64,000 bases of DNA from NCBI RefSeq assembly GCF_022557175.1, contig NZ_CP092915.1, positions 1,364,001 to 1,428,000 on the forward strand, given 5' to 3'. Origin of the DNA: Mycolicibacterium sp. YH-1. GTDB taxonomy: Bacteria; Actinomycetota; Actinomycetes; Mycobacteriales; Mycobacteriaceae. Both the position numbers and the translations under genes were made by a program. The notes beneath the pieces are model-generated. The model was not told the DNA's origin and did no database searches. It was given only the letters and a program-made list of their open reading frames with translations. Position 1 is the first letter of the stretch; each line of letters starts with the position of its first letter. Shown piece after piece: positions 1-64,000 of this stretch.

Positions 1-2
1 AG

Positions 3-406
<404 letters not shown>

Positions 407-407
<1 letters not shown>

Positions 408-1243
408 TGGCGAGCGCGGCCGGCAACAGACCGCCGTTGAACAAGGACACGCGGCTATGCATCTCGCTGGCAGCACGGCCGAGCAATATCGGCACCCGAT
501 TCCACAACCACCTGTACGACGTGCTGGGACTCGACTTCATCTACAAGGCGTTCACCACCACCGACATCGCGGCGGCGATCGGCGGGGTGCGCGCACTGGG
601 GATCCGCGGATGCTCGGTGTCGATGCCGTTCAAGGAGGACGTCATCGACCTCGTCGACGAGGTCGAGGCATCGGCGCGGGCCATCAACTCGGTCAACACG
701 ATCGTCAACGACGACGGACACCTGGTGGCCTCGAACACCGATTACCTTGCCGTGCAACGCCTGATAGACGACCATCGGCTGGATCCGTCGTCGACGGTGC
801 TGATCCGCGGCAGCGGTGGAATGGCCAGTGCCGTTGGCGCGGCCTTCCACGACTACGGTTTCGACACCGGCACCGTCGTCGCCCGCAACGCCGACGCGGG
901 ACGCGAACTAGCGGCGCGACTCGGCTACGAGTACAGCCCTGAGGTGGCAGACCGTGTTGCCGCGATCATCGTCAACGTCACGCCGATCGGGATGGCGGGC
1001 GGACCAGAGTCCACCGAACGGGCCTTCGACGAATGGACCATCGCCCAGGCGAACACGGTGTTTGACGTGGTGGCGCTCCCGTCGGAGACACCGCTGATCG
1101 CCGCGGCCCGCGCGGCGGGCGCCCATGTCATCACCGGGGCCGAGGTGATCGCTCTGCAGGCAGCCGAACAGTTCGAGCGCTACACCGGGGTGCGGCCGAC
1201 GGCGGAGCAGGTGGCTGAGGCGTCGGCGATCTCGCGGGCGTGA
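407..1243 (+). CDS. Shikimate dehydrogenase-like oxidoreductase (AroE family)
   Basis: This 278-residue protein has the AroE layout. The N-terminal substrate domain carries the catalytic lysine (SMPFKED, K76) and the paired aspartate (NTDY, D112). A Rossmann domain follows with a GSGGMAS nucleotide loop near residues 135-141. Canonical AroE reduces 3-dehydroshikimate with NADPH in aromatic amino acid synthesis. The segment between the catalytic residues and the loop is unusual (DEVEASARAINSVNT), and mycobacteria normally carry another aroE in the aro operon. This copy may therefore be a paralogue with a different hydroxy-acid substrate. The ATG overlaps the upstream acetyltransferase stop (TGATG), which suggests co-transcription and coupling. 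Family assignment is secure; the exact substrate is not. Confidence 0.85.
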
Positions 1244-1253
1244 CGCTGCGGCG

Positions 1254-2087
1254 TCAAGCGTTCGCCAGGATGATTCCTCGGCGTACCTCTTCCGGGCTGT
1301 GGCCACTGGAATCCGCGTAAAGCATCCTCGCCGCGATGAACCACGACAGCGACGAATGCACTGCATCGGCCGTGGGGGATGCGTCGTCGGGCAGCGCGAG
1401 TTGAAACGGCAGCGTCAGCGGGGATCCGGCCTTTAGTGCAATTGCCTTGCCCAGATTGATGATTGGCCCGTTCAATGCACTTAACTGGCCGGGCTGGCGG
1501 ACCAGGGGATGAGACTCGCGGTGGCGCTGCCAGTGCACCGCGAGATCGCCGTCGGGCAGGTCGGCGGCAGGGGTGAGAACCACGTGACCCGACACCGTGT
1601 CGCCTGCCCTGAACACCGATGCGGCCAGCACGATCTCGACATCGGTCTCCGCGACACCCGACACCCGCTCCATCGGCGCCTCGAGCGCCTCCACCGGGTC
1701 GACGTCCTCGACCCCGATCAAGACCGTGAAGTCCCCGCGGGTGCCGATATCACGCCCACCGCGTTCGATCGCCACCCGGCACGACCACCGGGCGATCTGT
1801 TCGGACGATCCGGGCGCCCACGACGGCACCGTGAAAGTCGATGTCGTTCCGGCGAACTCGCCCGCGATCACCGGAACGTCGAGGCGGCTGACGCAGACCC
1901 AGTCCTCGGCATCGCGCTCACCACCGTGGTACCGGTAGAAGTTGTCATAACCCCACTCCAACCGCACCGAATCGACCCTGTCGAGGGGCCTGTCATTGGT
2001 GACGGTCGCGGTGACTGACTGGCGCGGCCGAGCCGCGTCCGGTGCCACCACAACATGCAGGCCACCCGCGCGGTCGAAGAGGCTCAC
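1254..2087 (-). CDS. Arrestin-like / Spo0M-like conserved protein
   Basis: This is a 277-residue soluble protein with a GTG start preceded by a purine-rich stretch (GAGGAAG). It has no signal peptide or membrane segment. The sequence alternates beta-rich blocks such as SVTATVTNDRPLDRVDSVRL and FRAGDTVSGHVVLTP, which resemble the two beta-sandwich lobes of the arrestin/Spo0M superfamily. The phrase AGDTVSGHV is typical of the second lobe. No catalytic motif is visible, so a binding or scaffold role is more likely than an enzymatic one, but its partner is unknown. It lies convergent to the aroE-like gene with only 10 bases between the stop codons. Confidence 0.6.
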   Translation of the reverse strand: MSLFDRAGGLHVVVAPDAARPRQSVTATVTNDRPLDRVDSVRLEWGYDNFYRYHGGERDAEDWVCVSRLDVPVIAGEFAGTTSTFTVPSWAPGSSEQIARWSCRVAIERGGRDIGTRGDFTVLIGVEDVDPVEALEAPMERVSGVAETDVEIVLAASVFRAGDTVSGHVVLTPAADLPDGDLAVHWQRHRESHPLVRQPGQLSALNGPIINLGKAIALKAGSPLTLPFQLALPDDASPTADAVHSSLSWFIAARMLYADSSGHSPEEVRRGIILANA

Positions 2088-2151
2088 TACGTCTTCCTCT
2101 GCGACTCCGCGTACTTCTCGGGATGGTGCGGTCGCGGTGGCTGTGCCGCGG

Positions 2152-2847
2152 TCATGGCGTGATGACGGTCTTCTCGTCGATCTCAGCAGTGGCGGTCATC
2201 AGCGGATTGATCTGGTCCTCGAGGCCGTCGGCGTTGAGCTGGACGACGAACAGGCCGTCCGCTCCGGGGATCACGATGGTCTTCTGGGCGATCATGCGCT
2301 TTATGCCGTCGCGGACGTAGGTGCCGCCGATCTGGTAGGTGTCGAATCCGCTCAGGGTGCCGGTCTTACCGTCGCCGCCCTCGAATCCGGGCAGGTTCTT
2401 CAGTTCGCCCGGCGCGTACTCGATGATCTGTGCGGGGTCGACGTCACCGGTCAGCTTCGACATCAGCGTGACAATCGTCGGCGGGTCGGTGGCCATCGCC
2501 GGGTCGCCCGTGAACAGGATGGCGCTCCACGCGTACGGCGGGGTCCGCTGGCCGGCGTCCTCCCAGCCCGCTGGAATCGGCAGCTCGAGGGTCGGCGAAC
2601 CGGGATCTCCACGCTTGACAGGAGTTTCGGTGATGCCGCTCTTCTTGATGTAGTCGGCGATGGTCTCGTTGGCGGTGGACGGTGCCGCCGAGGTGGGCGC
2701 GGCAGCACTGGTCTCGCTGGTCTCGCTGGTCGACGACGGGGACGACGACGTGGCCTCCGTCTTGGAGTCCGATCCGCAGCCCGAGAGCGTCAGGGTCAAC
2801 GCGACGGCGGCGACCGCAGCACCGCCGGCCTTGGTGAACGTGTGCAT
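2152..2847 (-). CDS. LpqN/LpqT-family lipoprotein
   Basis: The 231-residue protein starts with a lipoprotein signal peptide ending in the lipobox LSGC. A 50-residue Ser/Thr/Ala-rich linker follows, then a compact domain beginning TIADYIKKSGITETPV. The same N-terminal pattern (F-x-x-Y-hydrophobic-x-x-x-G-I) recurs in the LpqT homologue at 41.2-41.9 kb, placing both in the mycobacterial LpqN family. Members are lipid-anchored at the outer face of the cytoplasmic membrane; M. tuberculosis LpqN has been linked to envelope lipid export and host interaction. The ATG at 2847 is chosen over an upstream in-frame start because an AGGAGA site sits at 2854-2859 and the signal peptide begins there. Confidence 0.8.
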   Translation of the reverse strand: MHTFTKAGGAAVAAVALTLTLSGCGSDSKTEATSSSPSSTSETSETSAAAPTSAAPSTANETIADYIKKSGITETPVKRGDPGSPTLELPIPAGWEDAGQRTPPYAWSAILFTGDPAMATDPPTIVTLMSKLTGDVDPAQIIEYAPGELKNLPGFEGGDGKTGTLSGFDTYQIGGTYVRDGIKRMIAQKTIVIPGADGLFVVQLNADGLEDQINPLMTATAEIDEKTVITP

Positions 2848-2926
2848 ATGCAGTCTCCTGTCGTGGAAAAACAGCCTGAGCCTACGGTCAGCAAACCGAA
2901 AAAGCACGCAGAACGAGCCCGCGGTG

Positions 2927-3898
2927 TCAGAAACCGATGTCGTGGGCCGTGAACCGCCCCGTGACATCGCCTGACAGTGATTCGTCGTGGGGATCGACCG
3001 CCAGCGTCGGGGCGCCCTCGCTCAGGTCCAGCCCGGAGATCTGAACCCAGATCGTGCTTGGGCTGGTGCTCAGTTCGAACACATAGAGGCGGTTCGTCGT
3101 ATCGCACACGGTGCGGTACTCGGTGTTGTAGACGCCGAACTCGCCGTACGGCGCGCCGAACGGTACAGACACGTTGCGCATCACGGCCAGCACGCTCGCG
3201 ACGGCCTGACGCTCGCTGGTGGGTTCAGGCAGCAGAGCGCTGTAGTAGGCGGCGCGTTGAAACCTGTCGACGGGATTGACGTTGCCGGGCAGCGGCATGT
3301 CGCGGCTGGGGTGGGAGAAGTCCTGCTTGGACAGCAGCGCGAGCTGTTCGTCGTAGGTGGGATCGTTGGTCATCAACGTGAACTCGCGGCCGTGGTGCAC
3401 GACCAGCTTGCCCGCCTCCAGTTCGAGGATGGCACTGTCGCCGGTGGCGTCCTCGATGGCCAGGTGCAGCGTGGCGTCGTGACCGTTGGCGCCGACCATC
3501 ACCAGCTGGACGCCGTCCATCAGCTCCAGTGCCTCGGACACCGTCGCGGCCTGATCGAGCAGGTACTGCGCCCACACGCCGGTGTGCAGACCGGGCAGCG
3601 CGGTGTCGCGCTGTCCGACGTCCGTGGACTTCAGGTACAGCGCGTGGACGGCCAGCCCACGCTCGTTGAGGCCGTCGACGGTGCCCAGCCCGTAGACCGT
3701 CGTCACGAGGCTGCCGTGGGTGCTCGTCCACCGCAGCGGGTTGTCGGGCACCACGACCTCGGTGAGCAGCAGTCCGCCGTCGCGGGCGCGGCCCCTCGGA
3801 AACGCCACGATCAGAGGCTCAGTGGACTCCGGCCAGTCCATGCTTCGGCCTGATAGCACTGCTAACTGGTTGGTATTCCACAAGACTCGCGTGCACAT
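2927..3898 (-). CDS. Linear amide C-N hydrolase, choloylglycine/penicillin V acylase family (Ntn hydrolase)
   Basis: The 323-residue protein begins MCTRVLWNT, so removal of Met1 would expose Cys2 as the N-terminal nucleophile of the Ntn-hydrolase fold. Further family features are the R-x-M-D-W block near residue 18 (SGRSMDW), the LNERGLAVH segment, and the TNDPTYDEQ motif that supplies the conserved Asn/Asp region. The family hydrolyses linear amides such as bile-salt conjugates, penicillin V and acyl-homoserine lactones. The absence of a signal peptide suggests cytoplasmic activity. The natural substrate in mycobacteria cannot be read from the sequence. It precedes the LpqN-like gene by 79 bases on the same strand and could be co-transcribed with it. 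Confidence 0.85.
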   Translation of the reverse strand: MCTRVLWNTNQLAVLSGRSMDWPESTEPLIVAFPRGRARDGGLLLTEVVVPDNPLRWTSTHGSLVTTVYGLGTVDGLNERGLAVHALYLKSTDVGQRDTALPGLHTGVWAQYLLDQAATVSEALELMDGVQLVMVGANGHDATLHLAIEDATGDSAILELEAGKLVVHHGREFTLMTNDPTYDEQLALLSKQDFSHPSRDMPLPGNVNPVDRFQRAAYYSALLPEPTSERQAVASVLAVMRNVSVPFGAPYGEFGVYNTEYRTVCDTTNRLYVFELSTSPSTIWVQISGLDLSEGAPTLAVDPHDESLSGDVTGRFTAHDIGF

Positions 3899-3986
3899 GT
3901 GGCTCAGATCCTCCTCGCGTATCCGCCGGCGGCGTGTCCTGAGCCGACATCGGTGCGGGTCAGCGTAGCTGTGATATCAAGACGAC

Positions 3987-4664
3987 GTGCGCGTACCCGC
4001 CCTCTGTTCGGCGGCAGTCCTCTGCGTGGCGTGCGGTTCATCCGTTGCGCCCGAACCGTCCTCTGCAACAACGGGGCTCCCCGCGCACGCCGCGGTCGCC
4101 GAACCGGCGAGGATCGGCGCGGCGCGCAGCGATCTGCCCCCGGGATACGAGGTCGGCGACCTCGCCGGGCGCACCGCTCCGGTGGCGCTCTGGGGTCTGG
4201 GCGAACCGTGGACGGTCGAGCCGCCGCAGTGCACCCCGCTGGTCGACCCGCCGCTGGACGCGGCGACCGTCCGTGGGTGGTCGGCGTCGGGGCCGGGCGG
4301 CATCGTCTACGCCGTGGCGGGCTCGGTGGCCAGCGGTCTGGACGAGTTGCTGCGCGAACAGTGCGGCACGTTCTCGGTGGTCACGGGGCGCACCACCGCG
4401 AAGGTCGAGACAATCGACGCGCCCGCCGTCGACGGCGCGTCGACGCTCGGCCTGCGCACCGAGGCCGCCACCGTCGTCGAGGGTGGCACCGAAACCCATT
4501 CCCACGCCGACACCTTCACCGCCTATCTGGGCGACGTCATCACCTACGTCACCGTCGTCACCGACCCGGGGTCCACCGGTGCGCCGCTCGGACCGGGATT
4601 CGCCGCGGAGCTGCTGACCTCGACCGTGTCGGCGCTGCGCGGTTCGCCGGCCTCCGGCGGGTAG
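3987..4664 (+). CDS. Probable lipoprotein, DUF5642-like
   Basis: This 225-residue protein starts at GTG 3987. Its short hydrophobic N-terminus ends in a cysteine (VLCVACG) that resembles a lipobox but has Cys rather than Leu at -3, so lipidation is likely but not certain. The mature part contains DLPPGYEVGDL, two cysteines at CTPLVDPPL and EQCGTFSV that could pair, and a C-terminal YVTVVTDPG segment. These features also occur, more clearly, in the next gene, so the two look like diverged tandem paralogues of a mycobacterial secreted-domain family. No enzymatic motif is visible. The stop is 10 bases before the next ATG, consistent with one operon. Confidence 0.6.
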   Translation: MRVPALCSAAVLCVACGSSVAPEPSSATTGLPAHAAVAEPARIGAARSDLPPGYEVGDLAGRTAPVALWGLGEPWTVEPPQCTPLVDPPLDAATVRGWSASGPGGIVYAVAGSVASGLDELLREQCGTFSVVTGRTTAKVETIDAPAVDGASTLGLRTEAATVVEGGTETHSHADTFTAYLGDVITYVTVVTDPGSTGAPLGPGFAAELLTSTVSALRGSPASGG

Positions 4665-4674
4665 ATTGGCGGCG

Positions 4675-5328
4675 ATGTCGAGGACGTGGGTGGCCCTGAT
4701 GAGTGTCGTGTTGCTCGCGGCATGCTCGAGCGGATCCGATGCGGCGTCGGGAGATATCGCCAAGGTCGTCGACCTGGCATCGAGCTTCGGCCCCGAGTTC
4801 AAGGTGACCGAGGTGGATCCGACGGGCATTGACCCGCGTCTGCTTGCGCCGCAATCGCTTCCGCCGGGCGTCACCTTCGATCCGGCCGACTGCGCCAAGT
4901 TCGCCACGGGTCTGGCGGTACCCGAGGGTCTCAAGGGCAATATGGCCGCGGTCACGGCCGAGGGTGCGGGAAACCGGTTCATCACCATTGCCCTCGAGAC
5001 ATCCGAGGAGATCCCGCTGCCCGAGCCGGGCGAGGGCTGCCACAAGGTCGCCTTCGCGGGGCAGGGCTCCCGTGGTCTCGTCGAGGTGGCCGAGTCGCCG
5101 ACCATCTCCGACGCCCGCACCCTGGGCACGCATCGCGTCGTGCAGACGATGGTGAACGGCAAGCCCGCCGCGGGCGAGCTCTACAACTACGTTGCCGGCT
5201 TCGGTCAGTACCTGGTGATCGTCACCGCCAACCCCCTGGTGCTCCCCGACAAGCCCGTGGGTCAGGTGGACACTCAGCGGGCCCGCGACCTGTTGGTGTC
5301 GGCCGTCGCCGCCATCCGCGGGTCCTAG
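4675..5328 (+). CDS. Lipoprotein, DUF5642 family (Rv0999-like position)
   Basis: The 217-residue product carries a classical lipoprotein signal with lipobox LLAAC. The mature domain includes SSFGPEFKVTEVDP, PPGVTFDPADCAKFA and PEPGEGCHKVAF, whose two cysteines probably form a disulfide outside the membrane. An in-frame TTG lies nine bases upstream, but ATG 4675 gives a normal signal peptide. The gene is in the place of Rv0999 between the acetyltransferase and the AlkB-like gene, so it is probably the orthologue; function is unknown in both. Its TAG stop overlaps the stop of the convergent AlkB gene. Confidence 0.65.
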   Translation: MSRTWVALMSVVLLAACSSGSDAASGDIAKVVDLASSFGPEFKVTEVDPTGIDPRLLAPQSLPPGVTFDPADCAKFATGLAVPEGLKGNMAAVTAEGAGNRFITIALETSEEIPLPEPGEGCHKVAFAGQGSRGLVEVAESPTISDARTLGTHRVVQTMVNGKPAAGELYNYVAGFGQYLVIVTANPLVLPDKPVGQVDTQRARDLLVSAVAAIRGS

Positions 5329-5921
5329 CGCACGTCGCGTACGCGGAACTGGATGCTGATCCGGGGGCCTTTGGGCCGGGCGGTCTTCGGCACCGCGTGC
5401 TCCCACGTGCGCTGACACGAGCCGCCCATGACCAGCAGGTCACCGTGCCCCTGGGGCAGTCGAAGCGAGGGGCCACCCGCGCGGGGCCGCATGGCGAAAA
5501 CCCTTGTCGCGCCGAGGCTGACGATGGCGACCGTGGTGTCCTCGGTGCTGCTGCGGCCGACGGTGTCACCGTGCCACGCCACGCTGTCGGTCTCGTCGCG
5601 GTACAGGCACATGCCGGCGGTGGTGAAGGGCTCGCCCATATCGCGCGCGTAGATGTCGTTGAGACGCACGCGCAGCCTGGCGAGGCCCGGATGCGGGGGA
5701 GGTTCGGCGGTGAGGTCGTGGAAGCTGACGAGACGGGGGACGTCCAGTACGCGGTCATACATCTGTCGACGCTCGGCGCGCCACGGTATCGACGCCATCA
5801 GCTCGTCGAAGAGTTCGTCGTTGTCACCCAGCCAACCGGCGCGGACGTCGATCCACGCACCGTCGCCGAGGCTACGCCGCTCGGCGCAGTCGAAGAGAGA
5901 CCCCTGAACCGACAAGGACAC
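5325..5921 (-). CDS. AlkB-like 2-oxoglutarate/Fe(II) dioxygenase
   Basis: The 198-residue protein has the iron facial triad H117-x-D119 (AWHGDTVG) and H175 (TWEHAVPK), with the 2-oxoglutarate-binding arginine at R187 (RISIQFR). These match the AlkB family that oxidatively removes alkyl groups from nucleic-acid bases. The size and the loop SLGATRVFAMRP resemble the short actinobacterial AlkB proteins such as Rv1000c, whose genomic position it also shares. Whether the substrate is DNA, RNA or protein is not visible. The start is GTG 5921. The 3' end overlaps the convergent lipoprotein gene in the shared CTA/TAG. Confidence 0.9.
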   Translation of the reverse strand: MSLSVQGSLFDCAERRSLGDGAWIDVRAGWLGDNDELFDELMASIPWRAERRQMYDRVLDVPRLVSFHDLTAEPPPHPGLARLRVRLNDIYARDMGEPFTTAGMCLYRDETDSVAWHGDTVGRSSTEDTTVAIVSLGATRVFAMRPRAGGPSLRLPQGHGDLLVMGGSCQRTWEHAVPKTARPKGPRISIQFRVRDVR

Positions 5922-5951
5922 GACCGAATGCTATCGCACAGGCGTTCGAAT

Positions 5952-6383
5952 TCACAGATTGGCCGCCCCGGGACCCTGCTCGGCCAGGACGTCGCCCGGG
6001 TTCGCCAGCGAGCATGTCTTGAGGCTCAGGCAACCGCAGCCGATGCAGCCGGTGAGGTTGTCGCGGAGGCGTTGCATGTGCAGGATCCGCTCGTCGAGAT
6101 CGGCGCGCCAGGTCGCGGACAGGCGCGCCCAGTCCTTGCTCGTCGGGACGCGGTCCGTCGGGAGCGTCGCCAGGGCCTCTCGGATGCGGGCCAGCGGGAT
6201 GCCGAGCCGCTGCGACATCCGGATGAACGCCACGCGGCGAAGGGTCTCGCGGGCGTAACGCCGCTGGTTGCCCGACGTGCGCCTGCAGTGGATCAGGCCC
6301 TCGCGTTCGTAGAAGTGCAGCGCGGAGACCGCCACCCCGCTGCGGTGTGACATCTCACCCGGTGTCAGTTCGATTGTCTCCAT
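5952..6383 (-). CDS. soxR: Redox-sensitive MerR-family activator SoxR
   Basis: The 143-residue protein opens with a MerR winged helix ([27 protein letters not shown]). A dimerisation helix leads to the [2Fe-2S] motif at C113, C116, C118 and C124 ([12 protein letters not shown]), the exact C-x2-C-x-C-x5-C spacing of SoxR. SoxR senses redox-cycling compounds through its cluster and activates promoters with an elongated spacer. The start at ATG 6383 gives the normal SoxR N-terminus; an in-frame ATG three codons upstream is also possible. A near-ideal SoxR box lies one base upstream of this start, between soxR and divergent arcA. M. tuberculosis has no gene here, so it is an insertion relative to that species. 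Confidence 0.93.
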
Positions 6384-6384
6384 G

Positions 6385-6404
6385 ACCTCAACGATAGTTG
6401 AGGT
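6385..6404. promoter_or_regulatory. SoxR box between soxR and arcA
   Basis: The perfect dyad ACCTCAAC-GATA-GTTGAGGT has 8-base arms and a 4-base spacer. Its core matches the enterobacterial SoxR operator (CCTCAAGTTAACTTGAGG) in the arms and in the 18-base length. On the plus strand ATGACC at 6382-6387 would be a -35 element, with a weak GAATTG at 6407-6412 exactly 19 bases later. This is the long spacer expected of MerR-type promoters and would direct transcription toward arcA. The dyad also touches the soxR start, so autoregulation is equally possible. Confidence 0.75.
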
Positions 6405-6429
6405 GCGAATTGGCGTTACGGTGCTAGAC

Positions 6430-7629
6430 GTGACGGAAACGCAGCTGGGCGTCGATTCGGAGGTCGGCACGCTGCGCGCCGTCATCGTGCACCGGCCGGG
6501 TGCAGAGCTGCAGCGACTGACACCGCGCAACAACGACAGGCTGCTTTTCGACGGCCTGCCGTGGGTGGCCAAGGCGCAGCAGGAACACGACGCGTTCACC
6601 GCGCTGCTGCGTGCCCGAGGCGTCGAGGTGCTGCTCCTGGCCGACCTGCTGACCGAGGCGCTGTCCAGTGGAGCGGCCCGCATGCACGGCATATCGGCGG
6701 CCGTCGATGCGCGTCGCCTGGGACAGCCCCTGGCGCAGGAACTCTCGGCCTACCTGCGCTCGCTCGAGGCAGGCCCGCTTGCACACGTGCTGATGGCCGG
6801 CATGACCTTCAACGAGTTGCCGCACGGTGAGCTCTCGCTCGTGCGGCGCATGCACCACGGCGGTGACTTCGTCATCGATCCGCTGCCCAACCTGCTGTTC
6901 ACCCGCGACTCGTCGTTCTGGATCGGGCCGCGGGTGGCGATCACCTCGCTGGCCCTGCCCGCCCGCATCCGCGAGACCTCGCTGACCGACCTGGTGTACG
7001 CGCACCATCCGCGATTCCTCGGTGTGCGCCGGGCCTATGAGTCGCGCTCCGCGCCGGTCGAGGGCGGTGACGTCCTTCTGCTGGGGCAGGGTGTGGTGGC
7101 CGTCGGGGTGGGGGAGCGCACCACGCCCGCGGGTGCGGAGGCGCTGGCGCGCAGCCTGTTCGACGACGATCTCGCGCACACCGTGCTGGCGGTGCCGATC
7201 GCCCAGGAACGCGCCCAGATGCACCTCGACACCGTGTGCACCATGGTCGACGTCGACACCGTCGTGATGTACCCGAACATCGTCGACTCCCTGTCGGCGT
7301 TCACGATTCACCGCGCCCCGGGTGGCGTGCGGATCGATGACGCGCAGCCGTTCGTCAGGGCGGCTGCCGAGGCGATGGGCATCGAGGAGCTGCGCGTCAT
7401 CGACACCGGCCTCGATCCCGTGACCGCCGAGCGCGAGCAGTGGGATGACGGCAACAACACGCTGGCCCTGGCGCCCGGCGTTGTCGTCGCCTACGAGCGC
7501 AACTCCGAGACCAATGCGCGGCTGGCGGATTCGGGTATCGAGGTGCTGGCGATCGCCGCCTCGGAGTTGGGCACCGGCCGCGGCGGTCCGCGGTGCATGG
7601 CGTGCCCCGCCGCCCGCGACCCGCTCTAG
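6430..7629 (+). CDS. arcA: Arginine deiminase
   Basis: This 399-residue enzyme hydrolyses L-arginine to citrulline and ammonia. Visible hallmarks are [10 protein letters not shown], the [11 protein letters not shown] block with the catalytic His, EGGDVLLL, and the C-terminal GRGGPRCM with the nucleophilic cysteine C389. GTG 6430 is chosen because the following residues ([17 protein letters not shown]) match the length of mycobacterial ArcA. An upstream in-frame ATG at 6382 would run through the SoxR box. No carbamate kinase or ornithine transcarbamylase is nearby, so the gene stands alone as in M. tuberculosis (Rv1001). Its promoter region contains the SoxR box, so redox control is possible. 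Confidence 0.95.
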
Positions 7630-7651
7630 CTCACCCCCCGCCCACGTCTGC

Positions 7652-7712
7652 CGTGAGACTGCGCCCAGGGTCGTGATCCGCGCGCAGGCGCGACCCTCAG
7701 CGCAGTTTCACG
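7652..7712. repeat. Palindromic element overlapping the 3' end of the DUF559 gene
   Basis: Two 22-base arms (7652-7673 and 7691-7712) match at 19 of 22 positions around a 17-base loop; the left arm begins CGTGAGACTGCGCCCAGGG. The right arm contains the last codons and the TGA of the DUF559 gene. The left arm, extended to 7651-7677, recurs inverted at 8627-8653 with 26 of 27 matches, so the gene is bracketed by related elements. As RNA it would form a strong hairpin between convergent arcA and the DUF559 gene, but no T-tract follows. Confidence 0.8.
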
Positions 7713-8548
7713 TGATGGCCGCGTCGCGCGAACGCATCTGCGGTCCGCGTGATGACGAATCGCCGCGAGTGTTCGGCCACGACGTGCAGGTCGATCCAGC
7801 CCTGGCGCCTGACGAGTTCGTTGCGGCCGATGTCGTGGACGTAGCGAGGGCGACTACTGCGGTGTTCTTCGCCGTCGTAGTCGGCGCCGACCATGGGCTC
7901 CTCCCAACCCATGTCGAGGAACGCGTTCGCGAAGCCATCGGTGACGTGTATCTGCGTGGTGGGTCGAGGAAAGCCGGCGTCGATGTACCACAGTCGCAGT
8001 CGGGTCTCCCTTGGCGATTGTCCGCCGGCGTCCATCAGGTCGAGTGCGATTCCCGCGCGACGGAGTCCACGCGCCCGACGATGCCGGGAGGTCAGCGAGA
8101 GCGCTTCGGCTGCGGTGACGTTGCAGGCCCCCGCCAGAGCATCGAGATGTCGAACCGCGTCATCGCGCGGAAGGTGGCGGCCGAGGTCGAGTGCGGTGCG
8201 TGCGGGTGAGGTCACCAGCATCCCGCCGATCTCGACGACCTCGTCGGCGTCGATCCTCTCGTTGCGCATGATGATGCCGTTCGGCGAGCGGTCGCGTCCC
8301 CCAATGAGTTCGATCGGCGTGACATCGTCGATCCACTTCGCACCGTGCAACGACGCCGCCGCGCGTCCGGCGATGATCCCGTCGCGACCCGACCACAACC
8401 AGGCGCCGGCGATCCGCGATCGCAAGTCGGTGATGGCAGTCTTCGGCAGGTAGACGCCCGGGAAGATCGACGAGTAGTTCCAGCGCAGCTGGCTCCGCGT
8501 CAGGCCGCCGCTGGCCAGTCGCTCGCTGCCGACGAAGATCTCGCGCAT
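7697..8548 (-). CDS. DUF559/Vsr-like protein with AbiEi-like N-terminus
   Basis: The 283-residue protein has two parts. Residues 1-170 contain GGLTRSQLRW, PGVYLP, AGRAAASLHGAKW and VTSPARTALDLGR, the pattern of AbiEi-like 'type IV TA' N-terminal regions common in actinobacteria. Residues 180-283 carry SPRETRLRLWYIDAGFPRPTTQ, then FLDMGWEEPMVGADYDGEEHR and RNELVRRQGW, which follow the Vsr/DUF559 restriction-endonuclease-like core (E...D...E-x-DG-x-H). The usual E-Y-DG is ADYDG here, so one acidic ligand may differ. No partner toxin gene is adjacent. The gene is flanked by palindromic repeats and its stop lies inside one of them. Cellular function is unknown. Confidence 0.65.
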   Translation of the reverse strand: MREIFVGSERLASGGLTRSQLRWNYSSIFPGVYLPKTAITDLRSRIAGAWLWSGRDGIIAGRAAASLHGAKWIDDVTPIELIGGRDRSPNGIIMRNERIDADEVVEIGGMLVTSPARTALDLGRHLPRDDAVRHLDALAGACNVTAAEALSLTSRHRRARGLRRAGIALDLMDAGGQSPRETRLRLWYIDAGFPRPTTQIHVTDGFANAFLDMGWEEPMVGADYDGEEHRSSRPRYVHDIGRNELVRRQGWIDLHVVAEHSRRFVITRTADAFARRGHHVKLR

Positions 8549-8592
8549 GCGGTCATACTCGGTAGCCAGGGCGACAAATCCGCGCCGTCGCG

Positions 8593-8651
8593 GTGAGACT
8601 GCGCGTGGGGCTGTGGATAACTCGAAATCACGACCCTGGGCGCAGCCTCAC
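8593..8651. repeat. Palindromic element upstream of the DUF559 gene
   Basis: The left arm at 8593-8610 (GTGAGACTGCGC then GTGGGG) pairs imperfectly with the right arm at 8627-8651 (14 of the first 18 positions). The right arm is an inverted near-copy of the left arm of the element at 7652-7712. It lies 45 bases upstream of the DUF559 start and 20 bases beyond the pmt stop, so it could also act as the end of the pmt transcript. Confidence 0.7.
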
Positions 8652-8671
8652 GGGCGGGCACTCGGCCGCGG

Positions 8672-10216
8672 CTAGCGCCAGGACGGTAACCAGATCTGCA
8701 TGTGCCACGTCGCCTGGGAGATCGGCAGGCCGGTGAGAATGGGGAACATCCAGGCGAAGTTTGTGATGACCGCCGCGACGTAGAAGCACACCACGAACAG
8801 GCCGAGGGTGTGTCTCTCCGCATTTTGCCTTGGCGCGTACAGGATGTCGCCGAGGATCAGCGCGATCGCCATCACCAGGAACGGGGCCATCGGCGCGGCG
8901 TAGAAGAAGTACATCTGCCGGTCGATGTCGGCGAACCACGGCAGGAACCCCGCGAAGTAGCCCACCAGGACCGCGGCGTAACGCCAGTCTCGCTTGACGA
9001 AGGCCCGCCAAATCGCCCAGCCCAGCACCGGCACTGCGATGAACCACATGGCCGGCGTGCCTGCCAGCATGACGGCCTTGACGCAGGACTGGGCGCCGCA
9101 TCCCGCGATGTTGTCCTGATCGATCGCGTACAGCACGGGCCGCAGCGACATCGGCCACGTCCACGGCTTGGACTCCCACGGATGGTGGTTGCCGTCGGCG
9201 TTGGTCAGCCCGGAGTGGAAGGTGTACACCGAGTACGTGTAGTGCCACAGTGACCGGATCGCGTTGGGCAGCAACCCGTCGTCACCGATCGTGCGGCCCT
9301 CCTCGTGCCGATAGGCCCCGGTCTCGGAGGCGAACCATCCCGCGAACGACGCAAGGTACACGCCCAGCGGGATGAGGCCCATCGCGTACACCGTCGGGCC
9401 GAGATCGCGGCGCAACGTCCCCAACCACGGCCGCGGTACCCGGTACTGGCGTCGAGCCGCGACATCGAACGCCAGCGTCATCAGGCCGAAGAACAGGATG
9501 AAGTACAACCCCGACCACTTGGTCGCGAAGGCAAGGCCCAGCAGCACGCCCGCACCGAAGCGCCACCAGCGCACGCCCAGCCGCGGACCCCATGCCGTCT
9601 CGCCGATGCGGCCCTCCAGCAGCGCGATGTGCATGCGCTCCCGCATCTGGTCGCGGTCGACGATCAGCGCACCGAACGCCGCCACCACGAAGACCACCAG
9701 GAACACGTCGAGCAGCGCGGTCCGTGCCGACACGAAGCTGACGCCATCGGCGATGATCAGCAGCCCGGCGATGCCGCCGATGAGTGTGGAGCGCGTCATG
9801 CGGCGCACGATGCGCGCCACGAGCAGCACGATGACGACACCGCAGACCGCGCCGCTGAACCGCCAGCCCAGCCCGTTGTAGCCGAAGATGGCCTCGCCTG
9901 CGGCCATGAGCAGCTTGCCGACCGGCGGATGGACCACCAGGCCGTAGCCGGGATTGTCCTCGACGCCGTGGTTGCCCAGAATCTGATACGCCTGCGGCGC
10001 GTAGTGCTTCTCGTCGAAGATCGGCGTGCCGCCGTCGGTGGGCGAACCGAGGTTGAGGAACCGAGTGATGGCTGCCAGTGCCGTGATCACGGCCGTCATG
10101 ACCCAGCCCTGCATGCGGTCCAGCGGGCCGAAGTCCGGCACCGGCATCAGCGGGGCGGGACTGATCACCGGCACCGCGCGTGGGGCAGCCACGTGGTCGA
10201 CGGGCGGGGCGGTCAC
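8672..10216 (-). CDS. pmt: Polyprenyl-phosphate-mannose--protein mannosyltransferase (GT39 PMT family)
   Basis: The 514-residue membrane protein transfers mannose from polyprenyl phosphate mannose to Ser/Thr of proteins exported through Sec. The first extracytoplasmic loop carries the catalytic acidic pair in PIFDEKHY (D68, E69). About ten hydrophobic segments follow, with the family block VHPPVGKLLMAAGE and a C-terminal KRDWRYAAVL/FYAAPMAPF region. GTG 10216 is chosen because it lies close to the first membrane helix and matches the roughly 500-residue length of Rv1002c; the open frame continues upstream but would cross the divergent rsmI gene. Only 24 bases separate the two divergent starts, so both messages probably have little or no leader. 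Confidence 0.93.
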   Translation of the reverse strand: MTAPPVDHVAAPRAVPVISPAPLMPVPDFGPLDRMQGWVMTAVITALAAITRFLNLGSPTDGGTPIFDEKHYAPQAYQILGNHGVEDNPGYGLVVHPPVGKLLMAAGEAIFGYNGLGWRFSGAVCGVVIVLLVARIVRRMTRSTLIGGIAGLLIIADGVSFVSARTALLDVFLVVFVVAAFGALIVDRDQMRERMHIALLEGRIGETAWGPRLGVRWWRFGAGVLLGLAFATKWSGLYFILFFGLMTLAFDVAARRQYRVPRPWLGTLRRDLGPTVYAMGLIPLGVYLASFAGWFASETGAYRHEEGRTIGDDGLLPNAIRSLWHYTYSVYTFHSGLTNADGNHHPWESKPWTWPMSLRPVLYAIDQDNIAGCGAQSCVKAVMLAGTPAMWFIAVPVLGWAIWRAFVKRDWRYAAVLVGYFAGFLPWFADIDRQMYFFYAAPMAPFLVMAIALILGDILYAPRQNAERHTLGLFVVCFYVAAVITNFAWMFPILTGLPISQATWHMQIWLPSWR

Positions 10217-10240
10217 GCTTGCGATCGTAGGCTGTGCGGT

Positions 10241-11077
10241 GTGACAGATGGCCGACTGCTGCTGGCAGCCACACCGTTGGGCCAGGTCGGCGACGCCTCG
10301 GCGCGTCTGATCGAGGCATTGGGCAGCGCCGACGTGATCGCCGCCGAGGACACCCGGCGTGTTCGTGGGCTGGCCCAGTCGCTCGATGTGAAGCCCGAGG
10401 GGCGCATCGTCAGCTTCTTCGACCAGAACGAGGCCTCGAGGGTGCCGTGGCTGATCGAGGAGATCACCGGCGGCGCGACGGTACTGGTCGTCAGCGATGC
10501 AGGCATGCCGCTCATCAGCGATCCCGGGTACCGACTGGTCTCCGCGTGCGCCGACGCCGGACTGACGGTGAGCTGTCTGCCGGGTCCGTCGGCGGTGACG
10601 ACGGCGCTGGCCGTCTCGGGCCTGGCATCGGACCGGTTCTGCTTCGAGGGTTTCGCGCCGCGTAAGCACTCCGCGCGCCTGACGTGGCTGGCCGCTCTGG
10701 CCAAGGAACAACGCACATGCGTCTTCTTCGAGTCGCCGCGTCGGCTGGGTGAACTCCTGCGCGACGCCGTCGAGGCCCTTGGCGCGGACCGTCGCGCCGT
10801 CGTGTGCCGCGAGCTGACCAAGACCCACGAGGAGGTCAAGCGGGGCTCACTGGCCGAGCTCGCCGACTGGGCCGCCGACGGTGTGCTCGGTGAGATCACC
10901 GTCGTCCTGGCGGGCGCCGTGCCGAGTGCCGACCCCGACGCGATGGTCGCCGAGGTCATCGCGCTGGTGGACGACGGGATGCGGGTCAAGGACGCCTGCG
11001 CTCAGGTGGTGGCCGCCAACCCGGGTGCCCCGTCACGGCGTGAGTTGTACGACGCCGTCCTGCGCGCTCGCGATTAG
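10241..11077 (+). CDS. rsmI: 16S rRNA 2'-O-methyltransferase RsmI (C1402)
   Basis: The 278-residue tetrapyrrole-methylase-fold protein methylates the 2'-hydroxyl of C1402 in 16S rRNA. Motifs in order are LLLAATPLGQVGDAS, AEDTRRVRGL, SFFDQNEASR, VLVVSDAGMPLISDPGYRLV (the SAM site), LPGPSAVTTALAVSGL and FFESPRRL. The GTG start at 10241 gives the expected N-terminus immediately before the first strand. The last 45 bases overlap convergent pabB. Position and divergence from pmt match Rv1003. Confidence 0.95.
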   Translation: MTDGRLLLAATPLGQVGDASARLIEALGSADVIAAEDTRRVRGLAQSLDVKPEGRIVSFFDQNEASRVPWLIEEITGGATVLVVSDAGMPLISDPGYRLVSACADAGLTVSCLPGPSAVTTALAVSGLASDRFCFEGFAPRKHSARLTWLAALAKEQRTCVFFESPRRLGELLRDAVEALGADRRAVVCRELTKTHEEVKRGSLAELADWAADGVLGEITVVLAGAVPSADPDAMVAEVIALVDDGMRVKDACAQVVAANPGAPSRRELYDAVLRARD

Positions 11078-12361
11078 CTCCCCGATGCGGTCGGCGCCGA
11101 CGATCGCCGCGGCCTTGTGCAGGCACTCCTCCCACTCGCGGTCGGGGTCGGAATCGGCCGTGATGCCGCCGCCGACACCCAGCACCGCCGAGCCGTCGGC
11201 GCCGAACTCCACCGTGCGGATCGCGACGTTCAGTTCGCAGCCGGCGACTGGCGAGGCCAGCCCGACTGTCCCGCAATAGATTCCGCGTCTCGCCCGCTCC
11301 CACGTCGCGAGCAGTTGGCGGGCGCGGGTCTTCGGGGTGCCGGTGACGGAGGCGGGCGGGAACGTCGCGTCGAGCACCGCGGCCATCGGCAGGTCGACGT
11401 CGACGCGCGCCGTCACCGTCGACACCAGGTGCCACACACCCGGCGCGGGGCGTACCACCAGCAGCTCGGGCACCGTCACCGAGCCCGTGACCGCGACGCG
11501 ACCGAGGTCATTGCGGACCAGGTCGACGATCATCACGTTCTCGGCGACGTCCTTGACCGACGCGCGCAGCGCCGCCGGCGGCTGGTCCAGCGGCAGCGTG
11601 CCCTTGATGGGGCTCGACGTGACGTCGTGGCCCCGTCGGCACAGGAACAGCTCGGGCGACAGCGATGCCACCGCACCCCAGTCACCCGTGACGAACGCCG
11701 CGCGGGCGGGTGCGGTGCGGGCCACAGAGTCGGCGAACAGGTCGACGGGCGCACCGTCGATCCGCCCGACGAACTGGGTGCATACGCAGGCCTGGTAGAC
11801 CTCGCCCGCGCGGATGGCCTCCAGGCAGGCGGCCACCCCGCTGCGGTGGGTGGCGCGGTCCGGCGCCTGCCAGTCGAGGTGGTAGGGACGGACGTCCGGC
11901 GGCGCGCGGAGCGCGTCGGCGATCCAGCCGGGAAGTGCTGCACCGGAGAGGCTTTCGTACCACCATCGGCCGCCGACGTCCTGGCGTAGCACGCTGTCCG
12001 TCCACCCGCCCGCGGCGACCGGGATGGTGGGGCCGCGGCCGTCGGCACCGGGATCCGGATAGGACAGGTAGCCGATCCATCCGCCGCCGACAACACCGGT
12101 CTGGGCGCCGGGCGCGACATCGAACACCTCGTCGACACCGACTGGTGCGACGTCGACGCTGGGGGCGATCACGGCGCGGGAGCCGAACCAGTCACCGGTC
12201 AGCGCCGCCGGTGGCGGCAGTCCGAGCCGGGACGTGGCCGCGGTCAGAGCGCGCAGCACCGCCGGGGCGTTACCCGGGTCCGGCAGCGGCTCGACGTGCA
12301 CCGTGCCAGCTTGCTGCGTCGTGTACTCCCAGGCAAAGCGCCGCAGGTAGAGCCTGGACAT
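11033..12361 (-). CDS. pabB: Aminodeoxychorismate synthase component I
   Basis: This 442-residue protein belongs to the anthranilate/para-aminobenzoate synthase component I family and makes aminodeoxychorismate for folate synthesis. The chorismate-binding domain holds EAIRAGEVYQACVCTQF, SPELFL, SSPIKGTLP, ENVMIVDLVRNDLGRV, TFPPASVTGTPKTRA and GGGITADSDPDREWEE. The KGT and the PAS-x-TGTPK motif favour PabB over TrpE. No glutamine amidotransferase partner is nearby. The 3' end overlaps rsmI by 45 bases on the opposite strand. Rv1004c, which lies between these genes in M. tuberculosis, is absent here. Confidence 0.92.
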   Translation of the reverse strand: MSRLYLRRFAWEYTTQQAGTVHVEPLPDPGNAPAVLRALTAATSRLGLPPPAALTGDWFGSRAVIAPSVDVAPVGVDEVFDVAPGAQTGVVGGGWIGYLSYPDPGADGRGPTIPVAAGGWTDSVLRQDVGGRWWYESLSGAALPGWIADALRAPPDVRPYHLDWQAPDRATHRSGVAACLEAIRAGEVYQACVCTQFVGRIDGAPVDLFADSVARTAPARAAFVTGDWGAVASLSPELFLCRRGHDVTSSPIKGTLPLDQPPAALRASVKDVAENVMIVDLVRNDLGRVAVTGSVTVPELLVVRPAPGVWHLVSTVTARVDVDLPMAAVLDATFPPASVTGTPKTRARQLLATWERARRGIYCGTVGLASPVAGCELNVAIRTVEFGADGSAVLGVGGGITADSDPDREWEECLHKAAAIVGADRIGELIASAQDGVVQLTP

Positions 12362-12398
12362 TTGTCGATTCGAGAGCGATTGGCTCGACGAATGTCAC

Positions 12399-12429
12399 GT
12401 TGTGTCCGTCACAACTCGCTCCCTAGCGT
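12399..12429 (+). promoter_or_regulatory. Promoter with dyad operator upstream of the MFS/amidohydrolase operon
   Basis: The perfect dyad GTTGTG-TCCGT-CACAAC (12399-12415) overlaps a possible -35 TTGTGT (12400-12405). An 18-base spacer and the -10-like TAGCGT (12424-12429) follow. It is the only strong dyad in the 136-base gap before the MFS gene. The adjacent PucR-type regulator is the natural candidate to bind it, but that is inference. Confidence 0.45.
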
Positions 12430-12497
12430 GATCACGAGCACCTCGCGTCCCAGCGGCGTCGTGTATTCCGACAGTCTTCGTTCAGTAAGGAAAAACA

Positions 12498-13799
12498 GTG
12501 GCGAGAGATTCGGTCCCAGAAGCGCGGCCACGGCGGGCGGCATTGGCCGCCCTCGCCGGAACCAGCATCGAGTGGTACGACTTCTTCATCTACGCGACGG
12601 CCGCGGCGCTCGTCTTCCGAGAAGTGTTCTTCCCCCCTGACATGGATCCGGTGCTCGGCACCATCGTCGCGTTTGGCACCACGTCCTTCGGCTACCTGGG
12701 CCGGCCGCTCGGCGCCTTCATCTTCGGCTACTTCGGTGACCGATTCGGTCGAAAGCCCGTGCTCATCAGCACCCTGCTGTTGATGGGCATCGGCACGGTG
12801 GGCATCGGTCTGCTGCCGTCCTATGAGTCAGTCGGCGCCATCGCACCGCTGCTCCTCATAACCCTTCGCCTGCTGCAGGGCGTGGCAATGGGCGGCGAGT
12901 GGGGTGGTGCGGCGCTGTTGGCGATCGAGCACGCCCCGGCTGACCGTCGCGCGTTCTTCGGGTCGTTCGCCCAGCTCGGCTCCTCGGTGGGTGCGACGCT
13001 GTCCGCCGCGGTGTTCGCCGTTTCTGCACATATCGGCGACGGCCTTGCCGCCGGCTCGTGGCGGATACCGTTCCTGCTGTCGGCCGTGCTCGTCGTCGTC
13101 GGGCTCATCGTCCGGCTGGTCGTCGGGGAGTCACCGGAGTTCGCCCGTGCGCGCGCTGCCCAGGAACTCTCGGCGACGCCCGTGGCAGAGGTGTTCCGGT
13201 CACCGCGGCCCCTGCTCATCGGATTGGGCGCGATGCTCGTGGCGACGGGCGGTTACTACGTCACATCGTCGTTCTTCCTCGCTTACGCATCCGAGGAGGC
13301 CGGAGTACCCGTCGACCTGTTGCTCAACGCGCTGATCATCGGTGGCCTCTTCGAGATGGTGTTCGTTCCCCTCGCCGGTTGGCTCGGTGACAAGTGGAAG
13401 CCGCAATACGTGGTGGTGGTCGGTCTCATCGGGATCGCCGTCGTCTCGGTGCCGCTGTATCTGCTCGCACACACCGGCTCGTTCCTGGTGATCACGGCGA
13501 TGCTGGTGGTGACGGCCCTGTTCACCGGATTCAACTACGGACCGATCGCGGCGGTACTCGCCAGCATCTTCCCAGTTCGAGTGCGCTACACGGGAACATC
13601 GCTGGCCTACCAGGGTGCGGCCCTGACGGCCGGCGCGTTGACGCCGATCGTGCTGCCCACCCTGCTCGGAATGTCGGCTGGTTCGCCGATCCTGATCTTC
13701 GGCTACCTCGCGGTGCTGTGCGTCGCGGCCGCCAGTTGCGTGCTGGCAACGCGGAAGCTCTCCGTCCTGGTCGGTACGACGAAGGAAGCGGTTGCATGA
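12498..13799 (+). CDS. MFS transporter, metabolite:H+ symporter (MHS) type
   Basis: The 433-residue protein has twelve predicted membrane helices and the MHS signature set: GTSIEWYDFFIYATAAALVF in the first helix, FGYFGDRFGRKPVL between helices 2 and 3, and LLQGVAMGGEWGGAALLAIEHAP in helices 4-5. Relatives import proline, betaine, citrate, alpha-ketoglutarate or shikimate with protons. A purine-rich AAGGAAAA stretch precedes the GTG start. Its stop overlaps the amidohydrolase ATG (ATGA), so transport and hydrolysis of one compound are very probably coupled. The convergent PucR regulator supports a catabolic cassette for a nitrogenous compound. Confidence 0.88.
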   Translation: MARDSVPEARPRRAALAALAGTSIEWYDFFIYATAAALVFREVFFPPDMDPVLGTIVAFGTTSFGYLGRPLGAFIFGYFGDRFGRKPVLISTLLLMGIGTVGIGLLPSYESVGAIAPLLLITLRLLQGVAMGGEWGGAALLAIEHAPADRRAFFGSFAQLGSSVGATLSAAVFAVSAHIGDGLAAGSWRIPFLLSAVLVVVGLIVRLVVGESPEFARARAAQELSATPVAEVFRSPRPLLIGLGAMLVATGGYYVTSSFFLAYASEEAGVPVDLLLNALIIGGLFEMVFVPLAGWLGDKWKPQYVVVVGLIGIAVVSVPLYLLAHTGSFLVITAMLVVTALFTGFNYGPIAAVLASIFPVRVRYTGTSLAYQGAALTAGALTPIVLPTLLGMSAGSPILIFGYLAVLCVAAASCVLATRKLSVLVGTTKEAVA

Positions 13800-15436
13800 C
13801 AAGCGATCTCAACGAGGTGCTGATCGTCGGGGGCGTCATCCGGCCACACGCGAGTGATGCTGCGGTAGCGGCGATGCTGATACGCGGCGAACGCATTGTC
13901 GCGGTGGGGACCGAAGCCGAGTGCCGCTCACAGGCCGCGGGCGAGGTTGATGTCATCGACATCGATGGAGCCACAGTGCTTCCGGGGTTCGTCGACGCCC
14001 ACTGCCATCCGCTCATGCATGGGCAGTTCGCGTCATGGGTCGACTGCAGCTGGGAAGCCGCCCCGACGATTGACGACGTCGTCGCGGCACTCGCCGAGCG
14101 CGCTGCCCACCAACCTGGAGCGGTGCGCGGCAGGGGTTTTCACCACGGCAATGTGGCCGAGGCGCGACTGCTCACCCGCCACGATCTCGATCGCGTCGCC
14201 CAGGACCGGGAAGTGCTCGTCTTCCACTCGAGCGGGCACGGGGCCATGGCGAACAGTGCGACGCTGCTCGCGATGGGGGTCACGGCCGACACCCCCGATC
14301 CGCCCGGCGGGCACTTCGGTCGGGAGCCTGACGGCACGCCCGACGGCACCGTCTGGGATGCGGCGGCGGACTGGCTCACCGGGCGCCACGGCGTGAAGAT
14401 CACCAACAACGGCCCGAACTTTCACCTTTCCGACGATGCCGCGGCACTCGATGCGCAACTGCTCGCCGCGCAGGCGGAGATGCACTCGCGCGGTGTCACC
14501 ACGATCGTCGACGCGCAGGTGACGGCGCGCGAACTCAGCGCGTATCTGCGTGCGAACAAGGCCGGTGCGCTGACCATGCGCGCCGAGCTACTGATGATCT
14601 CGAGCCTGATCGGTGAACTCGAGAACCTGGGAATCTGCGGCCGTTTCGGCGACGACCGCCTCGCCATCGCAGGCGTGAAGCTCTACGCGGATGGCGCGCT
14701 CACCGCCGGCACCGCGCGCTTCTCGGAGCCGTACTGCTGCAGCCCCGACGACTTCGGCTACCTCTACCATCCGAACGGAGAACTCGCCGAACTCATTGCC
14801 CGGGTGACCGCGCTCGGCCTGCAGGCGGCAACGCATGCACAGGGCGACGCCGCGATCCAGTTGGTGCTCGACGCGCACGCCGGCCTGCCCGCGCCCACGC
14901 GCGACGCACGCCACCGGATCGAGCACTTCGGCGGTCCCACCGAGGAGCAGGTGCACCGTTGCCGCGATCTCGAGCTGTGGCCGATAACGCAGCCGCAGTA
15001 CCTCCTGCGCTACGGCGACGAGTTGACCGGTGCGCTCGGCGAGCGTGCGCAGCGTCTGACCCCGCTCGGCGAGATCCGGGATGCGGGTGTCCCGGTGGTG
15101 CTGTCCTCGGATGCTCCGGTCTGCCCGCCGCATCCACTGGAGGCGGTGGCCGCCGCCGTCCAGCGTCGAACCCTGTCGGGACAGCGACTCGGGTCAGATG
15201 CCCAATGTCTCACCGTTGAGCAGGCTTTGCGGGCGCACACCCTGACGGCGGCGGCATCGGCGCACCGCGAGCATGCCGTCGGTTCCCTGGAGGAGGGAAA
15301 GTTCGCAGATTTCGTCGTGCTCGCCCGGGACCCGTTGACCGTCGAGGCCGGGGAACTCGCGGGAATCGACGTCGAGGCGACGTGGGTGAGCGGGCGAAAG
15401 GTGTTCGGCCGCAGTCATTCCTCGCTCATCAGCTGA
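13796..15436 (+). CDS. Metal-dependent amidohydrolase, YtcJ-like (amidohydrolase 3 family)
   Basis: The 546-residue enzyme starts at the ATG overlapping the MFS stop. It has the amidohydrolase barrel: the HxH motif in LPGFVDAHCHPLMHG, the metal-bridging lysine region GVKLYADGALTAGTARF, the histidines in AATHAQGDAAIQL and HRIEHFG, and the terminal aspartate in LSSDAPVCPPHPL. YtcJ-type enzymes hydrolyse N-substituted amino acids, ureides or similar amides, but the substrate range is poorly defined. A second YtcJ-like gene at 31.0-32.7 kb has a different neighbourhood. Co-occurrence with an MHS transporter and a PucR regulator argues for uptake and ring or amide cleavage of a nitrogen source. 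Confidence 0.88.
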   Translation: MTSDLNEVLIVGGVIRPHASDAAVAAMLIRGERIVAVGTEAECRSQAAGEVDVIDIDGATVLPGFVDAHCHPLMHGQFASWVDCSWEAAPTIDDVVAALAERAAHQPGAVRGRGFHHGNVAEARLLTRHDLDRVAQDREVLVFHSSGHGAMANSATLLAMGVTADTPDPPGGHFGREPDGTPDGTVWDAAADWLTGRHGVKITNNGPNFHLSDDAAALDAQLLAAQAEMHSRGVTTIVDAQVTARELSAYLRANKAGALTMRAELLMISSLIGELENLGICGRFGDDRLAIAGVKLYADGALTAGTARFSEPYCCSPDDFGYLYHPNGELAELIARVTALGLQAATHAQGDAAIQLVLDAHAGLPAPTRDARHRIEHFGGPTEEQVHRCRDLELWPITQPQYLLRYGDELTGALGERAQRLTPLGEIRDAGVPVVLSSDAPVCPPHPLEAVAAAVQRRTLSGQRLGSDAQCLTVEQALRAHTLTAAASAHREHAVGSLEEGKFADFVVLARDPLTVEAGELAGIDVEATWVSGRKVFGRSHSSLIS

Positions 15437-16947
15437 ACCGCGGTCCAGAGTTCGAGGCGGTCGCGCAGCTTGTCGAGGTCGAGGCCGAGCAGGCGCCCGG
15501 CCAGTTGCATCCGGTTGCGCAGGGTGTGGCGGTGGATGCCAAGCTCGCGAGCCGTCGCGTCCCACGCGCACTCGTTCTGCACCCACACTCGTACGGTCGT
15601 GAGAAGTTCGGCGCCCTTGTCCACGTCGTGCTCGTGCAGAACGCGCAGGATGCCGCGGGCCACCGTGCCCACCTGTTCGCGGCGAAGCAGGCCGAGCATT
15701 CCCTGATCTAGGAACTCGGGGAAGGTCACGCTTGGTCGGCCGGTTTCGACGGCGTGCCGAAGCGCGCGTTCGGATTCGGCGACCCCGCGGGACAGCGCCT
15801 CGAACGACACGGCGGCCGATATGCCGACGGGAATCGAGTGGCGGGCGAGCAACTGCAGGAGCTCCTGGGGCGGCGGGCTCTCGGCCAGCATGACGATCCG
15901 ATCGCCACGCTGGGTGAAGAAGACACGGCCACGGCGTTCCTCGGCCTCCCGCTCGAGAGCATCCAACAGGAAGTCGCTGTGATGCGGCCGCGGTGCGACC
16001 ATCACGGTCACGGGTTCAGCGGGCAGCCCGCCCCAGACTGACGTCGCCGTGCGCATCGCGAGCGCTCGGTCGCCCTTGAGGAGTTGCTCGAACAGGCCCG
16101 ACCGCAAATGGTGATACGCCTTGTCGAGGGCCCGGTTCTGCGTGAGCGCCAGGCTCGCAAGGGCGATAACACTGTTGACGAGGTCGGCGGCCGCCGGATC
16201 GGACCACTCCAGGCCCTCCAGCACGAGCGCGCCGTCGAGGCGCTTACCGTGGCCGATCGTCTGGACCGTGAATTCCCGATCACCGAGTTCGACACGTGAC
16301 GAGGAGCGCACGCCACGCTCCAGCGAGGCGCGCACCGCGTCCCGAATAGCGTTGTCCAGCTCCGTGATCGGTGGATCTGTTGGAGACCGGACGCGCGATC
16401 CCGCCGCGTCGAACAACTGCGCCGAACAGTCCAACTGCTCGGCCAGTTCGACCAGGATGGACGTCAGGCCATCGGGCCGCAGCGCCGCCCGCGCGATCGC
16501 CCGCTGGGCGTCGAGTGACCACCGGATGCGCGCGTGCTGTTCCTGAGCCAGCTCATCGGCCACATAGCGGGCGATGGCCAGAAACGGTGTGAGATCGGTG
16601 ATCAGGAACATCGGCAGCCGGTGGCGACGGCACGCCGACTCCAGCTCCGGTGGCATGTGAACGTGAATCAACGGGGTGCCGAAGCCCAGGCCGAGTATTC
16701 CGTTCGCGCTGAGCCTCGCGACGTAGGCGTCGTAGATCTCCTGATCATGCGACCCGCGCGGGAACTGCGAGCCGTCGGTCAGCAACAGGTGCCCCGCGTC
16801 GAGAAACGGGGTCGGGTCGGGCAGTTCGGAACTGTGCACCCACGTCACCGGCTCGTCGATCGACGGTTCGTCCTCGCCGTCGCCCCCGACGACGAGCTGG
16901 GTACTTGCGTCCCAGCGCGCCAGCAGGGAGCGAATCGTGACGGGCAT
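15415..16947 (-). CDS. PucR-family transcriptional regulator
   Basis: The 510-residue protein starts with the PucR-type N-terminal domain (SELPDPTPFLDAGHLLLTDGSQF). A GAF/GGDEF-like middle and the PucR C-terminal helix-turn-helix (WDATARELGIHRHTLRNRMQLAGRLLGLDL) follow. B. subtilis PucR controls purine and ureide catabolism; relatives control amino-acid and polyamine use. It converges on the amidohydrolase gene with a 22-base overlap, so it is the likely local regulator of the MFS/amidohydrolase operon. The dyad at 12399-12415 is a candidate target. Confidence 0.9.
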   Translation of the reverse strand: MPVTIRSLLARWDASTQLVVGGDGEDEPSIDEPVTWVHSSELPDPTPFLDAGHLLLTDGSQFPRGSHDQEIYDAYVARLSANGILGLGFGTPLIHVHMPPELESACRRHRLPMFLITDLTPFLAIARYVADELAQEQHARIRWSLDAQRAIARAALRPDGLTSILVELAEQLDCSAQLFDAAGSRVRSPTDPPITELDNAIRDAVRASLERGVRSSSRVELGDREFTVQTIGHGKRLDGALVLEGLEWSDPAAADLVNSVIALASLALTQNRALDKAYHHLRSGLFEQLLKGDRALAMRTATSVWGGLPAEPVTVMVAPRPHHSDFLLDALEREAEERRGRVFFTQRGDRIVMLAESPPPQELLQLLARHSIPVGISAAVSFEALSRGVAESERALRHAVETGRPSVTFPEFLDQGMLGLLRREQVGTVARGILRVLHEHDVDKGAELLTTVRVWVQNECAWDATARELGIHRHTLRNRMQLAGRLLGLDLDKLRDRLELWTAVQLMSEE

Positions 16948-16992
16948 GAAGTCGACAGTACGACGCCCTCGCCGCCGCGACGCCGGGGAGGC

Positions 16993-17886
16993 CTAGCGGC
17001 CGATGGCGCGCGACACCGTCACGCCCGCCAGCTTCTCCGGGTTGCGCATGGCGTAGAAGTTCGTGATCTTGCCGTCGACGATCTCCACCGACACGACGCC
17101 CTCGAGGTTGTCGCCGAGATAGAGCACGAGCGCCGGCGCACCGTTGTAGAAGGCGGGCTCGGCCCGCCCGTCGGGCCCGCCGAGCCGGATGAGGCCGACG
17201 ACCAGGCGCGCGACGCTGTCCGCACCCGACACCGGTCGGCGTGCGGCACTGACCTTTCCATCGCTGTCGGCCGTCCACACCACGTCGGGGGCGAGCATGC
17301 TCATCAACCCGTCGATATCGCCCGTCGACGCGGTCACGAAGAACTGCGCCGTGAGTTCCAATGACGTCTTGGGATCGACGGGCTCGAAGCGCTTGCGCCG
17401 GGCCTGCACGTGCTCGCGGGCTCGATGGGAGATCTGGCGCACCGCCGTCGTGGACTTGCCGATGGCCGACGCGATCTCGGCGTGCTCGAATCCGAACACC
17501 TCGCGAAGCACGAAGACCGCGCGCTCGTCGGGGGTCAGCGTCTCGAGCACCACCATCATGGCCATCGACACCGACTCGGCGAGTACGACGTCCGTTGACG
17601 CGTCGGCGGCGTCGAGCAGCACGGGTTCGGGCAGCCACGGCCCGATGTACTCCTCGCGCCTACGGGCCTGGGCGCGCAGCGCGTTGAGCGACTGCCGGGT
17701 GACGAGCTGAGCGAGGTAGGCCTTGGTGTCCTGCACCTCTGACAGGTCGACATCGGCCCAGCGCAGATAGCTGTCCTGGAGTACGTCGTCGGCCTCCGTT
17801 GCGGCGCCCAGGATCTCGTAGGCGATGGTGAACAGCAGCGGACGCAGATGCGTGAACCGTTCGGCGTGCTCGTGCTCCGGATTCAT
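16993..17886 (-). CDS. ECF41-type RNA polymerase sigma factor with SnoaL-like C-terminal domain
   Basis: The 297-residue protein contains sigma region 2 (LFTIAYEILGAATEADDVLQDSYLRW) and region 4 (LTPDERAVFVLREVFGFEHAEIASAIGKSTTAVRQISHRAREHV). About 120 further residues form an NTF2/SnoaL-like extension with DSDGK and YAMRNPEKL, which correspond to the DGGGK and NPDKL signatures of ECF41 sigmas such as SigJ. In this group the extension acts as a built-in regulator instead of a separate anti-sigma factor, and the partner gene is usually an oxidoreductase, as found here 28 bases upstream. ATG 17886 is used because upstream in-frame sequence is not sigma-like. Confidence 0.92.
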   Translation of the reverse strand: MNPEHEHAERFTHLRPLLFTIAYEILGAATEADDVLQDSYLRWADVDLSEVQDTKAYLAQLVTRQSLNALRAQARRREEYIGPWLPEPVLLDAADASTDVVLAESVSMAMMVVLETLTPDERAVFVLREVFGFEHAEIASAIGKSTTAVRQISHRAREHVQARRKRFEPVDPKTSLELTAQFFVTASTGDIDGLMSMLAPDVVWTADSDGKVSAARRPVSGADSVARLVVGLIRLGGPDGRAEPAFYNGAPALVLYLGDNLEGVVSVEIVDGKITNFYAMRNPEKLAGVTVSRAIGR

Positions 17887-17914
17887 GGCGCACTCCGAGC
17901 GCGTGGCATGGCGC

Positions 17915-19120
17915 TCATCGGACTTCCCGCGGACGTGAGGAGCGATCGGAGGCGGCGGCCTTCGCCGCGGCCAGACGCTGCGCGCGCTTGCCACCCTTGA
18001 GCCAGAAGTACGAGCCCGGCTTGCGCGCCTCCTTGGCCAGGAACCCGACCGTGCCCTTGCAGATGGTCTCCTTGATCATCGCCGCGGCGCGTCCACCGAT
18101 GTAGAGCGGTATCACCCGATCGTCGAAGTGGGCCAGCTGGATGGTGGCCGCGTTGCGCCCGAGGCTGATGCACTGCCCGGTGAACGCCTGGTTGATCACC
18201 GCGGGTTCGGAGCCCTCGATACGGCTCAGCACCGTGTTGGCGGCCTGGGCGCCGAGCGGAATCGCCGCCTGGCAGCTCATCCGCAGCGGTGAATCCGATG
18301 GTGCCGAGGCATCGCCCGCCGCCACGATGTAGGGGTTGTCGATGCTGGTCAGCGTCTCGTCGGTGAGCAGCCGCCCGATGGCGTCGGTGGCCAGACCACT
18401 GCGGATGGCCAGGTCAGGCACATCGAATCCGGCTGTCCAGATCGTCACGGCGCTACGCAGTTCACGCCCGTCGGTCAGTCGCACGGAGTCGGCGCGGACC
18501 TCGGTGACCAGCGTGTCGGGCCCGTCGACGACCTCGACGCCCAGCTTGCGCATCACCTTGGCCACCGACTTGCGGCCCCTCTCGTGCAGGTACGGGCCGA
18601 GCACCCCGCCGCACACCAGCGTCACCGCGTGCCCTGTCTCGGCGAGTTCGGTCGCCATCTCGATGCCGGTCGGACCCGCACCGACGACCGTCACCGGTTC
18701 GCCGGGCCGAATGCCGGCGATTGCCTCGCGAAGCGGGGCGCCGTGCTCCAATTCCGATAGGGGGTGCGCGAATTCGGCGGCCCCGGGCACTGTCAGCGCG
18801 GCACCGGTGCTGCCGACGGCGTAGATCAGATAGTCGTAGTCGACGGTGCCACCGGAGGCCAGCGTCACGGTGCGCGCCGGGGCATCGATCCGCTGGGCCG
18901 TGTCGACCAGCAGCCGGATATCGGAGCCGAGCATGTCGGCGTAGTCCACCACCGCGTCATCGGAGCCGGTGACCAACTGGTGCAGTCGAATCCGCTCGAC
19001 GAACTCCGGCCGCGGATTGATCAGCGTGACGGCCACGTCGGGGTTCAGTCGCAGGTGATTGGCCGCGATGACGCCCGCGTATCCGCCACCGATCACGACG
19101 ACGTTGGTCTGCTCGCTCAT
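17915..19120 (-). CDS. FAD-dependent NAD(P)H oxidoreductase (NDH-2-like), ECF41 partner
   Basis: The 401-residue flavoprotein opens with the FAD-binding VVVIGGGYAGVIAANHL. A second dinucleotide loop, VTVVGAGPTGIEMATELAETG, serves NAD(P)H. The FAD phosphate/flavin motif near residue 285 reads NPYIVAAGDASAP. A C-terminal segment rich in lysine (LAKEARKPGSYFWLKGGKRAQRL) may associate with membranes, as in type II NADH dehydrogenases. ATG 19120 is preferred over an upstream in-frame start, which would place the protein start in the promoter. It is first in a two-gene operon with the ECF41 sigma factor and has a matching promoter upstream. Confidence 0.9.
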   Translation of the reverse strand: MSEQTNVVVIGGGYAGVIAANHLRLNPDVAVTLINPRPEFVERIRLHQLVTGSDDAVVDYADMLGSDIRLLVDTAQRIDAPARTVTLASGGTVDYDYLIYAVGSTGAALTVPGAAEFAHPLSELEHGAPLREAIAGIRPGEPVTVVGAGPTGIEMATELAETGHAVTLVCGGVLGPYLHERGRKSVAKVMRKLGVEVVDGPDTLVTEVRADSVRLTDGRELRSAVTIWTAGFDVPDLAIRSGLATDAIGRLLTDETLTSIDNPYIVAAGDASAPSDSPLRMSCQAAIPLGAQAANTVLSRIEGSEPAVINQAFTGQCISLGRNAATIQLAHFDDRVIPLYIGGRAAAMIKETICKGTVGFLAKEARKPGSYFWLKGGKRAQRLAAAKAAASDRSSRPREVR

Positions 19121-19170
19121 GTCCACTCCTCTGGGATCGATCCGGCTCCTCGTTGAGCCGCTGACCTCAA

Positions 19171-19197
19171 GACACCGGTGCCAGCCGGAGTGTGACA
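19171..19197 (-). promoter_or_regulatory. ECF41-type promoter of the oxidoreductase-sigma operon
   Basis: On the minus strand TGTCACA (19191-19197) is followed by exactly 16 bases and TGTC (19171-19174). The published ECF41 consensus is TGTCACA-n16-CGTC, so the match is 10 of 11 bases with correct spacing. The start codon lies about 50 bases downstream. This indicates that the encoded sigma factor transcribes its own operon. Confidence 0.75.
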
Positions 19198-19221
19198 CGT
19201 ACTGACCGAATGTGGCTCAGC

Positions 19222-20793
19222 TCACTCCACTAGATACCGCGGGAACACACCCTCGGGTTTCGGCAGTGCCGTTCCGGGGCTCAGGCGGGTGCCGATGGCG
19301 TCGAACGACCTCGCGTCCGCGTCCTGGCCGAGCAGGTCGAGCAATTTGGCAGCGGACTCGGGCATCACGGGCTGCACGAGCAGTGCGGCGATCCGCACGG
19401 TCTCCAGCGTCGTGTAGAGCACCGTGCCGAATCGCTCCTGGTCCTGCGCGGCCTCGGACTTGCGCAGGACCCACGGTTCCTGCGCGGAGAAGTAGCGGTT
19501 GGCCGCCCCCAGCACCGACCAGATGGCCTCCAGCGCCAGATGCATCGCGGGCACGTCGAAGTGCGCGCGAACCTGCTCCAACAAGCCGTCTGCCAGCGCC
19601 AACATCTCACGGTCCGCGGCGGAGAACTCGCCTGGCTGCGGGACGGCGGCGTCGAGGTTCTTGTTCACCATCGACAACGAGCGCTGGGCCAGATTGCCCA
19701 ACTCATTGGCCAGGTCGGCGTTGATCCGGCCGATGATCGCGTCCTCGTTGTAGCTGCCGTCCTGACCGAACGGCACCTCGCGCAGCAGGAAGTAGCGGAC
19801 CTGATCCAGCCCGAAGGCGTCGACCAGCGCGATGGGGTCAACCACGTTGCCCACCGACTTGCTCATCTTCTCGCCACGGTTCAACAGGAAGCCGTGCACG
19901 AACACCCGCTTGGGCAGGGCGATTCCGGCAGACATCAGGAAGGCGGGCCAGTAGACGGTGTGGAACCGAATGATGTCCTTGCCGATCATGTGCAGATCGG
20001 CGGGCCAGTACTTCTTGAACGCCTCGGAAGAGGTATCCGGGTATCCCGCGCCGGTCAGGTAGTTGGTCAACGCATCGACCCAGACGTACATCACGTGGTC
20101 GGGATGATCGGGCACCTGGACGCCCCAGTCGAATGTGGTGCGTGAGATGGAGAGGTCGCGCAGCCCACCCGAGACGAAGCTGACGATCTCGTTGCGCCGG
20201 ACGTCGGGCCCGATGAACTCGGGATGATCCGCGTAGTGCGCGAGCAGTCGCTCGGCATAGGCCGACAGCCGGAAGAAGTAGGTCTGCTCCTCGGTCCATG
20301 TGACGGGGGTGCCCGTCTCGGTGGCGATTCGGGTGCCGTCGGCCTGCACCTCGAGTTCGTCATCGGTGAAGAAGCGTTCGTCGCGCACCGAGTACCAGCC
20401 CGCGTACGTGTCTAGGTAGATGTCGCCCGCGGCGTTCATCTGGTTCCAGATCGCGATCGACGCCTCGATGTGGTCGGCGTCGGTGGTGCGGATGAAGCGG
20501 TCGAACGAGATGCCGAGCTTGTCCTGCATCGCCTGGAAGGCATCGGAGTTGCGACGCGCCAGATCGGCGGTCGGAATCCCCTCCGCGGCGGCGGTCTGGG
20601 CCATTTTAAGCCCGTGCTCGTCGGTGCCGGTGAGAAAGCGGACGTCGACACCGTCGAGCCGTTTGAACCGGGCGATCGCGTCGGTGGCGATGTACTCGTA
20701 TGCGTGCCCGATGTGCGGTGCGCCGTTGGGGTACGCGATGGCGGTTGTCACGTAGAACGGTTCCCGCGTGGTCGGGGGTCTCGAGGTGCTCAT
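19222..20793 (-). CDS. metG: Methionyl-tRNA synthetase
   Basis: The 523-residue class I synthetase charges tRNA-Met. HIGH is at residues 27-30 ([11 protein letters not shown]) and KMSKS at 309-313 ([16 protein letters not shown]). The short connective insert and the absence of a C-terminal tRNA-binding extension are typical of the mycobacterial MetS form. Other landmarks are LTGTDEHG near residue 55 and [14 protein letters not shown] near 235. Position next to divergent tatD matches Rv1007c. Confidence 0.97.
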
Positions 20794-20819
20794 CGCGCTT
20801 CACCCTATTGTTTTGTGTT

Positions 20820-21662
20820 GTGTCTGGGAAAAGCGAGAAACGCCCGCCCCCGCCGCTGCCCGAGCCATTGGCACCACTAGTCGACGCTCACACCCACCTC
20901 GATGCGTGCGGTGCGACCGATGCCGACGACGTGCGCGCGATCCTCGACCGCGCTGAATCCGTCGGCGTGCGTGCAGTCGTCACCATCGCCGACGATCTCG
21001 ATGCCGCGAGGTGGGCCACCCAGGCGGCGGAGTGGGATCAGCGGGTCTACGCCGCGGTGGCACTGCATCCGACACGCGCGAACGCGTTGACCGATGACGC
21101 GCGTGCTGAACTCGAGCGCCTCGCCGAGCATCCCCGCGTGGTCGCGGTCGGGGAGACCGGGATGGATCTGTACTGGCCCGGCCGGCTCGAGGGCTGTGCG
21201 GATCCCGTTGACCAACGCGAGGCGTTCGCGTGGCACATCGATCTGGCGAAACGGACCGGCAAGCCGCTGATGATCCACAACCGTGACGCCGATGCCGCGG
21301 TCCTCGATGTTTTGCTGGCGGAGGGTGCTCCTGACACCGTGATCTTCCACTGCTTTTCCTCCGGGCCCGAGATGGCCCGCGAATGTGTGGACGCGGGGTG
21401 GTTGCTGAGCCTGTCCGGAACGGTCAGTTTCAAGAACGCGACACAGCTTCGGGAGGCGGCCCGGTTGATCCCGCCGGGGCAGCTACTCGTCGAGACCGAC
21501 GCGCCGTTCCTGACCCCACATCCCTACCGGGGTGCACCGAATGAGTCGTACTGCCTGCCGTACACAGTGCGGGCATTGGCCGAGGTCGTGGGTCGGCCCG
21601 CAGAGGATTTGGCGCGGGAGACCGCGGAGACTGCGACGGCGACCTACCGAATCCGCACGTGA
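20820..21662 (+). CDS. tatD: TatD-family metal-dependent hydrolase
   Basis: The 280-residue TIM-barrel protein has the TatD motif set: VDAHTHLDAC, VAVGETGMDLYW, KPLMIHNRDAD, IFHCFSSG and LLVETDAPFLTPHPYRG. TatD proteins are magnesium-dependent DNases/phosphodiesterases linked to DNA quality control. GTG 20820 is taken as the start because the codons directly before VDAHTH offer only weak alternatives such as an in-frame TTG. This gives a proline-rich 20-residue leader before the catalytic domain. The gene is divergent from metG with 26 bases between the starts. Confidence 0.92.
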   Translation: MSGKSEKRPPPPLPEPLAPLVDAHTHLDACGATDADDVRAILDRAESVGVRAVVTIADDLDAARWATQAAEWDQRVYAAVALHPTRANALTDDARAELERLAEHPRVVAVGETGMDLYWPGRLEGCADPVDQREAFAWHIDLAKRTGKPLMIHNRDADAAVLDVLLAEGAPDTVIFHCFSSGPEMARECVDAGWLLSLSGTVSFKNATQLREAARLIPPGQLLVETDAPFLTPHPYRGAPNESYCLPYTVRALAEVVGRPAEDLARETAETATATYRIRT

Positions 21663-21689
21663 CGTCAGTTGCCGCCACCTGACCCTTTG

Positions 21690-21705
21690 GTTACCGTCCT
21701 GTTAT
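21690..21705 (+). promoter_or_regulatory. Direct repeat in the rpfB leader (possible MtrA-type site)
   Basis: GTTAC at 21690-21694 and GTTAT at 21701-21705 form an 11-base-period direct repeat about 60 bases before the rpfB start. MtrA, a response regulator reported to control rpfB in M. tuberculosis, binds loosely conserved direct repeats, so this is a candidate site. An RNA switch has also been described for the M. tuberculosis rpfB leader; no hairpin clear enough to claim it is seen in this 103-base leader. Confidence 0.3.
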
Positions 21706-21759
21706 AGAAACGGCCTTTCCAATCGAATGTTCGGCGCTGGCCTTACCAGTCGGGGATAA

Positions 21760-23798
<2,039 letters not shown>

Positions 23799-23827
23799 AT
23801 CGGTGGCGGCGCTGACATCGGCGCCGA

Positions 23828-24625
23828 TCATCCCAGCGCGCGGGTCACCAGCCGGATGAACTCCGCGCACGCCGTATAGCGATGGTCGGGGTCCTTGGCC
23901 ATGGCCTTGGCGAGGACTGTGTCGAACGCATGCGTCATTCCGGCAACACGACCCGCGAAGCGTGGCACCGGACGGTTGAGGTGCGCGTCGACCAGATCCG
24001 TCGTCGTGGTCGGGGCGTAAGGCCCTCTCCCGGTGAGTAGTTCGACTGCGGTGCAGGCCAGCGCGTACTCGTCGGATGCAGCAGATGGCGCCCGCCCGCG
24101 CAGCAGCTCCGGCGCGGCGTAGGGCAGGCTGGCCTCGACGTGAGTGGGTCGATGGTGAGCGTCCTGCGCCAGTGAGTGCGCCACCCCGAAATCGATGAGC
24201 ACGACGCCGCCGGATGAGAAGTTCTGGCGGACAAGCACGTTCGATGGCTTCACGTCGCAGTGCACGATGCCTCTCCGATGCGCGTGGTCGAGCGCATCAG
24301 CGACCTGGGCCAGCGCGGTGAGCCGGTCGGTCATCGTGTCGAGGCTGGTGACCAGGCCCCCGTCGACCAGTTCCATTGCCAGCCAAGCCGTGCCGCACTC
24401 GTACACCGTCACGACGTGTGGATGACGCAGTCGTCCGGCGAAGTCGAACTCGCGTCGGATGCGGTCGAACTGAGCGGTTTGTCGGTGTCTGGCATCGAGA
24501 ACCTTGAGTGCCACCGCGCGGTTCGGCTCCGAGGCGTGGTGGGCTCGGTAGACCGTCGCGGATCCGCCGTGGCCGACGGCCTCATCGATGACGTAGGCCG
24601 CGAACCGATCGTCGGGCGCGAGCAC
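23828..24625 (-). CDS. Soluble Ser/Thr protein kinase (Hanks type), catalytic domain only
   Basis: The 265-residue protein is just a kinase domain. It has the Gly-rich loop VGHGGSATVY, ATP-binding lysine K41 (VALKVLD), the catalytic loop HCDVKPSNV (H122, D124, K126, N129, with Cys replacing the usual Arg of HRD), DFG at 145-147, and PYAAPELLRG. The Cys at the HRD arginine makes it a non-RD kinase that may not need activation-loop phosphorylation. There is no transmembrane or PASTA region, unlike PknA/PknB. The start is GTG 24625. It lies on the opposite strand between ksgA and ispE, which are adjacent in M. tuberculosis. Confidence 0.92.
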   Translation of the reverse strand: MLAPDDRFAAYVIDEAVGHGGSATVYRAHHASEPNRAVALKVLDARHRQTAQFDRIRREFDFAGRLRHPHVVTVYECGTAWLAMELVDGGLVTSLDTMTDRLTALAQVADALDHAHRRGIVHCDVKPSNVLVRQNFSSGGVVLIDFGVAHSLAQDAHHRPTHVEASLPYAAPELLRGRAPSAASDEYALACTAVELLTGRGPYAPTTTTDLVDAHLNRPVPRFAGRVAGMTHAFDTVLAKAMAKDPDHRYTACAEFIRLVTRALG

Positions 24626-24646
24626 AGTCTCAGGCTACGGTGATCC

Positions 24647-24676
24647 TTGACACATCTTCGCGGCGATCACTAGCGT
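24647..24676 (+). promoter_or_regulatory. Promoter of ispE
   Basis: TTGACA (24647-24652), an 18-base spacer and TAGCGT (24671-24676) form a SigA-type promoter about 100 bases before ispE. It is needed because the inserted kinase gene separates ispE from the rpfB-ksgA transcript. Confidence 0.5.
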
Positions 24677-24778
24677 TGCCACTAGCGGGTTTTGCCGCCC
24701 GCTGTGAGCGGCGGGATTAACGAGGGGTATCTCACCACTTGGTACCTGCCCCGGGCGCCACGGCGATAAGGTCTTGGC

Positions 24779-25735
24779 GTGCCCGCCTCCGACGGTAATA
24801 CCGCATCCGATTGGGTTCCGTCGGGGTCGGTGACCGTCCGCGTCCCCGGCAAGGTCAACCTGTATCTGGGTGTGGGCGATCTGCGCGACGACGGCTATCA
24901 CGAGCTGACCACCGTCTTCCATGCCGTCTCGCTGTTCGATGAGGTCACCGTGCGCAACGCCGAGACGCTGTCGCTGGAGACCTCGGGTGAGGGTGCCGCC
25001 GACCTGCCGACGGACCGGACCAACCTGGCCTGGCAGGCGGCCGAGCTGATGGCCGAACATGTGGGCCGTTCACCCGACGTGGCGATCCTCGTGGAGAAGT
25101 CGATCCCTGTCGCCGGCGGTATGGCCGGTGGTAGTGCCGATGCTGCGGCGGTCCTGGTGGCGATCAACGCCCTGTGGGAACTCGGTGTGCCGCGTCGTGA
25201 CCTGCACGCGCTTGGGGCCACGCTTGGCAGTGACGTGCCGTTCGGCCTGCACGGCGGTACTGCGCTGGGCACCGGTCGGGGAGAGCAACTCGCAACGGTT
25301 CTGGCGCGAAACACATTTCACTGGGTGCTGGCGTTCTCTGAGCGTGGCCTGTCCACACCCAAGGTGTTCGACGAGATCGACCGACTGCGCACCGCCAAGG
25401 GGGGTGGGCCGGCACGGTTGGAGGACCCCGAGCCGCTGCTGGCGGCGCTGGCGTCGGGTGACGCCGCGCAACTGGCGCCACTGCTCGGCAACGACCTGCA
25501 AGCCGCGGCGCTGAGCCTGGATTCTCGCCTGCGCCGGACACTGCAGGCGGGGGAGGAGGCGGGCGCGCTGGCCGGGATCGTCTCCGGTTCGGGGCCCACG
25601 TGCGCCTTCCTGTGCTCGTCTGCCTCGGCCGCCGTCGACGTCGGCGTGCAACTGGCGGGGGAGGGCGTGTGCCGCACCGTGCGGGCGGCCAGTGGGCCGG
25701 TTCACGGCGCCCGCGTCATCCCGTCGCAGGCGTAG
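24779..25735 (+). CDS. ispE: 4-diphosphocytidyl-2-C-methyl-D-erythritol kinase
   Basis: The 318-residue GHMP kinase phosphorylates CDP-methylerythritol in the MEP isoprenoid pathway. Motif 1 is [24 protein letters not shown], motif 2 (ATP loop) is [17 protein letters not shown], and motif 3 is [14 protein letters not shown]. The GTG start at 24779 adds a short, poorly conserved N-terminus ([15 protein letters not shown]). In M. tuberculosis it follows ksgA in the rpfB operon; here it must rely on its own promoter. Confidence 0.95.
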
Positions 25736-25784
25736 CGGCGGCCGGATCGGCGAGTGTGACCCAGGCCTCATTTCTGTCGTAGGT

Positions 25785-25813
25785 TTGGTAGTTACTTAAG
25801 AGTCTCTTAAGAT
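25785..25813 (+). promoter_or_regulatory. Promoter and embedded palindromic operator of the pks16-like gene
   Basis: TTGGTA (25785-25790) and TAAGAT (25808-25813) are 17 bases apart. A perfect 17-base palindrome, CTTAAGAG-T-CTCTTAAG (25795-25811), fills the spacer and the -10. This geometry is what a repressor operator looks like. The remaining part of the 295-base gap (25736-26030) has no convincing gene and would be a leader of about 210 bases. Confidence 0.6.
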
Positions 25814-26030
25814 GGACAACGGTGAAAGCTAGCGGTGACGCGGCCTACGCGACGATTACTCGCCTCGGGACTCCCGGCGGGCGGATGCGCAGCGGTCGTA
25901 CCGGCCGAACGGCATCATCATTTTGCAACCCAACTGCTCCCAAATCGTATGTGCGTGCCTTCGGTGCAGCGGCCGCCACTTGGCGGAGCATGGAAGACCG
26001 GGCAGTGGCACCTGGACCCAGGAGGTCGTC

Positions 26031-27668
26031 GTGAGCAGATTTACCGAGAAGATGTTCCGCAACGCCCATGAGAGCGATCGCGGCATGGTGACCGGCGAGC
26101 CGCACGAGCCCGTGCGGCACACGTGGCTCGAGGTGCACGAGCGTGCCCGTCGCATCGCGGGCGGACTCGCCGCAGCAGGCGTCGGACCCGGTGACGCCGT
26201 GGGCGTGCTGGCCGGTTTCCCGGTCGAGATCGCACCCACCGCCCAGGCCCTGTGGATGCGCGGCGCCAGCCTGACGATGCTGCACCAGCCGACCCCGCGG
26301 ACCGACCTCGCCGTCTGGGCCGAGGACACCATGAACGTCATCGGCATGATCGAGGCCAACGCCGTGATCGTCTCCGAGCCGTTCCTGGTCGCGATCCCGG
26401 TGCTGGAGGAGAAGGGCATCAAGGTCCTCACGGTGGGCTCGCTGCTCGAGGCCGACCCGATCGACCCGGTCGAGACCGGCGAGGACGATCTCGCGCTGAT
26501 GCAGCTGACGTCGGGCTCCACCGGCTCGCCGAAGGCCGTGCAGATCACACACCGCAACATTCACTCCAACGCCGAGGCGATGTTCGTCGGCGCCGAGTAC
26601 GACGTCGACAAGGACGTCATGGTCAGCTGGCTGCCCTGCTTCCACGACATGGGCATGGTCGGCTTCCTCACCATCCCGATGTACTTCGGCGCCGAGCTGG
26701 TCAAGGTCACGCCGATGGACTTCCTGCGCGACACGCTCCTGTGGGCCAAGCTCATCGACAAGTACAAGGGCACCATGACCGCGGCGCCCAACTTCGCCTA
26801 CGCGCTGTTCGCCAAGCGCCTGCGCAAGCAGGCCGAGCCGGGTCAGTTCGACCTGTCCACGCTGCGGTTCGCGCTGTCAGGCGCTGAGCCCGTCGATCCG
26901 GCCGACGTTGAGGATCTGCTCGACGCGGGCAAGCCGTTCGGGTTGCGGCCCGATTGCATCCTGCCGGCCTATGGCATGGCAGAGACCACGCTGGCGGTGT
27001 CGTTCTCCGAGTGTGGCGCCGGTCTGGTGGTCGACGAGGTCGACGCCGACCTGCTGGCCGCGCTGCGTCGTGCGGTACCCGCGACCAAGGGCAACACCCG
27101 GCGGCTGGCCTCGCTCGGCCCGCTGCTGCAGGATCTCGAGGCCCGTGTCGTCGACGAGAACGGCGATGTGATGCCCGCCCGCGGCGTCGGCGTCATCGAA
27201 CTTCGTGGTGAGTCGCTCACCCCCGGCTACATCACCATGGGCGGGTTCCTGCCGTCGCAGGACGCCCACGGCTGGTACGACACCGGTGACCTCGGCTACC
27301 AGATGGACAACGGGCACATCGTCGTCTGCGGTCGCGTGAAGGACGTCATCATCATGGCGGGCCGCAACATCTACCCGACCGACATCGAGCGTGCTGCCGG
27401 TCGCGTCGAGGGTGTCCGCCCGGGCTGCGCCGTCGCCGTGCGCCTCGACGCCGGGCACTCGCGTGAGACGTTCGCCGTCGCCGTGGAGTCCAACGCGTGG
27501 AAGGACCCGATCGAGGTGCGTCGCATCGAGCACCAGGTCGCACACGAAGTGGTGACCGAGGTCGACGTCCGTCCGCGCAACGTCGTGGTCCTCGGACCGG
27601 GCACCATTCCGAAGACGCCGTCGGGCAAGCTGCGCCGGGCCAACTCGGTCTCGCTGGTCACCGGCTAG
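26031..27668 (+). CDS. Fatty acyl-AMP/CoA ligase, Pks16-like (Rv1013)
   Basis: The 545-residue ANL-superfamily enzyme activates acyl groups as adenylates. Motifs are [21 protein letters not shown] (A3, phosphate loop), [15 protein letters not shown] (A5), [10 protein letters not shown] (A7), [20 protein letters not shown] (A8) and [10 protein letters not shown] (A10 with the catalytic lysine). The protein matches the Rv1013 gene, named pks16 although it is not a polyketide synthase. The GTG start at 26031 is supported by AGGAGG at 26020-26025. The acceptor and chain length are not known. Regulation by a palindrome-binding repressor is suggested by the upstream promoter. Confidence 0.93.
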
Positions 27669-27703
27669 GTCTTCGCCCTCCTGGCGTGACGCCTGCGCGT
27701 TCG

Positions 27704-28315
27704 TCAGAATCTGATGTGCCGTATTCCGACCGCCGCACGGCGTAGTTGGTAGCGCGCCGCACTCAACCTTGGCCGCGTGAGCGTCAAGCCGGCGCGGGCG
27801 GCGATGTCCTCGACCACCTCGTCGACGGTGCGGTTGTCGGTGTCGACGTGCTCGGCGAACCGTTCGTCGGCCAGTGCCGTCGTGCATCGGTCGATCTGCT
27901 GCATCGCCCAGGATTCATCGCGACCCGTGACGCGAGCGAGCGCATATCCAGTGCGGGCACTCAGCCTGCGGCGCAACGTCTCCGGGGACGCCATCAATGA
28001 GAAGTGTCGGACGTCGACGTCGGCGTTCGAAAGCCCCGTCATGATCTCGTCGAAGTACCTGGGCTCCACCAACGTCATGGGCGCGAGCACGGGCCCGGTG
28101 TGGTGTGCGACCGCGTCCGCGAGTGTGGCCGCGACGGCCGCGCGCCACTGTGACCTGTCCTGAAAGTCGTTGCGTGCGTGTGATGGCAGCATCCTGTGGA
28201 TCGCGAACCCAATCAGCTCGGGATCAGCCACGTGCGCCGACGGCATTCGACGCTGCAACTCGAAGGCGGTCTGCGTCTTGCCTGCGCCGAACGCGCCGTT
28301 GATCCACAGCAGCAT
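27704..28315 (-). CDS. TmrB-like P-loop ATPase
   Basis: The 203-residue protein begins LLWINGAFGAGKTQTAFEL, with the Walker A lysine and threonine at K13-T14. It resembles the TmrB/zeta-toxin-like P-loop kinases: the phrase WINGAFG-GKT is that of the Bacillus tunicamycin-resistance protein TmrB. HFSLMASPETLRRRLSAR corresponds to the lid region that contacts phosphate. ATG 28315 is preferred because earlier in-frame sequence is Arg/Ser-rich and not conserved-looking. The target of phosphorylation or binding is unknown, and resistance is only an inference from the family. It is convergent with the pks16-like gene. Confidence 0.75.
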   Translation of the reverse strand: MLLWINGAFGAGKTQTAFELQRRMPSAHVADPELIGFAIHRMLPSHARNDFQDRSQWRAAVAATLADAVAHHTGPVLAPMTLVEPRYFDEIMTGLSNADVDVRHFSLMASPETLRRRLSARTGYALARVTGRDESWAMQQIDRCTTALADERFAEHVDTDNRTVDEVVEDIAARAGLTLTRPRLSAARYQLRRAAVGIRHIRF

Positions 28316-28364
28316 CGAGCCGAGTCTAGCGGCGTTCGCATGGCAGCGCCCCAGGGTTGTCTGG

Positions 28365-28889
28365 CTACGCCACCGCGGCCTGTCGCGCAGGCATGGCGTC
28401 GTAGACCCGCCACACGACTGCCTCGTGCTCGACGGTGCTGAGTGCGCCCGACGCGAGCCTGGCGTCCGCGTCAACCAGGACCAGCGCGAGCGTGGCGAGT
28501 CGCGTGAAGGCATCGTTCACCGACGGATCGTCGATGCCGGCGATGCGCAGGACCGTCAGCGTGCGGACCCCGCCACGGACCGGCCCCGCCATCGCCATGA
28601 GCGCCGCACCCGCGCCGAGGCAGATCGATGTCGAGATCACCAGCGCCGGTATGGATCCGAACATCGCCATCAGCACGATCTCCGACAGGAGCCAGGCAAC
28701 GGTGCCCCAGATGGGCCAGGTGCGCCACAGGCGAAGCACGATGCGCTCGTCGCGCGAGATACCGGGCGGGAACAGAACCAAGTGATACCGCGAGATACCG
28801 CTTCGGCCGGCGGATATGTCCAATGCTCCCCAGCTGCGGCCACGATCCAGCAGACGCCGGACGAGCGCAGTGCGCGTCGGGTGACTCAT
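28365..28889 (-). CDS. Small two-helix membrane protein, unknown function
   Basis: The 174-residue protein has a basic N-terminal region (RRLLDRGRSWGALDI) and a conserved-looking WHLVLFP-type block (YHLVLFPPGISRDERIVLRLWRTWPIWG). Two adjacent hydrophobic segments (residues about 62-105) follow, then a soluble tail with LAALSTVEHEAVVWRVYD-type helices. I do not recognise a named family with confidence; similar small membrane proteins are frequent in mycobacteria. ATG 28889 is preferred over an upstream in-frame ATG because it starts just before the basic region. Confidence 0.55.
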   Translation of the reverse strand: MSHPTRTALVRRLLDRGRSWGALDISAGRSGISRYHLVLFPPGISRDERIVLRLWRTWPIWGTVAWLLSEIVLMAMFGSIPALVISTSICLGAGAALMAMAGPVRGGVRTLTVLRIAGIDDPSVNDAFTRLATLALVLVDADARLASGALSTVEHEAVVWRVYDAMPARQAAVA

Positions 28890-29015
28890 GTATCCAGGTC
28901 TACGCCGCGAAACGCCCGGAATCCGTCGTCCATACGGAATCCTGACGGTTCGCTGCCCAACTTTGACGGCGGTGTTGGTGGGGCTCATGCACATCAGGGG
29001 GAGAGAGACAGCTCT

Positions 29016-30231
29016 CTAGCGCTCCGTCGCCGGATGGGGGCACAACACCACCATCACAGAGGCCACGACCAGTAGTGCAAATGACAACCAGAAGCCTCCG
29101 CTGATTCCCCAGGTGCCGTCGGCGATAACTCCGGAAAGCACGGGTCCAAGGGCTTGCCCAAGCGAGAAGGCGACAGTCAGCAGCGCTATTGAAGCGGTCC
29201 AAATCGGTTGAGGCAGAGTACGTTGCACGATGATTGTCACCACCGCCGGTCCTGCCATGAAGCCGATGCCGAAGACTACGGCGGAAGCGAATGCGCCCAC
29301 GATCCCCGGTATCAATAGAACGGGAAGTATGCCGAGCGCGACGACGAAGCTCACCACCGCTGGAGCGATGCGCGAGTGAAGACGATGGAGTACGTATCCC
29401 CACACGAAAAGCGTGCCAGCCATACAGGCGACTCCCAACACGATGAAGAACACCGCGACCGTTCCGGGAGATGAACCCTGCTGCTTGAGAAGCGCAGCCA
29501 CGAACGTCATGTAGGTGACGTAGCCCGCACCGAACAGTACGTACCACAGAAAGGTCGGTAACAGTCGAAGCGACGTCCTGTCCAGGGGCGCTCTACCCGG
29601 GGCCACCTGCACGCACTGGCGTGCTCCGTAGAGCGCCGGAACGACGAGTCCGGCCGCCACAATTCCCAGTATCAGCCAGCCTTCACGCCAACCGCGCTCA
29701 CCCCAGTGTTCAAGAGACCATGGCACACCAATGCCTGCCAACACGATCCCAACCCCAACGCCGGACATGTAGATGCTGACGATCTGCGACGAGCGTCCTC
29801 GCCCGGAGACCATAACTCGCGACGCCAACGCCGCACCAACGATGAAGACGATGGCGGTCGCGTATCCGCCCATGGCACGAATTAGGTTTAGCCACAGATA
29901 ATTTGACAGCAGCGCGGTCAGCAGCAACGACACGGCACTGATTGCCATTCCGCCCACGAAGCACCGAAGCTCGCCGAAGCGTCTAGCGACGAGCCCCGTT
30001 GTCGCCGCGCCAATGAGATAGCCCGCGGCATTTGATGCGGTAATTCCCCCCGACACTGCGAAACTCCACCCCAAGTCTGCGCGCATGGGGGGGGAGCAGC
30101 AGCGTATAGGCGAATCGGGTGAAGGCCAGCGCAACAACGGGACCCGCCGATAGGCACAGCGCAATCACGACTGGATGCGCAGTGCTGCGCGACTCAGCGC
30201 CGCCAACGCCGGCTGTGAGGCTTGTGTCCAT
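29016..30231 (-). pseudogene. MFS transporter (YbfB/YjiJ-like), frameshifted in an 8-base G/C tract
   Basis: Two overlapping frames together give one intact-looking transporter of about 404 residues. The first, from ATG 30231, reads MDTSLTAGVGG to AFTRFAYTLLLPP. The second continues MRADLGWSFAVSGGITASNAAGYLIGAATTGLVARRFG through about eleven further helices to the stop at 29016. They meet at a run of eight C on the coding strand (G at 30087-30094). Seven would restore LLLPPMRADLG, the usual YbfB/YjiJ N-terminus. The defect is therefore a one-base insertion: a true mutation, a phase-variable tract or a sequencing error. The gene is divergent from the ridA operon and may supply its transporter. 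Confidence 0.8.
30087..30094. repeat. Homopolymer tract (8 G) at the MFS frameshift
   Basis: Eight consecutive G on the plus strand sit exactly where the two halves of the MFS gene change frame. Removing one base restores a continuous protein. Such tracts are prone to slipped-strand mispairing and to sequencing miscalls. Confidence 0.9.
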
Positions 30232-30321
30232 CAGTGAGGATTCCTTCCAGAGGAGGACTCGGTGTGCATGCCGCGTGGGCAGACCGAGCGATGGGCCGCC
30301 AATCGTCGCGCGACCAGTTCT

Positions 30322-30351
30322 ACAATAGAAGAATCTTGGAGTCGATCTCAA
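30322..30351 (-). promoter_or_regulatory. Putative promoter of the MFS gene
   Basis: On the minus strand TTGAGA (30346-30351), an 18-base spacer and TATTGT (30322-30327) form a SigA-like promoter about 90 bases upstream of the MFS start. Confidence 0.45.
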
Positions 30352-30528
30352 GTGGTGGTGGAACCGTAACCTCGGCGTGTATCCCTCGATCGTGCCGAAT
30401 GATCTACCGCCCCGGCTGGTCGCTATCTGCAGACAAGACCCATTGTCCTGCAGGTAAGTGAACTACGGGTGGCGACTGCAGCGTCCGACTCTGGGCGGCG
30501 TGGTCGATTGGCCCCGTCGAAACAATGC

Positions 30529-30557
30529 TTGGCAGTGGCGCGGAGGTGATGTACCTT
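30529..30557 (+). promoter_or_regulatory. Putative promoter of the ridA-amidase operon
   Basis: TTGGCA (30529-30534) and TACCTT (30552-30557) are separated by 17 bases, about 75 bases before the ridA start. It would drive the tightly packed five-gene run up to the XRE-cupin gene. Confidence 0.5.
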
Positions 30558-30635
30558 ATCTCCAATACAAGAAATTGCCGACGGGGATGCTCGACAAGAT
30601 GGCGCCGCGCCGGTCTCTGGCAGAGGAGGATGCAG

Positions 30636-31028
30636 TTGTCAGCCACGAGTGAGCTAGCCAGCCCGCTAGGTCCATACAGTCATGCTGCGACCGGCGGCGG
30701 TCTCATCTTCTGTGCCGGGCAACTGGCCCTCGACCCGAATACCTCAGAACCGTTGGCACACCTCGACATTGACGGCCAAACCAGGATCGTGCTCGCGAAC
30801 TTGGCGACGGTCCTCGACGGCTACGGCGCCACATTGGATGACGTACTTCGCACGACCGTGTACCTGCGCAGCCTTGACGACTATGCATCGATGAACGCGG
30901 TCTATCGCGAGTTCTTCGGCGCGCACAGGCCAGCGCGCGCCACCATGGAGATCAGCGCACTCCTCGGCAACCTGGCCGTCGAGATCGACGCTGTAGCCGT
31001 CCTTCCCGTCCCGAACCAACACCGTTAA
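30636..31028 (+). CDS. RidA-family enamine/imine deaminase-like protein
   Basis: The 130-residue protein has the RidA core: SPLGPYSHAATGGGLIFCAGQLALDP, DDVLRTTVYLRSLDDYASMNAVY, and RPARATMEI carrying the conserved arginine that binds the carboxylate. RidA proteins hydrolyse reactive enamines/imines, and RutC-type members act within pyrimidine or ureide catabolism. TTG 30636 is preferred as the start: AGGAGG at 30624-30629 is six bases from it, whereas the ATG at 30630 directly abuts that site. The stop overlaps a possible ATG of the next gene. As first gene of the operon it may detoxify an imine made by the downstream amidohydrolase or amidase. Confidence 0.88.
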   Translation: MSATSELASPLGPYSHAATGGGLIFCAGQLALDPNTSEPLAHLDIDGQTRIVLANLATVLDGYGATLDDVLRTTVYLRSLDDYASMNAVYREFFGAHRPARATMEISALLGNLAVEIDAVAVLPVPNQHR

Positions 31029-31048
31029 TGCACAGTGACAGGAGAATC

Positions 31049-32686
31049 ATGACGCCTACCTCAACCCCCTTCATCGTGGCGGCGAGGCAAATCACCACTC
31101 TCGCAGGCGCTGACGTGGAGGCGATGACAGTCCTAGGTGACCGGGTAGCCGCGGTCGGAGCACTGCGCGATCTTCGCGACCAGTTCGCCACCGCCGAGGT
31201 CGTCGAGCTTCCTGATGCCCACATCGTGCCGGGTTTCAACGATGCGCACTGCCATCCGTCGGTCACCTCCGAGACGCGCCTTCGCTTGGACGTATCGCCC
31301 GCGACGATCGGCTCCGTCGAGGGCCTCCTATCGCGCCTCAAGGAACGTGCCGACTCTGTTGCCGACGGTGAGTGGATCTTTGCAGCGGGCTTCAATCCAA
31401 ACCGCTTACCGCGCAATGAGCCCCGGATCAACCGCGACATTCTCGACCGGATCTCCACGACGAAGCCGATCGCTGTAGTGCTGTTCAACTGGCATATCGC
31501 CGTGGTCAACACTGCTGCGCTTCGGCTGCTCGACGTCGACGACCGCACTTCGGATCCCGTTGGTGGCGAGTACGGTCGAGACAGTGCGGGACGTCTCGAC
31601 GGCTGGCTTATCGAGCAGGCCTTTCTCAACCCATACTGGGCGGCTACCGGCCAGACTCCCTGGGTCGCGGACCTACCGCAGGACATGCTCGTCGACGCGC
31701 TGGTGGAGGAGAACGACTTCCTGCACTCCGTCGGCATCACCTCGTATTGCGACGCCATCGTCACCCCTCGCATATGGCGGACGTACGAGGCCGCCCGAGC
31801 ACGGGGACAACTGACACCTCGAGTGGGAATGCTGCTGTGGAGCACGTATTTCGAGAGCATCGCACAGCTGGGCCTGCGTTCGGGATTCGGTGACGAGCAT
31901 CTCCGCTTCGTGGGCGTCAAGGTCATGTACGACGGGGCGCTCAGCGGCGGGACGTGCCTGTGCAGCCAGACCTATGCGAGTGGGACGGGCAGCGACAACG
32001 GTCTGCAGTTGGTTGACCGCGACGAGTTCAACCAACTCGTAAGCGATGTACACGAATCAGGAAATCGGATCTGCGTTCATGCCAACGGAGATCGAGCGAT
32101 ATCGGAGGTTCTCGATGCGATCGAACTCGCCAGAAGTCGGGACCCCCGGAATGGCATCAATCACAGAATCGAGCACTGCAGCATGGTCGACACGACCTTG
32201 CTCGAGCGGATCAAACGCTCAGGCACAACGCCCGTTCCGTTTAGCGGCGCTATCCGGCAGCATGCAAGTCACATGGTGGAGTACTACGGCCGCGAACGTA
32301 CCGCTCAGATCCTCCCTCACAAGGCATTCCTTGACGGCGGCATAACCATCGCCGGATCGTCGGACTACCCCACGACCCCGATTGAGCCCTTGACCGCTCT
32401 GCAATCGCTACTCACTCGCGCCTCTGCGACCGACGGCACGGTTCACGGCGCAGACCAGCGACTCTCGATCCGCGAAGCCCTCTCCATTTACACCATCGGA
32501 TCGGCCGTCGCGACCGGCGAACAGCATCTCAAAGGGCAACTAAAGCCGGGGATGCTGGCTGACTTCACCGTGCTCGATACGAATATCGTTGAGGATCCCG
32601 ACAGTGTCGGCTCGACATCCGTACTGCAGACATGGGTCGGCGGTACCAACGTGTGGAGCGCTCGTGGACACGGGCTGAGCCGATGA
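31049..32686 (+). CDS. YtcJ-like metal-dependent amidohydrolase (second copy)
   Basis: The 545-residue protein has HxH in VPGFNDAHCHPSV, the VKVMYDGALSGGTCL region corresponding to the metal-bridging segment, histidines in ICVHANGDRAI and HRIEHCSMVD, and AGSSDYPTTPIEPL with the terminal aspartate. ATG 31049 is chosen because AGGAGA lies four bases before it; ATG 31028, overlapping the ridA stop, has no such site. It differs from the first YtcJ-like enzyme (13.8-15.4 kb) in the loop after the third histidine, so substrates probably differ. Its ATGA overlap with the amidase indicates sequential action on the same amide or ureide. Confidence 0.88.
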   Translation: MTPTSTPFIVAARQITTLAGADVEAMTVLGDRVAAVGALRDLRDQFATAEVVELPDAHIVPGFNDAHCHPSVTSETRLRLDVSPATIGSVEGLLSRLKERADSVADGEWIFAAGFNPNRLPRNEPRINRDILDRISTTKPIAVVLFNWHIAVVNTAALRLLDVDDRTSDPVGGEYGRDSAGRLDGWLIEQAFLNPYWAATGQTPWVADLPQDMLVDALVEENDFLHSVGITSYCDAIVTPRIWRTYEAARARGQLTPRVGMLLWSTYFESIAQLGLRSGFGDEHLRFVGVKVMYDGALSGGTCLCSQTYASGTGSDNGLQLVDRDEFNQLVSDVHESGNRICVHANGDRAISEVLDAIELARSRDPRNGINHRIEHCSMVDTTLLERIKRSGTTPVPFSGAIRQHASHMVEYYGRERTAQILPHKAFLDGGITIAGSSDYPTTPIEPLTALQSLLTRASATDGTVHGADQRLSIREALSIYTIGSAVATGEQHLKGQLKPGMLADFTVLDTNIVEDPDSVGSTSVLQTWVGGTNVWSARGHGLSR

Positions 32687-34056
32687 GCGCGAACGAACTG
32701 CCCGACGAGCCGTGGGACAGCGACGTGGCGCATCTGCTGCAGCAGTCGATGACACACGTGCGCCAGCTGTTCCTGTCCGGAGACGTGTCACCGGTGGCCG
32801 TCACCCGTGCAGCCCTAGACCGTATCGAGAGCAATGAACGCCTCGGCGCGTTCGCCCAGGTGGATCGTGATGGCGCTCTCAAAGCCGCCGCGGCCTCGGA
32901 GGATCGATACCGGCGGTCCGTCAGCCGCGGCCCCCTCGACGGCATAACCATCTCCGTCAAGGACATCATCGCCGCCGAGGGACTTCAATGGGAGGCGGGC
33001 TCAGCTGTCCTCTCCGGCCAGCGGGCGGCCCACGACGCGGCGGCGGTTGCGACGTTGCGGAGAGAAGGCGCTGTCATCGTGGGTAAGACTGCGCTCGACG
33101 AATTCGCGCTGACCACAACCGGACCTGTCCTGAACCCCGTGTCTGAGGATCTGACCGCAGGTGGCTCCAGCTGCGGGTCCGCGGTCGCCGTTCGGACGGG
33201 CATGTCCTTTGCCGATCTCGCTACCGACACCGGCGGCAGCGTGCGCATTCCCGCTCACTGCTGTCACGTCACCGGGTTGAAGCCCACCCGCTCACTGCTG
33301 CCCCTCGACGGAGTGTTGCCGCTCGCACACTCGCTTGATCATCTCGGGATAATCACGCGCACCGTGGAGGACAGCGCTGTCGTTCTCGGCGGGTTGCTGA
33401 CCGGCGGCTCGCCCGTCGACGTCCGATCGATCCCGGCGCCGACGGACCTCCGAATCGGTGTACCGACCAATCTTCGCTTCCACGGCACCCGCGCAGAAGG
33501 GGAGTACTGGCGATCAGTGCAAGCGCTGGAGTCGCTCGGTATGCGTCGCGTCGATGTCACGCTTCCTGATCTCGACGTGGTCGCCGACGTGCATCAGGCG
33601 ATCCTGCGCACGGAGATGCGTGGCTACCACGCCGGGAGGTTCGGTCGCAGTGAGAACCGCTACGGCCCTGGTCTCCACGAGTTCATCTGGGGCCAGCCTA
33701 CCGTGACCGCCGGGCAGTACCTCCAGGCTCAACGCGTACGCGCCGAGCTTGCCGGCGCAGTCAGCAAGCAGCTCGGCACATGTGCTGTGCTGGCATTGCC
33801 GACCCTTCTCGTCGACATTCCCTCGGCCGGTCAATACGAGATCGACCTCGACGGAATGCCGACGTTTGCGACCAGTGCAATGGTGCGACTCACCGCCCTC
33901 TTCGACCATACGGGTCATCCTGCGGTCACGGTCCCACTGAACACCGGCTCGCACAACGCTTTTGACAGCATTCAACTTGTCGCCGGCTACTTCGACGACG
34001 CGTTCCTCCTCGCCTTCGGACAATTCTGTCAACAGCTTCTCCAGGACGCGAGATGA
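32683..34056 (+). CDS. Amidase signature-family enzyme
   Basis: The 457-residue enzyme has the Ser-cisSer-Lys triad: K93 in ITISVKDI, the cis-serine in TAGGSSCGSAVAV (S162-S163) and the nucleophile S186 in TDTGGSVRIPAHCCHVTGLKPT. Amidase-signature enzymes hydrolyse carboxamides, carbamates such as allophanate, and acyl amides. The glycine-rich stretch has Cys in the usual GGSSGGSA, a small variation. ATGA overlaps on both sides tie it to the amidohydrolase and to the urea-transporter-like gene, consistent with ammonia or urea being a product. Confidence 0.92.
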   Translation: MSANELPDEPWDSDVAHLLQQSMTHVRQLFLSGDVSPVAVTRAALDRIESNERLGAFAQVDRDGALKAAAASEDRYRRSVSRGPLDGITISVKDIIAAEGLQWEAGSAVLSGQRAAHDAAAVATLRREGAVIVGKTALDEFALTTTGPVLNPVSEDLTAGGSSCGSAVAVRTGMSFADLATDTGGSVRIPAHCCHVTGLKPTRSLLPLDGVLPLAHSLDHLGIITRTVEDSAVVLGGLLTGGSPVDVRSIPAPTDLRIGVPTNLRFHGTRAEGEYWRSVQALESLGMRRVDVTLPDLDVVADVHQAILRTEMRGYHAGRFGRSENRYGPGLHEFIWGQPTVTAGQYLQAQRVRAELAGAVSKQLGTCAVLALPTLLVDIPSAGQYEIDLDGMPTFATSAMVRLTALFDHTGHPAVTVPLNTGSHNAFDSIQLVAGYFDDAFLLAFGQFCQQLLQDAR

Positions 34057-35126
34057 GCACCCTTGCCGCGCTGGGCCGGATGTCGCTGACCGTCGGTTCG
34101 GCATGCACAGGAACGATGCCGAAAGTGGCAGAACGTCTCAGCCGAAACAGCTTGACTGGTTTCATGGACGCTGCGCTTCGGGGCGTCGGAATGGCTGGGT
34201 TCGCGAACAATCCCCTCAGCGGGATGCTGTTCCTTGCTGCCGCCTTCTCGATATCGCCCTGGCTTGGGTTTTCCGTCATCTTCGCTGGAATGGTGTCCAC
34301 GGGCACCGCGCTAGCGCTGTCATTGGATCGCCACGACGTCCGAGCCGGCTTGTACGGCTACAACGGGGCGCTCGTCGGCGGTGGGTTTGCGACATTTCTG
34401 GCGCCGGCATGGGATGTTGTGATCGTCTGCTACATGATCGCGGGCGCGGCATTGTCGACAGTCGTCATGGCCGGTCTCATTCACGTAATGGCGAAGGGGT
34501 GGGGCGTCCCTCCGGTGGCAATTCCGTTCAACCTCATCGTCATCGGGCTCCTTCTTGCTGCGCAGACAGTCGACCGTGGGCGCGCCGGCCCGCTTGTCGG
34601 CACGAGTGAACCCGTCAGCCAGGTAGCAGTGAATCAGCCAACGGCCATCAACATCGCCGACGCCCTCGCACATGGCATTGGTCAGGTGGTGTTTGCGGGA
34701 ACTCTCACGGCCGCTGCGCTCGTGTTGACCGGGATACTGATCTGCTGCTGGTACAGCGCACTACTCGCGGTCCTGGGTTCGGCAACCGCCGCGTTGACGG
34801 CGGCCGCCCTCGGCACAGACCCCTCCGCGATCAACATGGGACTGCTCGGGTTGAATGGCTTCTTGACGTGCGTCGCCCTCGGAGCCATCTTCGTGCAGCG
34901 GCGCACCGTCTACACAGTGATCCTCGGCATCGTCGGCGCAGCCGCCGCCACCGTTACGGCTCTGGCGCTCAACAGGATTGTCATCGAACTGGGTCTACCT
35001 GGATCGATCACCCTCGCTTATTGCATCGTCACGCCGTTGTTTGTCGGCGCGAAGTTCCTCTCTCCGCGACTGCATCCCGAATCACCGGCTGTGGTCGCGC
35101 CCAGATCAGCACCAGCGGCGCGTTGA
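34053..35126 (+). CDS. Urea transporter (UT family)-like membrane protein
   Basis: The 357-residue protein has about ten hydrophobic segments arranged as the two repeats of UT channels. Each repeat carries a signature: LYGYNGALVGGGFATF with FNLIVIG, and ADALAHGIGQVVFAG with GLLGLNGFLTCVALG. These match the bacterial urea channel fold. No urease gene is visible nearby, so it may export or import urea, or a related small amide, handled by the adjacent amidase. Its ATG overlaps the amidase stop. I am confident of the family and unsure of the permeant. Confidence 0.82.
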   Translation: MSTLAALGRMSLTVGSACTGTMPKVAERLSRNSLTGFMDAALRGVGMAGFANNPLSGMLFLAAAFSISPWLGFSVIFAGMVSTGTALALSLDRHDVRAGLYGYNGALVGGGFATFLAPAWDVVIVCYMIAGAALSTVVMAGLIHVMAKGWGVPPVAIPFNLIVIGLLLAAQTVDRGRAGPLVGTSEPVSQVAVNQPTAINIADALAHGIGQVVFAGTLTAAALVLTGILICCWYSALLAVLGSATAALTAAALGTDPSAINMGLLGLNGFLTCVALGAIFVQRRTVYTVILGIVGAAAATVTALALNRIVIELGLPGSITLAYCIVTPLFVGAKFLSPRLHPESPAVVAPRSAPAAR

Positions 35127-35183
35127 TCTGTCTGGCACTGGATCAACAGCGAGGCCATCCGCCTTCGGTAGGCTGCGCAGATT

Positions 35184-35741
35184 ATGCATGACGAAGTCGT
35201 CTTCGGTAAACGGGTCCGGGAGATCAGACATCAGTCCGGATTGACACTCGATGCACTGGCATCGAGAAGCGGAGTATCGCGAGCAGCGCTTTCAAAGATC
35301 GAACGGTGCGAGCGGAGTCCCGGTCTCGAAATCGCCGTGAAAATCGCCGACGCTCTCGGAACGAACCTGGCACAACTACTCGGTGGCGCCGAAGAACCGG
35401 CCGGATCCGAAGTCCTGCGAGGTGCCCAGCCCTCGCTCACGGATGAAGCGACTGGCGTCAAACGCGAATCGCTGTTTCCCACAACGCCAGGGGTCGAGGT
35501 TGTGCGATTTACGTTCCCCCCTGGCGCGGGCGCCGGACCCTTCTCATCCCACGGCCCCCGAAGCCAGGAAATATTCGTCATGCTCGACGGGGCAGTGTCG
35601 ATACAAACCGGCAGCGGAATCCTTCATCTCGGGGCGCACGATATTGCGACCATCTCAGGCGCGGAAGAACACTCCCTGCGCAATGTCGGGCGAAGCGACG
35701 CGACGCTCCTTGTCTTTATCATCCGGCCCGAAACGATGTGA
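35184..35741 (+). CDS. XRE-family regulator with C-terminal cupin domain
   Basis: The 185-residue protein has an N-terminal lambda-repressor-like helix-turn-helix (residues about 8-60, IRHQSGLTLDALASRSGVSRAALSKIERCERSPGLEIAVKIADAL). A cupin fold follows (about 105-180) with FSSHGPRSQEIFVMLDGAVSIQTGSGILHLGAHDIATISGAEEHSLRN. This is the common architecture of regulators that sense a small metabolite of the operon they control. It is the last gene of the cluster, 57 bases after the transporter, and is the obvious local regulator. Confidence 0.9.
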   Translation: MHDEVVFGKRVREIRHQSGLTLDALASRSGVSRAALSKIERCERSPGLEIAVKIADALGTNLAQLLGGAEEPAGSEVLRGAQPSLTDEATGVKRESLFPTTPGVEVVRFTFPPGAGAGPFSSHGPRSQEIFVMLDGAVSIQTGSGILHLGAHDIATISGAEEHSLRNVGRSDATLLVFIIRPETM

Positions 35742-35923
35742 ATCATGCGTAGGGCAGTGCGGCAGATGCTGACCAACTGAACCAAATAGATGCAGGTGAG
35801 CGTCACTCCGGTGCGGCCCGCTGCCCAACCTTGACGATGAGTTTCGCGATTGCGACGGGTCTGACCCATTGTGCGCAGGAAAAGCAATGGCAGATCGTCG
35901 GTACCCGTCGCTACGGTTGAGCC

Positions 35924-36880
35924 ATGACTGCCCCGGCCATCGAGGCCATCGATCTCGTCAAGCGCTTCGATGACTTCACCGCCGTAGACGGCGTCAGCTT
36001 CAGCGTTCCGCAGGGCACCGTCATGGGGCTGCTCGGCCCGAACGGCGCTGGCAAGACCACCACGGTCCGCATGATGACGACGCTCTCGGCACCCACCAGC
36101 GGGACGGCCAGGGTGGCCGGGTACGACGTCCGCACCGAGCCCGACAAGGTGCGCAGCAATATGGGCCTGACCGGTCAGGTGGCCACCGTGGACGAGCTGC
36201 TGACCGGCCGGGAGAACATCCGGATGATCGGCGGCCTCTACGGCATCGGACGGCGGGACCTCGTCAAGCTCGGAGACCGACTGCTGGAGCAGTTCTCGAT
36301 CGCCGACGCGGCCGACCGTCCGGTGAAGTCGTACTCCGGCGGTATGCGGCGACGGCTGGACCTCGCGGTCAGCCTGATCGCGTCACCGCCCGTGCTGTTT
36401 CTCGACGAACCCACCACAGGCCTGGATCCGCGCAGCCGCAGCGATCTGTGGGAGGTGCTGCGTGAACTCGTGGCCGCCGGCACCACACTGCTGCTGACCA
36501 CGCAGTATCTCGAGGAGGCCGACCAGTTGGCCGATGACATCGTGGTGATGGACCACGGCCGAATCATCGCCAGGGGCACGCCACTGCAGCTCAAGGAGCA
36601 GGCCGGCAACGCCAGCCTCGTCGTGACGGTGTCCCACGCGGCGGACCTGCCAGCCGCGCGCGACCTGCTGCTCCGCACGGGCGCCGAGGTGCACGTCGAC
36701 ACCGGCGCGCGGCAGCTCACCGCATCTGCCGAAGGCATCGCCGCGCTGACCACTGTGGCCGGCTGGCTGCAGGACAATCGCATCGAGGTCGACGACATCG
36801 GACTGTCCCGGCCGAGTCTGGACGACGTCTTCCTGTCCCTGACCGGACACCGCGCCGAGGACGAGGAGAAGTCCGCATGA
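35924..36880 (+). CDS. ABC exporter ATP-binding subunit, DrrA-like
   Basis: The 318-residue ATPase has Walker A GLLGPNGAGKTTTVRMM, signature KSYSGGMRRRLDLA, Walker B PVLFLDEPTTGLDP and the H-loop glutamine variant LLLTTQYLEEADQLADD. The extra 90 residues at the C-terminus are the DrrA-type domain. The pair with the following permease resembles daunorubicin/drug or lipid exporters (DrrAB). The ATG lies a few bases after GGTTGAGCC with no strong ribosome site, so the message may be nearly leaderless. In mycobacteria such pairs also move lipids, and the substrate cannot be told here. Confidence 0.9.
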   Translation: MTAPAIEAIDLVKRFDDFTAVDGVSFSVPQGTVMGLLGPNGAGKTTTVRMMTTLSAPTSGTARVAGYDVRTEPDKVRSNMGLTGQVATVDELLTGRENIRMIGGLYGIGRRDLVKLGDRLLEQFSIADAADRPVKSYSGGMRRRLDLAVSLIASPPVLFLDEPTTGLDPRSRSDLWEVLRELVAAGTTLLLTTQYLEEADQLADDIVVMDHGRIIARGTPLQLKEQAGNASLVVTVSHAADLPAARDLLLRTGAEVHVDTGARQLTASAEGIAALTTVAGWLQDNRIEVDDIGLSRPSLDDVFLSLTGHRAEDEEKSA

Positions 36881-37731
36881 CCACCGTCGCATCCCCGACC
36901 GATTCCGGCACGGCGGCGCAGCGTCCGTTGATCCGCCCCACCAATATCGCGCAGCAGTCCTGGATCATGGTGAAGCGGAACATGATCCACACCAAGCGGA
37001 TGCCTGAGATGCTCAGCGACGTCACGGTGCAACCGATCATGTTCGTGCTGTTGTTCGCCTTCGTGTTCGGCGCGTCGATCGCGACGAGGGGAGGCGCGTC
37101 CTACCGGGAGTTCCTGCTGCCGGGCATTCAGGCCCAGACCATCGTGTTCACGGCGTTCGTGGTGTCCACCGGTATCACCGCCGACCTGGAGAAGGGCATC
37201 ATCGACCGGTTCCGGTCGCTGCCGATCCGGCGCTCGGCGGTACTGATTGGCCGCAGTGTGGCCAGCCTGCTGCACTCCTCCATCGGTGTCGTGGTGATGG
37301 CGGTGACGGGGCTGTGCATCGGGTGGCGGATCCGGGGGAGCGTCGCTGAGGCGGTACTCGCGTTCGCGCTGATCCTGGTGTTCGGTTTCGGGATGATCTG
37401 GTTCGGCATCCTGATCGGCTCGATCATGCGCTCGGTGGAGGCCGTCAACGGCGTCATGTTCACGGTGCTGTTCCCGATCACGTTCCTGGCCAACACGTTC
37501 GCGCCCACCGAGCCGATGCCGCGGTGGCTGCGGGTGGTCGCCGAGTGGAATCCGGTGTCATCGCTGGCTCAGGCCATGCGTGAGTTGTGGGGCAACGGGC
37601 CCGCCGCGCCGCCGGATGCGCAACTACCCCTGCACCATCCGGTGCTGGCCACCATTCTGTGGTCTGTGGCGATCACCGCGGTCATTGCGCCGTTCGCGCT
37701 GCGCGCCTACGCGCGACGTACCTCCGACTGA
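36877..37731 (+). CDS. ABC-2 type exporter permease, DrrB-like
   Basis: The 284-residue membrane protein has six predicted helices. The ABC-2 features are MLSDVTVQPIMFVLLFAFVFG, YREFLLPGIQAQTIVF, LEKGIIDRFRSLPIRRSAVLIGRS (the coupling region) and FPITFLANTFAPTEPMPRWLR. It starts at an ATGA overlap with the ATPase gene. Together they form a complete two-gene half-transporter exporter. Confidence 0.9.
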   Translation: MTTVASPTDSGTAAQRPLIRPTNIAQQSWIMVKRNMIHTKRMPEMLSDVTVQPIMFVLLFAFVFGASIATRGGASYREFLLPGIQAQTIVFTAFVVSTGITADLEKGIIDRFRSLPIRRSAVLIGRSVASLLHSSIGVVVMAVTGLCIGWRIRGSVAEAVLAFALILVFGFGMIWFGILIGSIMRSVEAVNGVMFTVLFPITFLANTFAPTEPMPRWLRVVAEWNPVSSLAQAMRELWGNGPAAPPDAQLPLHHPVLATILWSVAITAVIAPFALRAYARRTSD

Positions 37732-37774
37732 GCGATCCCGGCTTCGGCTGTCCCAGGCCTCGTGCCGCGTCCTG

Positions 37775-37808
37775 TTGACAAGGCCTGAGTTCACCAAACT
37801 ATACTCAG
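37775..37808 (+). promoter_or_regulatory. Promoter with 19-base spacer and dyad upstream of the Fe-S protein gene
   Basis: TTGACA (37775-37780) and TATACT (37800-37805) are both near-consensus but 19 bases apart. The dyad CTGAGT (37785-37790) ... ACTCAG (37803-37808) straddles the spacer and -10. The -10 lies seven bases before the ATG, so the transcript would be essentially leaderless. Long spacers of this kind need an activator such as a MerR-family protein, or may be weak without one. Confidence 0.6.
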
Positions 37809-37812
37809 CAAT

Positions 37813-38847
37813 ATGACGGCTGAGATATCTCCGCGCATCGCCGACCACCCGACCGTGCGCAAGATGGCCGGTCGCACCCGCGACCGCCCCGCGGTGATCG
37901 ACTCCGAGTGGCTGCGCCGCGTCTGCCTCGACGCGGGGGCCGACGACGCGGCGTTCGCCAGTGTCGCCGATCCGCAGTTGGCCTCCGAACTCGAACATGC
38001 CGAGCAGGCGCTACCCGGTGCCCGTAGCTTCATCTCTCTGGTGGTGAAGATGAACCGAGACAACGTCCGATCGACCGCCAGAAGCGTTGCCAACCAGGAG
38101 TTTCACCGCAGCGGCGAGATCATCAACGAGGCGGCGCACCGCATCACCCGTGCGCTGCAGGATGCGGGCCATCGCGCGCTCAACCCGTCGGCGACGTTCC
38201 CGATGGAGATGGACCGCTACCCGGGGCGGATCTGGGTGATCGCGCACAAGCCGGTCGCGGTCGCCGCTGGGCTCGGCGTGATGGGCATCCATCGCAACGT
38301 CATCCATCCCCGGTTCGGCAACTTCATCCTGCTCGCCACCATCGTCGTGGACGCACCGATCTCGAGTTACGGTGAGCCGCTTGACTACTCGCCGTGCCTG
38401 GAGTGCAAGCTGTGCGTCGCGGCGTGCCCGGTCGGCGCGATCGGGAAGAACGGGGAGTTCGACTTCGTCGCGTGCTCGGTGCACAACTACCGCGAGTTCA
38501 TGGGCGGCTTCACCGACTGGGCGCAGACCATCGCCGACAGCGACGACGCTGCCGACTTCCGCAGTCGCGTCAGCGATTCGGAGAATGCATCGATGTGGCA
38601 GAGCCTGTCCTTCAAGGCCAACTACAAGGCCGCCTACTGCCTCGCGGTCTGTCCGGCGGGCGAGGAGGTCATCGGCCCCTATCTCGACGATCGCAAGGCG
38701 TTCATGACCACTGTGCTGCGACCTTTGCAGGACAAGCGCGAAACCCTCTACGTGCTACCCAATTCGGCGGCCAAGAGTCACGCGGAGAAGCGCTTCCCGC
38801 ACAAGCCGATCAAGATCGTCGACAGCGGAATTCGCCGCGCCCGCTGA
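37813..38847 (+). CDS. 4Fe-4S double-cluster protein, QueG/reductive-dehalogenase-like
   Basis: The 344-residue protein carries two ferredoxin-type motifs, CLECKLCVAACP (around residue 197) and a later CLAVCPAGE, with an extra cysteine in VACSVHN. The surrounding fold (VAVAAGLGVMGIHRNVIHPRFGNFILLATIVVD) is that of epoxyqueuosine reductase QueG and reductive dehalogenases. QueG normally binds cobalamin, and a comparable cobalamin loop cannot be verified by eye. No queuosine genes are nearby, so a different reductive role is likely. Its promoter has an unusual spacer with a dyad. Confidence 0.75.
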   Translation: MTAEISPRIADHPTVRKMAGRTRDRPAVIDSEWLRRVCLDAGADDAAFASVADPQLASELEHAEQALPGARSFISLVVKMNRDNVRSTARSVANQEFHRSGEIINEAAHRITRALQDAGHRALNPSATFPMEMDRYPGRIWVIAHKPVAVAAGLGVMGIHRNVIHPRFGNFILLATIVVDAPISSYGEPLDYSPCLECKLCVAACPVGAIGKNGEFDFVACSVHNYREFMGGFTDWAQTIADSDDAADFRSRVSDSENASMWQSLSFKANYKAAYCLAVCPAGEEVIGPYLDDRKAFMTTVLRPLQDKRETLYVLPNSAAKSHAEKRFPHKPIKIVDSGIRRAR

Positions 38848-38902
38848 GACTGCTGTGAGCGCGTCGAAACGCTCGAATTCGCGATCTCACAGCAGTCTCG
38901 GC
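38843..38902. repeat. Palindromic repeat at the 3' end of the Fe-S protein gene
   Basis: Arms 38843-38859 (GCTGAGACTGCTGTGAG) and 38886-38902 pair at 16 of 17 positions, the exception being a G-U pair. The gene's TGA lies in the left arm. The same core, including GCGTCGAAACGC in the loop, recurs at 51852-51907. It lies between convergent genes and could stop transcription from both sides. Confidence 0.8.
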
Positions 38903-38926
38903 GAAGAAGAATGGGGGAGAGCTGGC

Positions 38927-39505
38927 TCAGGCCCAGGCGTGGACGAGATTCTGGGCCGACTCCAGTCCATCGCGGATCAGGAGTTCGGTGGCGTCGGCGG
39001 CCTGCTCGCAGATCGTGCCGACCTCGGGCCGCTCGGTCGAGGTGAAGTTCTCCAACACGAAAGCCGCCCCCGACTTGCGCCCCGGTGGGCGGCCGACGCC
39101 GATCCGCACGCGCTGAAAGTCATTGGTGCCCAGCGCTGAACTGACCGAGCGCAGGCCGTTGTGTCCGGCCGCCCCGCCACCGAACTTCAGCCTGATCCGG
39201 CCGAAGTCGATGTCGAGTTCGTCGTGAATGATGATCACGTCGGCCGGGGCCACGGAATAGAAGTTCGCCAACGGCCCGACCTGGCGCCCCGACTCGTTCA
39301 TGTAGGTCCGGGGCTTGGCCAGCACGACCGATCGGTCGCCGAGGCGGCCCGTCACCACCTCGGCCCCCGACTTCTTGTGCACCTTGAACCCCGAGCCGAT
39401 GCGATCGGCGAGGATGTCGGCGACAAGAAAGCCGAGGTTGTGCCGGGTGGTGGCGTACTGCGGTCCGGGATTGCCCAGGCCGACCACCAGCAGCGGTTCG
39501 GCCAC
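38927..39505 (-). CDS. pth: Peptidyl-tRNA hydrolase
   Basis: The 192-residue enzyme releases peptides from prematurely dissociated peptidyl-tRNA. Motifs are [24 protein letters not shown] with the catalytic histidine (RHNLG), [49 protein letters not shown], and [13 protein letters not shown]. The start is GTG 39505, 25 bases after the rplY stop, so the two genes are co-transcribed as in M. tuberculosis. Confidence 0.97.
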
Positions 39506-39530
39506 GATCTCAGATCCGCTCTACTAGGGG

Positions 39531-40190
39531 TTACTCGGAGCCGGACTCGGCCTCGGCGCCACCCTCGGCGGGGGCCTCGGCGGCACTCTCAGCGGCCTCG
39601 CCGCCACCCTCGCTCTCGAGGTCTGCCGCAGTCGGCGCCGGGATCACGTTGACCACGAGCAGCTCGGGATCGGAGATCAGCGACACGCCGTCGGGCAGCG
39701 GAACCTGTGCGGCGGTGAACTGCGTTCCTGCGGCGGCGCCCTCGACAGACAGCGTGAGGCTCTCGGGGATCGACATGGCGTCGGACTCGATCTCGATGGT
39801 GCTGGTCTCCTGGTTGACCAGGGTGTCCGGGCCGGCGTCACCCTCGACGATGACGTGGACCTCGACGGTCACCTTCTCGCCGCGGCGGACGATGATGAGG
39901 TCGACGTGCTGGATGTTGCGGCGGATCGGGTGGACCTCGATCGCCTTCGGCAGCGCCAGGGCTTCCTTGCCGTCGATGTCGAGCGTCAGCACCGCGTTGG
40001 TGCCGAAGTTACGCAGCACGGCGGCGAACTCGCGGGCCGGCAGAACCAGGTGCTGGGGCTCGGCGCCGTGGCCGTACAGCACGGCGGGGACCTGGCCATC
40101 GCGACGGGCCTGACGCGACGCGCCCTTGCCGGTCTTCTCGCGGACCTTGGCGGTCAGATTGTTGGCGCTGTGGGCCTGGGTCTTGGCCAT
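39531..40190 (-). CDS. rplY: 50S ribosomal protein L25 (CTC family)
   Basis: The 219-residue protein has the 5S-rRNA-binding L25 domain ([41 protein letters not shown]). The C-terminal beta domain of the CTC/TL5 type and an acidic Ala/Glu-rich tail follow. ATG 40190 follows an AGGAG site about eight bases upstream. The tail is low in complexity, as in other mycobacterial L25 proteins. Confidence 0.96.
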
Positions 40191-40320
40191 GTGATTTGCT
40201 CCTGTGCCTATGCGGTGGTCGCACGGCCAGGGTCACGCGCAGTTGCGCGGAGGTTCCCGTCGATAACGGTGGCCTGGCCACCCTCGCCGTGATCGCCCGC
40301 AAGGCTAGCGCACGAGCGTG

Positions 40321-41187
40321 CTACAGCGGAAATTCAGTGCCCGTGAGCTGCGCGGACAAGTCCCACAGCGCCTCGGCGGTCTTGGCGCTGCTCGCCAGCG
40401 GACTGCGGGCGACCGGCTGGGTTGGGCCCCTCATCGCGAAGCGCGGCCCGATGAAGGAGTTGCCTGCCACGTCCTGGGACGCCGCGAAGAGTGTCTGGCG
40501 GGCACCGAAGTCGGCATCGGTGGCCAGCCTGTTGGCCGCCAGCCACACCTTGGTGCCCAGCGCATTGCCGGTATTGCCCTGCAGATTGGTGGCCGAGTAG
40601 CCGGGGTGGCAGGCCACGGCGCGCAGTGGCGAACCGGCCCGGTGCAGCCTGCGTTGCAGCTCCTTGGTGAACAGCAGGTTGGCCAGCTTGGACTGCCCGT
40701 AGGCCGGCCAGGCGAGGTATGGCCGGGCCTTCCAGTTCAGGTCCTTGAGGCTGATCACACCGAGTAGATGCATCATCGAGGACACCGTCACCACGCGGTC
40801 GGTGACCTTGGGCAGCAGAAGGTTGGTCAGTGCGAAGTGGCCCAGGTGGTTGGTGCCGATCTGGCTCTCGAACCCGTCCACGGTCTGCGCGTACGGCACC
40901 GCCATGATCCCCGCGTTGTTGATCAGCACGTCCACCTGCTCGACGCCGTCGGCGAACGCGCGGACCGACGCGAGATCCTGCAGGTCGAGCTGGCGGACCT
41001 CAACCGCGCCGGTCATGCCCGCTGCGGCGGTGTCACCCTTGGCGGTGTTGCGGACAGCGAGGATGACGTTCGCGCCGACGCGGGCGAGCTCACGCGCGGT
41101 GACCTCGCCGAGGCCGCTGTTGGCACCTGTGACGATGACGGTGCGTCCAGCGAAGGATGGCAGGTCTGCAGCGGTCCAGTCGCTCAT
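40321..41187 (-). CDS. Short-chain dehydrogenase/reductase
   Basis: The 288-residue SDR has the cofactor loop VIVTGANSGLGEVTARELA, the NNAGIMAVPYAQT motif, serine in VTVSSMMHLLG, and the catalytic YGQSKLANLLF (Y-x3-K). The layout is that of retinol-dehydrogenase-like SDRs common in mycobacteria. ATG 41187 is chosen; sequence upstream in frame belongs to lpqT in another frame. It lies 14 bases after the lpqT stop, so it was probably inserted into the glmU-prs-lpqT-rplY-pth run. Confidence 0.9.
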   Translation of the reverse strand: MSDWTAADLPSFAGRTVIVTGANSGLGEVTARELARVGANVILAVRNTAKGDTAAAGMTGAVEVRQLDLQDLASVRAFADGVEQVDVLINNAGIMAVPYAQTVDGFESQIGTNHLGHFALTNLLLPKVTDRVVTVSSMMHLLGVISLKDLNWKARPYLAWPAYGQSKLANLLFTKELQRRLHRAGSPLRAVACHPGYSATNLQGNTGNALGTKVWLAANRLATDADFGARQTLFAASQDVAGNSFIGPRFAMRGPTQPVARSPLASSAKTAEALWDLSAQLTGTEFPL

Positions 41188-41201
41188 GCTGACGAGAGTA
41201 G

Positions 41202-41885
41202 CTATTTGGCCGCGACCGTGAATCCCTTGATGATCTTCTCGATGTCGGGGCCGTTGGCCTGCGCCTGGTCGGCGAAGCTCGTCACGGTCAACTGAACCAG
41301 GTACCGCTGTCCGGGCACACCCGGCCGCACCGGCGTCCCGGTCGCGATGACGATGCGGTTGTAGCTCTGCATGCGCTGACCGTTGAGGTCGTAGGAGCCC
41401 TCGATCATCGACGACGGGAAGCCACGGAAATCCGCGTCGGATGCGTTGAGTTCCTTGAAGTTCTCCGACATCTTCGCGTCGGCGTCCGCGTGCTTGAGGG
41501 CCTCGGCGACGTCGAAGTCGCCGTTGAGCTCGAACACGATGATCATCGCGGTCGGGTAGGTGTCGCCCTTGGCGATGGTCCTGGTGCCCGGCGACAGGTT
41601 GGCGTTGACATAGGGCTGCCACCCCTGCGGGCTGGGGACGTCCACGGTCAGGTCGGTGAGCTTGGCGGGGGAGACGGGCGCGCCTGTGACGCCGATGTTC
41701 TCGAGGTACTCGGAGAACGGGATGAGCGGTTCGGCTCCTGGCGACGTCGTCGTCGTGGTGGGCGTCGTCGACCAGATCGACTGGTAGTCGGGGGTCGCGG
41801 GGCCGCAGCCGGTCAGGGCGGCGACACACAGCGCGACCGAGGCGGCGAGCGCGACGTAAGCGGAGCGCGCGCCTGAACCCGTCAC
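41202..41885 (-). CDS. lpqT: Lipoprotein LpqT (LpqN family)
   Basis: The 227-residue protein has a signal peptide ending in the lipobox LTGC, a Thr-rich linker, and the LpqN-type domain beginning IPFSEYLENIGVTGAPVSP. GTG 41885 is the start and overlaps the arsC-like stop by four bases. Its place between rplY and prs equals Rv1016c. The protein is related to the lipoprotein at 2.2-2.8 kb. A role in envelope or host interaction is known only by family analogy. Confidence 0.9.
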   Translation of the reverse strand: MTGSGARSAYVALAASVALCVAALTGCGPATPDYQSIWSTTPTTTTTSPGAEPLIPFSEYLENIGVTGAPVSPAKLTDLTVDVPSPQGWQPYVNANLSPGTRTIAKGDTYPTAMIIVFELNGDFDVAEALKHADADAKMSENFKELNASDADFRGFPSSMIEGSYDLNGQRMQSYNRIVIATGTPVRPGVPGQRYLVQLTVTSFADQAQANGPDIEKIIKGFTVAAK

Positions 41886-42220
41886 AGAATCTCGCGAACC
41901 GTGTCGATCGGCCGGGCCAGTCGTGTTCCCTTCGGCGTCGTGACAAACGGGCGCTCGATCAGGATCGGGTGTTGCGCCATCGCGTCGAGCAGGGCGTCGT
42001 CGGATGCGTCGGCCAGGCCGAGTTCGGTGTAGAGCGACTCGCGCTTGCGGACCGCCGTGCGAACGTCGATACCGGCATCGGCGATCATCGCGACCAGCTC
42101 GTCGCGCGTCGGCGGAGTCTTCAGATAGAGCACGATCTCCGGCTCGATGCCGTTCTCGCGTAACAGGTCCAACGTCTTACGCGAGGTCGAGCACTTCGGG
42201 TTGTGCAGGATCCGTGCCAC
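41882..42220 (-). CDS. ArsC/Spx-family arsenate reductase-like protein
   Basis: The 112-residue thioredoxin-fold protein contains ILHNPKCSTSRKTLDLL with the single catalytic cysteine C10, LKTPPTRDELV, and HPILIERPFVTT, the ArsC active-site arginine region. This is the glutaredoxin-linked ArsC/YfgD type. No arsR or arsenite pump is adjacent, so arsenate may not be the true substrate. The start is GTG 42220, one base after the prs stop. Confidence 0.9.
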   Translation of the reverse strand: MARILHNPKCSTSRKTLDLLRENGIEPEIVLYLKTPPTRDELVAMIADAGIDVRTAVRKRESLYTELGLADASDDALLDAMAQHPILIERPFVTTPKGTRLARPIDTVREIL

Positions 42221-42221
42221 G

Positions 42222-43202
42222 CTAGGCGGACCCGTCGAACAGTCCCGTGACCGAGCCGTTCTCGAACACCGCGCGGATGGTGCTGGCCAGCAGTGGCGCG
42301 ATGGACAGCACGGTCAGCTGCGGGAACTGCTTGTCCTCGGTGATCGGCAGCGTGTTGGTGACGATGACCTCGCGGGCGCCGCACTCGGCGAGCCGCTGCG
42401 ACGCGGGCTCGGACAGCACACCGTGTGTGGCGGCGATGACGACGTCATCCGCACCGTTCTCCTTGAGGAGTTTGACCGCGCCGGCGATGGTGCCGCCGGT
42501 GTCGATCATGTCGTCGGTGATGATGCAGGTCTTGCCGCGCACGTCGCCGACGACGCGGTTGGACTTCACCTGGTTGGGCACCAGGGGGTCGCGGGTCTTG
42601 TGAATGAAGGCCAGCGGGACGCCGCCCAGTGAGTCGGCCCACTTCTCGGCGACGCGCACGCGGCCCGAGTCGGGGGAGACGACGACCATGTCGTGGTTGG
42701 CGTAGTTGTCGGCGATGTAGCCGCACAGCAGCGACTGCCCGCGCATGTGGTCCACCGGGCCGTCGAAGAAGCCCTGGATCTGGTCGGTGTGCAGGTCGAC
42801 CGTGACGATCCGGTCGGCGCCCGCGGTCTTGTAGAGGTCAGCGACCAGGCGCGCGGAGATGGGCTCGCGGCCGCGGTGCTTCTTGTCCTGACGTGCGTAC
42901 GGGTAGAACGGCAGGATCGCCGTGATGCGCTTGGCGCTGCCCCGCTTGAGGGCATCGATCATGATGAGCTGTTCCATCAGCCACTGGTTCAGCGGCGCGG
43001 GGTGGCTCTGCAGAACGAACGCGTCGCAGCCACGCACCGACTCGTCGAAGCGGACGAAGATCTCGCCGTTGGCGAAGTCACGCGCCGTCTGCGCGGTGAC
43101 GGGAACATCAAGTTCCTTGGCCACCTGTTCTGCCAGCTCGGGATGCGCGCGCCCCGAGAACAGCATGAGATTTTTGCGGTTGTCGGTCCAGTCGGTGCCC
43201 AC
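42222..43202 (-). CDS. prs: Ribose-phosphate pyrophosphokinase
   Basis: The 326-residue enzyme makes PRPP from ribose 5-phosphate and ATP for nucleotide, His, Trp and decaprenyl-phosphoarabinose synthesis. Motifs are FANGEIFVRFDESVRGCD, YPYARQDKKHRGREPISARLVADL, VTVDLHTDQIQGFFD, VVVSPDSGRVRVAEKWAD and the PRPP loop CIITDDMIDTGGTIAG. GTG 43202 gives 326 residues, the M. tuberculosis length, and follows GAAGG. An upstream in-frame TTG at 43241 would add 13 residues. Confidence 0.96.
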   Translation of the reverse strand: MGTDWTDNRKNLMLFSGRAHPELAEQVAKELDVPVTAQTARDFANGEIFVRFDESVRGCDAFVLQSHPAPLNQWLMEQLIMIDALKRGSAKRITAILPFYPYARQDKKHRGREPISARLVADLYKTAGADRIVTVDLHTDQIQGFFDGPVDHMRGQSLLCGYIADNYANHDMVVVSPDSGRVRVAEKWADSLGGVPLAFIHKTRDPLVPNQVKSNRVVGDVRGKTCIITDDMIDTGGTIAGAVKLLKENGADDVVIAATHGVLSEPASQRLAECGAREVIVTNTLPITEDKQFPQLTVLSIAPLLASTIRAVFENGSVTGLFDGSA

Positions 43203-43304
43203 TGTGCTGCCTTCGACGTCGGGGATCGAAATACTGGGCAATCGTACGTAGCTTCCCTGCGCCCGCGTTGCCGGGTTACCAGAATGCCAACGGAAGGCGT
43301 CGAG

Positions 43305-44831
43305 TTACGGCGTCGACTCGGGGTCGATGTCCTCATGGGAGACGGGTTCGGCGGCGTCGTCGGAGACGGTTTCGGCGGTCGCCTTGCGGGCGGCCTCCGC
43401 GGCTGAAGCCAGACGTGCCGCCTCCGCGGCGGGACTGCTCGGGCGCTTGCGCTGCACCCAGCCCTCGATGTTGCGCTGGCTGCCCGCCGACACCGCCAGC
43501 GCGCCCGGCGGGACGTCGTCGCGCACCACGGTGCCCGCGCCGGTGTAGGCGCCGTCGCCGATCACGACCGGCGCGATGAACATCGTGTCCGAGCCGGTGC
43601 GCACATGCGAGCCGATCCGGGTCCGCCGCTTGGTCTCGCCGTCGTAGTTGACGAAAACGCTGGAGGCGCCGATGTTGGAGTGCTCGCCGATGTCGGCGTC
43701 GCCGACGTAGGTCAGGTGCGGCACCTTGGTACCGGTGCCGATGACCGCGTTCTTGGTCTCGACGAAGGCCCCGAGCTTCCCGTCCGCGCCGAGGTCAGTG
43801 CCCGGCCGCAGGTAGGCGAACGGGCCGACCGTGGCGCCCGCCCCGATGACCGACAGCTCGCCGTGCGTGCGGATGACCGAGGCGCCGTCACCGACCTCCA
43901 TCGAGGTGAGCGTGCTGTCCGGCCCGATGGTGCAGTCGGCCCCGATCCAGGTGGCGCCGAGCAGCTGGGTGCCCGGATGCACCACGGTGTCGCGCCCGAT
44001 CTCCACGTCGACGTCGATCCACGTGGTGGCCGGGTCGATGATCGTGACCCCGGCACGCTGGTGCCCGACGATGATGCGTCGGTTCAGCTCGGCCCCCAGT
44101 GCCGCGAGTTGGACGCGATCGTTGACGCCGGAGACCTGGGTGGTGTCGGCGATGTGCTGGGCGCGCACGGTGTGCCCGTCGGCGCGCAGGATGGCCACCG
44201 CATCGGTGATGTACAGCTCGCCCTGGGCGTTGTCGGTGCTCAGCCGGGTCAACGCCGAGCGCAGCGCGGCGGCGTCGAACGCGTACACACCGGAGTTGAT
44301 CTCGCCGATGGCGCGCTGGGCGTCGTCGGCGTCGGCTTGCTCAATGATGGCCGCCACCGCACCGTCGGCATCGCGGATGATGCGCCCGTACCCGGTGGGG
44401 TCGGCCAGCGTGGTGGTCAGGATGGTCGCCTGCGCGCCCTCATGCGCGGCGGCCAGCGCGGCGAGGGTCTCGCCGCCGAGCAACGGCACATCGGCGGTGG
44501 TGATGACCACAGTGCCGGTGAAGTCGTCGGGCAGACCCGCAAGTCCGACATCGACGGCATGCCCGGTGCCCAGCTGTTCCTCCTGGACCACGGTGAGGAT
44601 GCTGCTGCCCGTCTGTTCGGCAACCCGGTTCACCTCGGCGTTCACCAGGTCACGGCCGTGCCCGACGACGACGACGACTTGGCTGGGTGTCAGTGCCGTC
44701 AGCGCGTGCAGCACATGGGCGATCATGCTGCGCCCGCCCAGGGTGTGCAGCATCTTGGGCGTCGCCGAGCGCATTCGGGTGCCCGCGCCGGCGGCCAGCA
44801 CGATCACGGCGGTCTGGGGGTGAGCGGTCAC
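43305..44831 (-). CDS. glmU: Bifunctional UDP-GlcNAc pyrophosphorylase / GlcN-1-P acetyltransferase
   Basis: The 508-residue enzyme makes UDP-N-acetylglucosamine for peptidoglycan and arabinogalactan linker. The uridyltransferase domain (about 1-240) has [25 protein letters not shown] and [11 protein letters not shown]. The left-handed beta-helix (about 260-470) has [24 protein letters not shown] and [14 protein letters not shown] charged Ala/Glu-rich tail of about 40 residues follows, as in mycobacterial GlmU. GTG 44831 follows GGAAGG. It is first in the run glmU-prs-arsC-lpqT. Confidence 0.96.
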
Positions 44832-44915
44832 GTGACCCTTCCAATCGCGACTGTGCGGTTTCATGCGCGACGCGCCGCGGGGGACGTTCGCCGACGCGCT
44901 TTCGCGGCCATTCTG

Positions 44916-44987
44916 CTCCGTCGCCAGGACTCGAACCTGAACTATCTGAACCAAAATCAGAGGTGCTGCCGATTACACCACGACGGA
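44916..44987 (-). tRNA. tRNA-Gln (anticodon TTG)
   Basis: The minus-strand 72-base sequence folds as a cloverleaf. The acceptor stem TCCGTCG pairs with CGACGGA, the D arm contains TAATCGGCAGCA, and the anticodon stem TCTGA/TCAGA encloses the loop TTTTGGT. The anticodon TTG is at 44952-44954, and the T arm is TCAGG-TTCGAGT-CCTGG. No CCA is encoded. It lies between glmU and the TetR gene. Confidence 0.95.
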
Positions 44988-45064
44988 CTGTCGGTGAGAC
45001 TTTAGTCGACGTCGTCATCGGTGAAGAGTGGGAGCGAGGCGACCCTAGGAATAGGCTCCTGAGT

Positions 45065-45700
45065 GTGGCTGCACCGGAGAAGGAGGCGCGGGCTCCTCGC
45101 GCGCGCATGACCGGCACCGAGCGCCGTCAACAACTGGTCGAGATCGCCAAGTCGCTCTTCGCCGAGCGAGGCTACGACGCCACCTCCATCGAGGAGATCG
45201 CGCAGCGTGCCAACGTCTCCAAACCGGTCGTTTACGAGCACTTCGGCGGTAAGGAAGGGCTCTACGCGGTGGTCGTCGACCGCGAGATGTCGGCGCTGCT
45301 CGACGGCATCACCTCCTCGCTCACCAACAACCGGTCCCGGGTCCGGGTCGAACGCGTCGCACTTGCGCTGCTGACCTACGTCGAGGAGCGCACCGACGGG
45401 TTCCGCATCCTGATCCGCGACTCGCCCGCCAGCATCAGCTCCGGCACGTACTCGAGCCTGCTGAACGACGCGGTCAGCCAGGTCGCCTCGATCCTCGCCG
45501 GTGACTTCTCCCGTCGCGGGCTCGACCCCGAGCTCGCGCCGCTCTACGCCCAGGCGCTCGTCGGGTCGGTGTCGATGACGGCGCAGTGGTGGCTGGACAC
45601 CCGTGAACCCAAGAAGGAAGTGGTGGCCGCCCACCTGGTCAACCTGATGTGGAACGGGTTGACCCACCTGGAGTCCGACCCGATCCTGCACCAGGGCTAG
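45065..45700 (+). CDS. TetR-family transcriptional regulator (Rv1019-like)
   Basis: The 211-residue protein has a TetR DNA-binding domain (RRQQLVEIAKSLFAERGYDATSIEEIAQRANVSKPVVYEHFGGKEGLYAVVVDREM). A longer alpha-helical sensor domain with QWWLDTREPKKEVVAAHLVNLMWNGL follows. It takes the place of Rv1019, a regulator reported to act on itself and on neighbouring mfd-mazG in M. tuberculosis. GTG 45065 is chosen for the usual N-terminal basic leader. Here a decarboxylase gene on the other strand separates it from mfd. Confidence 0.9.
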   Translation: MAAPEKEARAPRARMTGTERRQQLVEIAKSLFAERGYDATSIEEIAQRANVSKPVVYEHFGGKEGLYAVVVDREMSALLDGITSSLTNNRSRVRVERVALALLTYVEERTDGFRILIRDSPASISSGTYSSLLNDAVSQVASILAGDFSRRGLDPELAPLYAQALVGSVSMTAQWWLDTREPKKEVVAAHLVNLMWNGLTHLESDPILHQG

Positions 45701-45702
45701 TC

Positions 45703-47043
45703 CTAGTTCACATCCCGGAGGAGCAGGTCCGCCGTCGTCTCCCGGCGCACCATCAGATCGGCGCGGCCGTCTCGCACCGACACCACCGGCGGCCGGCCGA
45801 CCATGTTGAACGTCGAGGCCATGCTGTGGTGATAGGCGCCGGTGCACGCCACCGCGAGGACATCACCGGGATGCAGGTCGACCGGTAGCGCCACATCGTG
45901 GGCGATCGCGTCGCCCGCCTCGCAGTACCGGCCGACCACGGTCACCGGCTGCGTCGGGCCGAGCGGGTGACGGTTGGCGACCGTGACGGTGTACCGGGCG
46001 CCGTAAAGCGCCACCCGGGGGTTGTCGCTCATGCCGCCGTCGACCGACACGAAGGTCCTGCCACCGGGCTGATGCTTCACGGCCACCACTCGGTAGACCG
46101 TCACCCCGGCGCGCGCCGACAGCGCCCGACCCGGCTCGACGACGACCACGGGGCGCGGAAAGCGTTCCGCCCCGCAGGTGGTGTCCAGCGCATCGTCGAT
46201 GACCTCGGCCAGCGCCTTGAGGTCGAGGCCCGCGTCGCCGTCGATGTACGGCACACCGTGCCCACCGCCGATGTTCAGCTCGGAGAGCAGGACTCCGTAC
46301 CGGGCGCGGACGTCGGCCATCAGGGTGACGATCCGATGAATCGCGTCGCCGTAGGGCGTCGCCTCGGTGACCTGTGACCCGAGGTGGCAGTGCAGTCCGA
46401 CAAGCCGCAGCATCGGCTGATCGAGCACGCGACGGATCGCCAGCAGCGCCTGACCGTCGTCGATGGCGAAGCCGAACTTCTGGTCGGTGACTCCCGTGGT
46501 CACCGCGGCGTGGCCGTGAATGTCGACGTTGGGGGTCACCCGGATCAGTACGTCCTGTGGCTTTCGCAGTTGGCTGGCCAGCAGCGCGATCTCGGTGCCA
46601 CAGTCGATGACGATGCGGCCGACACCGGCGTCGGTGGCGGTGCGCAGTTCACCTGTCGTCTTCGCGTTGCCGTGCAGGATCATGCGTCGCGGATCCACGC
46701 CGCCAGCCAGCCCCGCAGCCAGCTCGCCCAGCGAGCAGATGTCGAGCCCGAGGTGTTCATCGGCCACCCAGCGGGCGACGCGGGTGGTCAACAGGGCCTT
46801 GCCCGCATAGACGATCCGGATGCCACGCAGTGTCGACCGGTAGGTCGCGGCGCGCTGGCGGAAGTCGGCCTCGTCGAGGACATAGGTCGGGGTGCCGAAC
46901 TCGTCGGCGATGTCGGTCAGCGCCACGCCGCCGACGCACAGCCGGCCGTCCACATCCACCCTTGCCGTCAGCGGCCAGATGGCCGGTTCGATGCGCATGG
47001 GGGCGGCGCGGTGCAGGGACGGCAACTGGTCGAGAAGGGTCAT
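45703..47043 (-). CDS. PLP-dependent diaminopimelate decarboxylase-like enzyme (LysA family)
   Basis: The 446-residue fold-III PLP enzyme has the cofactor lysine K82 in RIVYAGKALLT, the HGNAKT motif, LHCHLGSQV, LNIGGGHGVPY, EPGRALSARAG (phosphate binding) and YCEAGDAIAHDVALP, where the second-subunit Cys sits. This is the LysA architecture, but the essential lysA in mycobacteria lies elsewhere (Rv1293), so this is a paralogue. Related enzymes decarboxylate other D-amino-acid-like substrates or make siderophore precursors. It is convergent with the TetR gene and divergent from mfd. ATG 47043 follows GGAGA closely. Confidence 0.85.
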   Translation of the reverse strand: MTLLDQLPSLHRAAPMRIEPAIWPLTARVDVDGRLCVGGVALTDIADEFGTPTYVLDEADFRQRAATYRSTLRGIRIVYAGKALLTTRVARWVADEHLGLDICSLGELAAGLAGGVDPRRMILHGNAKTTGELRTATDAGVGRIVIDCGTEIALLASQLRKPQDVLIRVTPNVDIHGHAAVTTGVTDQKFGFAIDDGQALLAIRRVLDQPMLRLVGLHCHLGSQVTEATPYGDAIHRIVTLMADVRARYGVLLSELNIGGGHGVPYIDGDAGLDLKALAEVIDDALDTTCGAERFPRPVVVVEPGRALSARAGVTVYRVVAVKHQPGGRTFVSVDGGMSDNPRVALYGARYTVTVANRHPLGPTQPVTVVGRYCEAGDAIAHDVALPVDLHPGDVLAVACTGAYHHSMASTFNMVGRPPVVSVRDGRADLMVRRETTADLLLRDVN

Positions 47044-47173
47044 GTCTCCACGGTGCGCCCGCAAGACGTGGGTATCGCAAATCTTGACGAACCCCTCACG
47101 GCGGGCAGCGCAATTTTGACGGGTTGAGCGGGTTGAGCGCCTCGCAGTGCGGCTCATTAGGATGGAGGACACC

Positions 47174-50100
47174 ATGAATGCACCGGGGTACACCCATGTC
47201 CAGACCCCGTTGGCCGGGCTCGTTGAACTGGCCCTGACCGATCCCGGTCTCCGGGACATCACCACCTCCGCCGCCGAGGGCGCAACCGAGGGTGCCCTCG
47301 TCGGACCGGCGGCCGCGCGGTTGTTCGTCGCCGCCGCACTGGCGCAGGCGGGTCCGCTGCTCGTCGTCACCGCCACGGGGCGCGAGACAGAGGACCTGAC
47401 CGCCGAGCTGCAGGCCGTGCTCGGCGGCGCCGTCGCGACGTTCCCGTCCTGGGAGACCCTGCCGCACGAGCGGTTGTCTCCCGGCGTCGAGACCGTCGGC
47501 GCGCGGATGATGGTGCTGCGCCGGCTCGCCTATCCCGATGACGCCCGGCTGGGTCCACCGCTGCGGGTGGTGGTCACCACGGCGCGCTCACTGCTGCAGC
47601 CGATGCCCCCGGCGCTGTCGGCCGTCGAGCCGGTGACGCTGACCGTCGGCGCCGAGGCCGACTTCGAGGCCGTGATCGAGCGGCTCGTCGAGCTGGCCTA
47701 CACACGCGTCGACATGGTCGGCAAGCGCGGCGAGTTCGCGGTTCGCGGCGGCATCCTCGACCTGTTCGCGCCCACCGCCGAACACCCTGTGCGCGTCGAG
47801 TTCTGGGGTGATGAGGTGTCCGAGATGCGGATGTTCTCGATCGCCGATCAGCGCTCCATCCCCGAGATCGAGATCGAGACGCTGGTTGCCGTGCCGTGTC
47901 GGGAGCTGCTGCTCACCGAGGATGTGCGCGAGCGTGCCGCGGCATTCGCGGCGGATCAGCCCCATGACGACAATCGCGTTGGCGGCACCATCGGCGAGAT
48001 GATGGCCAAGCTCTCCGAGGGCATCCCCGTCGACGGTATGGAGGCGCTCCTACCGGTGTTGCGGCCGGGTGAGCTGTCGCTGCTGTCCGACCACCTGCCC
48101 GCGGGCGCCCCGGTGCTGATCTGCGATCCCGAGAAGGTCAGGACCCGCGCCGCGGACCTGGTCAAGACGGGCCGTGAGTTCCTCGAGGCGTCGTGGTCGG
48201 TCGCGGCGATGGGCGCCGACGCGCCGATCGACCTGGAGGAACTCGACGGCTCCGGGTTCCGTGACCTCGCCGACGTCCGGGCCGCGGCCACCGCCGGCGG
48301 ACACCCGTGGTGGACGCTGAGCCAGCTTGGGGACGGGTCGGCGAAGGAGCTGGACATCCGACCGGCGCCGTCCGCGCGCGGTCAGCAGCACAACCTCGAC
48401 GAGATGTTCGCGATGCTGCGCGCCCACGTCGCGACCGGCGGACTGGCCGTCATCGTCACCCCGGGCACCGGCACCGCGCACCGCGTCGTGGAGCAGCTGG
48501 CCGAATCAGAGACGGCCGCAGCGATCTTGGAGTCCGGTGAGGCGCCGAAGGCAGGTGTGGTCGGCGTGCTCAAGGGGCCGCTGCACGACGGCGCGATGCT
48601 GCCGGGGGCCAACCTCGTGGTGTTCACCGAATCTGACCTGACCGGAAACCGTGCCGCCGCCGTCGAGGGCAAGCGGCTGGCAGCCAAGCGACGCAACGTC
48701 GTCGACCCGCTCGCACTGACCGCGGGCGACATGGTGGTGCACGACCAGCACGGCATCGGCCGCTTCGTGGAGATGACCGAGCGCACCATCGGCGGTGCCC
48801 GCCGTGAGTACCTGGTGCTGGAGTACGCGTCGGCCAAGCGTGGCGGCGGGTCCGACAAGCTCTACGTGCCGATGGACGCGCTGGATCAGCTGTCTCGCTA
48901 CGTCGGCGGACAGGAGCCCACGCTGAGCCGCCTCGGTGGCAGCGACTGGACCAACACCAAGACCAAGGCACGCCGTGCGGTTCGCGAGATCGCCACTGAA
49001 CTGGTCGAGCTGTACGCCAAGCGCCAGGCCGCGCCCGGCCACGCGTTCGGACCCGACACTCCGTGGCAGGCCGAGATGGAGGACGCCTTCGGCTTCAGCG
49101 AGACGATGGATCAGCTGACGGCCATCACCGAGGTCAAGAGCGATATGGAGAAGGCGGTCCCGATGGACCGCGTGATCTGCGGTGACGTCGGCTACGGCAA
49201 GACCGAGATCGCGGTGCGTGCGGCGTTCAAGGCGGTGCAGGACGGCAAGCAGGTCGCGGTGCTGGTGCCGACGACACTGCTGGCCGATCAGCACCTGCAG
49301 ACGTTCACCGCTCGGATGGCCGGATTCCCGGTGACCGTGAAGGGCCTGTCGCGGTTCACCGACCCCGCCGACTCGCGGGCGGCACTCGAGGGCATGAAGG
49401 ACGGTTCGGTCGACATCGCGATCGGCACGCACCGACTGCTGCAGACGGGCGTGACCTGGAAGGACCTCGGGCTGGTCATCGTCGACGAGGAACAGCGCTT
49501 CGGCGTCGAGCACAAGGAACACATCAAGTCGATGCGCACGCACGTCGATGTGCTCACGATGAGTGCCACGCCGATTCCGCGCACCCTGGAGATGAGCCTG
49601 GCGGGCATCCGCGAGATGTCGACAATCCTCACCCCGCCCGAGGAGCGCCACCCGGTGCTCACCTACGTCGGTCCGCATGACGACAAGCAGGTGGCGGCGG
49701 CCCTGCGGCGCGAACTGCTGCGCGACGGGCAGGCGTTCTACATCCACAACCGGGTGAAGTCGATCGACTCGGCGGCCGCGAAGGTCCGCGCGCTGGTGCC
49801 GGAGGCGCGTGTCGTCGTCGCGCACGGGCAGATGCCCGAGGAGCAGTTGGAGAAGACGGTCGAGGGGTTCTGGAACCGCGAATTCGACATCCTGGTCTGC
49901 ACCACGATCGTCGAGACGGGGCTGGACATCTCGAACGCGAACACCCTCATCGTCGAGCGGGCGGACACGTTCGGCCTGTCTCAGCTACATCAGCTGCGCG
50001 GACGTGTGGGGCGCAGCAGGGAACGCGGTTACGCCTACTTCCTGTACCCGCCGGAGGTGCCGCTCACCGAGACCGCGTATGACCGGCTCGCCACCATCGC

Positions 50101-50833
50101 CCAGAACAACGAACTCGGCGCGGGCATGGCCGTGGCGATGAAGGACCTCGAGATCCGAGGTGCGGGCAACGTGCTGGGTGCCGAGCAGTCCGGTCACGTC
50201 GCCGGGGTGGGGTTCGACCTCTACGTCCGCCTGGTGGGCGAGGCCGTCGAGGCCTATCGCGCCGCCGTGGATGGCAAAACCGTTGCCGCCGTTGAGGAAC
50301 CGAAGGATGTCCGGATCGACCTCCCGATCGACGCCAACCTGCCGCCGGAGTACATCGGCAGCGACCGGTTGCGGCTGGAGGGTTACCGGCGACTCGCGGC
50401 CGCATCGGATGAGGCGGGTATCGGGGCGGTCGTCGATGAACTCATCGACCGGTACGGTCCGCTGCCCGAGCCGGCCCAACGGCTCGTCGCGGTGGCACGG
50501 CTGCGGCTGCTGTGCCGCCAGTACGGTGTCACCGAGGTCGGCGCGGCGTCCGAGTCCACGGTGCGCATCGCGCCGCTCCCGCTGCAGGATTCTCAGCAAC
50601 TGCGCCTCAAGCGGATGTACCCCGGCGCGACGTTCCGTGCGACGACGTCGACCGTGGCGATGCCGATCCCTCGGGTGGGCAGCGGTATCGGCGCTCCCCG
50701 CATCCGTGATCTTGAATTGGCCGGTGCCGTAGCGGGTCTGCTGTTGGCTTTGGATGGCAGACCGCAGACGGATGTTGATATAACCAACTTCGAACAGTGG
50801 CGCGGTACGGCCTCGCGTGACAAGCAAAAGTGA
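47174..50833 (+). CDS. mfd: Transcription-repair coupling factor Mfd
   Basis: The 1219-residue ATPase removes stalled RNA polymerase and recruits UvrA. The N-terminal UvrB-like region has [16 protein letters not shown] and [25 protein letters not shown]. The polymerase-interacting domain follows around residue 510 ([17 protein letters not shown]). The translocase motor has Walker [21 protein letters not shown] (DExx box), [13 protein letters not shown] and [15 protein letters not shown]-terminal TRCF domain ends near residue 1150. ATG 47174 has GGAGG five bases upstream, better than GTG 47147 or ATG 47162. Confidence 0.97.
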
Positions 50834-50841
50834 AGGAACTC

Positions 50842-50871
50842 ATGACGAACGAGTCCCGGCGATCAGGATGA
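50842..50871 (+). CDS. Nine-codon leader peptide overlapping the mazG start
   Basis: An ATG eight bases after the mfd stop, with GAAGGA just upstream, opens a 9-residue frame (MTNESRRSG). Its TGA overlaps the mazG ATG as ATGA. This would let ribosomes leaving mfd reinitiate and pass on to mazG, which has no ribosome site of its own at ATG 50868. It is short and inferred only from geometry. Confidence 0.35.
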   Translation: MTNESRRSG

Positions 50872-51836
50872 TTGTCGTCCTGGTCGATCCTCGGCGCCCA
50901 TCGCTGGTACCCGTGGAGGCCGTCGGACTGCTCGCTGGGGACGTGCAGTACACCGAGGAAATGCCGATCAGGGTGCCGTGGTCGCTTCCTGCGTCGCGGC
51001 CATGCTTTTCCGGTGCCCCGGATGAGAAAGCTGCACCCGTGCTGCTGTCATCCGATCCCGACCACCCGATGGTCAAGGCTCGCCTCGCCGCAGGCGCCAA
51101 GCTCATCTCCGCGCCCGGCCCGCAGCCGGGGGAGCGGCTGCTCGACGCCGTCGCACAGATGGACAAGCTGCGCACCTCGGGCCCGTGGGAGAGCGAGCAG
51201 ACGCACGACTCGCTGCGGCGCTACCTGCTCGAGGAGACCTACGAGCTGTTCGACGCCGTGCACAGCGGTAACGCCGACGAGGTCCGTGAGGAACTCGGAG
51301 ACGTCTTGTTGCAGGTGCTCTTTCACGCGCGCATCGCCGAGGACGCGTCGGAGGGCTCGTTCACGATCGACGATGTCGCCGACGCGCTGGTGCGCAAGCT
51401 CGCCAACCGGGTGCCCGCGGTGCTCGCCGGGGAGTCGATCTCACTGGAGGATCAGCTCGCGCAGTGGGAGGAGCGCAAGGCGCTGGAGAAGACCAGGGCG
51501 TCGGTCATGGATGACGTCCCGACCGCTCAGCCCGCGCTCGCGTTGACGCAGAAGGTCTACCAGCGCGTGATCGCCGCGGGTGTGCCTGTTGACCTGCTGC
51601 CCGAGGACATGGCCGCGCTCGGGGTCGCCCAGGGCGGGGACGCCGAGAATGCGTTGCGCGCCGCGACGTTGCAGTTCATGAATGCCGTGCGCAGTGTCGA
51701 GGCGGCCGTGGCCGCTGCGCGGCGCGGCACGGACACGCCCGCCGAACTCGATGCCGCGACGCTCGGCAGGATCTCTGAGGACGAATGGCGCACGCACTGG
51801 CCGACTTTCGCGGAGTCGGAGCCGGACGCCGAGTAG
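50868..51836 (+). CDS. mazG: Nucleoside triphosphate pyrophosphohydrolase MazG
   Basis: The 322-residue protein cleaves canonical and oxidised NTPs/dNTPs to monophosphate and pyrophosphate. The MazG core is MDKLRTSGPWESEQTHDSLRRYLLEETYELFDAV with the E-x2-E pair, followed by REELGDVLLQVLFHARIAED (E-x2-D) and FTIDDVADALVRKLANRVP. The N-terminal MIVVLVDPRRPSLVPVEAVG extension is mycobacterial. ATG 50868 matches that extension; GTG 50817 inside mfd is an in-frame alternative. In M. tuberculosis MazG lowers oxidised nucleotides under stress. Confidence 0.94.
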   Translation: MIVVLVDPRRPSLVPVEAVGLLAGDVQYTEEMPIRVPWSLPASRPCFSGAPDEKAAPVLLSSDPDHPMVKARLAAGAKLISAPGPQPGERLLDAVAQMDKLRTSGPWESEQTHDSLRRYLLEETYELFDAVHSGNADEVREELGDVLLQVLFHARIAEDASEGSFTIDDVADALVRKLANRVPAVLAGESISLEDQLAQWEERKALEKTRASVMDDVPTAQPALALTQKVYQRVIAAGVPVDLLPEDMAALGVAQGGDAENALRAATLQFMNAVRSVEAAVAAARRGTDTPAELDAATLGRISEDEWRTHWPTFAESEPDAE

Positions 51837-51851
51837 GCACACCCATCCCGT

Positions 51852-51907
51852 CGAGACTGCTGTCAGATCGCGTTGGTGCGTCGAAACGCGATCTCACAGC
51901 AGTTTCG
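51852..51907. repeat. Palindromic repeat between mazG and efeB
   Basis: Arms 51852-51872 and 51887-51907 match at 19 of 21 positions around a 14-base loop. The left arm begins CGAGACTGCTGTCAGATCG. The arms and the GCGTCGAAACGC loop segment are shared with the element at 38843-38902. It sits between the convergent ends of mazG and efeB, where a two-way terminator would be expected. Confidence 0.85.
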
Positions 51908-51925
51908 GCGCATGGTGGCTGAGGT

Positions 51926-53197
51926 TCAGCCGACGAGGCCATCGCCGAGGAAGCGATCCTCACCCGTGACGCCGGGCAGGATGAAGAAGAATCCGCCGCC
52001 GACCGGCAGGATGTACTCCTCCAACGGCTCGCCCGTGAGACGCTTCTGCACCGCGAGGAAGCCGTTGTCCAGACTGCGCTGGTAGGCGATGAAGGCCAGG
52101 CCCTGATCGAGCCGCCCGGCCCCGTCGAAGCCGCGCGAGTAGTTGAAACCGCGGCGCAGGATCAGATTCTCGTCGCTGGCGGGTGTGCGGGGATTGGCCA
52201 GCCGGATATGGGCGTCGAGCTTGATCCGCTTGCCGTCGGGATCCTCGGGGTAGTCGGGATCGTCGAACTCGTCGTTCATGCCGAGCGGTGCGCCACTGAC
52301 CTTGGCCCGCCCGATCAGGTTCTCCTGCTCGACGAGCTGGGTGCGATCCCAGAACTCGACGAACATCCGGATGATGCGAATGGCTTGATACGACCCGCCT
52401 GCCGTCCACTCGGGCTCCCCGTCGCCGGGCTGCACCCACACGTGGCGATCCATCAGGCCGGCGTCATCGACGTCGAGATTCGCCGTTCCATCCTTGAACC
52501 CCAACAAATTTCGCGGAGTCCGCGCATCCGAGGTCTGGCCCGCCCCGATACCGCGCGCATAGCCGTCGATCATCCACTTGAGGACCAGGTCGCTGCGGGT
52601 GCGGCGCATGATCTGGCGCAGTGCGAACTGCACGGTGTCGTTGTGGCCGGCCTCGAAGATGATCGACACGTCACCGTGGGACAGTTTCGGATCGAGTTTG
52701 TCGTTGGCCAGGAACGGCATGGTGACCAGTTCCTTGGGCTTGCGGTCCGCCAGGCCGAACCGGTCGTCGAACACCGACGCGCCTAACCCGACCAGGATCG
52801 ACAGATTGTCCGGCGGCGGTTGCTCCCCGAGTATTCCGGAGTCGACGGGCGGATAGGCGGGGCCCCGCACCTCGGGAGGCTTGCCCGCCATCAGTCCGCG
52901 GATCTCGTCGGTGAGTTCCTGCAGCACCGACGTCAGGCCGGCCCGAGTTCTGGTCTGAAGGTTGAACGACGCCACCAACCCCTGCTCGGGAATCGGCAGC
53001 GTCGTGATACCCGCCTGGTGCGGGCCCTCGAAGGCGGTGAAGCTCCGTTCCGGGCGACCGGGCCGGTGCTCGGGCTGCGCCGAATCGGTGAGCGCCAGGG
53101 TTGCGCCCACACCGACAGCGGCCCCGGCACCGGCACTCAGGGCACCGGCGACGAAGCCGCGTCGTGAAACTCCTTGGCGTGGTGGCCGTTCGGTCAC
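51926..53197 (-). CDS. efeB: Dyp-type peroxidase EfeB, Tat-exported
   Basis: The 423-residue heme peroxidase starts at GTG 53197, which overlaps the efeO stop (GTGA). Its N-terminus has the twin-arginine signal SRRGFVAGALSAGAGAAVGVGATLAL. The Dyp core shows ILVGLGASVFDDRFGL, the distal motif NLLGFKDGTANL with catalytic Asp, and LIGRAKVSGAPLG. A later ILRRGFNYSRG-type block and GLAFIAYQRSL give the family end. EfeB acts outside the membrane with EfeO in ferrous iron uptake or heme handling. No permease gene efeU is seen next to it. Confidence 0.93.
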   Translation of the reverse strand: MTERPPRQGVSRRGFVAGALSAGAGAAVGVGATLALTDSAQPEHRPGRPERSFTAFEGPHQAGITTLPIPEQGLVASFNLQTRTRAGLTSVLQELTDEIRGLMAGKPPEVRGPAYPPVDSGILGEQPPPDNLSILVGLGASVFDDRFGLADRKPKELVTMPFLANDKLDPKLSHGDVSIIFEAGHNDTVQFALRQIMRRTRSDLVLKWMIDGYARGIGAGQTSDARTPRNLLGFKDGTANLDVDDAGLMDRHVWVQPGDGEPEWTAGGSYQAIRIIRMFVEFWDRTQLVEQENLIGRAKVSGAPLGMNDEFDDPDYPEDPDGKRIKLDAHIRLANPRTPASDENLILRRGFNYSRGFDGAGRLDQGLAFIAYQRSLDNGFLAVQKRLTGEPLEEYILPVGGGFFFILPGVTGEDRFLGDGLVG

Positions 53198-54120
53198 TGC
53201 AGGCCCAGCACTCCCGGGACCTGGGAGAGGTTCTCCGACAGCCCGGCCAGCTGGCCCTTCAGGGTGTCGACGACCTGCGGGGTGACGGTGACCGCGGTGC
53301 ACCGAGCCGACGGGTAGGGATCGTTCTCGGTGCAGAACAGCACCCAGCCGTCACCCTGACGCAGCGGGGCCAGCGTGCCGTAGATGTCGGAGATGCCACC
53401 GTCGATCTTGCCCAGCAGAGCGGGATCGGCCTGCTCCAGGGCGGGGGTCAGCTTGTCGACCGCTGCCTGCGAGCCCTGCAGGTTGGCGTCGAAGTCCCAC
53501 AGGTCGGTCTTGGAGTAGCGGTCCTCCTCGCCGGTGATCTTGCCCTGTGACACCTCCTCGATCAGCTCGGCGGCGCCGGTGGCGACCTTCAGCGGCGGAA
53601 CCTCGAGCTTCGCGATCTCGTCCTTGAGCCCGGCGATGTCCTTGTCGAGCTGGTCGGCGAACGGCGCGCCACCCTCGGTGGTGTTCTTCTCGAACAGCAG
53701 GAACTCCAGGCGGTGCCAGCCGGTGAAGGCTGCGTCTTCGGGGCCCTCGAAGTCGTCGACACGGGAGTCGACCTTGCCGTCGATGTCTGGGATGAGCTCG
53801 GCGAGCGGCTCGATGCGCTCCCACGGCATGCGGGACGGCGCGTACGCGTCCTGTGCGGCCTTCAGATCACCGGCGCGCACGGCGTCGGTCAACACCTTGA
53901 CGGCCGCGACGAGCTCGTCGACCTGCGCGACCGCGTACGCCTTGTACTCGTCTCCGGCCTTCGCCGCGAGCGGGTTGGGCTCCGCGGCCGCCGAGGTGGA
54001 CGTCGCGGCGCTGCTCGATTCACTGCTGCTCGCGTCGGTACTACTGCTGTTATCAGAGCAACCGGACAGGACCAGGGCTGCCGCTACGAAGGGCAGGGGC
54101 CAGGCGAGATGCAGTTTCAT
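53194..54120 (-). CDS. efeO: Iron-uptake lipoprotein EfeO (M75 domain)
   Basis: The 308-residue lipoprotein has the lipobox LSGC, a Ser/Thr/Ala linker and the helical M75 peptidase-like EfeO domain. GWHRLEFLLFEK carries the conserved H-x-x-E metal motif, preceded by SRMPWERIEPLAELIPDIDGKVDSR. It presents iron to the EfeUOB ferrous transporter. ATG 54120 is preceded by AAGGAGG. It is first in the efeO-efeB operon and has an IdeR-like site about 50 bases upstream. Confidence 0.92.
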   Translation of the reverse strand: MKLHLAWPLPFVAAALVLSGCSDNSSSTDASSSESSSAATSTSAAAEPNPLAAKAGDEYKAYAVAQVDELVAAVKVLTDAVRAGDLKAAQDAYAPSRMPWERIEPLAELIPDIDGKVDSRVDDFEGPEDAAFTGWHRLEFLLFEKNTTEGGAPFADQLDKDIAGLKDEIAKLEVPPLKVATGAAELIEEVSQGKITGEEDRYSKTDLWDFDANLQGSQAAVDKLTPALEQADPALLGKIDGGISDIYGTLAPLRQGDGWVLFCTENDPYPSARCTAVTVTPQVVDTLKGQLAGLSENLSQVPGVLGLQ

Positions 54121-54167
54121 GGAGCCTCCTTGAAGTAGACGCGTGAACACTACATCCAGATCTCTTG

Positions 54168-54186
54168 GCAGGGTAGGCACTCCTAA
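54168..54186 (-). promoter_or_regulatory. Possible IdeR (iron-repressor) box upstream of efeO
   Basis: On the minus strand TTAGGAGTGCCTACCCTGC matches the mycobacterial iron box TTAGGTTAGGCTAACCTAA at 12 of 19 positions, including TTAGG at the left and CTAxCCT at the right. It ends 48 bases before the efeO start. The match is below that of strong IdeR sites, so it is a candidate only. Confidence 0.4.
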
Positions 54187-54356
54187 GAACCGCGCCGCGG
54201 CCGACGCGCACCGCGTTTCGCTGGGCACCTGACTGGCATGCTGGCTTACCGTAGGGACGAAGTGTTCGAGAGTCGGTTGCCGTTGAGTTGGTGACGACGC
54301 GATGGTCAGGCCCGCAAGCACCAGCCGGGCGGATCGGTTGTGGTCAAGGGAGTCCG

Positions 54357-55088
54357 GTGTCGCCAGTGCGTTGGTGGCGCGCCGTTGCGGTGGTCGTCGC
54401 AACGGCGCTGCTCATGGCGTCATCGTGCTCGTTTCAGACCGGTGCACCCATCCCGGAGGGGGTACCGCCCCCGGCCGGGGATCCGGTGCCCAAGATCGAC
54501 ACCTACGCCAAGGGCAGGCCCGCCGACCAGCTGCACGAGTGGGCCGCCGAACGTGCACCGGCACTCGGCATCCCCGTGAAGGCGCTGGAGGCCTACGCCT
54601 ACGCCGCGCGTGTCGCCGAGGTGGAGAATCCCAATTGCCACCTGGCGTGGACCACGTTGGCCGGCATTGGCTGGGTCGAGAGCCACCACGGCACCTACCG
54701 GGGGTCGAAGGTGCTGCCCAACGGTGACGTGGTGCCGCCGATCAGGGGGCTGTTGTTGGACGGGACCATGGGCAACATGGAGATCGCCGACACCGACGGC
54801 GGCCTGCTCGACGGTGACGCCACTCTGGACCGGGCGATGGGCCCCATGCAGTTCATCCCCGAGACGTGGCGACTGTACGGCGTCGATGCCAACAACGATG
54901 GTGTGATCAGCCCCGACAACATCGACGACGCGGCGCTGTCCGCGGCCGGGTATCTGTGCTGGCGGGGCAAGGACTTGGCGACGCCGGAGGGGTGGATGGA
55001 GGCGTTGCGGGCCTACAACCTGTCCGACCAGTACGCCCGCACGGTGCGGGACTGGGCGACGGCGTATGCCAACGGGCACCCTCGATAG
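54357..55088 (+). CDS. lpqU: Lytic transglycosylase-like lipoprotein, LpqU (Rv1022)
   Basis: The 243-residue protein has an N-terminal signal ending ATALLMASSC, where the cysteine could be lipidated. A soluble lytic murein transglycosylase-like (SLT) domain follows, with the catalytic glutamate in LAGIGWVESHHGTYRG. Further blocks are RAMGPMQFIPETWRLYGVDANNDGVISPDNIDDAALSAAGYLCW and MEALRAYNLSDQYARTV. The order lpqU-eno-ftsB-DUF501-ppx equals Rv1022-Rv1026. GTG 54357 has AAGGGAG about five bases upstream. Confidence 0.9.
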   Translation: MSPVRWWRAVAVVVATALLMASSCSFQTGAPIPEGVPPPAGDPVPKIDTYAKGRPADQLHEWAAERAPALGIPVKALEAYAYAARVAEVENPNCHLAWTTLAGIGWVESHHGTYRGSKVLPNGDVVPPIRGLLLDGTMGNMEIADTDGGLLDGDATLDRAMGPMQFIPETWRLYGVDANNDGVISPDNIDDAALSAAGYLCWRGKDLATPEGWMEALRAYNLSDQYARTVRDWATAYANGHPR

Positions 55089-55132
55089 GGCTGGACCTCG
55101 GGAGCACGGCAACGGCGCACCCTCTAGGCTGA

Positions 55133-56461
<1,329 letters not shown>

Positions 56462-56470
56462 TTTTCAGTC

Positions 56471-57193
56471 ATGCCCGACGCCAAACGGCCCGACCCCAAG
56501 CGACGCTCTCCGGCGCCGCGACCGGGCAAGGCCGGGAAGTCCGGTGAGGCGGCCAGGGGTAGGTCCCGCAGCGCCTCACCGGTGCGTCGGGAGCCGCGTG
56601 CGGCCGCACCCCGCCCCGCCGAACCCGATGCCGAGGTCGAGGACACTGACGAAACCGAGCAGGGCACGGTTCTCGAGCCGATCCGCCAGTCGATCCTCGA
56701 GGCCGCCGAACACCAGTCCGAACAACGGCTTGGGTCGGCGGCCCGACGCGCCGCGATCCTGGCGGCGGTGATCTGTGTGCTGACGTTGACGATTGCCGGT
56801 CCCGTTCGCACGTACTTCTCGCAACGGGCCGAGATGAAGCAGCTCTCCGACGTCGAGGCGCAACTGCGTACGCAGATCGCCGACCTCGAACAGCAGAAGG
56901 TCAAGCTGGGCGACCCGGTGTTCATCGCCGCGCAGGCCCGCGAACGCCTCGGCTTCGTCATGCCCGGTGAGATCCCCTACCAGGTGCAGCTACCGAATCC
57001 CGTTGGCTCCGAGGCGATTCCCAGTGAGGAGGTCGCAACGATGCCCAGCGGCCAACCCTGGTACACCTCGCTGTGGCACACCATCGCCGACGCGCCGCAC
57101 GGACCTGCGCCGGCTCCGATTCCGCCTGCGGGACCGGCGCCCGCGCCGCCCGTCCCGCCTGATGCCCCTCCGGGCCCCCCTCACGGTGGTTGA
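56471..57193 (+). CDS. ftsB: FtsB/DivIC-family cell-division protein
   Basis: The 240-residue protein has a disordered Pro/Arg-rich cytoplasmic N-terminus of about 90 residues, then one membrane helix (AAILAAVICVLTLTIAGPV). A coiled coil (QRAEMKQLSDVEAQLRTQIADLEQQKVKLGDP) is followed by the septum-initiator block VFIAAQARERLGFVMPGEIPYQV. A Pro/Ala-rich extracytoplasmic tail ends the protein. It corresponds to Rv1024 and would join FtsQ and FtsL at the septum. It follows eno by nine bases and overlaps the next gene. Confidence 0.92.
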   Translation: MPDAKRPDPKRRSPAPRPGKAGKSGEAARGRSRSASPVRREPRAAAPRPAEPDAEVEDTDETEQGTVLEPIRQSILEAAEHQSEQRLGSAARRAAILAAVICVLTLTIAGPVRTYFSQRAEMKQLSDVEAQLRTQIADLEQQKVKLGDPVFIAAQARERLGFVMPGEIPYQVQLPNPVGSEAIPSEEVATMPSGQPWYTSLWHTIADAPHGPAPAPIPPAGPAPAPPVPPDAPPGPPHGG

Positions 57194-57677
57194 GCCCGCC
57201 GACCTCGAGGCCGTCGCGCTTCAGCTGGGCCGTGAGCCCCGCGGAGTGCTGGCGATCGCCTACCGCTGCCCGAATGGTGAACCGGGCGTGGTGAAGACGG
57301 CCCCGAGACTTCCCGACGGCACCCCGTTCCCGACGCTGTTCTACCTGACCCATCCGGCGCTGACCGCCGCCGCGAGCCGGCTGGAGTCCTCAGGGCTCAT
57401 GCGGGACATGACTGAACGCCTGCAGGCCGACCCCGCGTTGGCGGCGACCTACCGGCGAGCGCACGAGTCCTATCTGGCTGAGCGTGATGCCATCGAGTCG
57501 CTGGGCACCACGTTCTCCGGTGGAGGCATGCCCGACCGGGTCAAGTGCCTGCACGTGGTGATGGCTCATTCACTGGCAAAGGGGCGCGGCGTCAACCCCT
57601 TTGGTGACGAGGCGCTGGCGATACTGGCCGTCGAACCGGCGATGGCCGGCATTCTCGATAAGGGGAGCTGGACATGA
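57162..57677 (+). CDS. DUF501 family protein
   Basis: The 171-residue protein matches DUF501 (Rv1025): LGREPRGVLAIAYRCPNGEPGVVKTAPRLPDGTPFPTLFYLTHP near the front and GMPDRVKCLHVVMAHSLAKGRGVNPFGDEAL near the end. The cysteine, histidine and aspartate in these blocks are conserved, but no function is known. The start may be ATG 57162, overlapping ftsB by 32 bases, or GTG 57186, eight codons later; neither has a clear ribosome site, so coupling to ftsB is likely. It overlaps ppx by four bases. Confidence 0.88.
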   Translation: MPLRAPLTVVEPADLEAVALQLGREPRGVLAIAYRCPNGEPGVVKTAPRLPDGTPFPTLFYLTHPALTAAASRLESSGLMRDMTERLQADPALAATYRRAHESYLAERDAIESLGTTFSGGGMPDRVKCLHVVMAHSLAKGRGVNPFGDEALAILAVEPAMAGILDKGSWT

Positions 57678-58639
57678 CAGTGCCGCGCACGCGAGGAGCA
57701 CGACGGGTCGCTGCGGTCGACTGCGGCACCAACTCCATCCGTCTGCTGATCGCCGATTTCGTGGACGGCCGGCTGCACGATGTCCACCGTGAGATGCGGA
57801 TCGTTCGCCTCGGTGAGGGCGTGGACGCGACGGGGGAGTTCGCGCCAGCGGCGCTCGCCCGCACGCGTGAAGCCCTGACGGACTACGCCGCGTTGATGCG
57901 CGAGCACTCGGTGCCCACAGTGCGGATGGTCGCGACGTCGGCGGCCCGGGACGCGGGCAACCGAGACGAGTTCTTCGCGATGACCGCCGAGGTCCTCGGC
58001 TCCGCGGTGCCGGGTGCCGTCGCCGAGGTGATCAGTGGCACCGAGGAGGCGGCCCTGTCGTTTCAGGGTGCCGTCGGTGAATTGGATGACGCCGCAGGGC
58101 CGTTCGTGGTGGTGGATCTCGGCGGCGGCTCGACCGAGGTGGTGGTCGGCGACGCAGGGGGAGTGAAGGCGAGCTTCTCGGCCGACATCGGGTGTGTGCG
58201 CCTGCGGGAACGGTGTCTGCACAGCGATCCCCCCACGCCCGACGAGATAGTCGCCGCGCGTGCTGCGGCCCGCGAGGGGTTGTTGCAGGCATTCCGTGTG
58301 GTGCCGGTCGAGGCGGCTCGTACCTGGGTGGGGGTGGCGGGCACGATGACGACGCTGGCCGCTCTCGGACAGGGTTTGACGACGTACGACCCCGAGGCGA
58401 TTCACCTGTCGCGGGTCGGTTTCGATGACCTGCTCGTGGTGTGTGAGGACCTGGTCGCGATGACCTACAAGCAGCGCGCGGCACTGGGTCCCATGCACGA
58501 GGGTCGCGTCGACGTGATCGGCGGCGGCGCGATCATCGTCGAGGAATTGGCACGTGAACTCCGCAGCCGGGCCGGGATCACCGAGCTCGTCGTGAGTGAG
58601 CACGACATCCTGGACGGCATCGCGCTGTCGATCGTTTAG
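57674..58639 (+). CDS. ppx: Exopolyphosphatase / guanosine pentaphosphatase family protein
   Basis: The 321-residue ASKHA-fold protein has the phosphate-1 motif VAAVDCGTNSIRLLIADF and the phosphate-2 motif VVVDLGGGSTEVVVG. Other blocks are RMVATSAARDAGNRDEF, VISGTEEAALSFQGA and GVAGTMTTLAALGQGL. It is the short form lacking the C-terminal HD-like domain, like Rv1026 (PPX2). Such proteins degrade polyphosphate or pppGpp, or hydrolyse short chains only. ATG overlaps the DUF501 stop. Confidence 0.93.
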   Translation: MTVPRTRGARRVAAVDCGTNSIRLLIADFVDGRLHDVHREMRIVRLGEGVDATGEFAPAALARTREALTDYAALMREHSVPTVRMVATSAARDAGNRDEFFAMTAEVLGSAVPGAVAEVISGTEEAALSFQGAVGELDDAAGPFVVVDLGGGSTEVVVGDAGGVKASFSADIGCVRLRERCLHSDPPTPDEIVAARAAAREGLLQAFRVVPVEAARTWVGVAGTMTTLAALGQGLTTYDPEAIHLSRVGFDDLLVVCEDLVAMTYKQRAALGPMHEGRVDVIGGGAIIVEELARELRSRAGITELVVSEHDILDGIALSIV

Positions 58640-58847
58640 CGCCGGCGTCGCTCGATCGCGGCCTCTCGAGCGGGCGAGATCTTTAGCAGTTCGAAAGACC
58701 CTTCGGCGCAGTACTTCTCAGGCGCTGCGTCTTTCCCCTTTATTTAAACTTTTGCAAGCGCAAATGGTTCAATGCCACTAGCATCCTCCTGGCCCATTAT
58801 TTTTACCTGGGCGTTAATTATGAGTTCTTCGTTCAGGGGATGGGTTG
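58640..58847. other. AT-rich leader region upstream of the glycine-rich C39-like protein gene
   Basis: This 208-base gap is markedly richer in A/T than its surroundings. It contains the perfect dyad TTTGC-AAGC-GCAAA at 58751-58764, the hairpin-capable GCCCA...TGGGC around 58790-58812, and TTAATTAT near 58814 as a possible -10. AGGGGA at 58835-58840 is the ribosome site for ATG 58848. No gene is seen. Confidence 0.5.
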
Positions 58848-61800
58848 ATGTCTGAAATGCCTGAGTCGCGCCAGAGTGGCGCCACGCGTCGTCGTTCCGA
58901 GGACTTCAAGGTGCGGAACTGGCTCGTCATGGGTGCGGCTTCGGCCGGTGTCGGTGCCGCGCTCGTCGTGATGGGGCCGGCCGCGGTTGCCGCAGCCGAC
59001 GACGGCGGCTCCTCGTCGTCGTCGAGTTCGTCCGACTCGTCGAGTACATCCGGCTCCAAGACCGAGTCGGGGACGAAGACCTCTGACGGGCCGAGATCTT
59101 CTGACGGGCCGAGGTCTTCTGACGGGCCGAAGCACGGCGCTTCCACGAAGGGCGCTGACAAGGACTCCGACAGCAAGGACTCCGACAGCAAGGACTCGGA
59201 TAGCGGCTCGGACGGCAAGGATTCTGGCAAGAAGAATCCCGAGAAGAAGGGCTCGGACAAGAAGCGTTCCGAGCGGGAGGCTGACAAGAACGAGCCCAAG
59301 GGCTCGGCTGCGACCACCGTCAAGCGCGACGCGGACACCACACAAGCCTCGGAGACCGGCAGCACGACTGCCACCACCGCCAGCGCGACAGCGGCAAGCG
59401 CGACGCCCGCCGCGCAGGTGACCGCGAAGGTCACCCCAGCAGCGCTGCCGGTGCCGCACTTCACGATCGCAGCAGTCCCTGGTCTGCCGAAGGTCTACCT
59501 ACCGACGCCCGAGGACTTCGTCGGCTTCTTCATCGGAAATGGCACCGCCTACCGTCCCAACGGCGGGATTCTCGTCGGCAACGGCTACTCCTGGACTGCC
59601 GAAACCTGCCCCACGGTCTGCAGGGGCGGCAACGGCGGGCTGTTCGGCAACGGCGGCAACGGTTTCAACGGTGGTAACGGCGGCTGGGCCGGGCTGGTCG
59701 GCAACGGCGGAAACGGCGGGATCGGCGTGGCCGGTCTCAATGGCGGCAACGGTGGTCGAGGTGGCAACGGTGGTCTGATCTACGGCAACGGCGGCTCCGG
59801 CGGCGCGGGCGCCGAGACCATGAATGGATCCCACGGTGGACGCGGTGGCTCGGCAGGCCTTGTCGGCAACGGCGGTAATGGCGCCAAGGGTGGCACCTCG
59901 CGGGGCGACTTCCGCGGCGGCGACGGCGGCGCGGGTGGCGCGGGCGGCTGGCTGCTGGGCAACGGCGGTTCGGGTGGCGCTGGCGGCAACGCGATCCTGA
60001 ACGGTCAAGTCGGTGGCGCCGGTGGTGCCGGCGGAGACACCGGGGCGTTCTCGTTCTGGGCGATTGCCGGAAACGGTGGCGCCGGCGGCAACGCGAGCTA
60101 CGGCGGTCGCGGTGGCGATGGCGGCAGCGGCGGGATGCTGTCGATGTACGCGGTCGGCGGGAGCGGTGGCACCGGCGGCGACAGCCCGCACAAGGGCACC
60201 GGCATCGACCACGGCGGCGACGGCGGAAACGGCGGCACCGGCGGACTCTGGATGGGCAACGGCGGTGCCGGCGGCGGGGGCGGTGACGGTGGCGGTGACG
60301 GCGGTGCCGGCGGCAACGTCGGACTCTTCTCGCTCGTCGGTCGCGGTGGTGACGGTGGCGACGGCGGGGTGGGCCAGACCGGACTGCCCGGCTCCAACGG
60401 CACGGCGGTAATCATCGACGGCGGCGCGGCAGGGGCCGGCGGGCAGGGCGGCAGCGGAGGCCGCGGCGGCCAGGGCAGCTTCGTCCTCGGCGCCGGTGGT
60501 AACGGCGGCAGCGGAGGCCGCGGCGGCAACGGCGGCAAGGGCGGCGCCGGCTACTTGGGAGCCGACCAGCTGTCCGCGGTCGGTGGTGACGGTGGCCGGG
60601 GAGGCAACGGCGGTGACGGCGGCACGGGTGGCGCCAGCGGTGCCCTCGGTGGCGCGCCCGGCACGGGTCGCTTCCTGTTCTTCGCCCCCGTGACGGGCGT
60701 GCGCGGTGGCAACGGTGACGGCGGCAAGGGTGGCGACGGTGGCGCCGGGGCGGCCGGCGGCTACTCGATGGACCCGAATGGCTCGGCTGGCCCGGGCGGT
60801 AACGGCGGCAACGGAGGCGCCGGGGCACCCGGCGGTGTGAGCTCGGACGACGACACCGGCACAGCTGGCGGTGACGGTGGCAACGGCGGCGTTGGTGGTG
60901 CCGGCGGTGACGGTGGCGCCTTCAACGAGGGCGGCAACGGCGGCAACGGTGGCAACGGCGGGGCCGGCGGCACGGGCGGTGCCAACACCGGGACCGGTAC
61001 GGGCGGAACCGGCGGCAAGGGTGGTGACGGCGCGGCCGCGGGCACCGGTGGCAACGGGACCATTGCCGGAGTCGGCGGTGACGGTGGCAATGGAGCTGAC
61101 GGTGGCGCCGGCGGAAGCTCTAGTGGCGCAGGCGGACTCGGCGGGGACTACGGCGACCGCGGTCTCGGCGGAAAGAAGCCGGACGGGACTCGGGCCGCCG
61201 CTGGTGCTTACGGCGAACCCGGTACCACCGGGGCCGAGGGCGCCGATGCGCCGGTGAGCCTTGCGGTGACCGCGGCCGCACCGCGGTTCAGCGTGCAGTC
61301 GATCTTCGCACCGTTCGCTGGCGTCCAGTCGTTCCTGACCGATCTCGGGAATCGGATCTCATACGTCTTCTTCAATCGGATTCCGGAGATCTCGCCCTCA
61401 CAGGGCAGCCAGGTCAAGGCGACCGGCGAGGTGGTCATCTACCTGAACGGTTCGAGCAACACCTCGTTCGGCTTGAACTACACCGTCGTTCAGGGGCCCA
61501 GGTACGGCACGCTGACTGCCGGTGAGGCCGGCACCTACACCTACACGCCGGACCCGCGGCTGGCGCAGATGGGCATCACCGACTACATCACCGTGCGCGT
61601 GGACAACGGCGCGGCGGCGAGGCTGCCCGGTTTGGCCGGCATGGTGCAGCGCATGCTGCACTCCTTCGCCATCATGGTGGGCATCGCCAAGCCCGACACC
61701 ATCGAGAAGCGGATTGCGATCACGGTCAGCGGCGATGGGAAGGTCGGCAACGCGCAGTACGCCGCGCAGCACTACTGGACCAACCAGAGCTTCGACAACT

Positions 61801-62378
61801 GCGTGCTGCAGGCGACGTCGATGGCCGTTGCGCAGGCCACCAACACCACCCCGCGATCCGAGCAGTACATGGTGGACCTCGCCAAGGCCACCGACAGCGT
61901 GACCCAGCCGGGCGCGAAGATGTACCTCGGCGAGAACATCTCGGACGGTGTCTCCGGCGGGGATGCGGTCGCCCTGATGAACGAGCATCTCGGTGTCAAC
62001 GCCACCTTGACGAAGTACTACTCGGTCGACGCGGCCGGTAACCAGGTCAGCACGATGCAGGACGGTCAGGCGGCGCTGAACGACATGATGGCGGCACTGG
62101 CCCTCGGCAAGGCCACGATGGTCACTTACTCGGTCGCGATCGTCTGGTCTGCGGCCTGGGGCTACGTTCCCGACGAGGACACGTCCTACTGGGGTGCCGA
62201 TCACGCGGCAGTGGTGACCGAGGTCGATCTGGAGAACGGCTTCGTCTACGTCAACGACAGCTCGGCCGGGTACGCCGGGCAGCAAACCGGCAGGGGCATG
62301 AAGATTGGTCTCGGTGCCTTCATGTCGGGTTGGCAGTCGGGTAACTACGCCTTGACCACCGTCGAGGCACGGGTCTAA
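58848..62378 (+). CDS. Exported PGRS-like glycine-rich protein with cadherin-like and C39/papain-like C-terminal domains
   Basis: The 1176-residue protein has five regions. Residues 1-46 are a signal peptide or anchor ([22 protein letters not shown], then [10 protein letters not shown]). Residues 47-200 are a Ser/Asp/Lys-rich linker with short repeats (SSDGPR, SKDSD). About 255-780 is a glycine-rich GGxGG/GGNGG domain like the PGRS part of PE_PGRS proteins, but there is no PE domain. About 850-920 is a beta domain ([24 protein letters not shown]...ITVRVDN) of the cadherin-like kind. About 965-1176 resembles a C39/papain-type peptidase with Cys985 ([10 protein letters not shown]), His1119 (WGADHAAVV) and Asn1136/Asp1137 (VYVNDSSAG). 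ATG 58848 has AGGGGA seven bases upstream. Proteolytic activity is an inference. Confidence 0.75.
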
Positions 62379-62397
62379 CCCGCAGGAGAAAGCAGAA

Positions 62398-62424
62398 CGG
62401 CCGCCGTGGTTTCCACGGCGGCCG
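62398..62424. terminator. Strong bidirectional hairpin terminator
   Basis: A perfect 12-base stem (CGGCCGCCGTGG / CCACGGCGGCCG) with a TTT loop lies 20 bases after the large gene and is followed by CTCTGTCTTTA. It sits eight bases from the stop of the Cys-rich gene on the other strand, so it can end both transcripts. Confidence 0.85.
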
Positions 62425-62432
62425 CTCTGTCT

Positions 62433-62534
62433 TTACTTACGTGCGTTGCAGTTGGGCGGGTTTCCGCAGTGGTGTCCGCCGTCGCAGGCGTTACAACGAC
62501 AGGTGCAGGATCCCTTGGTCTGGGTAGTGCGCAT
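62433..62534 (-). CDS. 33-residue Cys/His-rich peptide, metallothionein-like
   Basis: The reading frame starts at ATG 62534 with AAGGAG (62545-62550) ten bases upstream and ends at TAA 62433. The peptide has six cysteines (10, 12, 14, 17, 23, 29) and two histidines (21, 22) arranged C-x-C-x-C-x2-C, GGHHCG and PPNC. No hydrophobic stretch is present. The spacing is that of a small metal-binding protein. It is not the mycobacterial metallothionein MymT, which is longer and differently spaced. A 12-base palindrome of the kind bound by ArsR/SmtB sensors lies 25 bases upstream. Metal binding is inferred, not shown. Confidence 0.65.
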   Translation of the reverse strand: MRTTQTKGSCTCRCNACDGGHHCGNPPNCNARK

Positions 62535-62558
62535 CGAAGGTCAACTCCTTGAATCCGA

Positions 62559-62570
62559 ATATCAAGATAT
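62559..62570 (-). promoter_or_regulatory. Palindromic operator upstream of the Cys-rich peptide gene
   Basis: ATATC-TT-GATAT is a perfect 5-2-5 palindrome 25 bases before the start codon. Imperfect AT-rich dyads of this type are recognised by ArsR/SmtB-family metal sensors. It overlaps the place where the -10 element would fall, so binding would repress the gene. No sensor gene is inside the window. Confidence 0.5.
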
Positions 62571-62633
62571 GACTACTTCACAATAGTTCGGCTCAGGCTG
62601 AGCGTGAACCCATCGATACGTGATCGTTGCCGT

Positions 62634-64000
62634 TCAGGCCTGCAGGATCGGCCGCAACGCGTCGATCACGGCGGGATCCTCGATGGTCGAGGGCAGCGGT
62701 TCCTCGCGGCCGTCGGCGATACCGCGCATCGTCTTGCGCAGGATCTTGCCCGAGCGGGTCTTCGGCAGGGCCGCGACGATATCGACCCGCTTCAGGCTGA
62801 CCACCGCGCCGATGGTGTCGCGGACCGAGGCGACGAGTTCCTCGATGAGTCCCTCGGTGGATGCGCCGGCCTTCAACACGACGAATCCGCGCGGAGCCTG
62901 CCCCTTGAGATCGTCGGCGACACCGATCACCGCGCACTCGGCGACGGCCGGGTGCCCGGCCAGTACGGCCTCGATGGCCCCGGTCGAAAGTCGGTGCCCC
63001 GCAACGTTGATCACGTCATCGGTGCGGCCCATGACGAAGAGGTAGCCGTCCTCGTCCAGGTAGCCGCCATCACCGGAGAGGTAATAGCCGGGGAATGCCG
63101 TGAGGTAGGACGCCACGTACCGGTCGTCGTCACCCCACAGGGTGGGCAGGGTGCCCGGCGGGAGCGGGAGTTTGACGCATATCGCGCCCTCCTCGCCGGC
63201 CGCGCACTCGGCGCCATTCGCGGTCAGGATGCGCACGTCATAACCCGGCATCGCGACGGTGGCCGAACCCGGCTTCACCGGCATCTTCTCGATGCCCATC
63301 GGACCGGCGGCGATGGACCACCCCGTCTCCGTCTGCCACCAGTGGTCGATGACGGGGATGCCGAGGTTCTCCGACGCCCAGTGATAGGTGCCCGGATCGA
63401 GGCGTTCGCCCGCCTGGAACAGGTACTTCAACGCCGACAGGTCGTAGTCCGCGAGGCGGGAGGCGTCGGGGTCCTCCTTCTTGATGGCGCGTATCGCGGT
63501 GGGTGCGGTGAACAACACCTTCACGCCGTACTCGGCGGCCACCCGCCAGAACGCCCCCGCATCGGGTGTGCCGACCGGCTTGCCCTCGTAGAGCACCGTC
63601 GTCGCACCCAGCAGCAGGGGGCCGTAGACGATGTAGGAGTGCCCGACCACCCAGCCGACATCCGAAGCGGCCCAATAGACATCGCCCGGCTCGGTGTCGT
63701 AGACGTTGCGCATCGTCCACAGCAGGGCCACCGCGTGGCCACCGTTGTCGCGCACGATGCCCTTGGGCTTACCCGTCGTCCCCGAGGTGTACAGCACGTA
63801 GAGCGGGTCGGTCGCGGCGACCGGCACCGGGTCGACGGGCTGCGCGGTCGACATGGCCTCGGCCCAGTCGACGTCACGCCCGGGGACCAAGTCGCACGGG
63901 TGGTTCTCGCGCTGCACGATGACGCACTTCGGCGTGACGTGCTCGGCGGAGTCCAGCGCCGCGTCGAGCATCGGCTTGTAGGCGACGGTGCGGGTGGGCT
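62634..64000 (-). CDS. prpE: Propionyl-CoA synthetase-like acyl-CoA ligase, N-terminus outside window
   Basis: The visible 454 residues are the C-terminal two thirds of an ANL enzyme; the frame stays open past the right edge (RTVAYKPMLDAAL at the border). The phosphate loop is LYVLYTSGTTGKPKGIVRDNGGHAVAL, and the GIVRDNGG continuation is typical of PrpE rather than acetyl-CoA synthetase. DHWWQTETGWS, GYYLSGDGGYLDEDGYLFVMGRTDDVINVAGHRLST and PKTRSGKILRKTMR with the acetylatable lysine complete the set. Enzymes of this type are known targets of the lysine acetyltransferase found at the left edge. The 3' end is 99 bases from the Cys-rich peptide gene. Confidence 0.85.
   Translation of the reverse strand, partial: PTRTVAYKPMLDAALDSAEHVTPKCVIVQRENHPCDLVPGRDVDWAEAMSTAQPVDPVPVAATDPLYVLYTSGTTGKPKGIVRDNGGHAVALLWTMRNVYDTEPGDVYWAASDVGWVVGHSYIVYGPLLLGATTVLYEGKPVGTPDAGAFWRVAAEYGVKVLFTAPTAIRAIKKEDPDASRLADYDLSALKYLFQAGERLDPGTYHWASENLGIPVIDHWWQTETGWSIAAGPMGIEKMPVKPGSATVAMPGYDVRILTANGAECAAGEEGAICVKLPLPPGTLPTLWGDDDRYVASYLTAFPGYYLSGDGGYLDEDGYLFVMGRTDDVINVAGHRLSTGAIEAVLAGHPAVAECAVIGVADDLKGQAPRGFVVLKAGASTEGLIEELVASVRDTIGAVVSLKRVDIVAALPKTRSGKILRKTMRGIADGREEPLPSTIEDPAVIDALRPILQA

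What the first reader, a model, noticed from the sequence alone, without database searches (positions are those of the whole stretch)
58848..62378. PGRS-like glycine repeats without a PE domain, joined to a cadherin-like and a C39/papain-like domain
The protein has an ordinary signal peptide, not a PE domain. About 520 residues of GGxGG repeats separate a charged, Ser-rich linker from a C-terminal region with Cys985, His1119 and Asn1136/Asp1137 in papain/C39-like contexts. This suggests a surface or secreted cysteine peptidase carried on a PGRS-like stalk, an arrangement I do not recognise as described. The repeats and low-complexity linker are read directly; the peptidase call is pattern recognition.
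Basis: partly seen in the sequence, partly recalled or inferred. Interest (0 to 1): 0.78.

Follow-up and report, generated by a model that had tools for sequence, protein, structure and literature searches.

The report
Surface peptidase on PE-less PGRS stalk
This mycobacterial gene encodes a probably exported protein in which a papain-like (C39-type) enzyme domain sits on a glycine-rich PGRS stalk that has an ordinary signal peptide instead of the usual PE export domain; similar PE-less PGRS proteins carrying other enzymes were found in related mycobacteria.

Summary
The gene (ATG 58848, stop ending 62378, 1176 aa) encodes a signal peptide, Ser-rich linker, about 565 residues of GGx repeats, a weak Big_9/cadherin-like domain and a C39/papain-like domain; no PE domain. 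In 34 full-length proteins (window's plus 33) Gln980, Cys985, His1119, Asn1136 and Asp1137 are invariant. Profile comparison with C39 families aligns Cys, His and Asn-Asp. Structure prediction failed and was then switched off, so the fold is inferred and activity untested.

It is not a one-off. I found this architecture in 14 of 148 sampled genomes of the genus, all with 8 or fewer PE matches; its domains group together in a tree. The window's genome has four PGRS matches in four proteins; all look signal-peptide-led and none has PE. In seven other genomes, 0 of 54 PGRS matches share a frame with a PE match. Other such proteins carry GH5, CMD or a PecA-type protease domain.

Best reading: a signal-peptide PGRS class that holds enzymes at the cell envelope. 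PGRS plus protease is known (PecA); this export signal and C39 cargo were not found in the papers searched.

The parts
58836..58841 (+). ribosome-binding-like AGGGGA ahead of ATG 58848
   Evidence: read in sequence; no experimental evidence
58848..58997 (+). signal peptide, residues 1-50, cleavage inferred at AVAAA|DD
   Evidence: hydropathy plus AxA motif; A48, A50, D51 invariant in the 34 aligned proteins. No SignalP available; Sec versus Tat not tested
58998..59534 (+). Ser/Asp/Lys-rich low-complexity linker, residues 51-229
   Evidence: sequence; tandem repeats of 15 and 18 bases
59535..61229 (+). PGRS-like glycine repeat block, residues 230 to about 794, 46% Gly, period 3
   Evidence: PF21526 18.5 bits in hmmscan, cut-off 27; 34.6 bits with neighbours in the frame in the genome search
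59607..59621 (+). invariant Cys254 and Cys258 in the N-terminal cap of the PGRS block
   Evidence: invariant in the 34 aligned proteins; disulfide is inference
61362..61730 (+). Big_9/cadherin-like domain, about residues 839-961
   Evidence: PF17963 18.1 bits, below cut-off 23.6; 9 of 15 C-terminal pieces match at E 0.1
61731..62375 (+). C39/papain-like domain, residues 962-1176
   Evidence: alignment A3; hhalign to PF03412 and PF13529 members
61785..61787 (+). Gln980, probable oxyanion-hole Gln
   Evidence: invariant in 34; aligned to the Gln of PF03412 members
61800..61802 (+). Cys985, probable nucleophile
   Evidence: invariant in 34; 76 of 81 related domains
62202..62204 (+). His1119, probable catalytic base
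   Evidence: invariant in 34; 78 of 81 related domains
62253..62258 (+). Asn1136-Asp1137, probable third catalytic residue
   Evidence: invariant in 34; Asp in 80 of 81 and Asn in 78 of 81 related domains
62398..62424 (+). intrinsic-terminator-like stem-loop after the gene
   Evidence: 12 pairs, 11 G-C

Best explanation
A signal-peptide-exported protein in which the PGRS block is the cell-envelope platform and the C-terminal C39/papain-fold domain is the working enzyme, spaced by a Big_9-like domain. Steps: (1) an N-terminal signal peptide directs export (inferred from sequence, conserved); (2) the Ser-rich linker is flexible (inferred); (3) the GGx block folds as a polyglycine-II sandwich whose hydrophobic turns sit in the mycomembrane, as proposed for PE_PGRS (published model, not tested here); (4) Cys985, His1119 and Asp1137/Asn1136 with Gln980 form a cysteine-peptidase active site (homology and conservation shown, activity not). 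Substrate unknown. It belongs to a wider class of signal-peptide PGRS proteins, seen here in mycobacterial genomes with few PE proteins, whose C-terminal cargo differs: C39, GH5, CMD, or a PecA-type aspartic protease.
For: Q/C/H/N/D invariant in 34 full-length proteins; all five in 73 of 81 other non-redundant domains. 28 of 43 domain rows match Peptidase_C39_2 at E 0.01, best 4.5e-9; 2 of 4 chosen proteins exceed its cut-off (31.7 and 34.3 bits against 24). hhalign to three PF03412 members (probability 90.1, E 1.6e-6) and to 11 non-mycobacterial PF13529 members (88.5, E 2.7e-6) puts Cys, His and Asn-Asp in register. PGRS length nearly fixed: 607 plus or minus 17 residues from PGRS start to the FFN motif in 34 proteins. 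Fifteen hydrophobic clusters between residues 242 and 610 (P0001 numbering) are evenly spaced, mean 26, CV 0.25: 0 of 20000 free random placements and 4 of 20000 with a minimum gap of 9 are as even. PE in 0 of 34 full-length members. Own genome: four PGRS proteins, none at a PE match and all signal-peptide-like by eye. Seven genomes reached through loci: 54 PGRS and 24 PE matches, none in one frame by my comparison of the tables; of 30 PGRS loci read, 29 show an N-terminus (28 different genes) and none looks like PE.
Against: No structure prediction could be completed. The window protein alone matches no C39 profile (member 1), and of the 34 full-length proteins only 3 match Peptidase_C39_2 at E 0.01, best 0.003; NCBIfam gives one weak C39 hit in 43. 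No PDB sequence match better than E 0.14. Export, envelope location and activity rest on sequence and analogy. Autocorrelation of hydrophobic residues in the window PGRS is not significant (p 0.126). PF21526 is below cut-off in hmmscan for the window protein and reaches E 0.01 in only 10 of 34, so this PGRS is divergent. Two genes of this clade have broken frames and one relative in it (L087) has no PGRS at all.
Confidence: 0.65

Rival explanations
1. A papain-fold enzyme that is not a peptidase (acyltransferase, deamidase or transglutaminase type), displayed on the same stalk.
For: Weak hits of some relatives to BtrH_N, an acyltransferase-type papain fold (2 of 15 at E 0.1; 3 of 43 at E 0.01). 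Two of the PDB profile matches, azinomycin proteins Azi29/AziU3 at E about 0.9, align over His, Asp and Trp, but at that E they may be chance.
Against: 28 of 43 rows hit Peptidase_C39_2, only 3 hit BtrH_N; profile alignment to C39 families is good.
Confidence: 0.15
2. The C39 domain cuts Gly-Gly bonds in PGRS stalks, its own or its neighbours', so it trims or sheds PGRS proteins, much as PecA processes PE_PGRS proteins.
For: Canonical C39 peptidases cut after Gly-Gly (recalled, no call); here the domain rides on a protein with 105 overlapping GG pairs and genomes hold several PGRS proteins; PecA is a surface protease that cleaves itself (abstract opening of PMC6819658, seen in the listing).
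Against: Related domains occur in proteins of about 220-800 aa without PGRS, so PGRS is not needed as substrate; a folded block may resist cleavage.
Confidence: 0.1
3. Non-enzymatic adhesin: the C39 fold is a binding domain with a fossil active site.
For: Five of 81 related domains have lost Cys (three of them also Gln, two also His), so the fold can persist without it.
Against: 0 of 34 full-length proteins of this architecture lost any of the five residues.
Confidence: 0.05
4. Artefact: mis-called start of an ordinary PE_PGRS protein.
For: PMC11939664 (section 7) calls the N-terminal annotation of M. smegmatis PGRS proteins questionable.
Against: Only about 7 in-frame codons lie upstream of TTG 58845 (open frame 1184 aa); no PE match; the nearest PE matches in the genome lie elsewhere; the same N-terminal pattern in relatives.
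Confidence: 0.02

Closest known systems
PE_PGRS35 / PecA (PF20729, NF038019), surface aspartic protease of pathogenic mycobacteria
   Same: PGRS block with a C-terminal peptidase domain, modelled to ride on the mycomembrane (PMC9436101, parts 1-2 of 3 read)
   Different: PE domain and ESX-5 export, aspartic protease; here signal peptide and C39/papain-type cysteine domain plus a Big_9-like domain
PE_PGRS family
   Same: GGx repeats of period 3, a PGRS start cap
   Different: no PE domain; repeat block of nearly fixed length; found in genomes with few PE matches
Peptidase_C39_2 (PF13529), 'C39 family peptidase' of mycobacteria
   Same: domain homology; Q/C/H/N-D pattern; stand-alone relatives mostly of about 230-250 aa
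   Different: no PGRS in those relatives
Peptidase_C39 (PF03412), bacteriocin ABC-transporter peptidase
   Same: active-site residues align
   Different: no transporter domain here; signal peptide; cleavage specificity unknown
PGRS-fold proteins of M. smegmatis and related Mycolicibacterium noted in PMC11939664 (section 7 and passages read)
   Same: PGRS in non-pathogens; N-terminus suspected not to be PE
   Different: the review leaves the N-terminus open; the words protease, peptidase and cadherin do not occur in its main text; I could not identify its two genes here

Membership tests
PE_PGRS | N-terminal PE domain (PF00934) | tested here: not met
   No match in window protein; 0 of 34 full-length proteins
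PE_PGRS | PGRS repeats (PF21526) | tested here: inconclusive
   18.5 bits in hmmscan, cut-off 27; 34.6 bits when matches in the frame are summed; Gly period 3
PE_PGRS | ESX-5 dependent export and surface location | not testable with these tools
   signal peptide predicted instead
Peptidase_C39_2 / C39-like (clan CA) | match to the family profile | tested here: inconclusive
   window alone none; 28 of 43 domain rows but 3 of 34 full-length proteins; hhalign 88.5% to PF13529 members
Peptidase_C39_2 / C39-like (clan CA) | Cys, His, Asn/Asp in the family's positions | tested here: met
   Gln aligned only
Peptidase_C39_2 / C39-like (clan CA) | papain-like fold with the residues adjacent in space | not testable with these tools
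   structure jobs interrupted, then tool switched off
Peptidase_C39 (PF03412, GG-leader peptidase) | fusion to an ABC transporter | tested here: not met
   no ABC domain in the protein; no PF03412 match in own genome
Peptidase_C39 (PF03412, GG-leader peptidase) | cleavage after Gly-Gly | not testable with these tools
   needs assay
PecA (PF20729) | aspartic protease domain | tested here: not met
   no match in the window protein
Big_9 / bacterial cadherin-like | match over curated cut-off | tested here: not met
   18.1 bits, 20.6 in the cut piece, cut-off 23.6; relatives reach E 6e-8

The most novel reading that the evidence does not exclude
PGRS is a general mycobacterial cell-surface platform that does not need PE or ESX-5. 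In lineages with few PE proteins the same module, with the same GRPL(I/V/L)GNG start motif in several members, is exported by an ordinary signal peptide and carries interchangeable enzymes (C39 peptidase, GH5, CMD, PecA-type protease). The C39 version arose once, when a PGRS block was placed between the linker and the Big_9-C39 part of an already exported peptidase, and PE_PGRS proteins would be the ESX-5-exported branch of the same design.
Probability: 0.5. Interest if true: 0.72.

Novelty: new variant of a known kind. Interest (0 to 1): 0.55.

Why it matters
PE_PGRS work has treated PE and ESX-5 export as part of what makes a PGRS protein, and the family as mostly a trait of pathogens. Signal-peptide PGRS proteins in mycobacteria with few PE proteins let one ask directly, in harmless laboratory strains, whether the PGRS block alone places a protein in the mycomembrane and what it does for the enzyme it carries. 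A PecA-type protease domain on a PE-less PGRS protein (L156) in a genome with one PE match also questions whether PE cleavage was that domain's original job.

Tried and rejected
PDB sequence searches gave nothing credible (best E 0.14). A search with residues 860-1177 inside the whole protein scored only 8000 candidates and gave two Ig-repeat proteins covering 9-10% of the query; the domain alone found two proteins; the alignment found 2069. Synteny: none of 52 loci shared the divIC-, DUF501- or ppx-like neighbours; two gave remote acyl-CoA-synthetase hits of 27-28% identity, so neighbourhood says nothing on function. Autocorrelation of hydrophobic residues in the window PGRS was not significant. 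A first test of cluster spacing used 14 of the 15 clusters printed; I repeated it with all 15 and a stricter null. The PE regex fired in two proteins (L054, L069); the Pfam scan reported PE in none, so I take these as chance; the signal hit of L070 is spurious (contig cut). An exact insertion point for PGRS was considered and dropped: a PTP[EQDN] motif precedes PGRS in only 13 of 34.

Rows dropped: frames were kept as full length if they had at least 60 GG and at most 1350 residues, near-identical ends once (38 with the window's). This leaves out L073 (2143 aa), the second frame of L064, short or cut frames (L053/L080, L061) and L042/L046, whose frame is broken. For A6 four more were left out (L108, L070, L110, L082). 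The 34 differ slightly (L070 in, L069 out). Domain set: 107 hits, 81 after removal of identical or short pieces; the window's domain is not in it. A3 took 42 of the 81 plus the window. Tree: window plus 80, L110 left out. A5 took 11 of the 30 PF13529 loci. Of 20 PGRS regions fetched by choice my filter printed frames from 16; L162, L165, L170 and L171 failed it for few GG and were not read.
Full report
What is there. It has an AGGGGA about six bases before the ATG and a strong terminator-like stem-loop just after the stop. It follows a ppx-like gene and is followed, on the other strand, by a small Cys-rich ORF and an acyl-CoA-synthetase-like gene (gene names by recall of family features, no search). 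The genome is a single contig of 7.27 Mb; the 32 loci with record titles found with the family are named Mycobacterium, Mycolicibacterium, Mycobacteriaceae or uncultured/unnamed actinobacteria.

Domains. Residues 1-50 look like a signal peptide ending AVAAA|DD; A48, A50 and D51 are invariant in the 34 aligned full-length proteins, the window's included. Residues 51-229 are a Ser-rich charged linker. Residues 230 to about 794 are 46% glycine with period 3 (lag-3 autocorrelation 0.48, shuffle maximum 0.17 in 5000). The Pfam PGRS model scores 18.5 bits in hmmscan (cut-off 27) and 34.6 bits with neighbours in the frame. The block starts with a conserved cap holding two invariant cysteines, 254 and 258. 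From its start to the FFN motif of the next domain lie 607 plus or minus 17 residues in 34 proteins, range 550-637, although PE_PGRS blocks are described as varying from a few tens to over a thousand residues (PMC9436101). Then come a Big_9-like domain (18.1 bits, cut-off 23.6) and the C39-like domain, residues 962-1176.

Is the last domain C39-like? The window protein alone matches no C39 profile, and only 3 of 34 full-length proteins do at E 0.01, best 0.003. Cut-out domains do better: 28 of 43 match Peptidase_C39_2 (best 4.5e-9); of four chosen proteins two exceed the curated cut-off, one is below and one has no match. The alignment finds 2069 database proteins; most of the 120 listed carry PF13529, and several are named C39 family peptidase. 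Profile-profile comparison with three PF03412 transporter peptidases from the phylum gave probability 90.1, E 1.6e-6, with Gln, Cys, His and Asn-Asp in register; with eleven PF13529 members from other genera of the order, probability 88.5, E 2.7e-6, with Cys, His and Asn-Asp in register. In 81 further non-redundant domains Gln is kept in 78, Cys in 76, His in 78, Asn in 78 and Asp in 80; 73 keep all five. The eight exceptions are: the first domains of tandem proteins L103 and L104 (Gln, Cys and His lost), two of four neighbouring paralogues in L107 (Cys lost, one also Gln), the first domain of L073 (Cys to Thr), a broken frame (L110), and the two stand-alone proteins of the window's own genome, which replace only Asn (L006, L007). 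All five residues are invariant in the 34 full-length proteins. No spatial check was possible because structure prediction failed and was then switched off.

How widespread. The domain has a match in 79 of 148 sampled genomes of the genus. Reading the frames behind the 40 regions fetched, mostly the stronger hits, I found the PGRS-Big_9-C39 architecture in 14 of the 148 genomes (G000, G003, G004, G009, G019, G024, G032, G043, G053, G085, G093, G098, G106, G136). This is a lower bound, because weaker hits were not all read. These 14 have 0-8 PE matches. Named carriers with the long frame include Mycolicibacterium litorale, M. rhodesiae JS60, M. komossense, M. sphagni ATCC 33027, M. vinylchloridicum and Mycobacterium kyogaense. 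In the tree of 81 domains all 41 PGRS-bearing rows lie on one side of a branch with support 99/93, together with three rows without PGRS in the same frame (the count of label changes is therefore 4, not 1, and the root is by midpoint only). Two of the three (L042, L046, one genome) have a long GG-rich frame just upstream in another frame, that is, a broken frame; the third (L087, 266 aa) has no GG-rich frame in its 16.7 kb, so PGRS is lost or never was there. A single origin among exported C39 proteins without PGRS, with one loss and two breaks, is the simplest reading.

A class of signal-peptide PGRS proteins. The window's genome has four PGRS matches in four proteins and none lies at a PE match: this gene; one with two CMD-like repeats by eye, of which one matches the CMD model (L113); and two made of signal peptide and PGRS only (L114, L115). 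In seven genomes reached through the loci there are 54 PGRS and 24 PE matches, and by comparing places none share a frame. Of 30 PGRS loci read, one is cut at its 5' end, two are the same gene, and none of the remaining 28 genes looks like PE; most show a basic stretch, a hydrophobic stretch and an AxA-type end (L214, L223, L225 and L232 are less clear), and several continue into a GRPL(V/L)GNG motif like that described for PE_PGRS (by eye). From other genomes I chose and fetched 20 PGRS regions and read frames from 16. PE_PGRS proteins are there too (L160, L168, L172, by eye). L154, L155 and L166 carry a GH5 domain, and L156 carries the PecA-type aspartic protease (PF20729, 193 bits; NF038019, 153 against a cut-off of 150) behind a signal-peptide-like start, without a PE match, in a genome with one PE match. 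The PE model also rings in the E. coli control, so single weak PE matches should not be over-read.

How it probably works. Export by signal peptide; PGRS block as polyglycine-II sandwich anchored by hydrophobic turns, as Berisio and Delogu propose for PE_PGRS (PMC9436101, parts 1 and 2 of 3 read); Big_9-like spacer; C39-like domain as enzyme facing out. In the window protein 15 hydrophobic clusters lie between 242 and 610 (P0001 numbering), mean spacing 26, CV 0.25; 0 of 20000 free random placements and 4 of 20000 with a minimum gap of 9 are as even. This fits such an edge, although simple autocorrelation is not significant (p 0.126). Export, surface position, activity and substrate are inferences.

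Literature. Searches for PGRS with signal peptide, C39 and Mycobacterium (0 papers), PGRS with signal peptide and Mycolicibacterium terms (5 listed), PGRS-like, C39 family peptidase with mycobacteri (unrelated) and PGRS with Sec signal peptide and cadherin-like among other terms (10 of 19 listed) showed no title or abstract opening on this architecture; most subscription journals are not held. PMC11939664 (section 7 and passages read) reports PGRS-fold proteins in M. smegmatis and related species, calls their N-termini questionable and asks for confirmation of a PE domain. The present data suggest an answer: in the relatives read here the N-terminus is a signal peptide. PE_PGRS35/PecA is the closest described analogue (PMC9436101; PMC6819658 abstract opening seen in the listing).

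Verdict. A real, conserved protein family; new variant of a known kind (PGRS plus C-terminal peptidase), part of a class I did not find described in the papers searched.

Noticed in passing
62433-62534, - strand: 33-residue Cys-rich ORF (six Cys) with an RBS-like AAGGAG, resembling a small metallothionein; name by recall, not by a search.
   Followed up: no
L156:2799-4757:+: PecA-family aspartic protease domain (NF038019 over cut-off) on a PGRS protein with a signal-peptide-like start and no PE match, in a genome with one PE match.
   Followed up: partly
L154, L155, L166 (also L153, L157, L159, L161, L163, L164, L167 by eye): Signal-peptide PGRS proteins with a C-terminal GH5 / endoglycoceramidase-like domain.
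   Followed up: partly
L113:1488-4496:- (own genome): Signal-peptide PGRS protein with two CMD-like repeats by eye, one matching PF02627.
   Followed up: partly
L103, L104 (L105 by eye): Tandem C39 proteins whose first domain has lost active-site residues while the second keeps them: active plus pseudo-enzyme pairs.
   Followed up: partly
L107: Four neighbouring exported C39-like genes, two of which have lost the Cys.
   Followed up: no
L073: 2143-residue frame with two C39 domains and about 190 GG pairs; the first domain has Thr in place of the Cys.
   Followed up: no
P0030: C39-like domain fused to a PknH-like extracellular domain (PF14032).
   Followed up: no
L042, L046 (genome G136): Two copies of this architecture with the frame broken inside the PGRS region; cause (sequencing or decay) unknown.
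   Followed up: partly
L087: 266-aa relative nested among PGRS-bearing rows of the tree but with no GG-rich frame in its 16.7 kb locus.
   Followed up: partly
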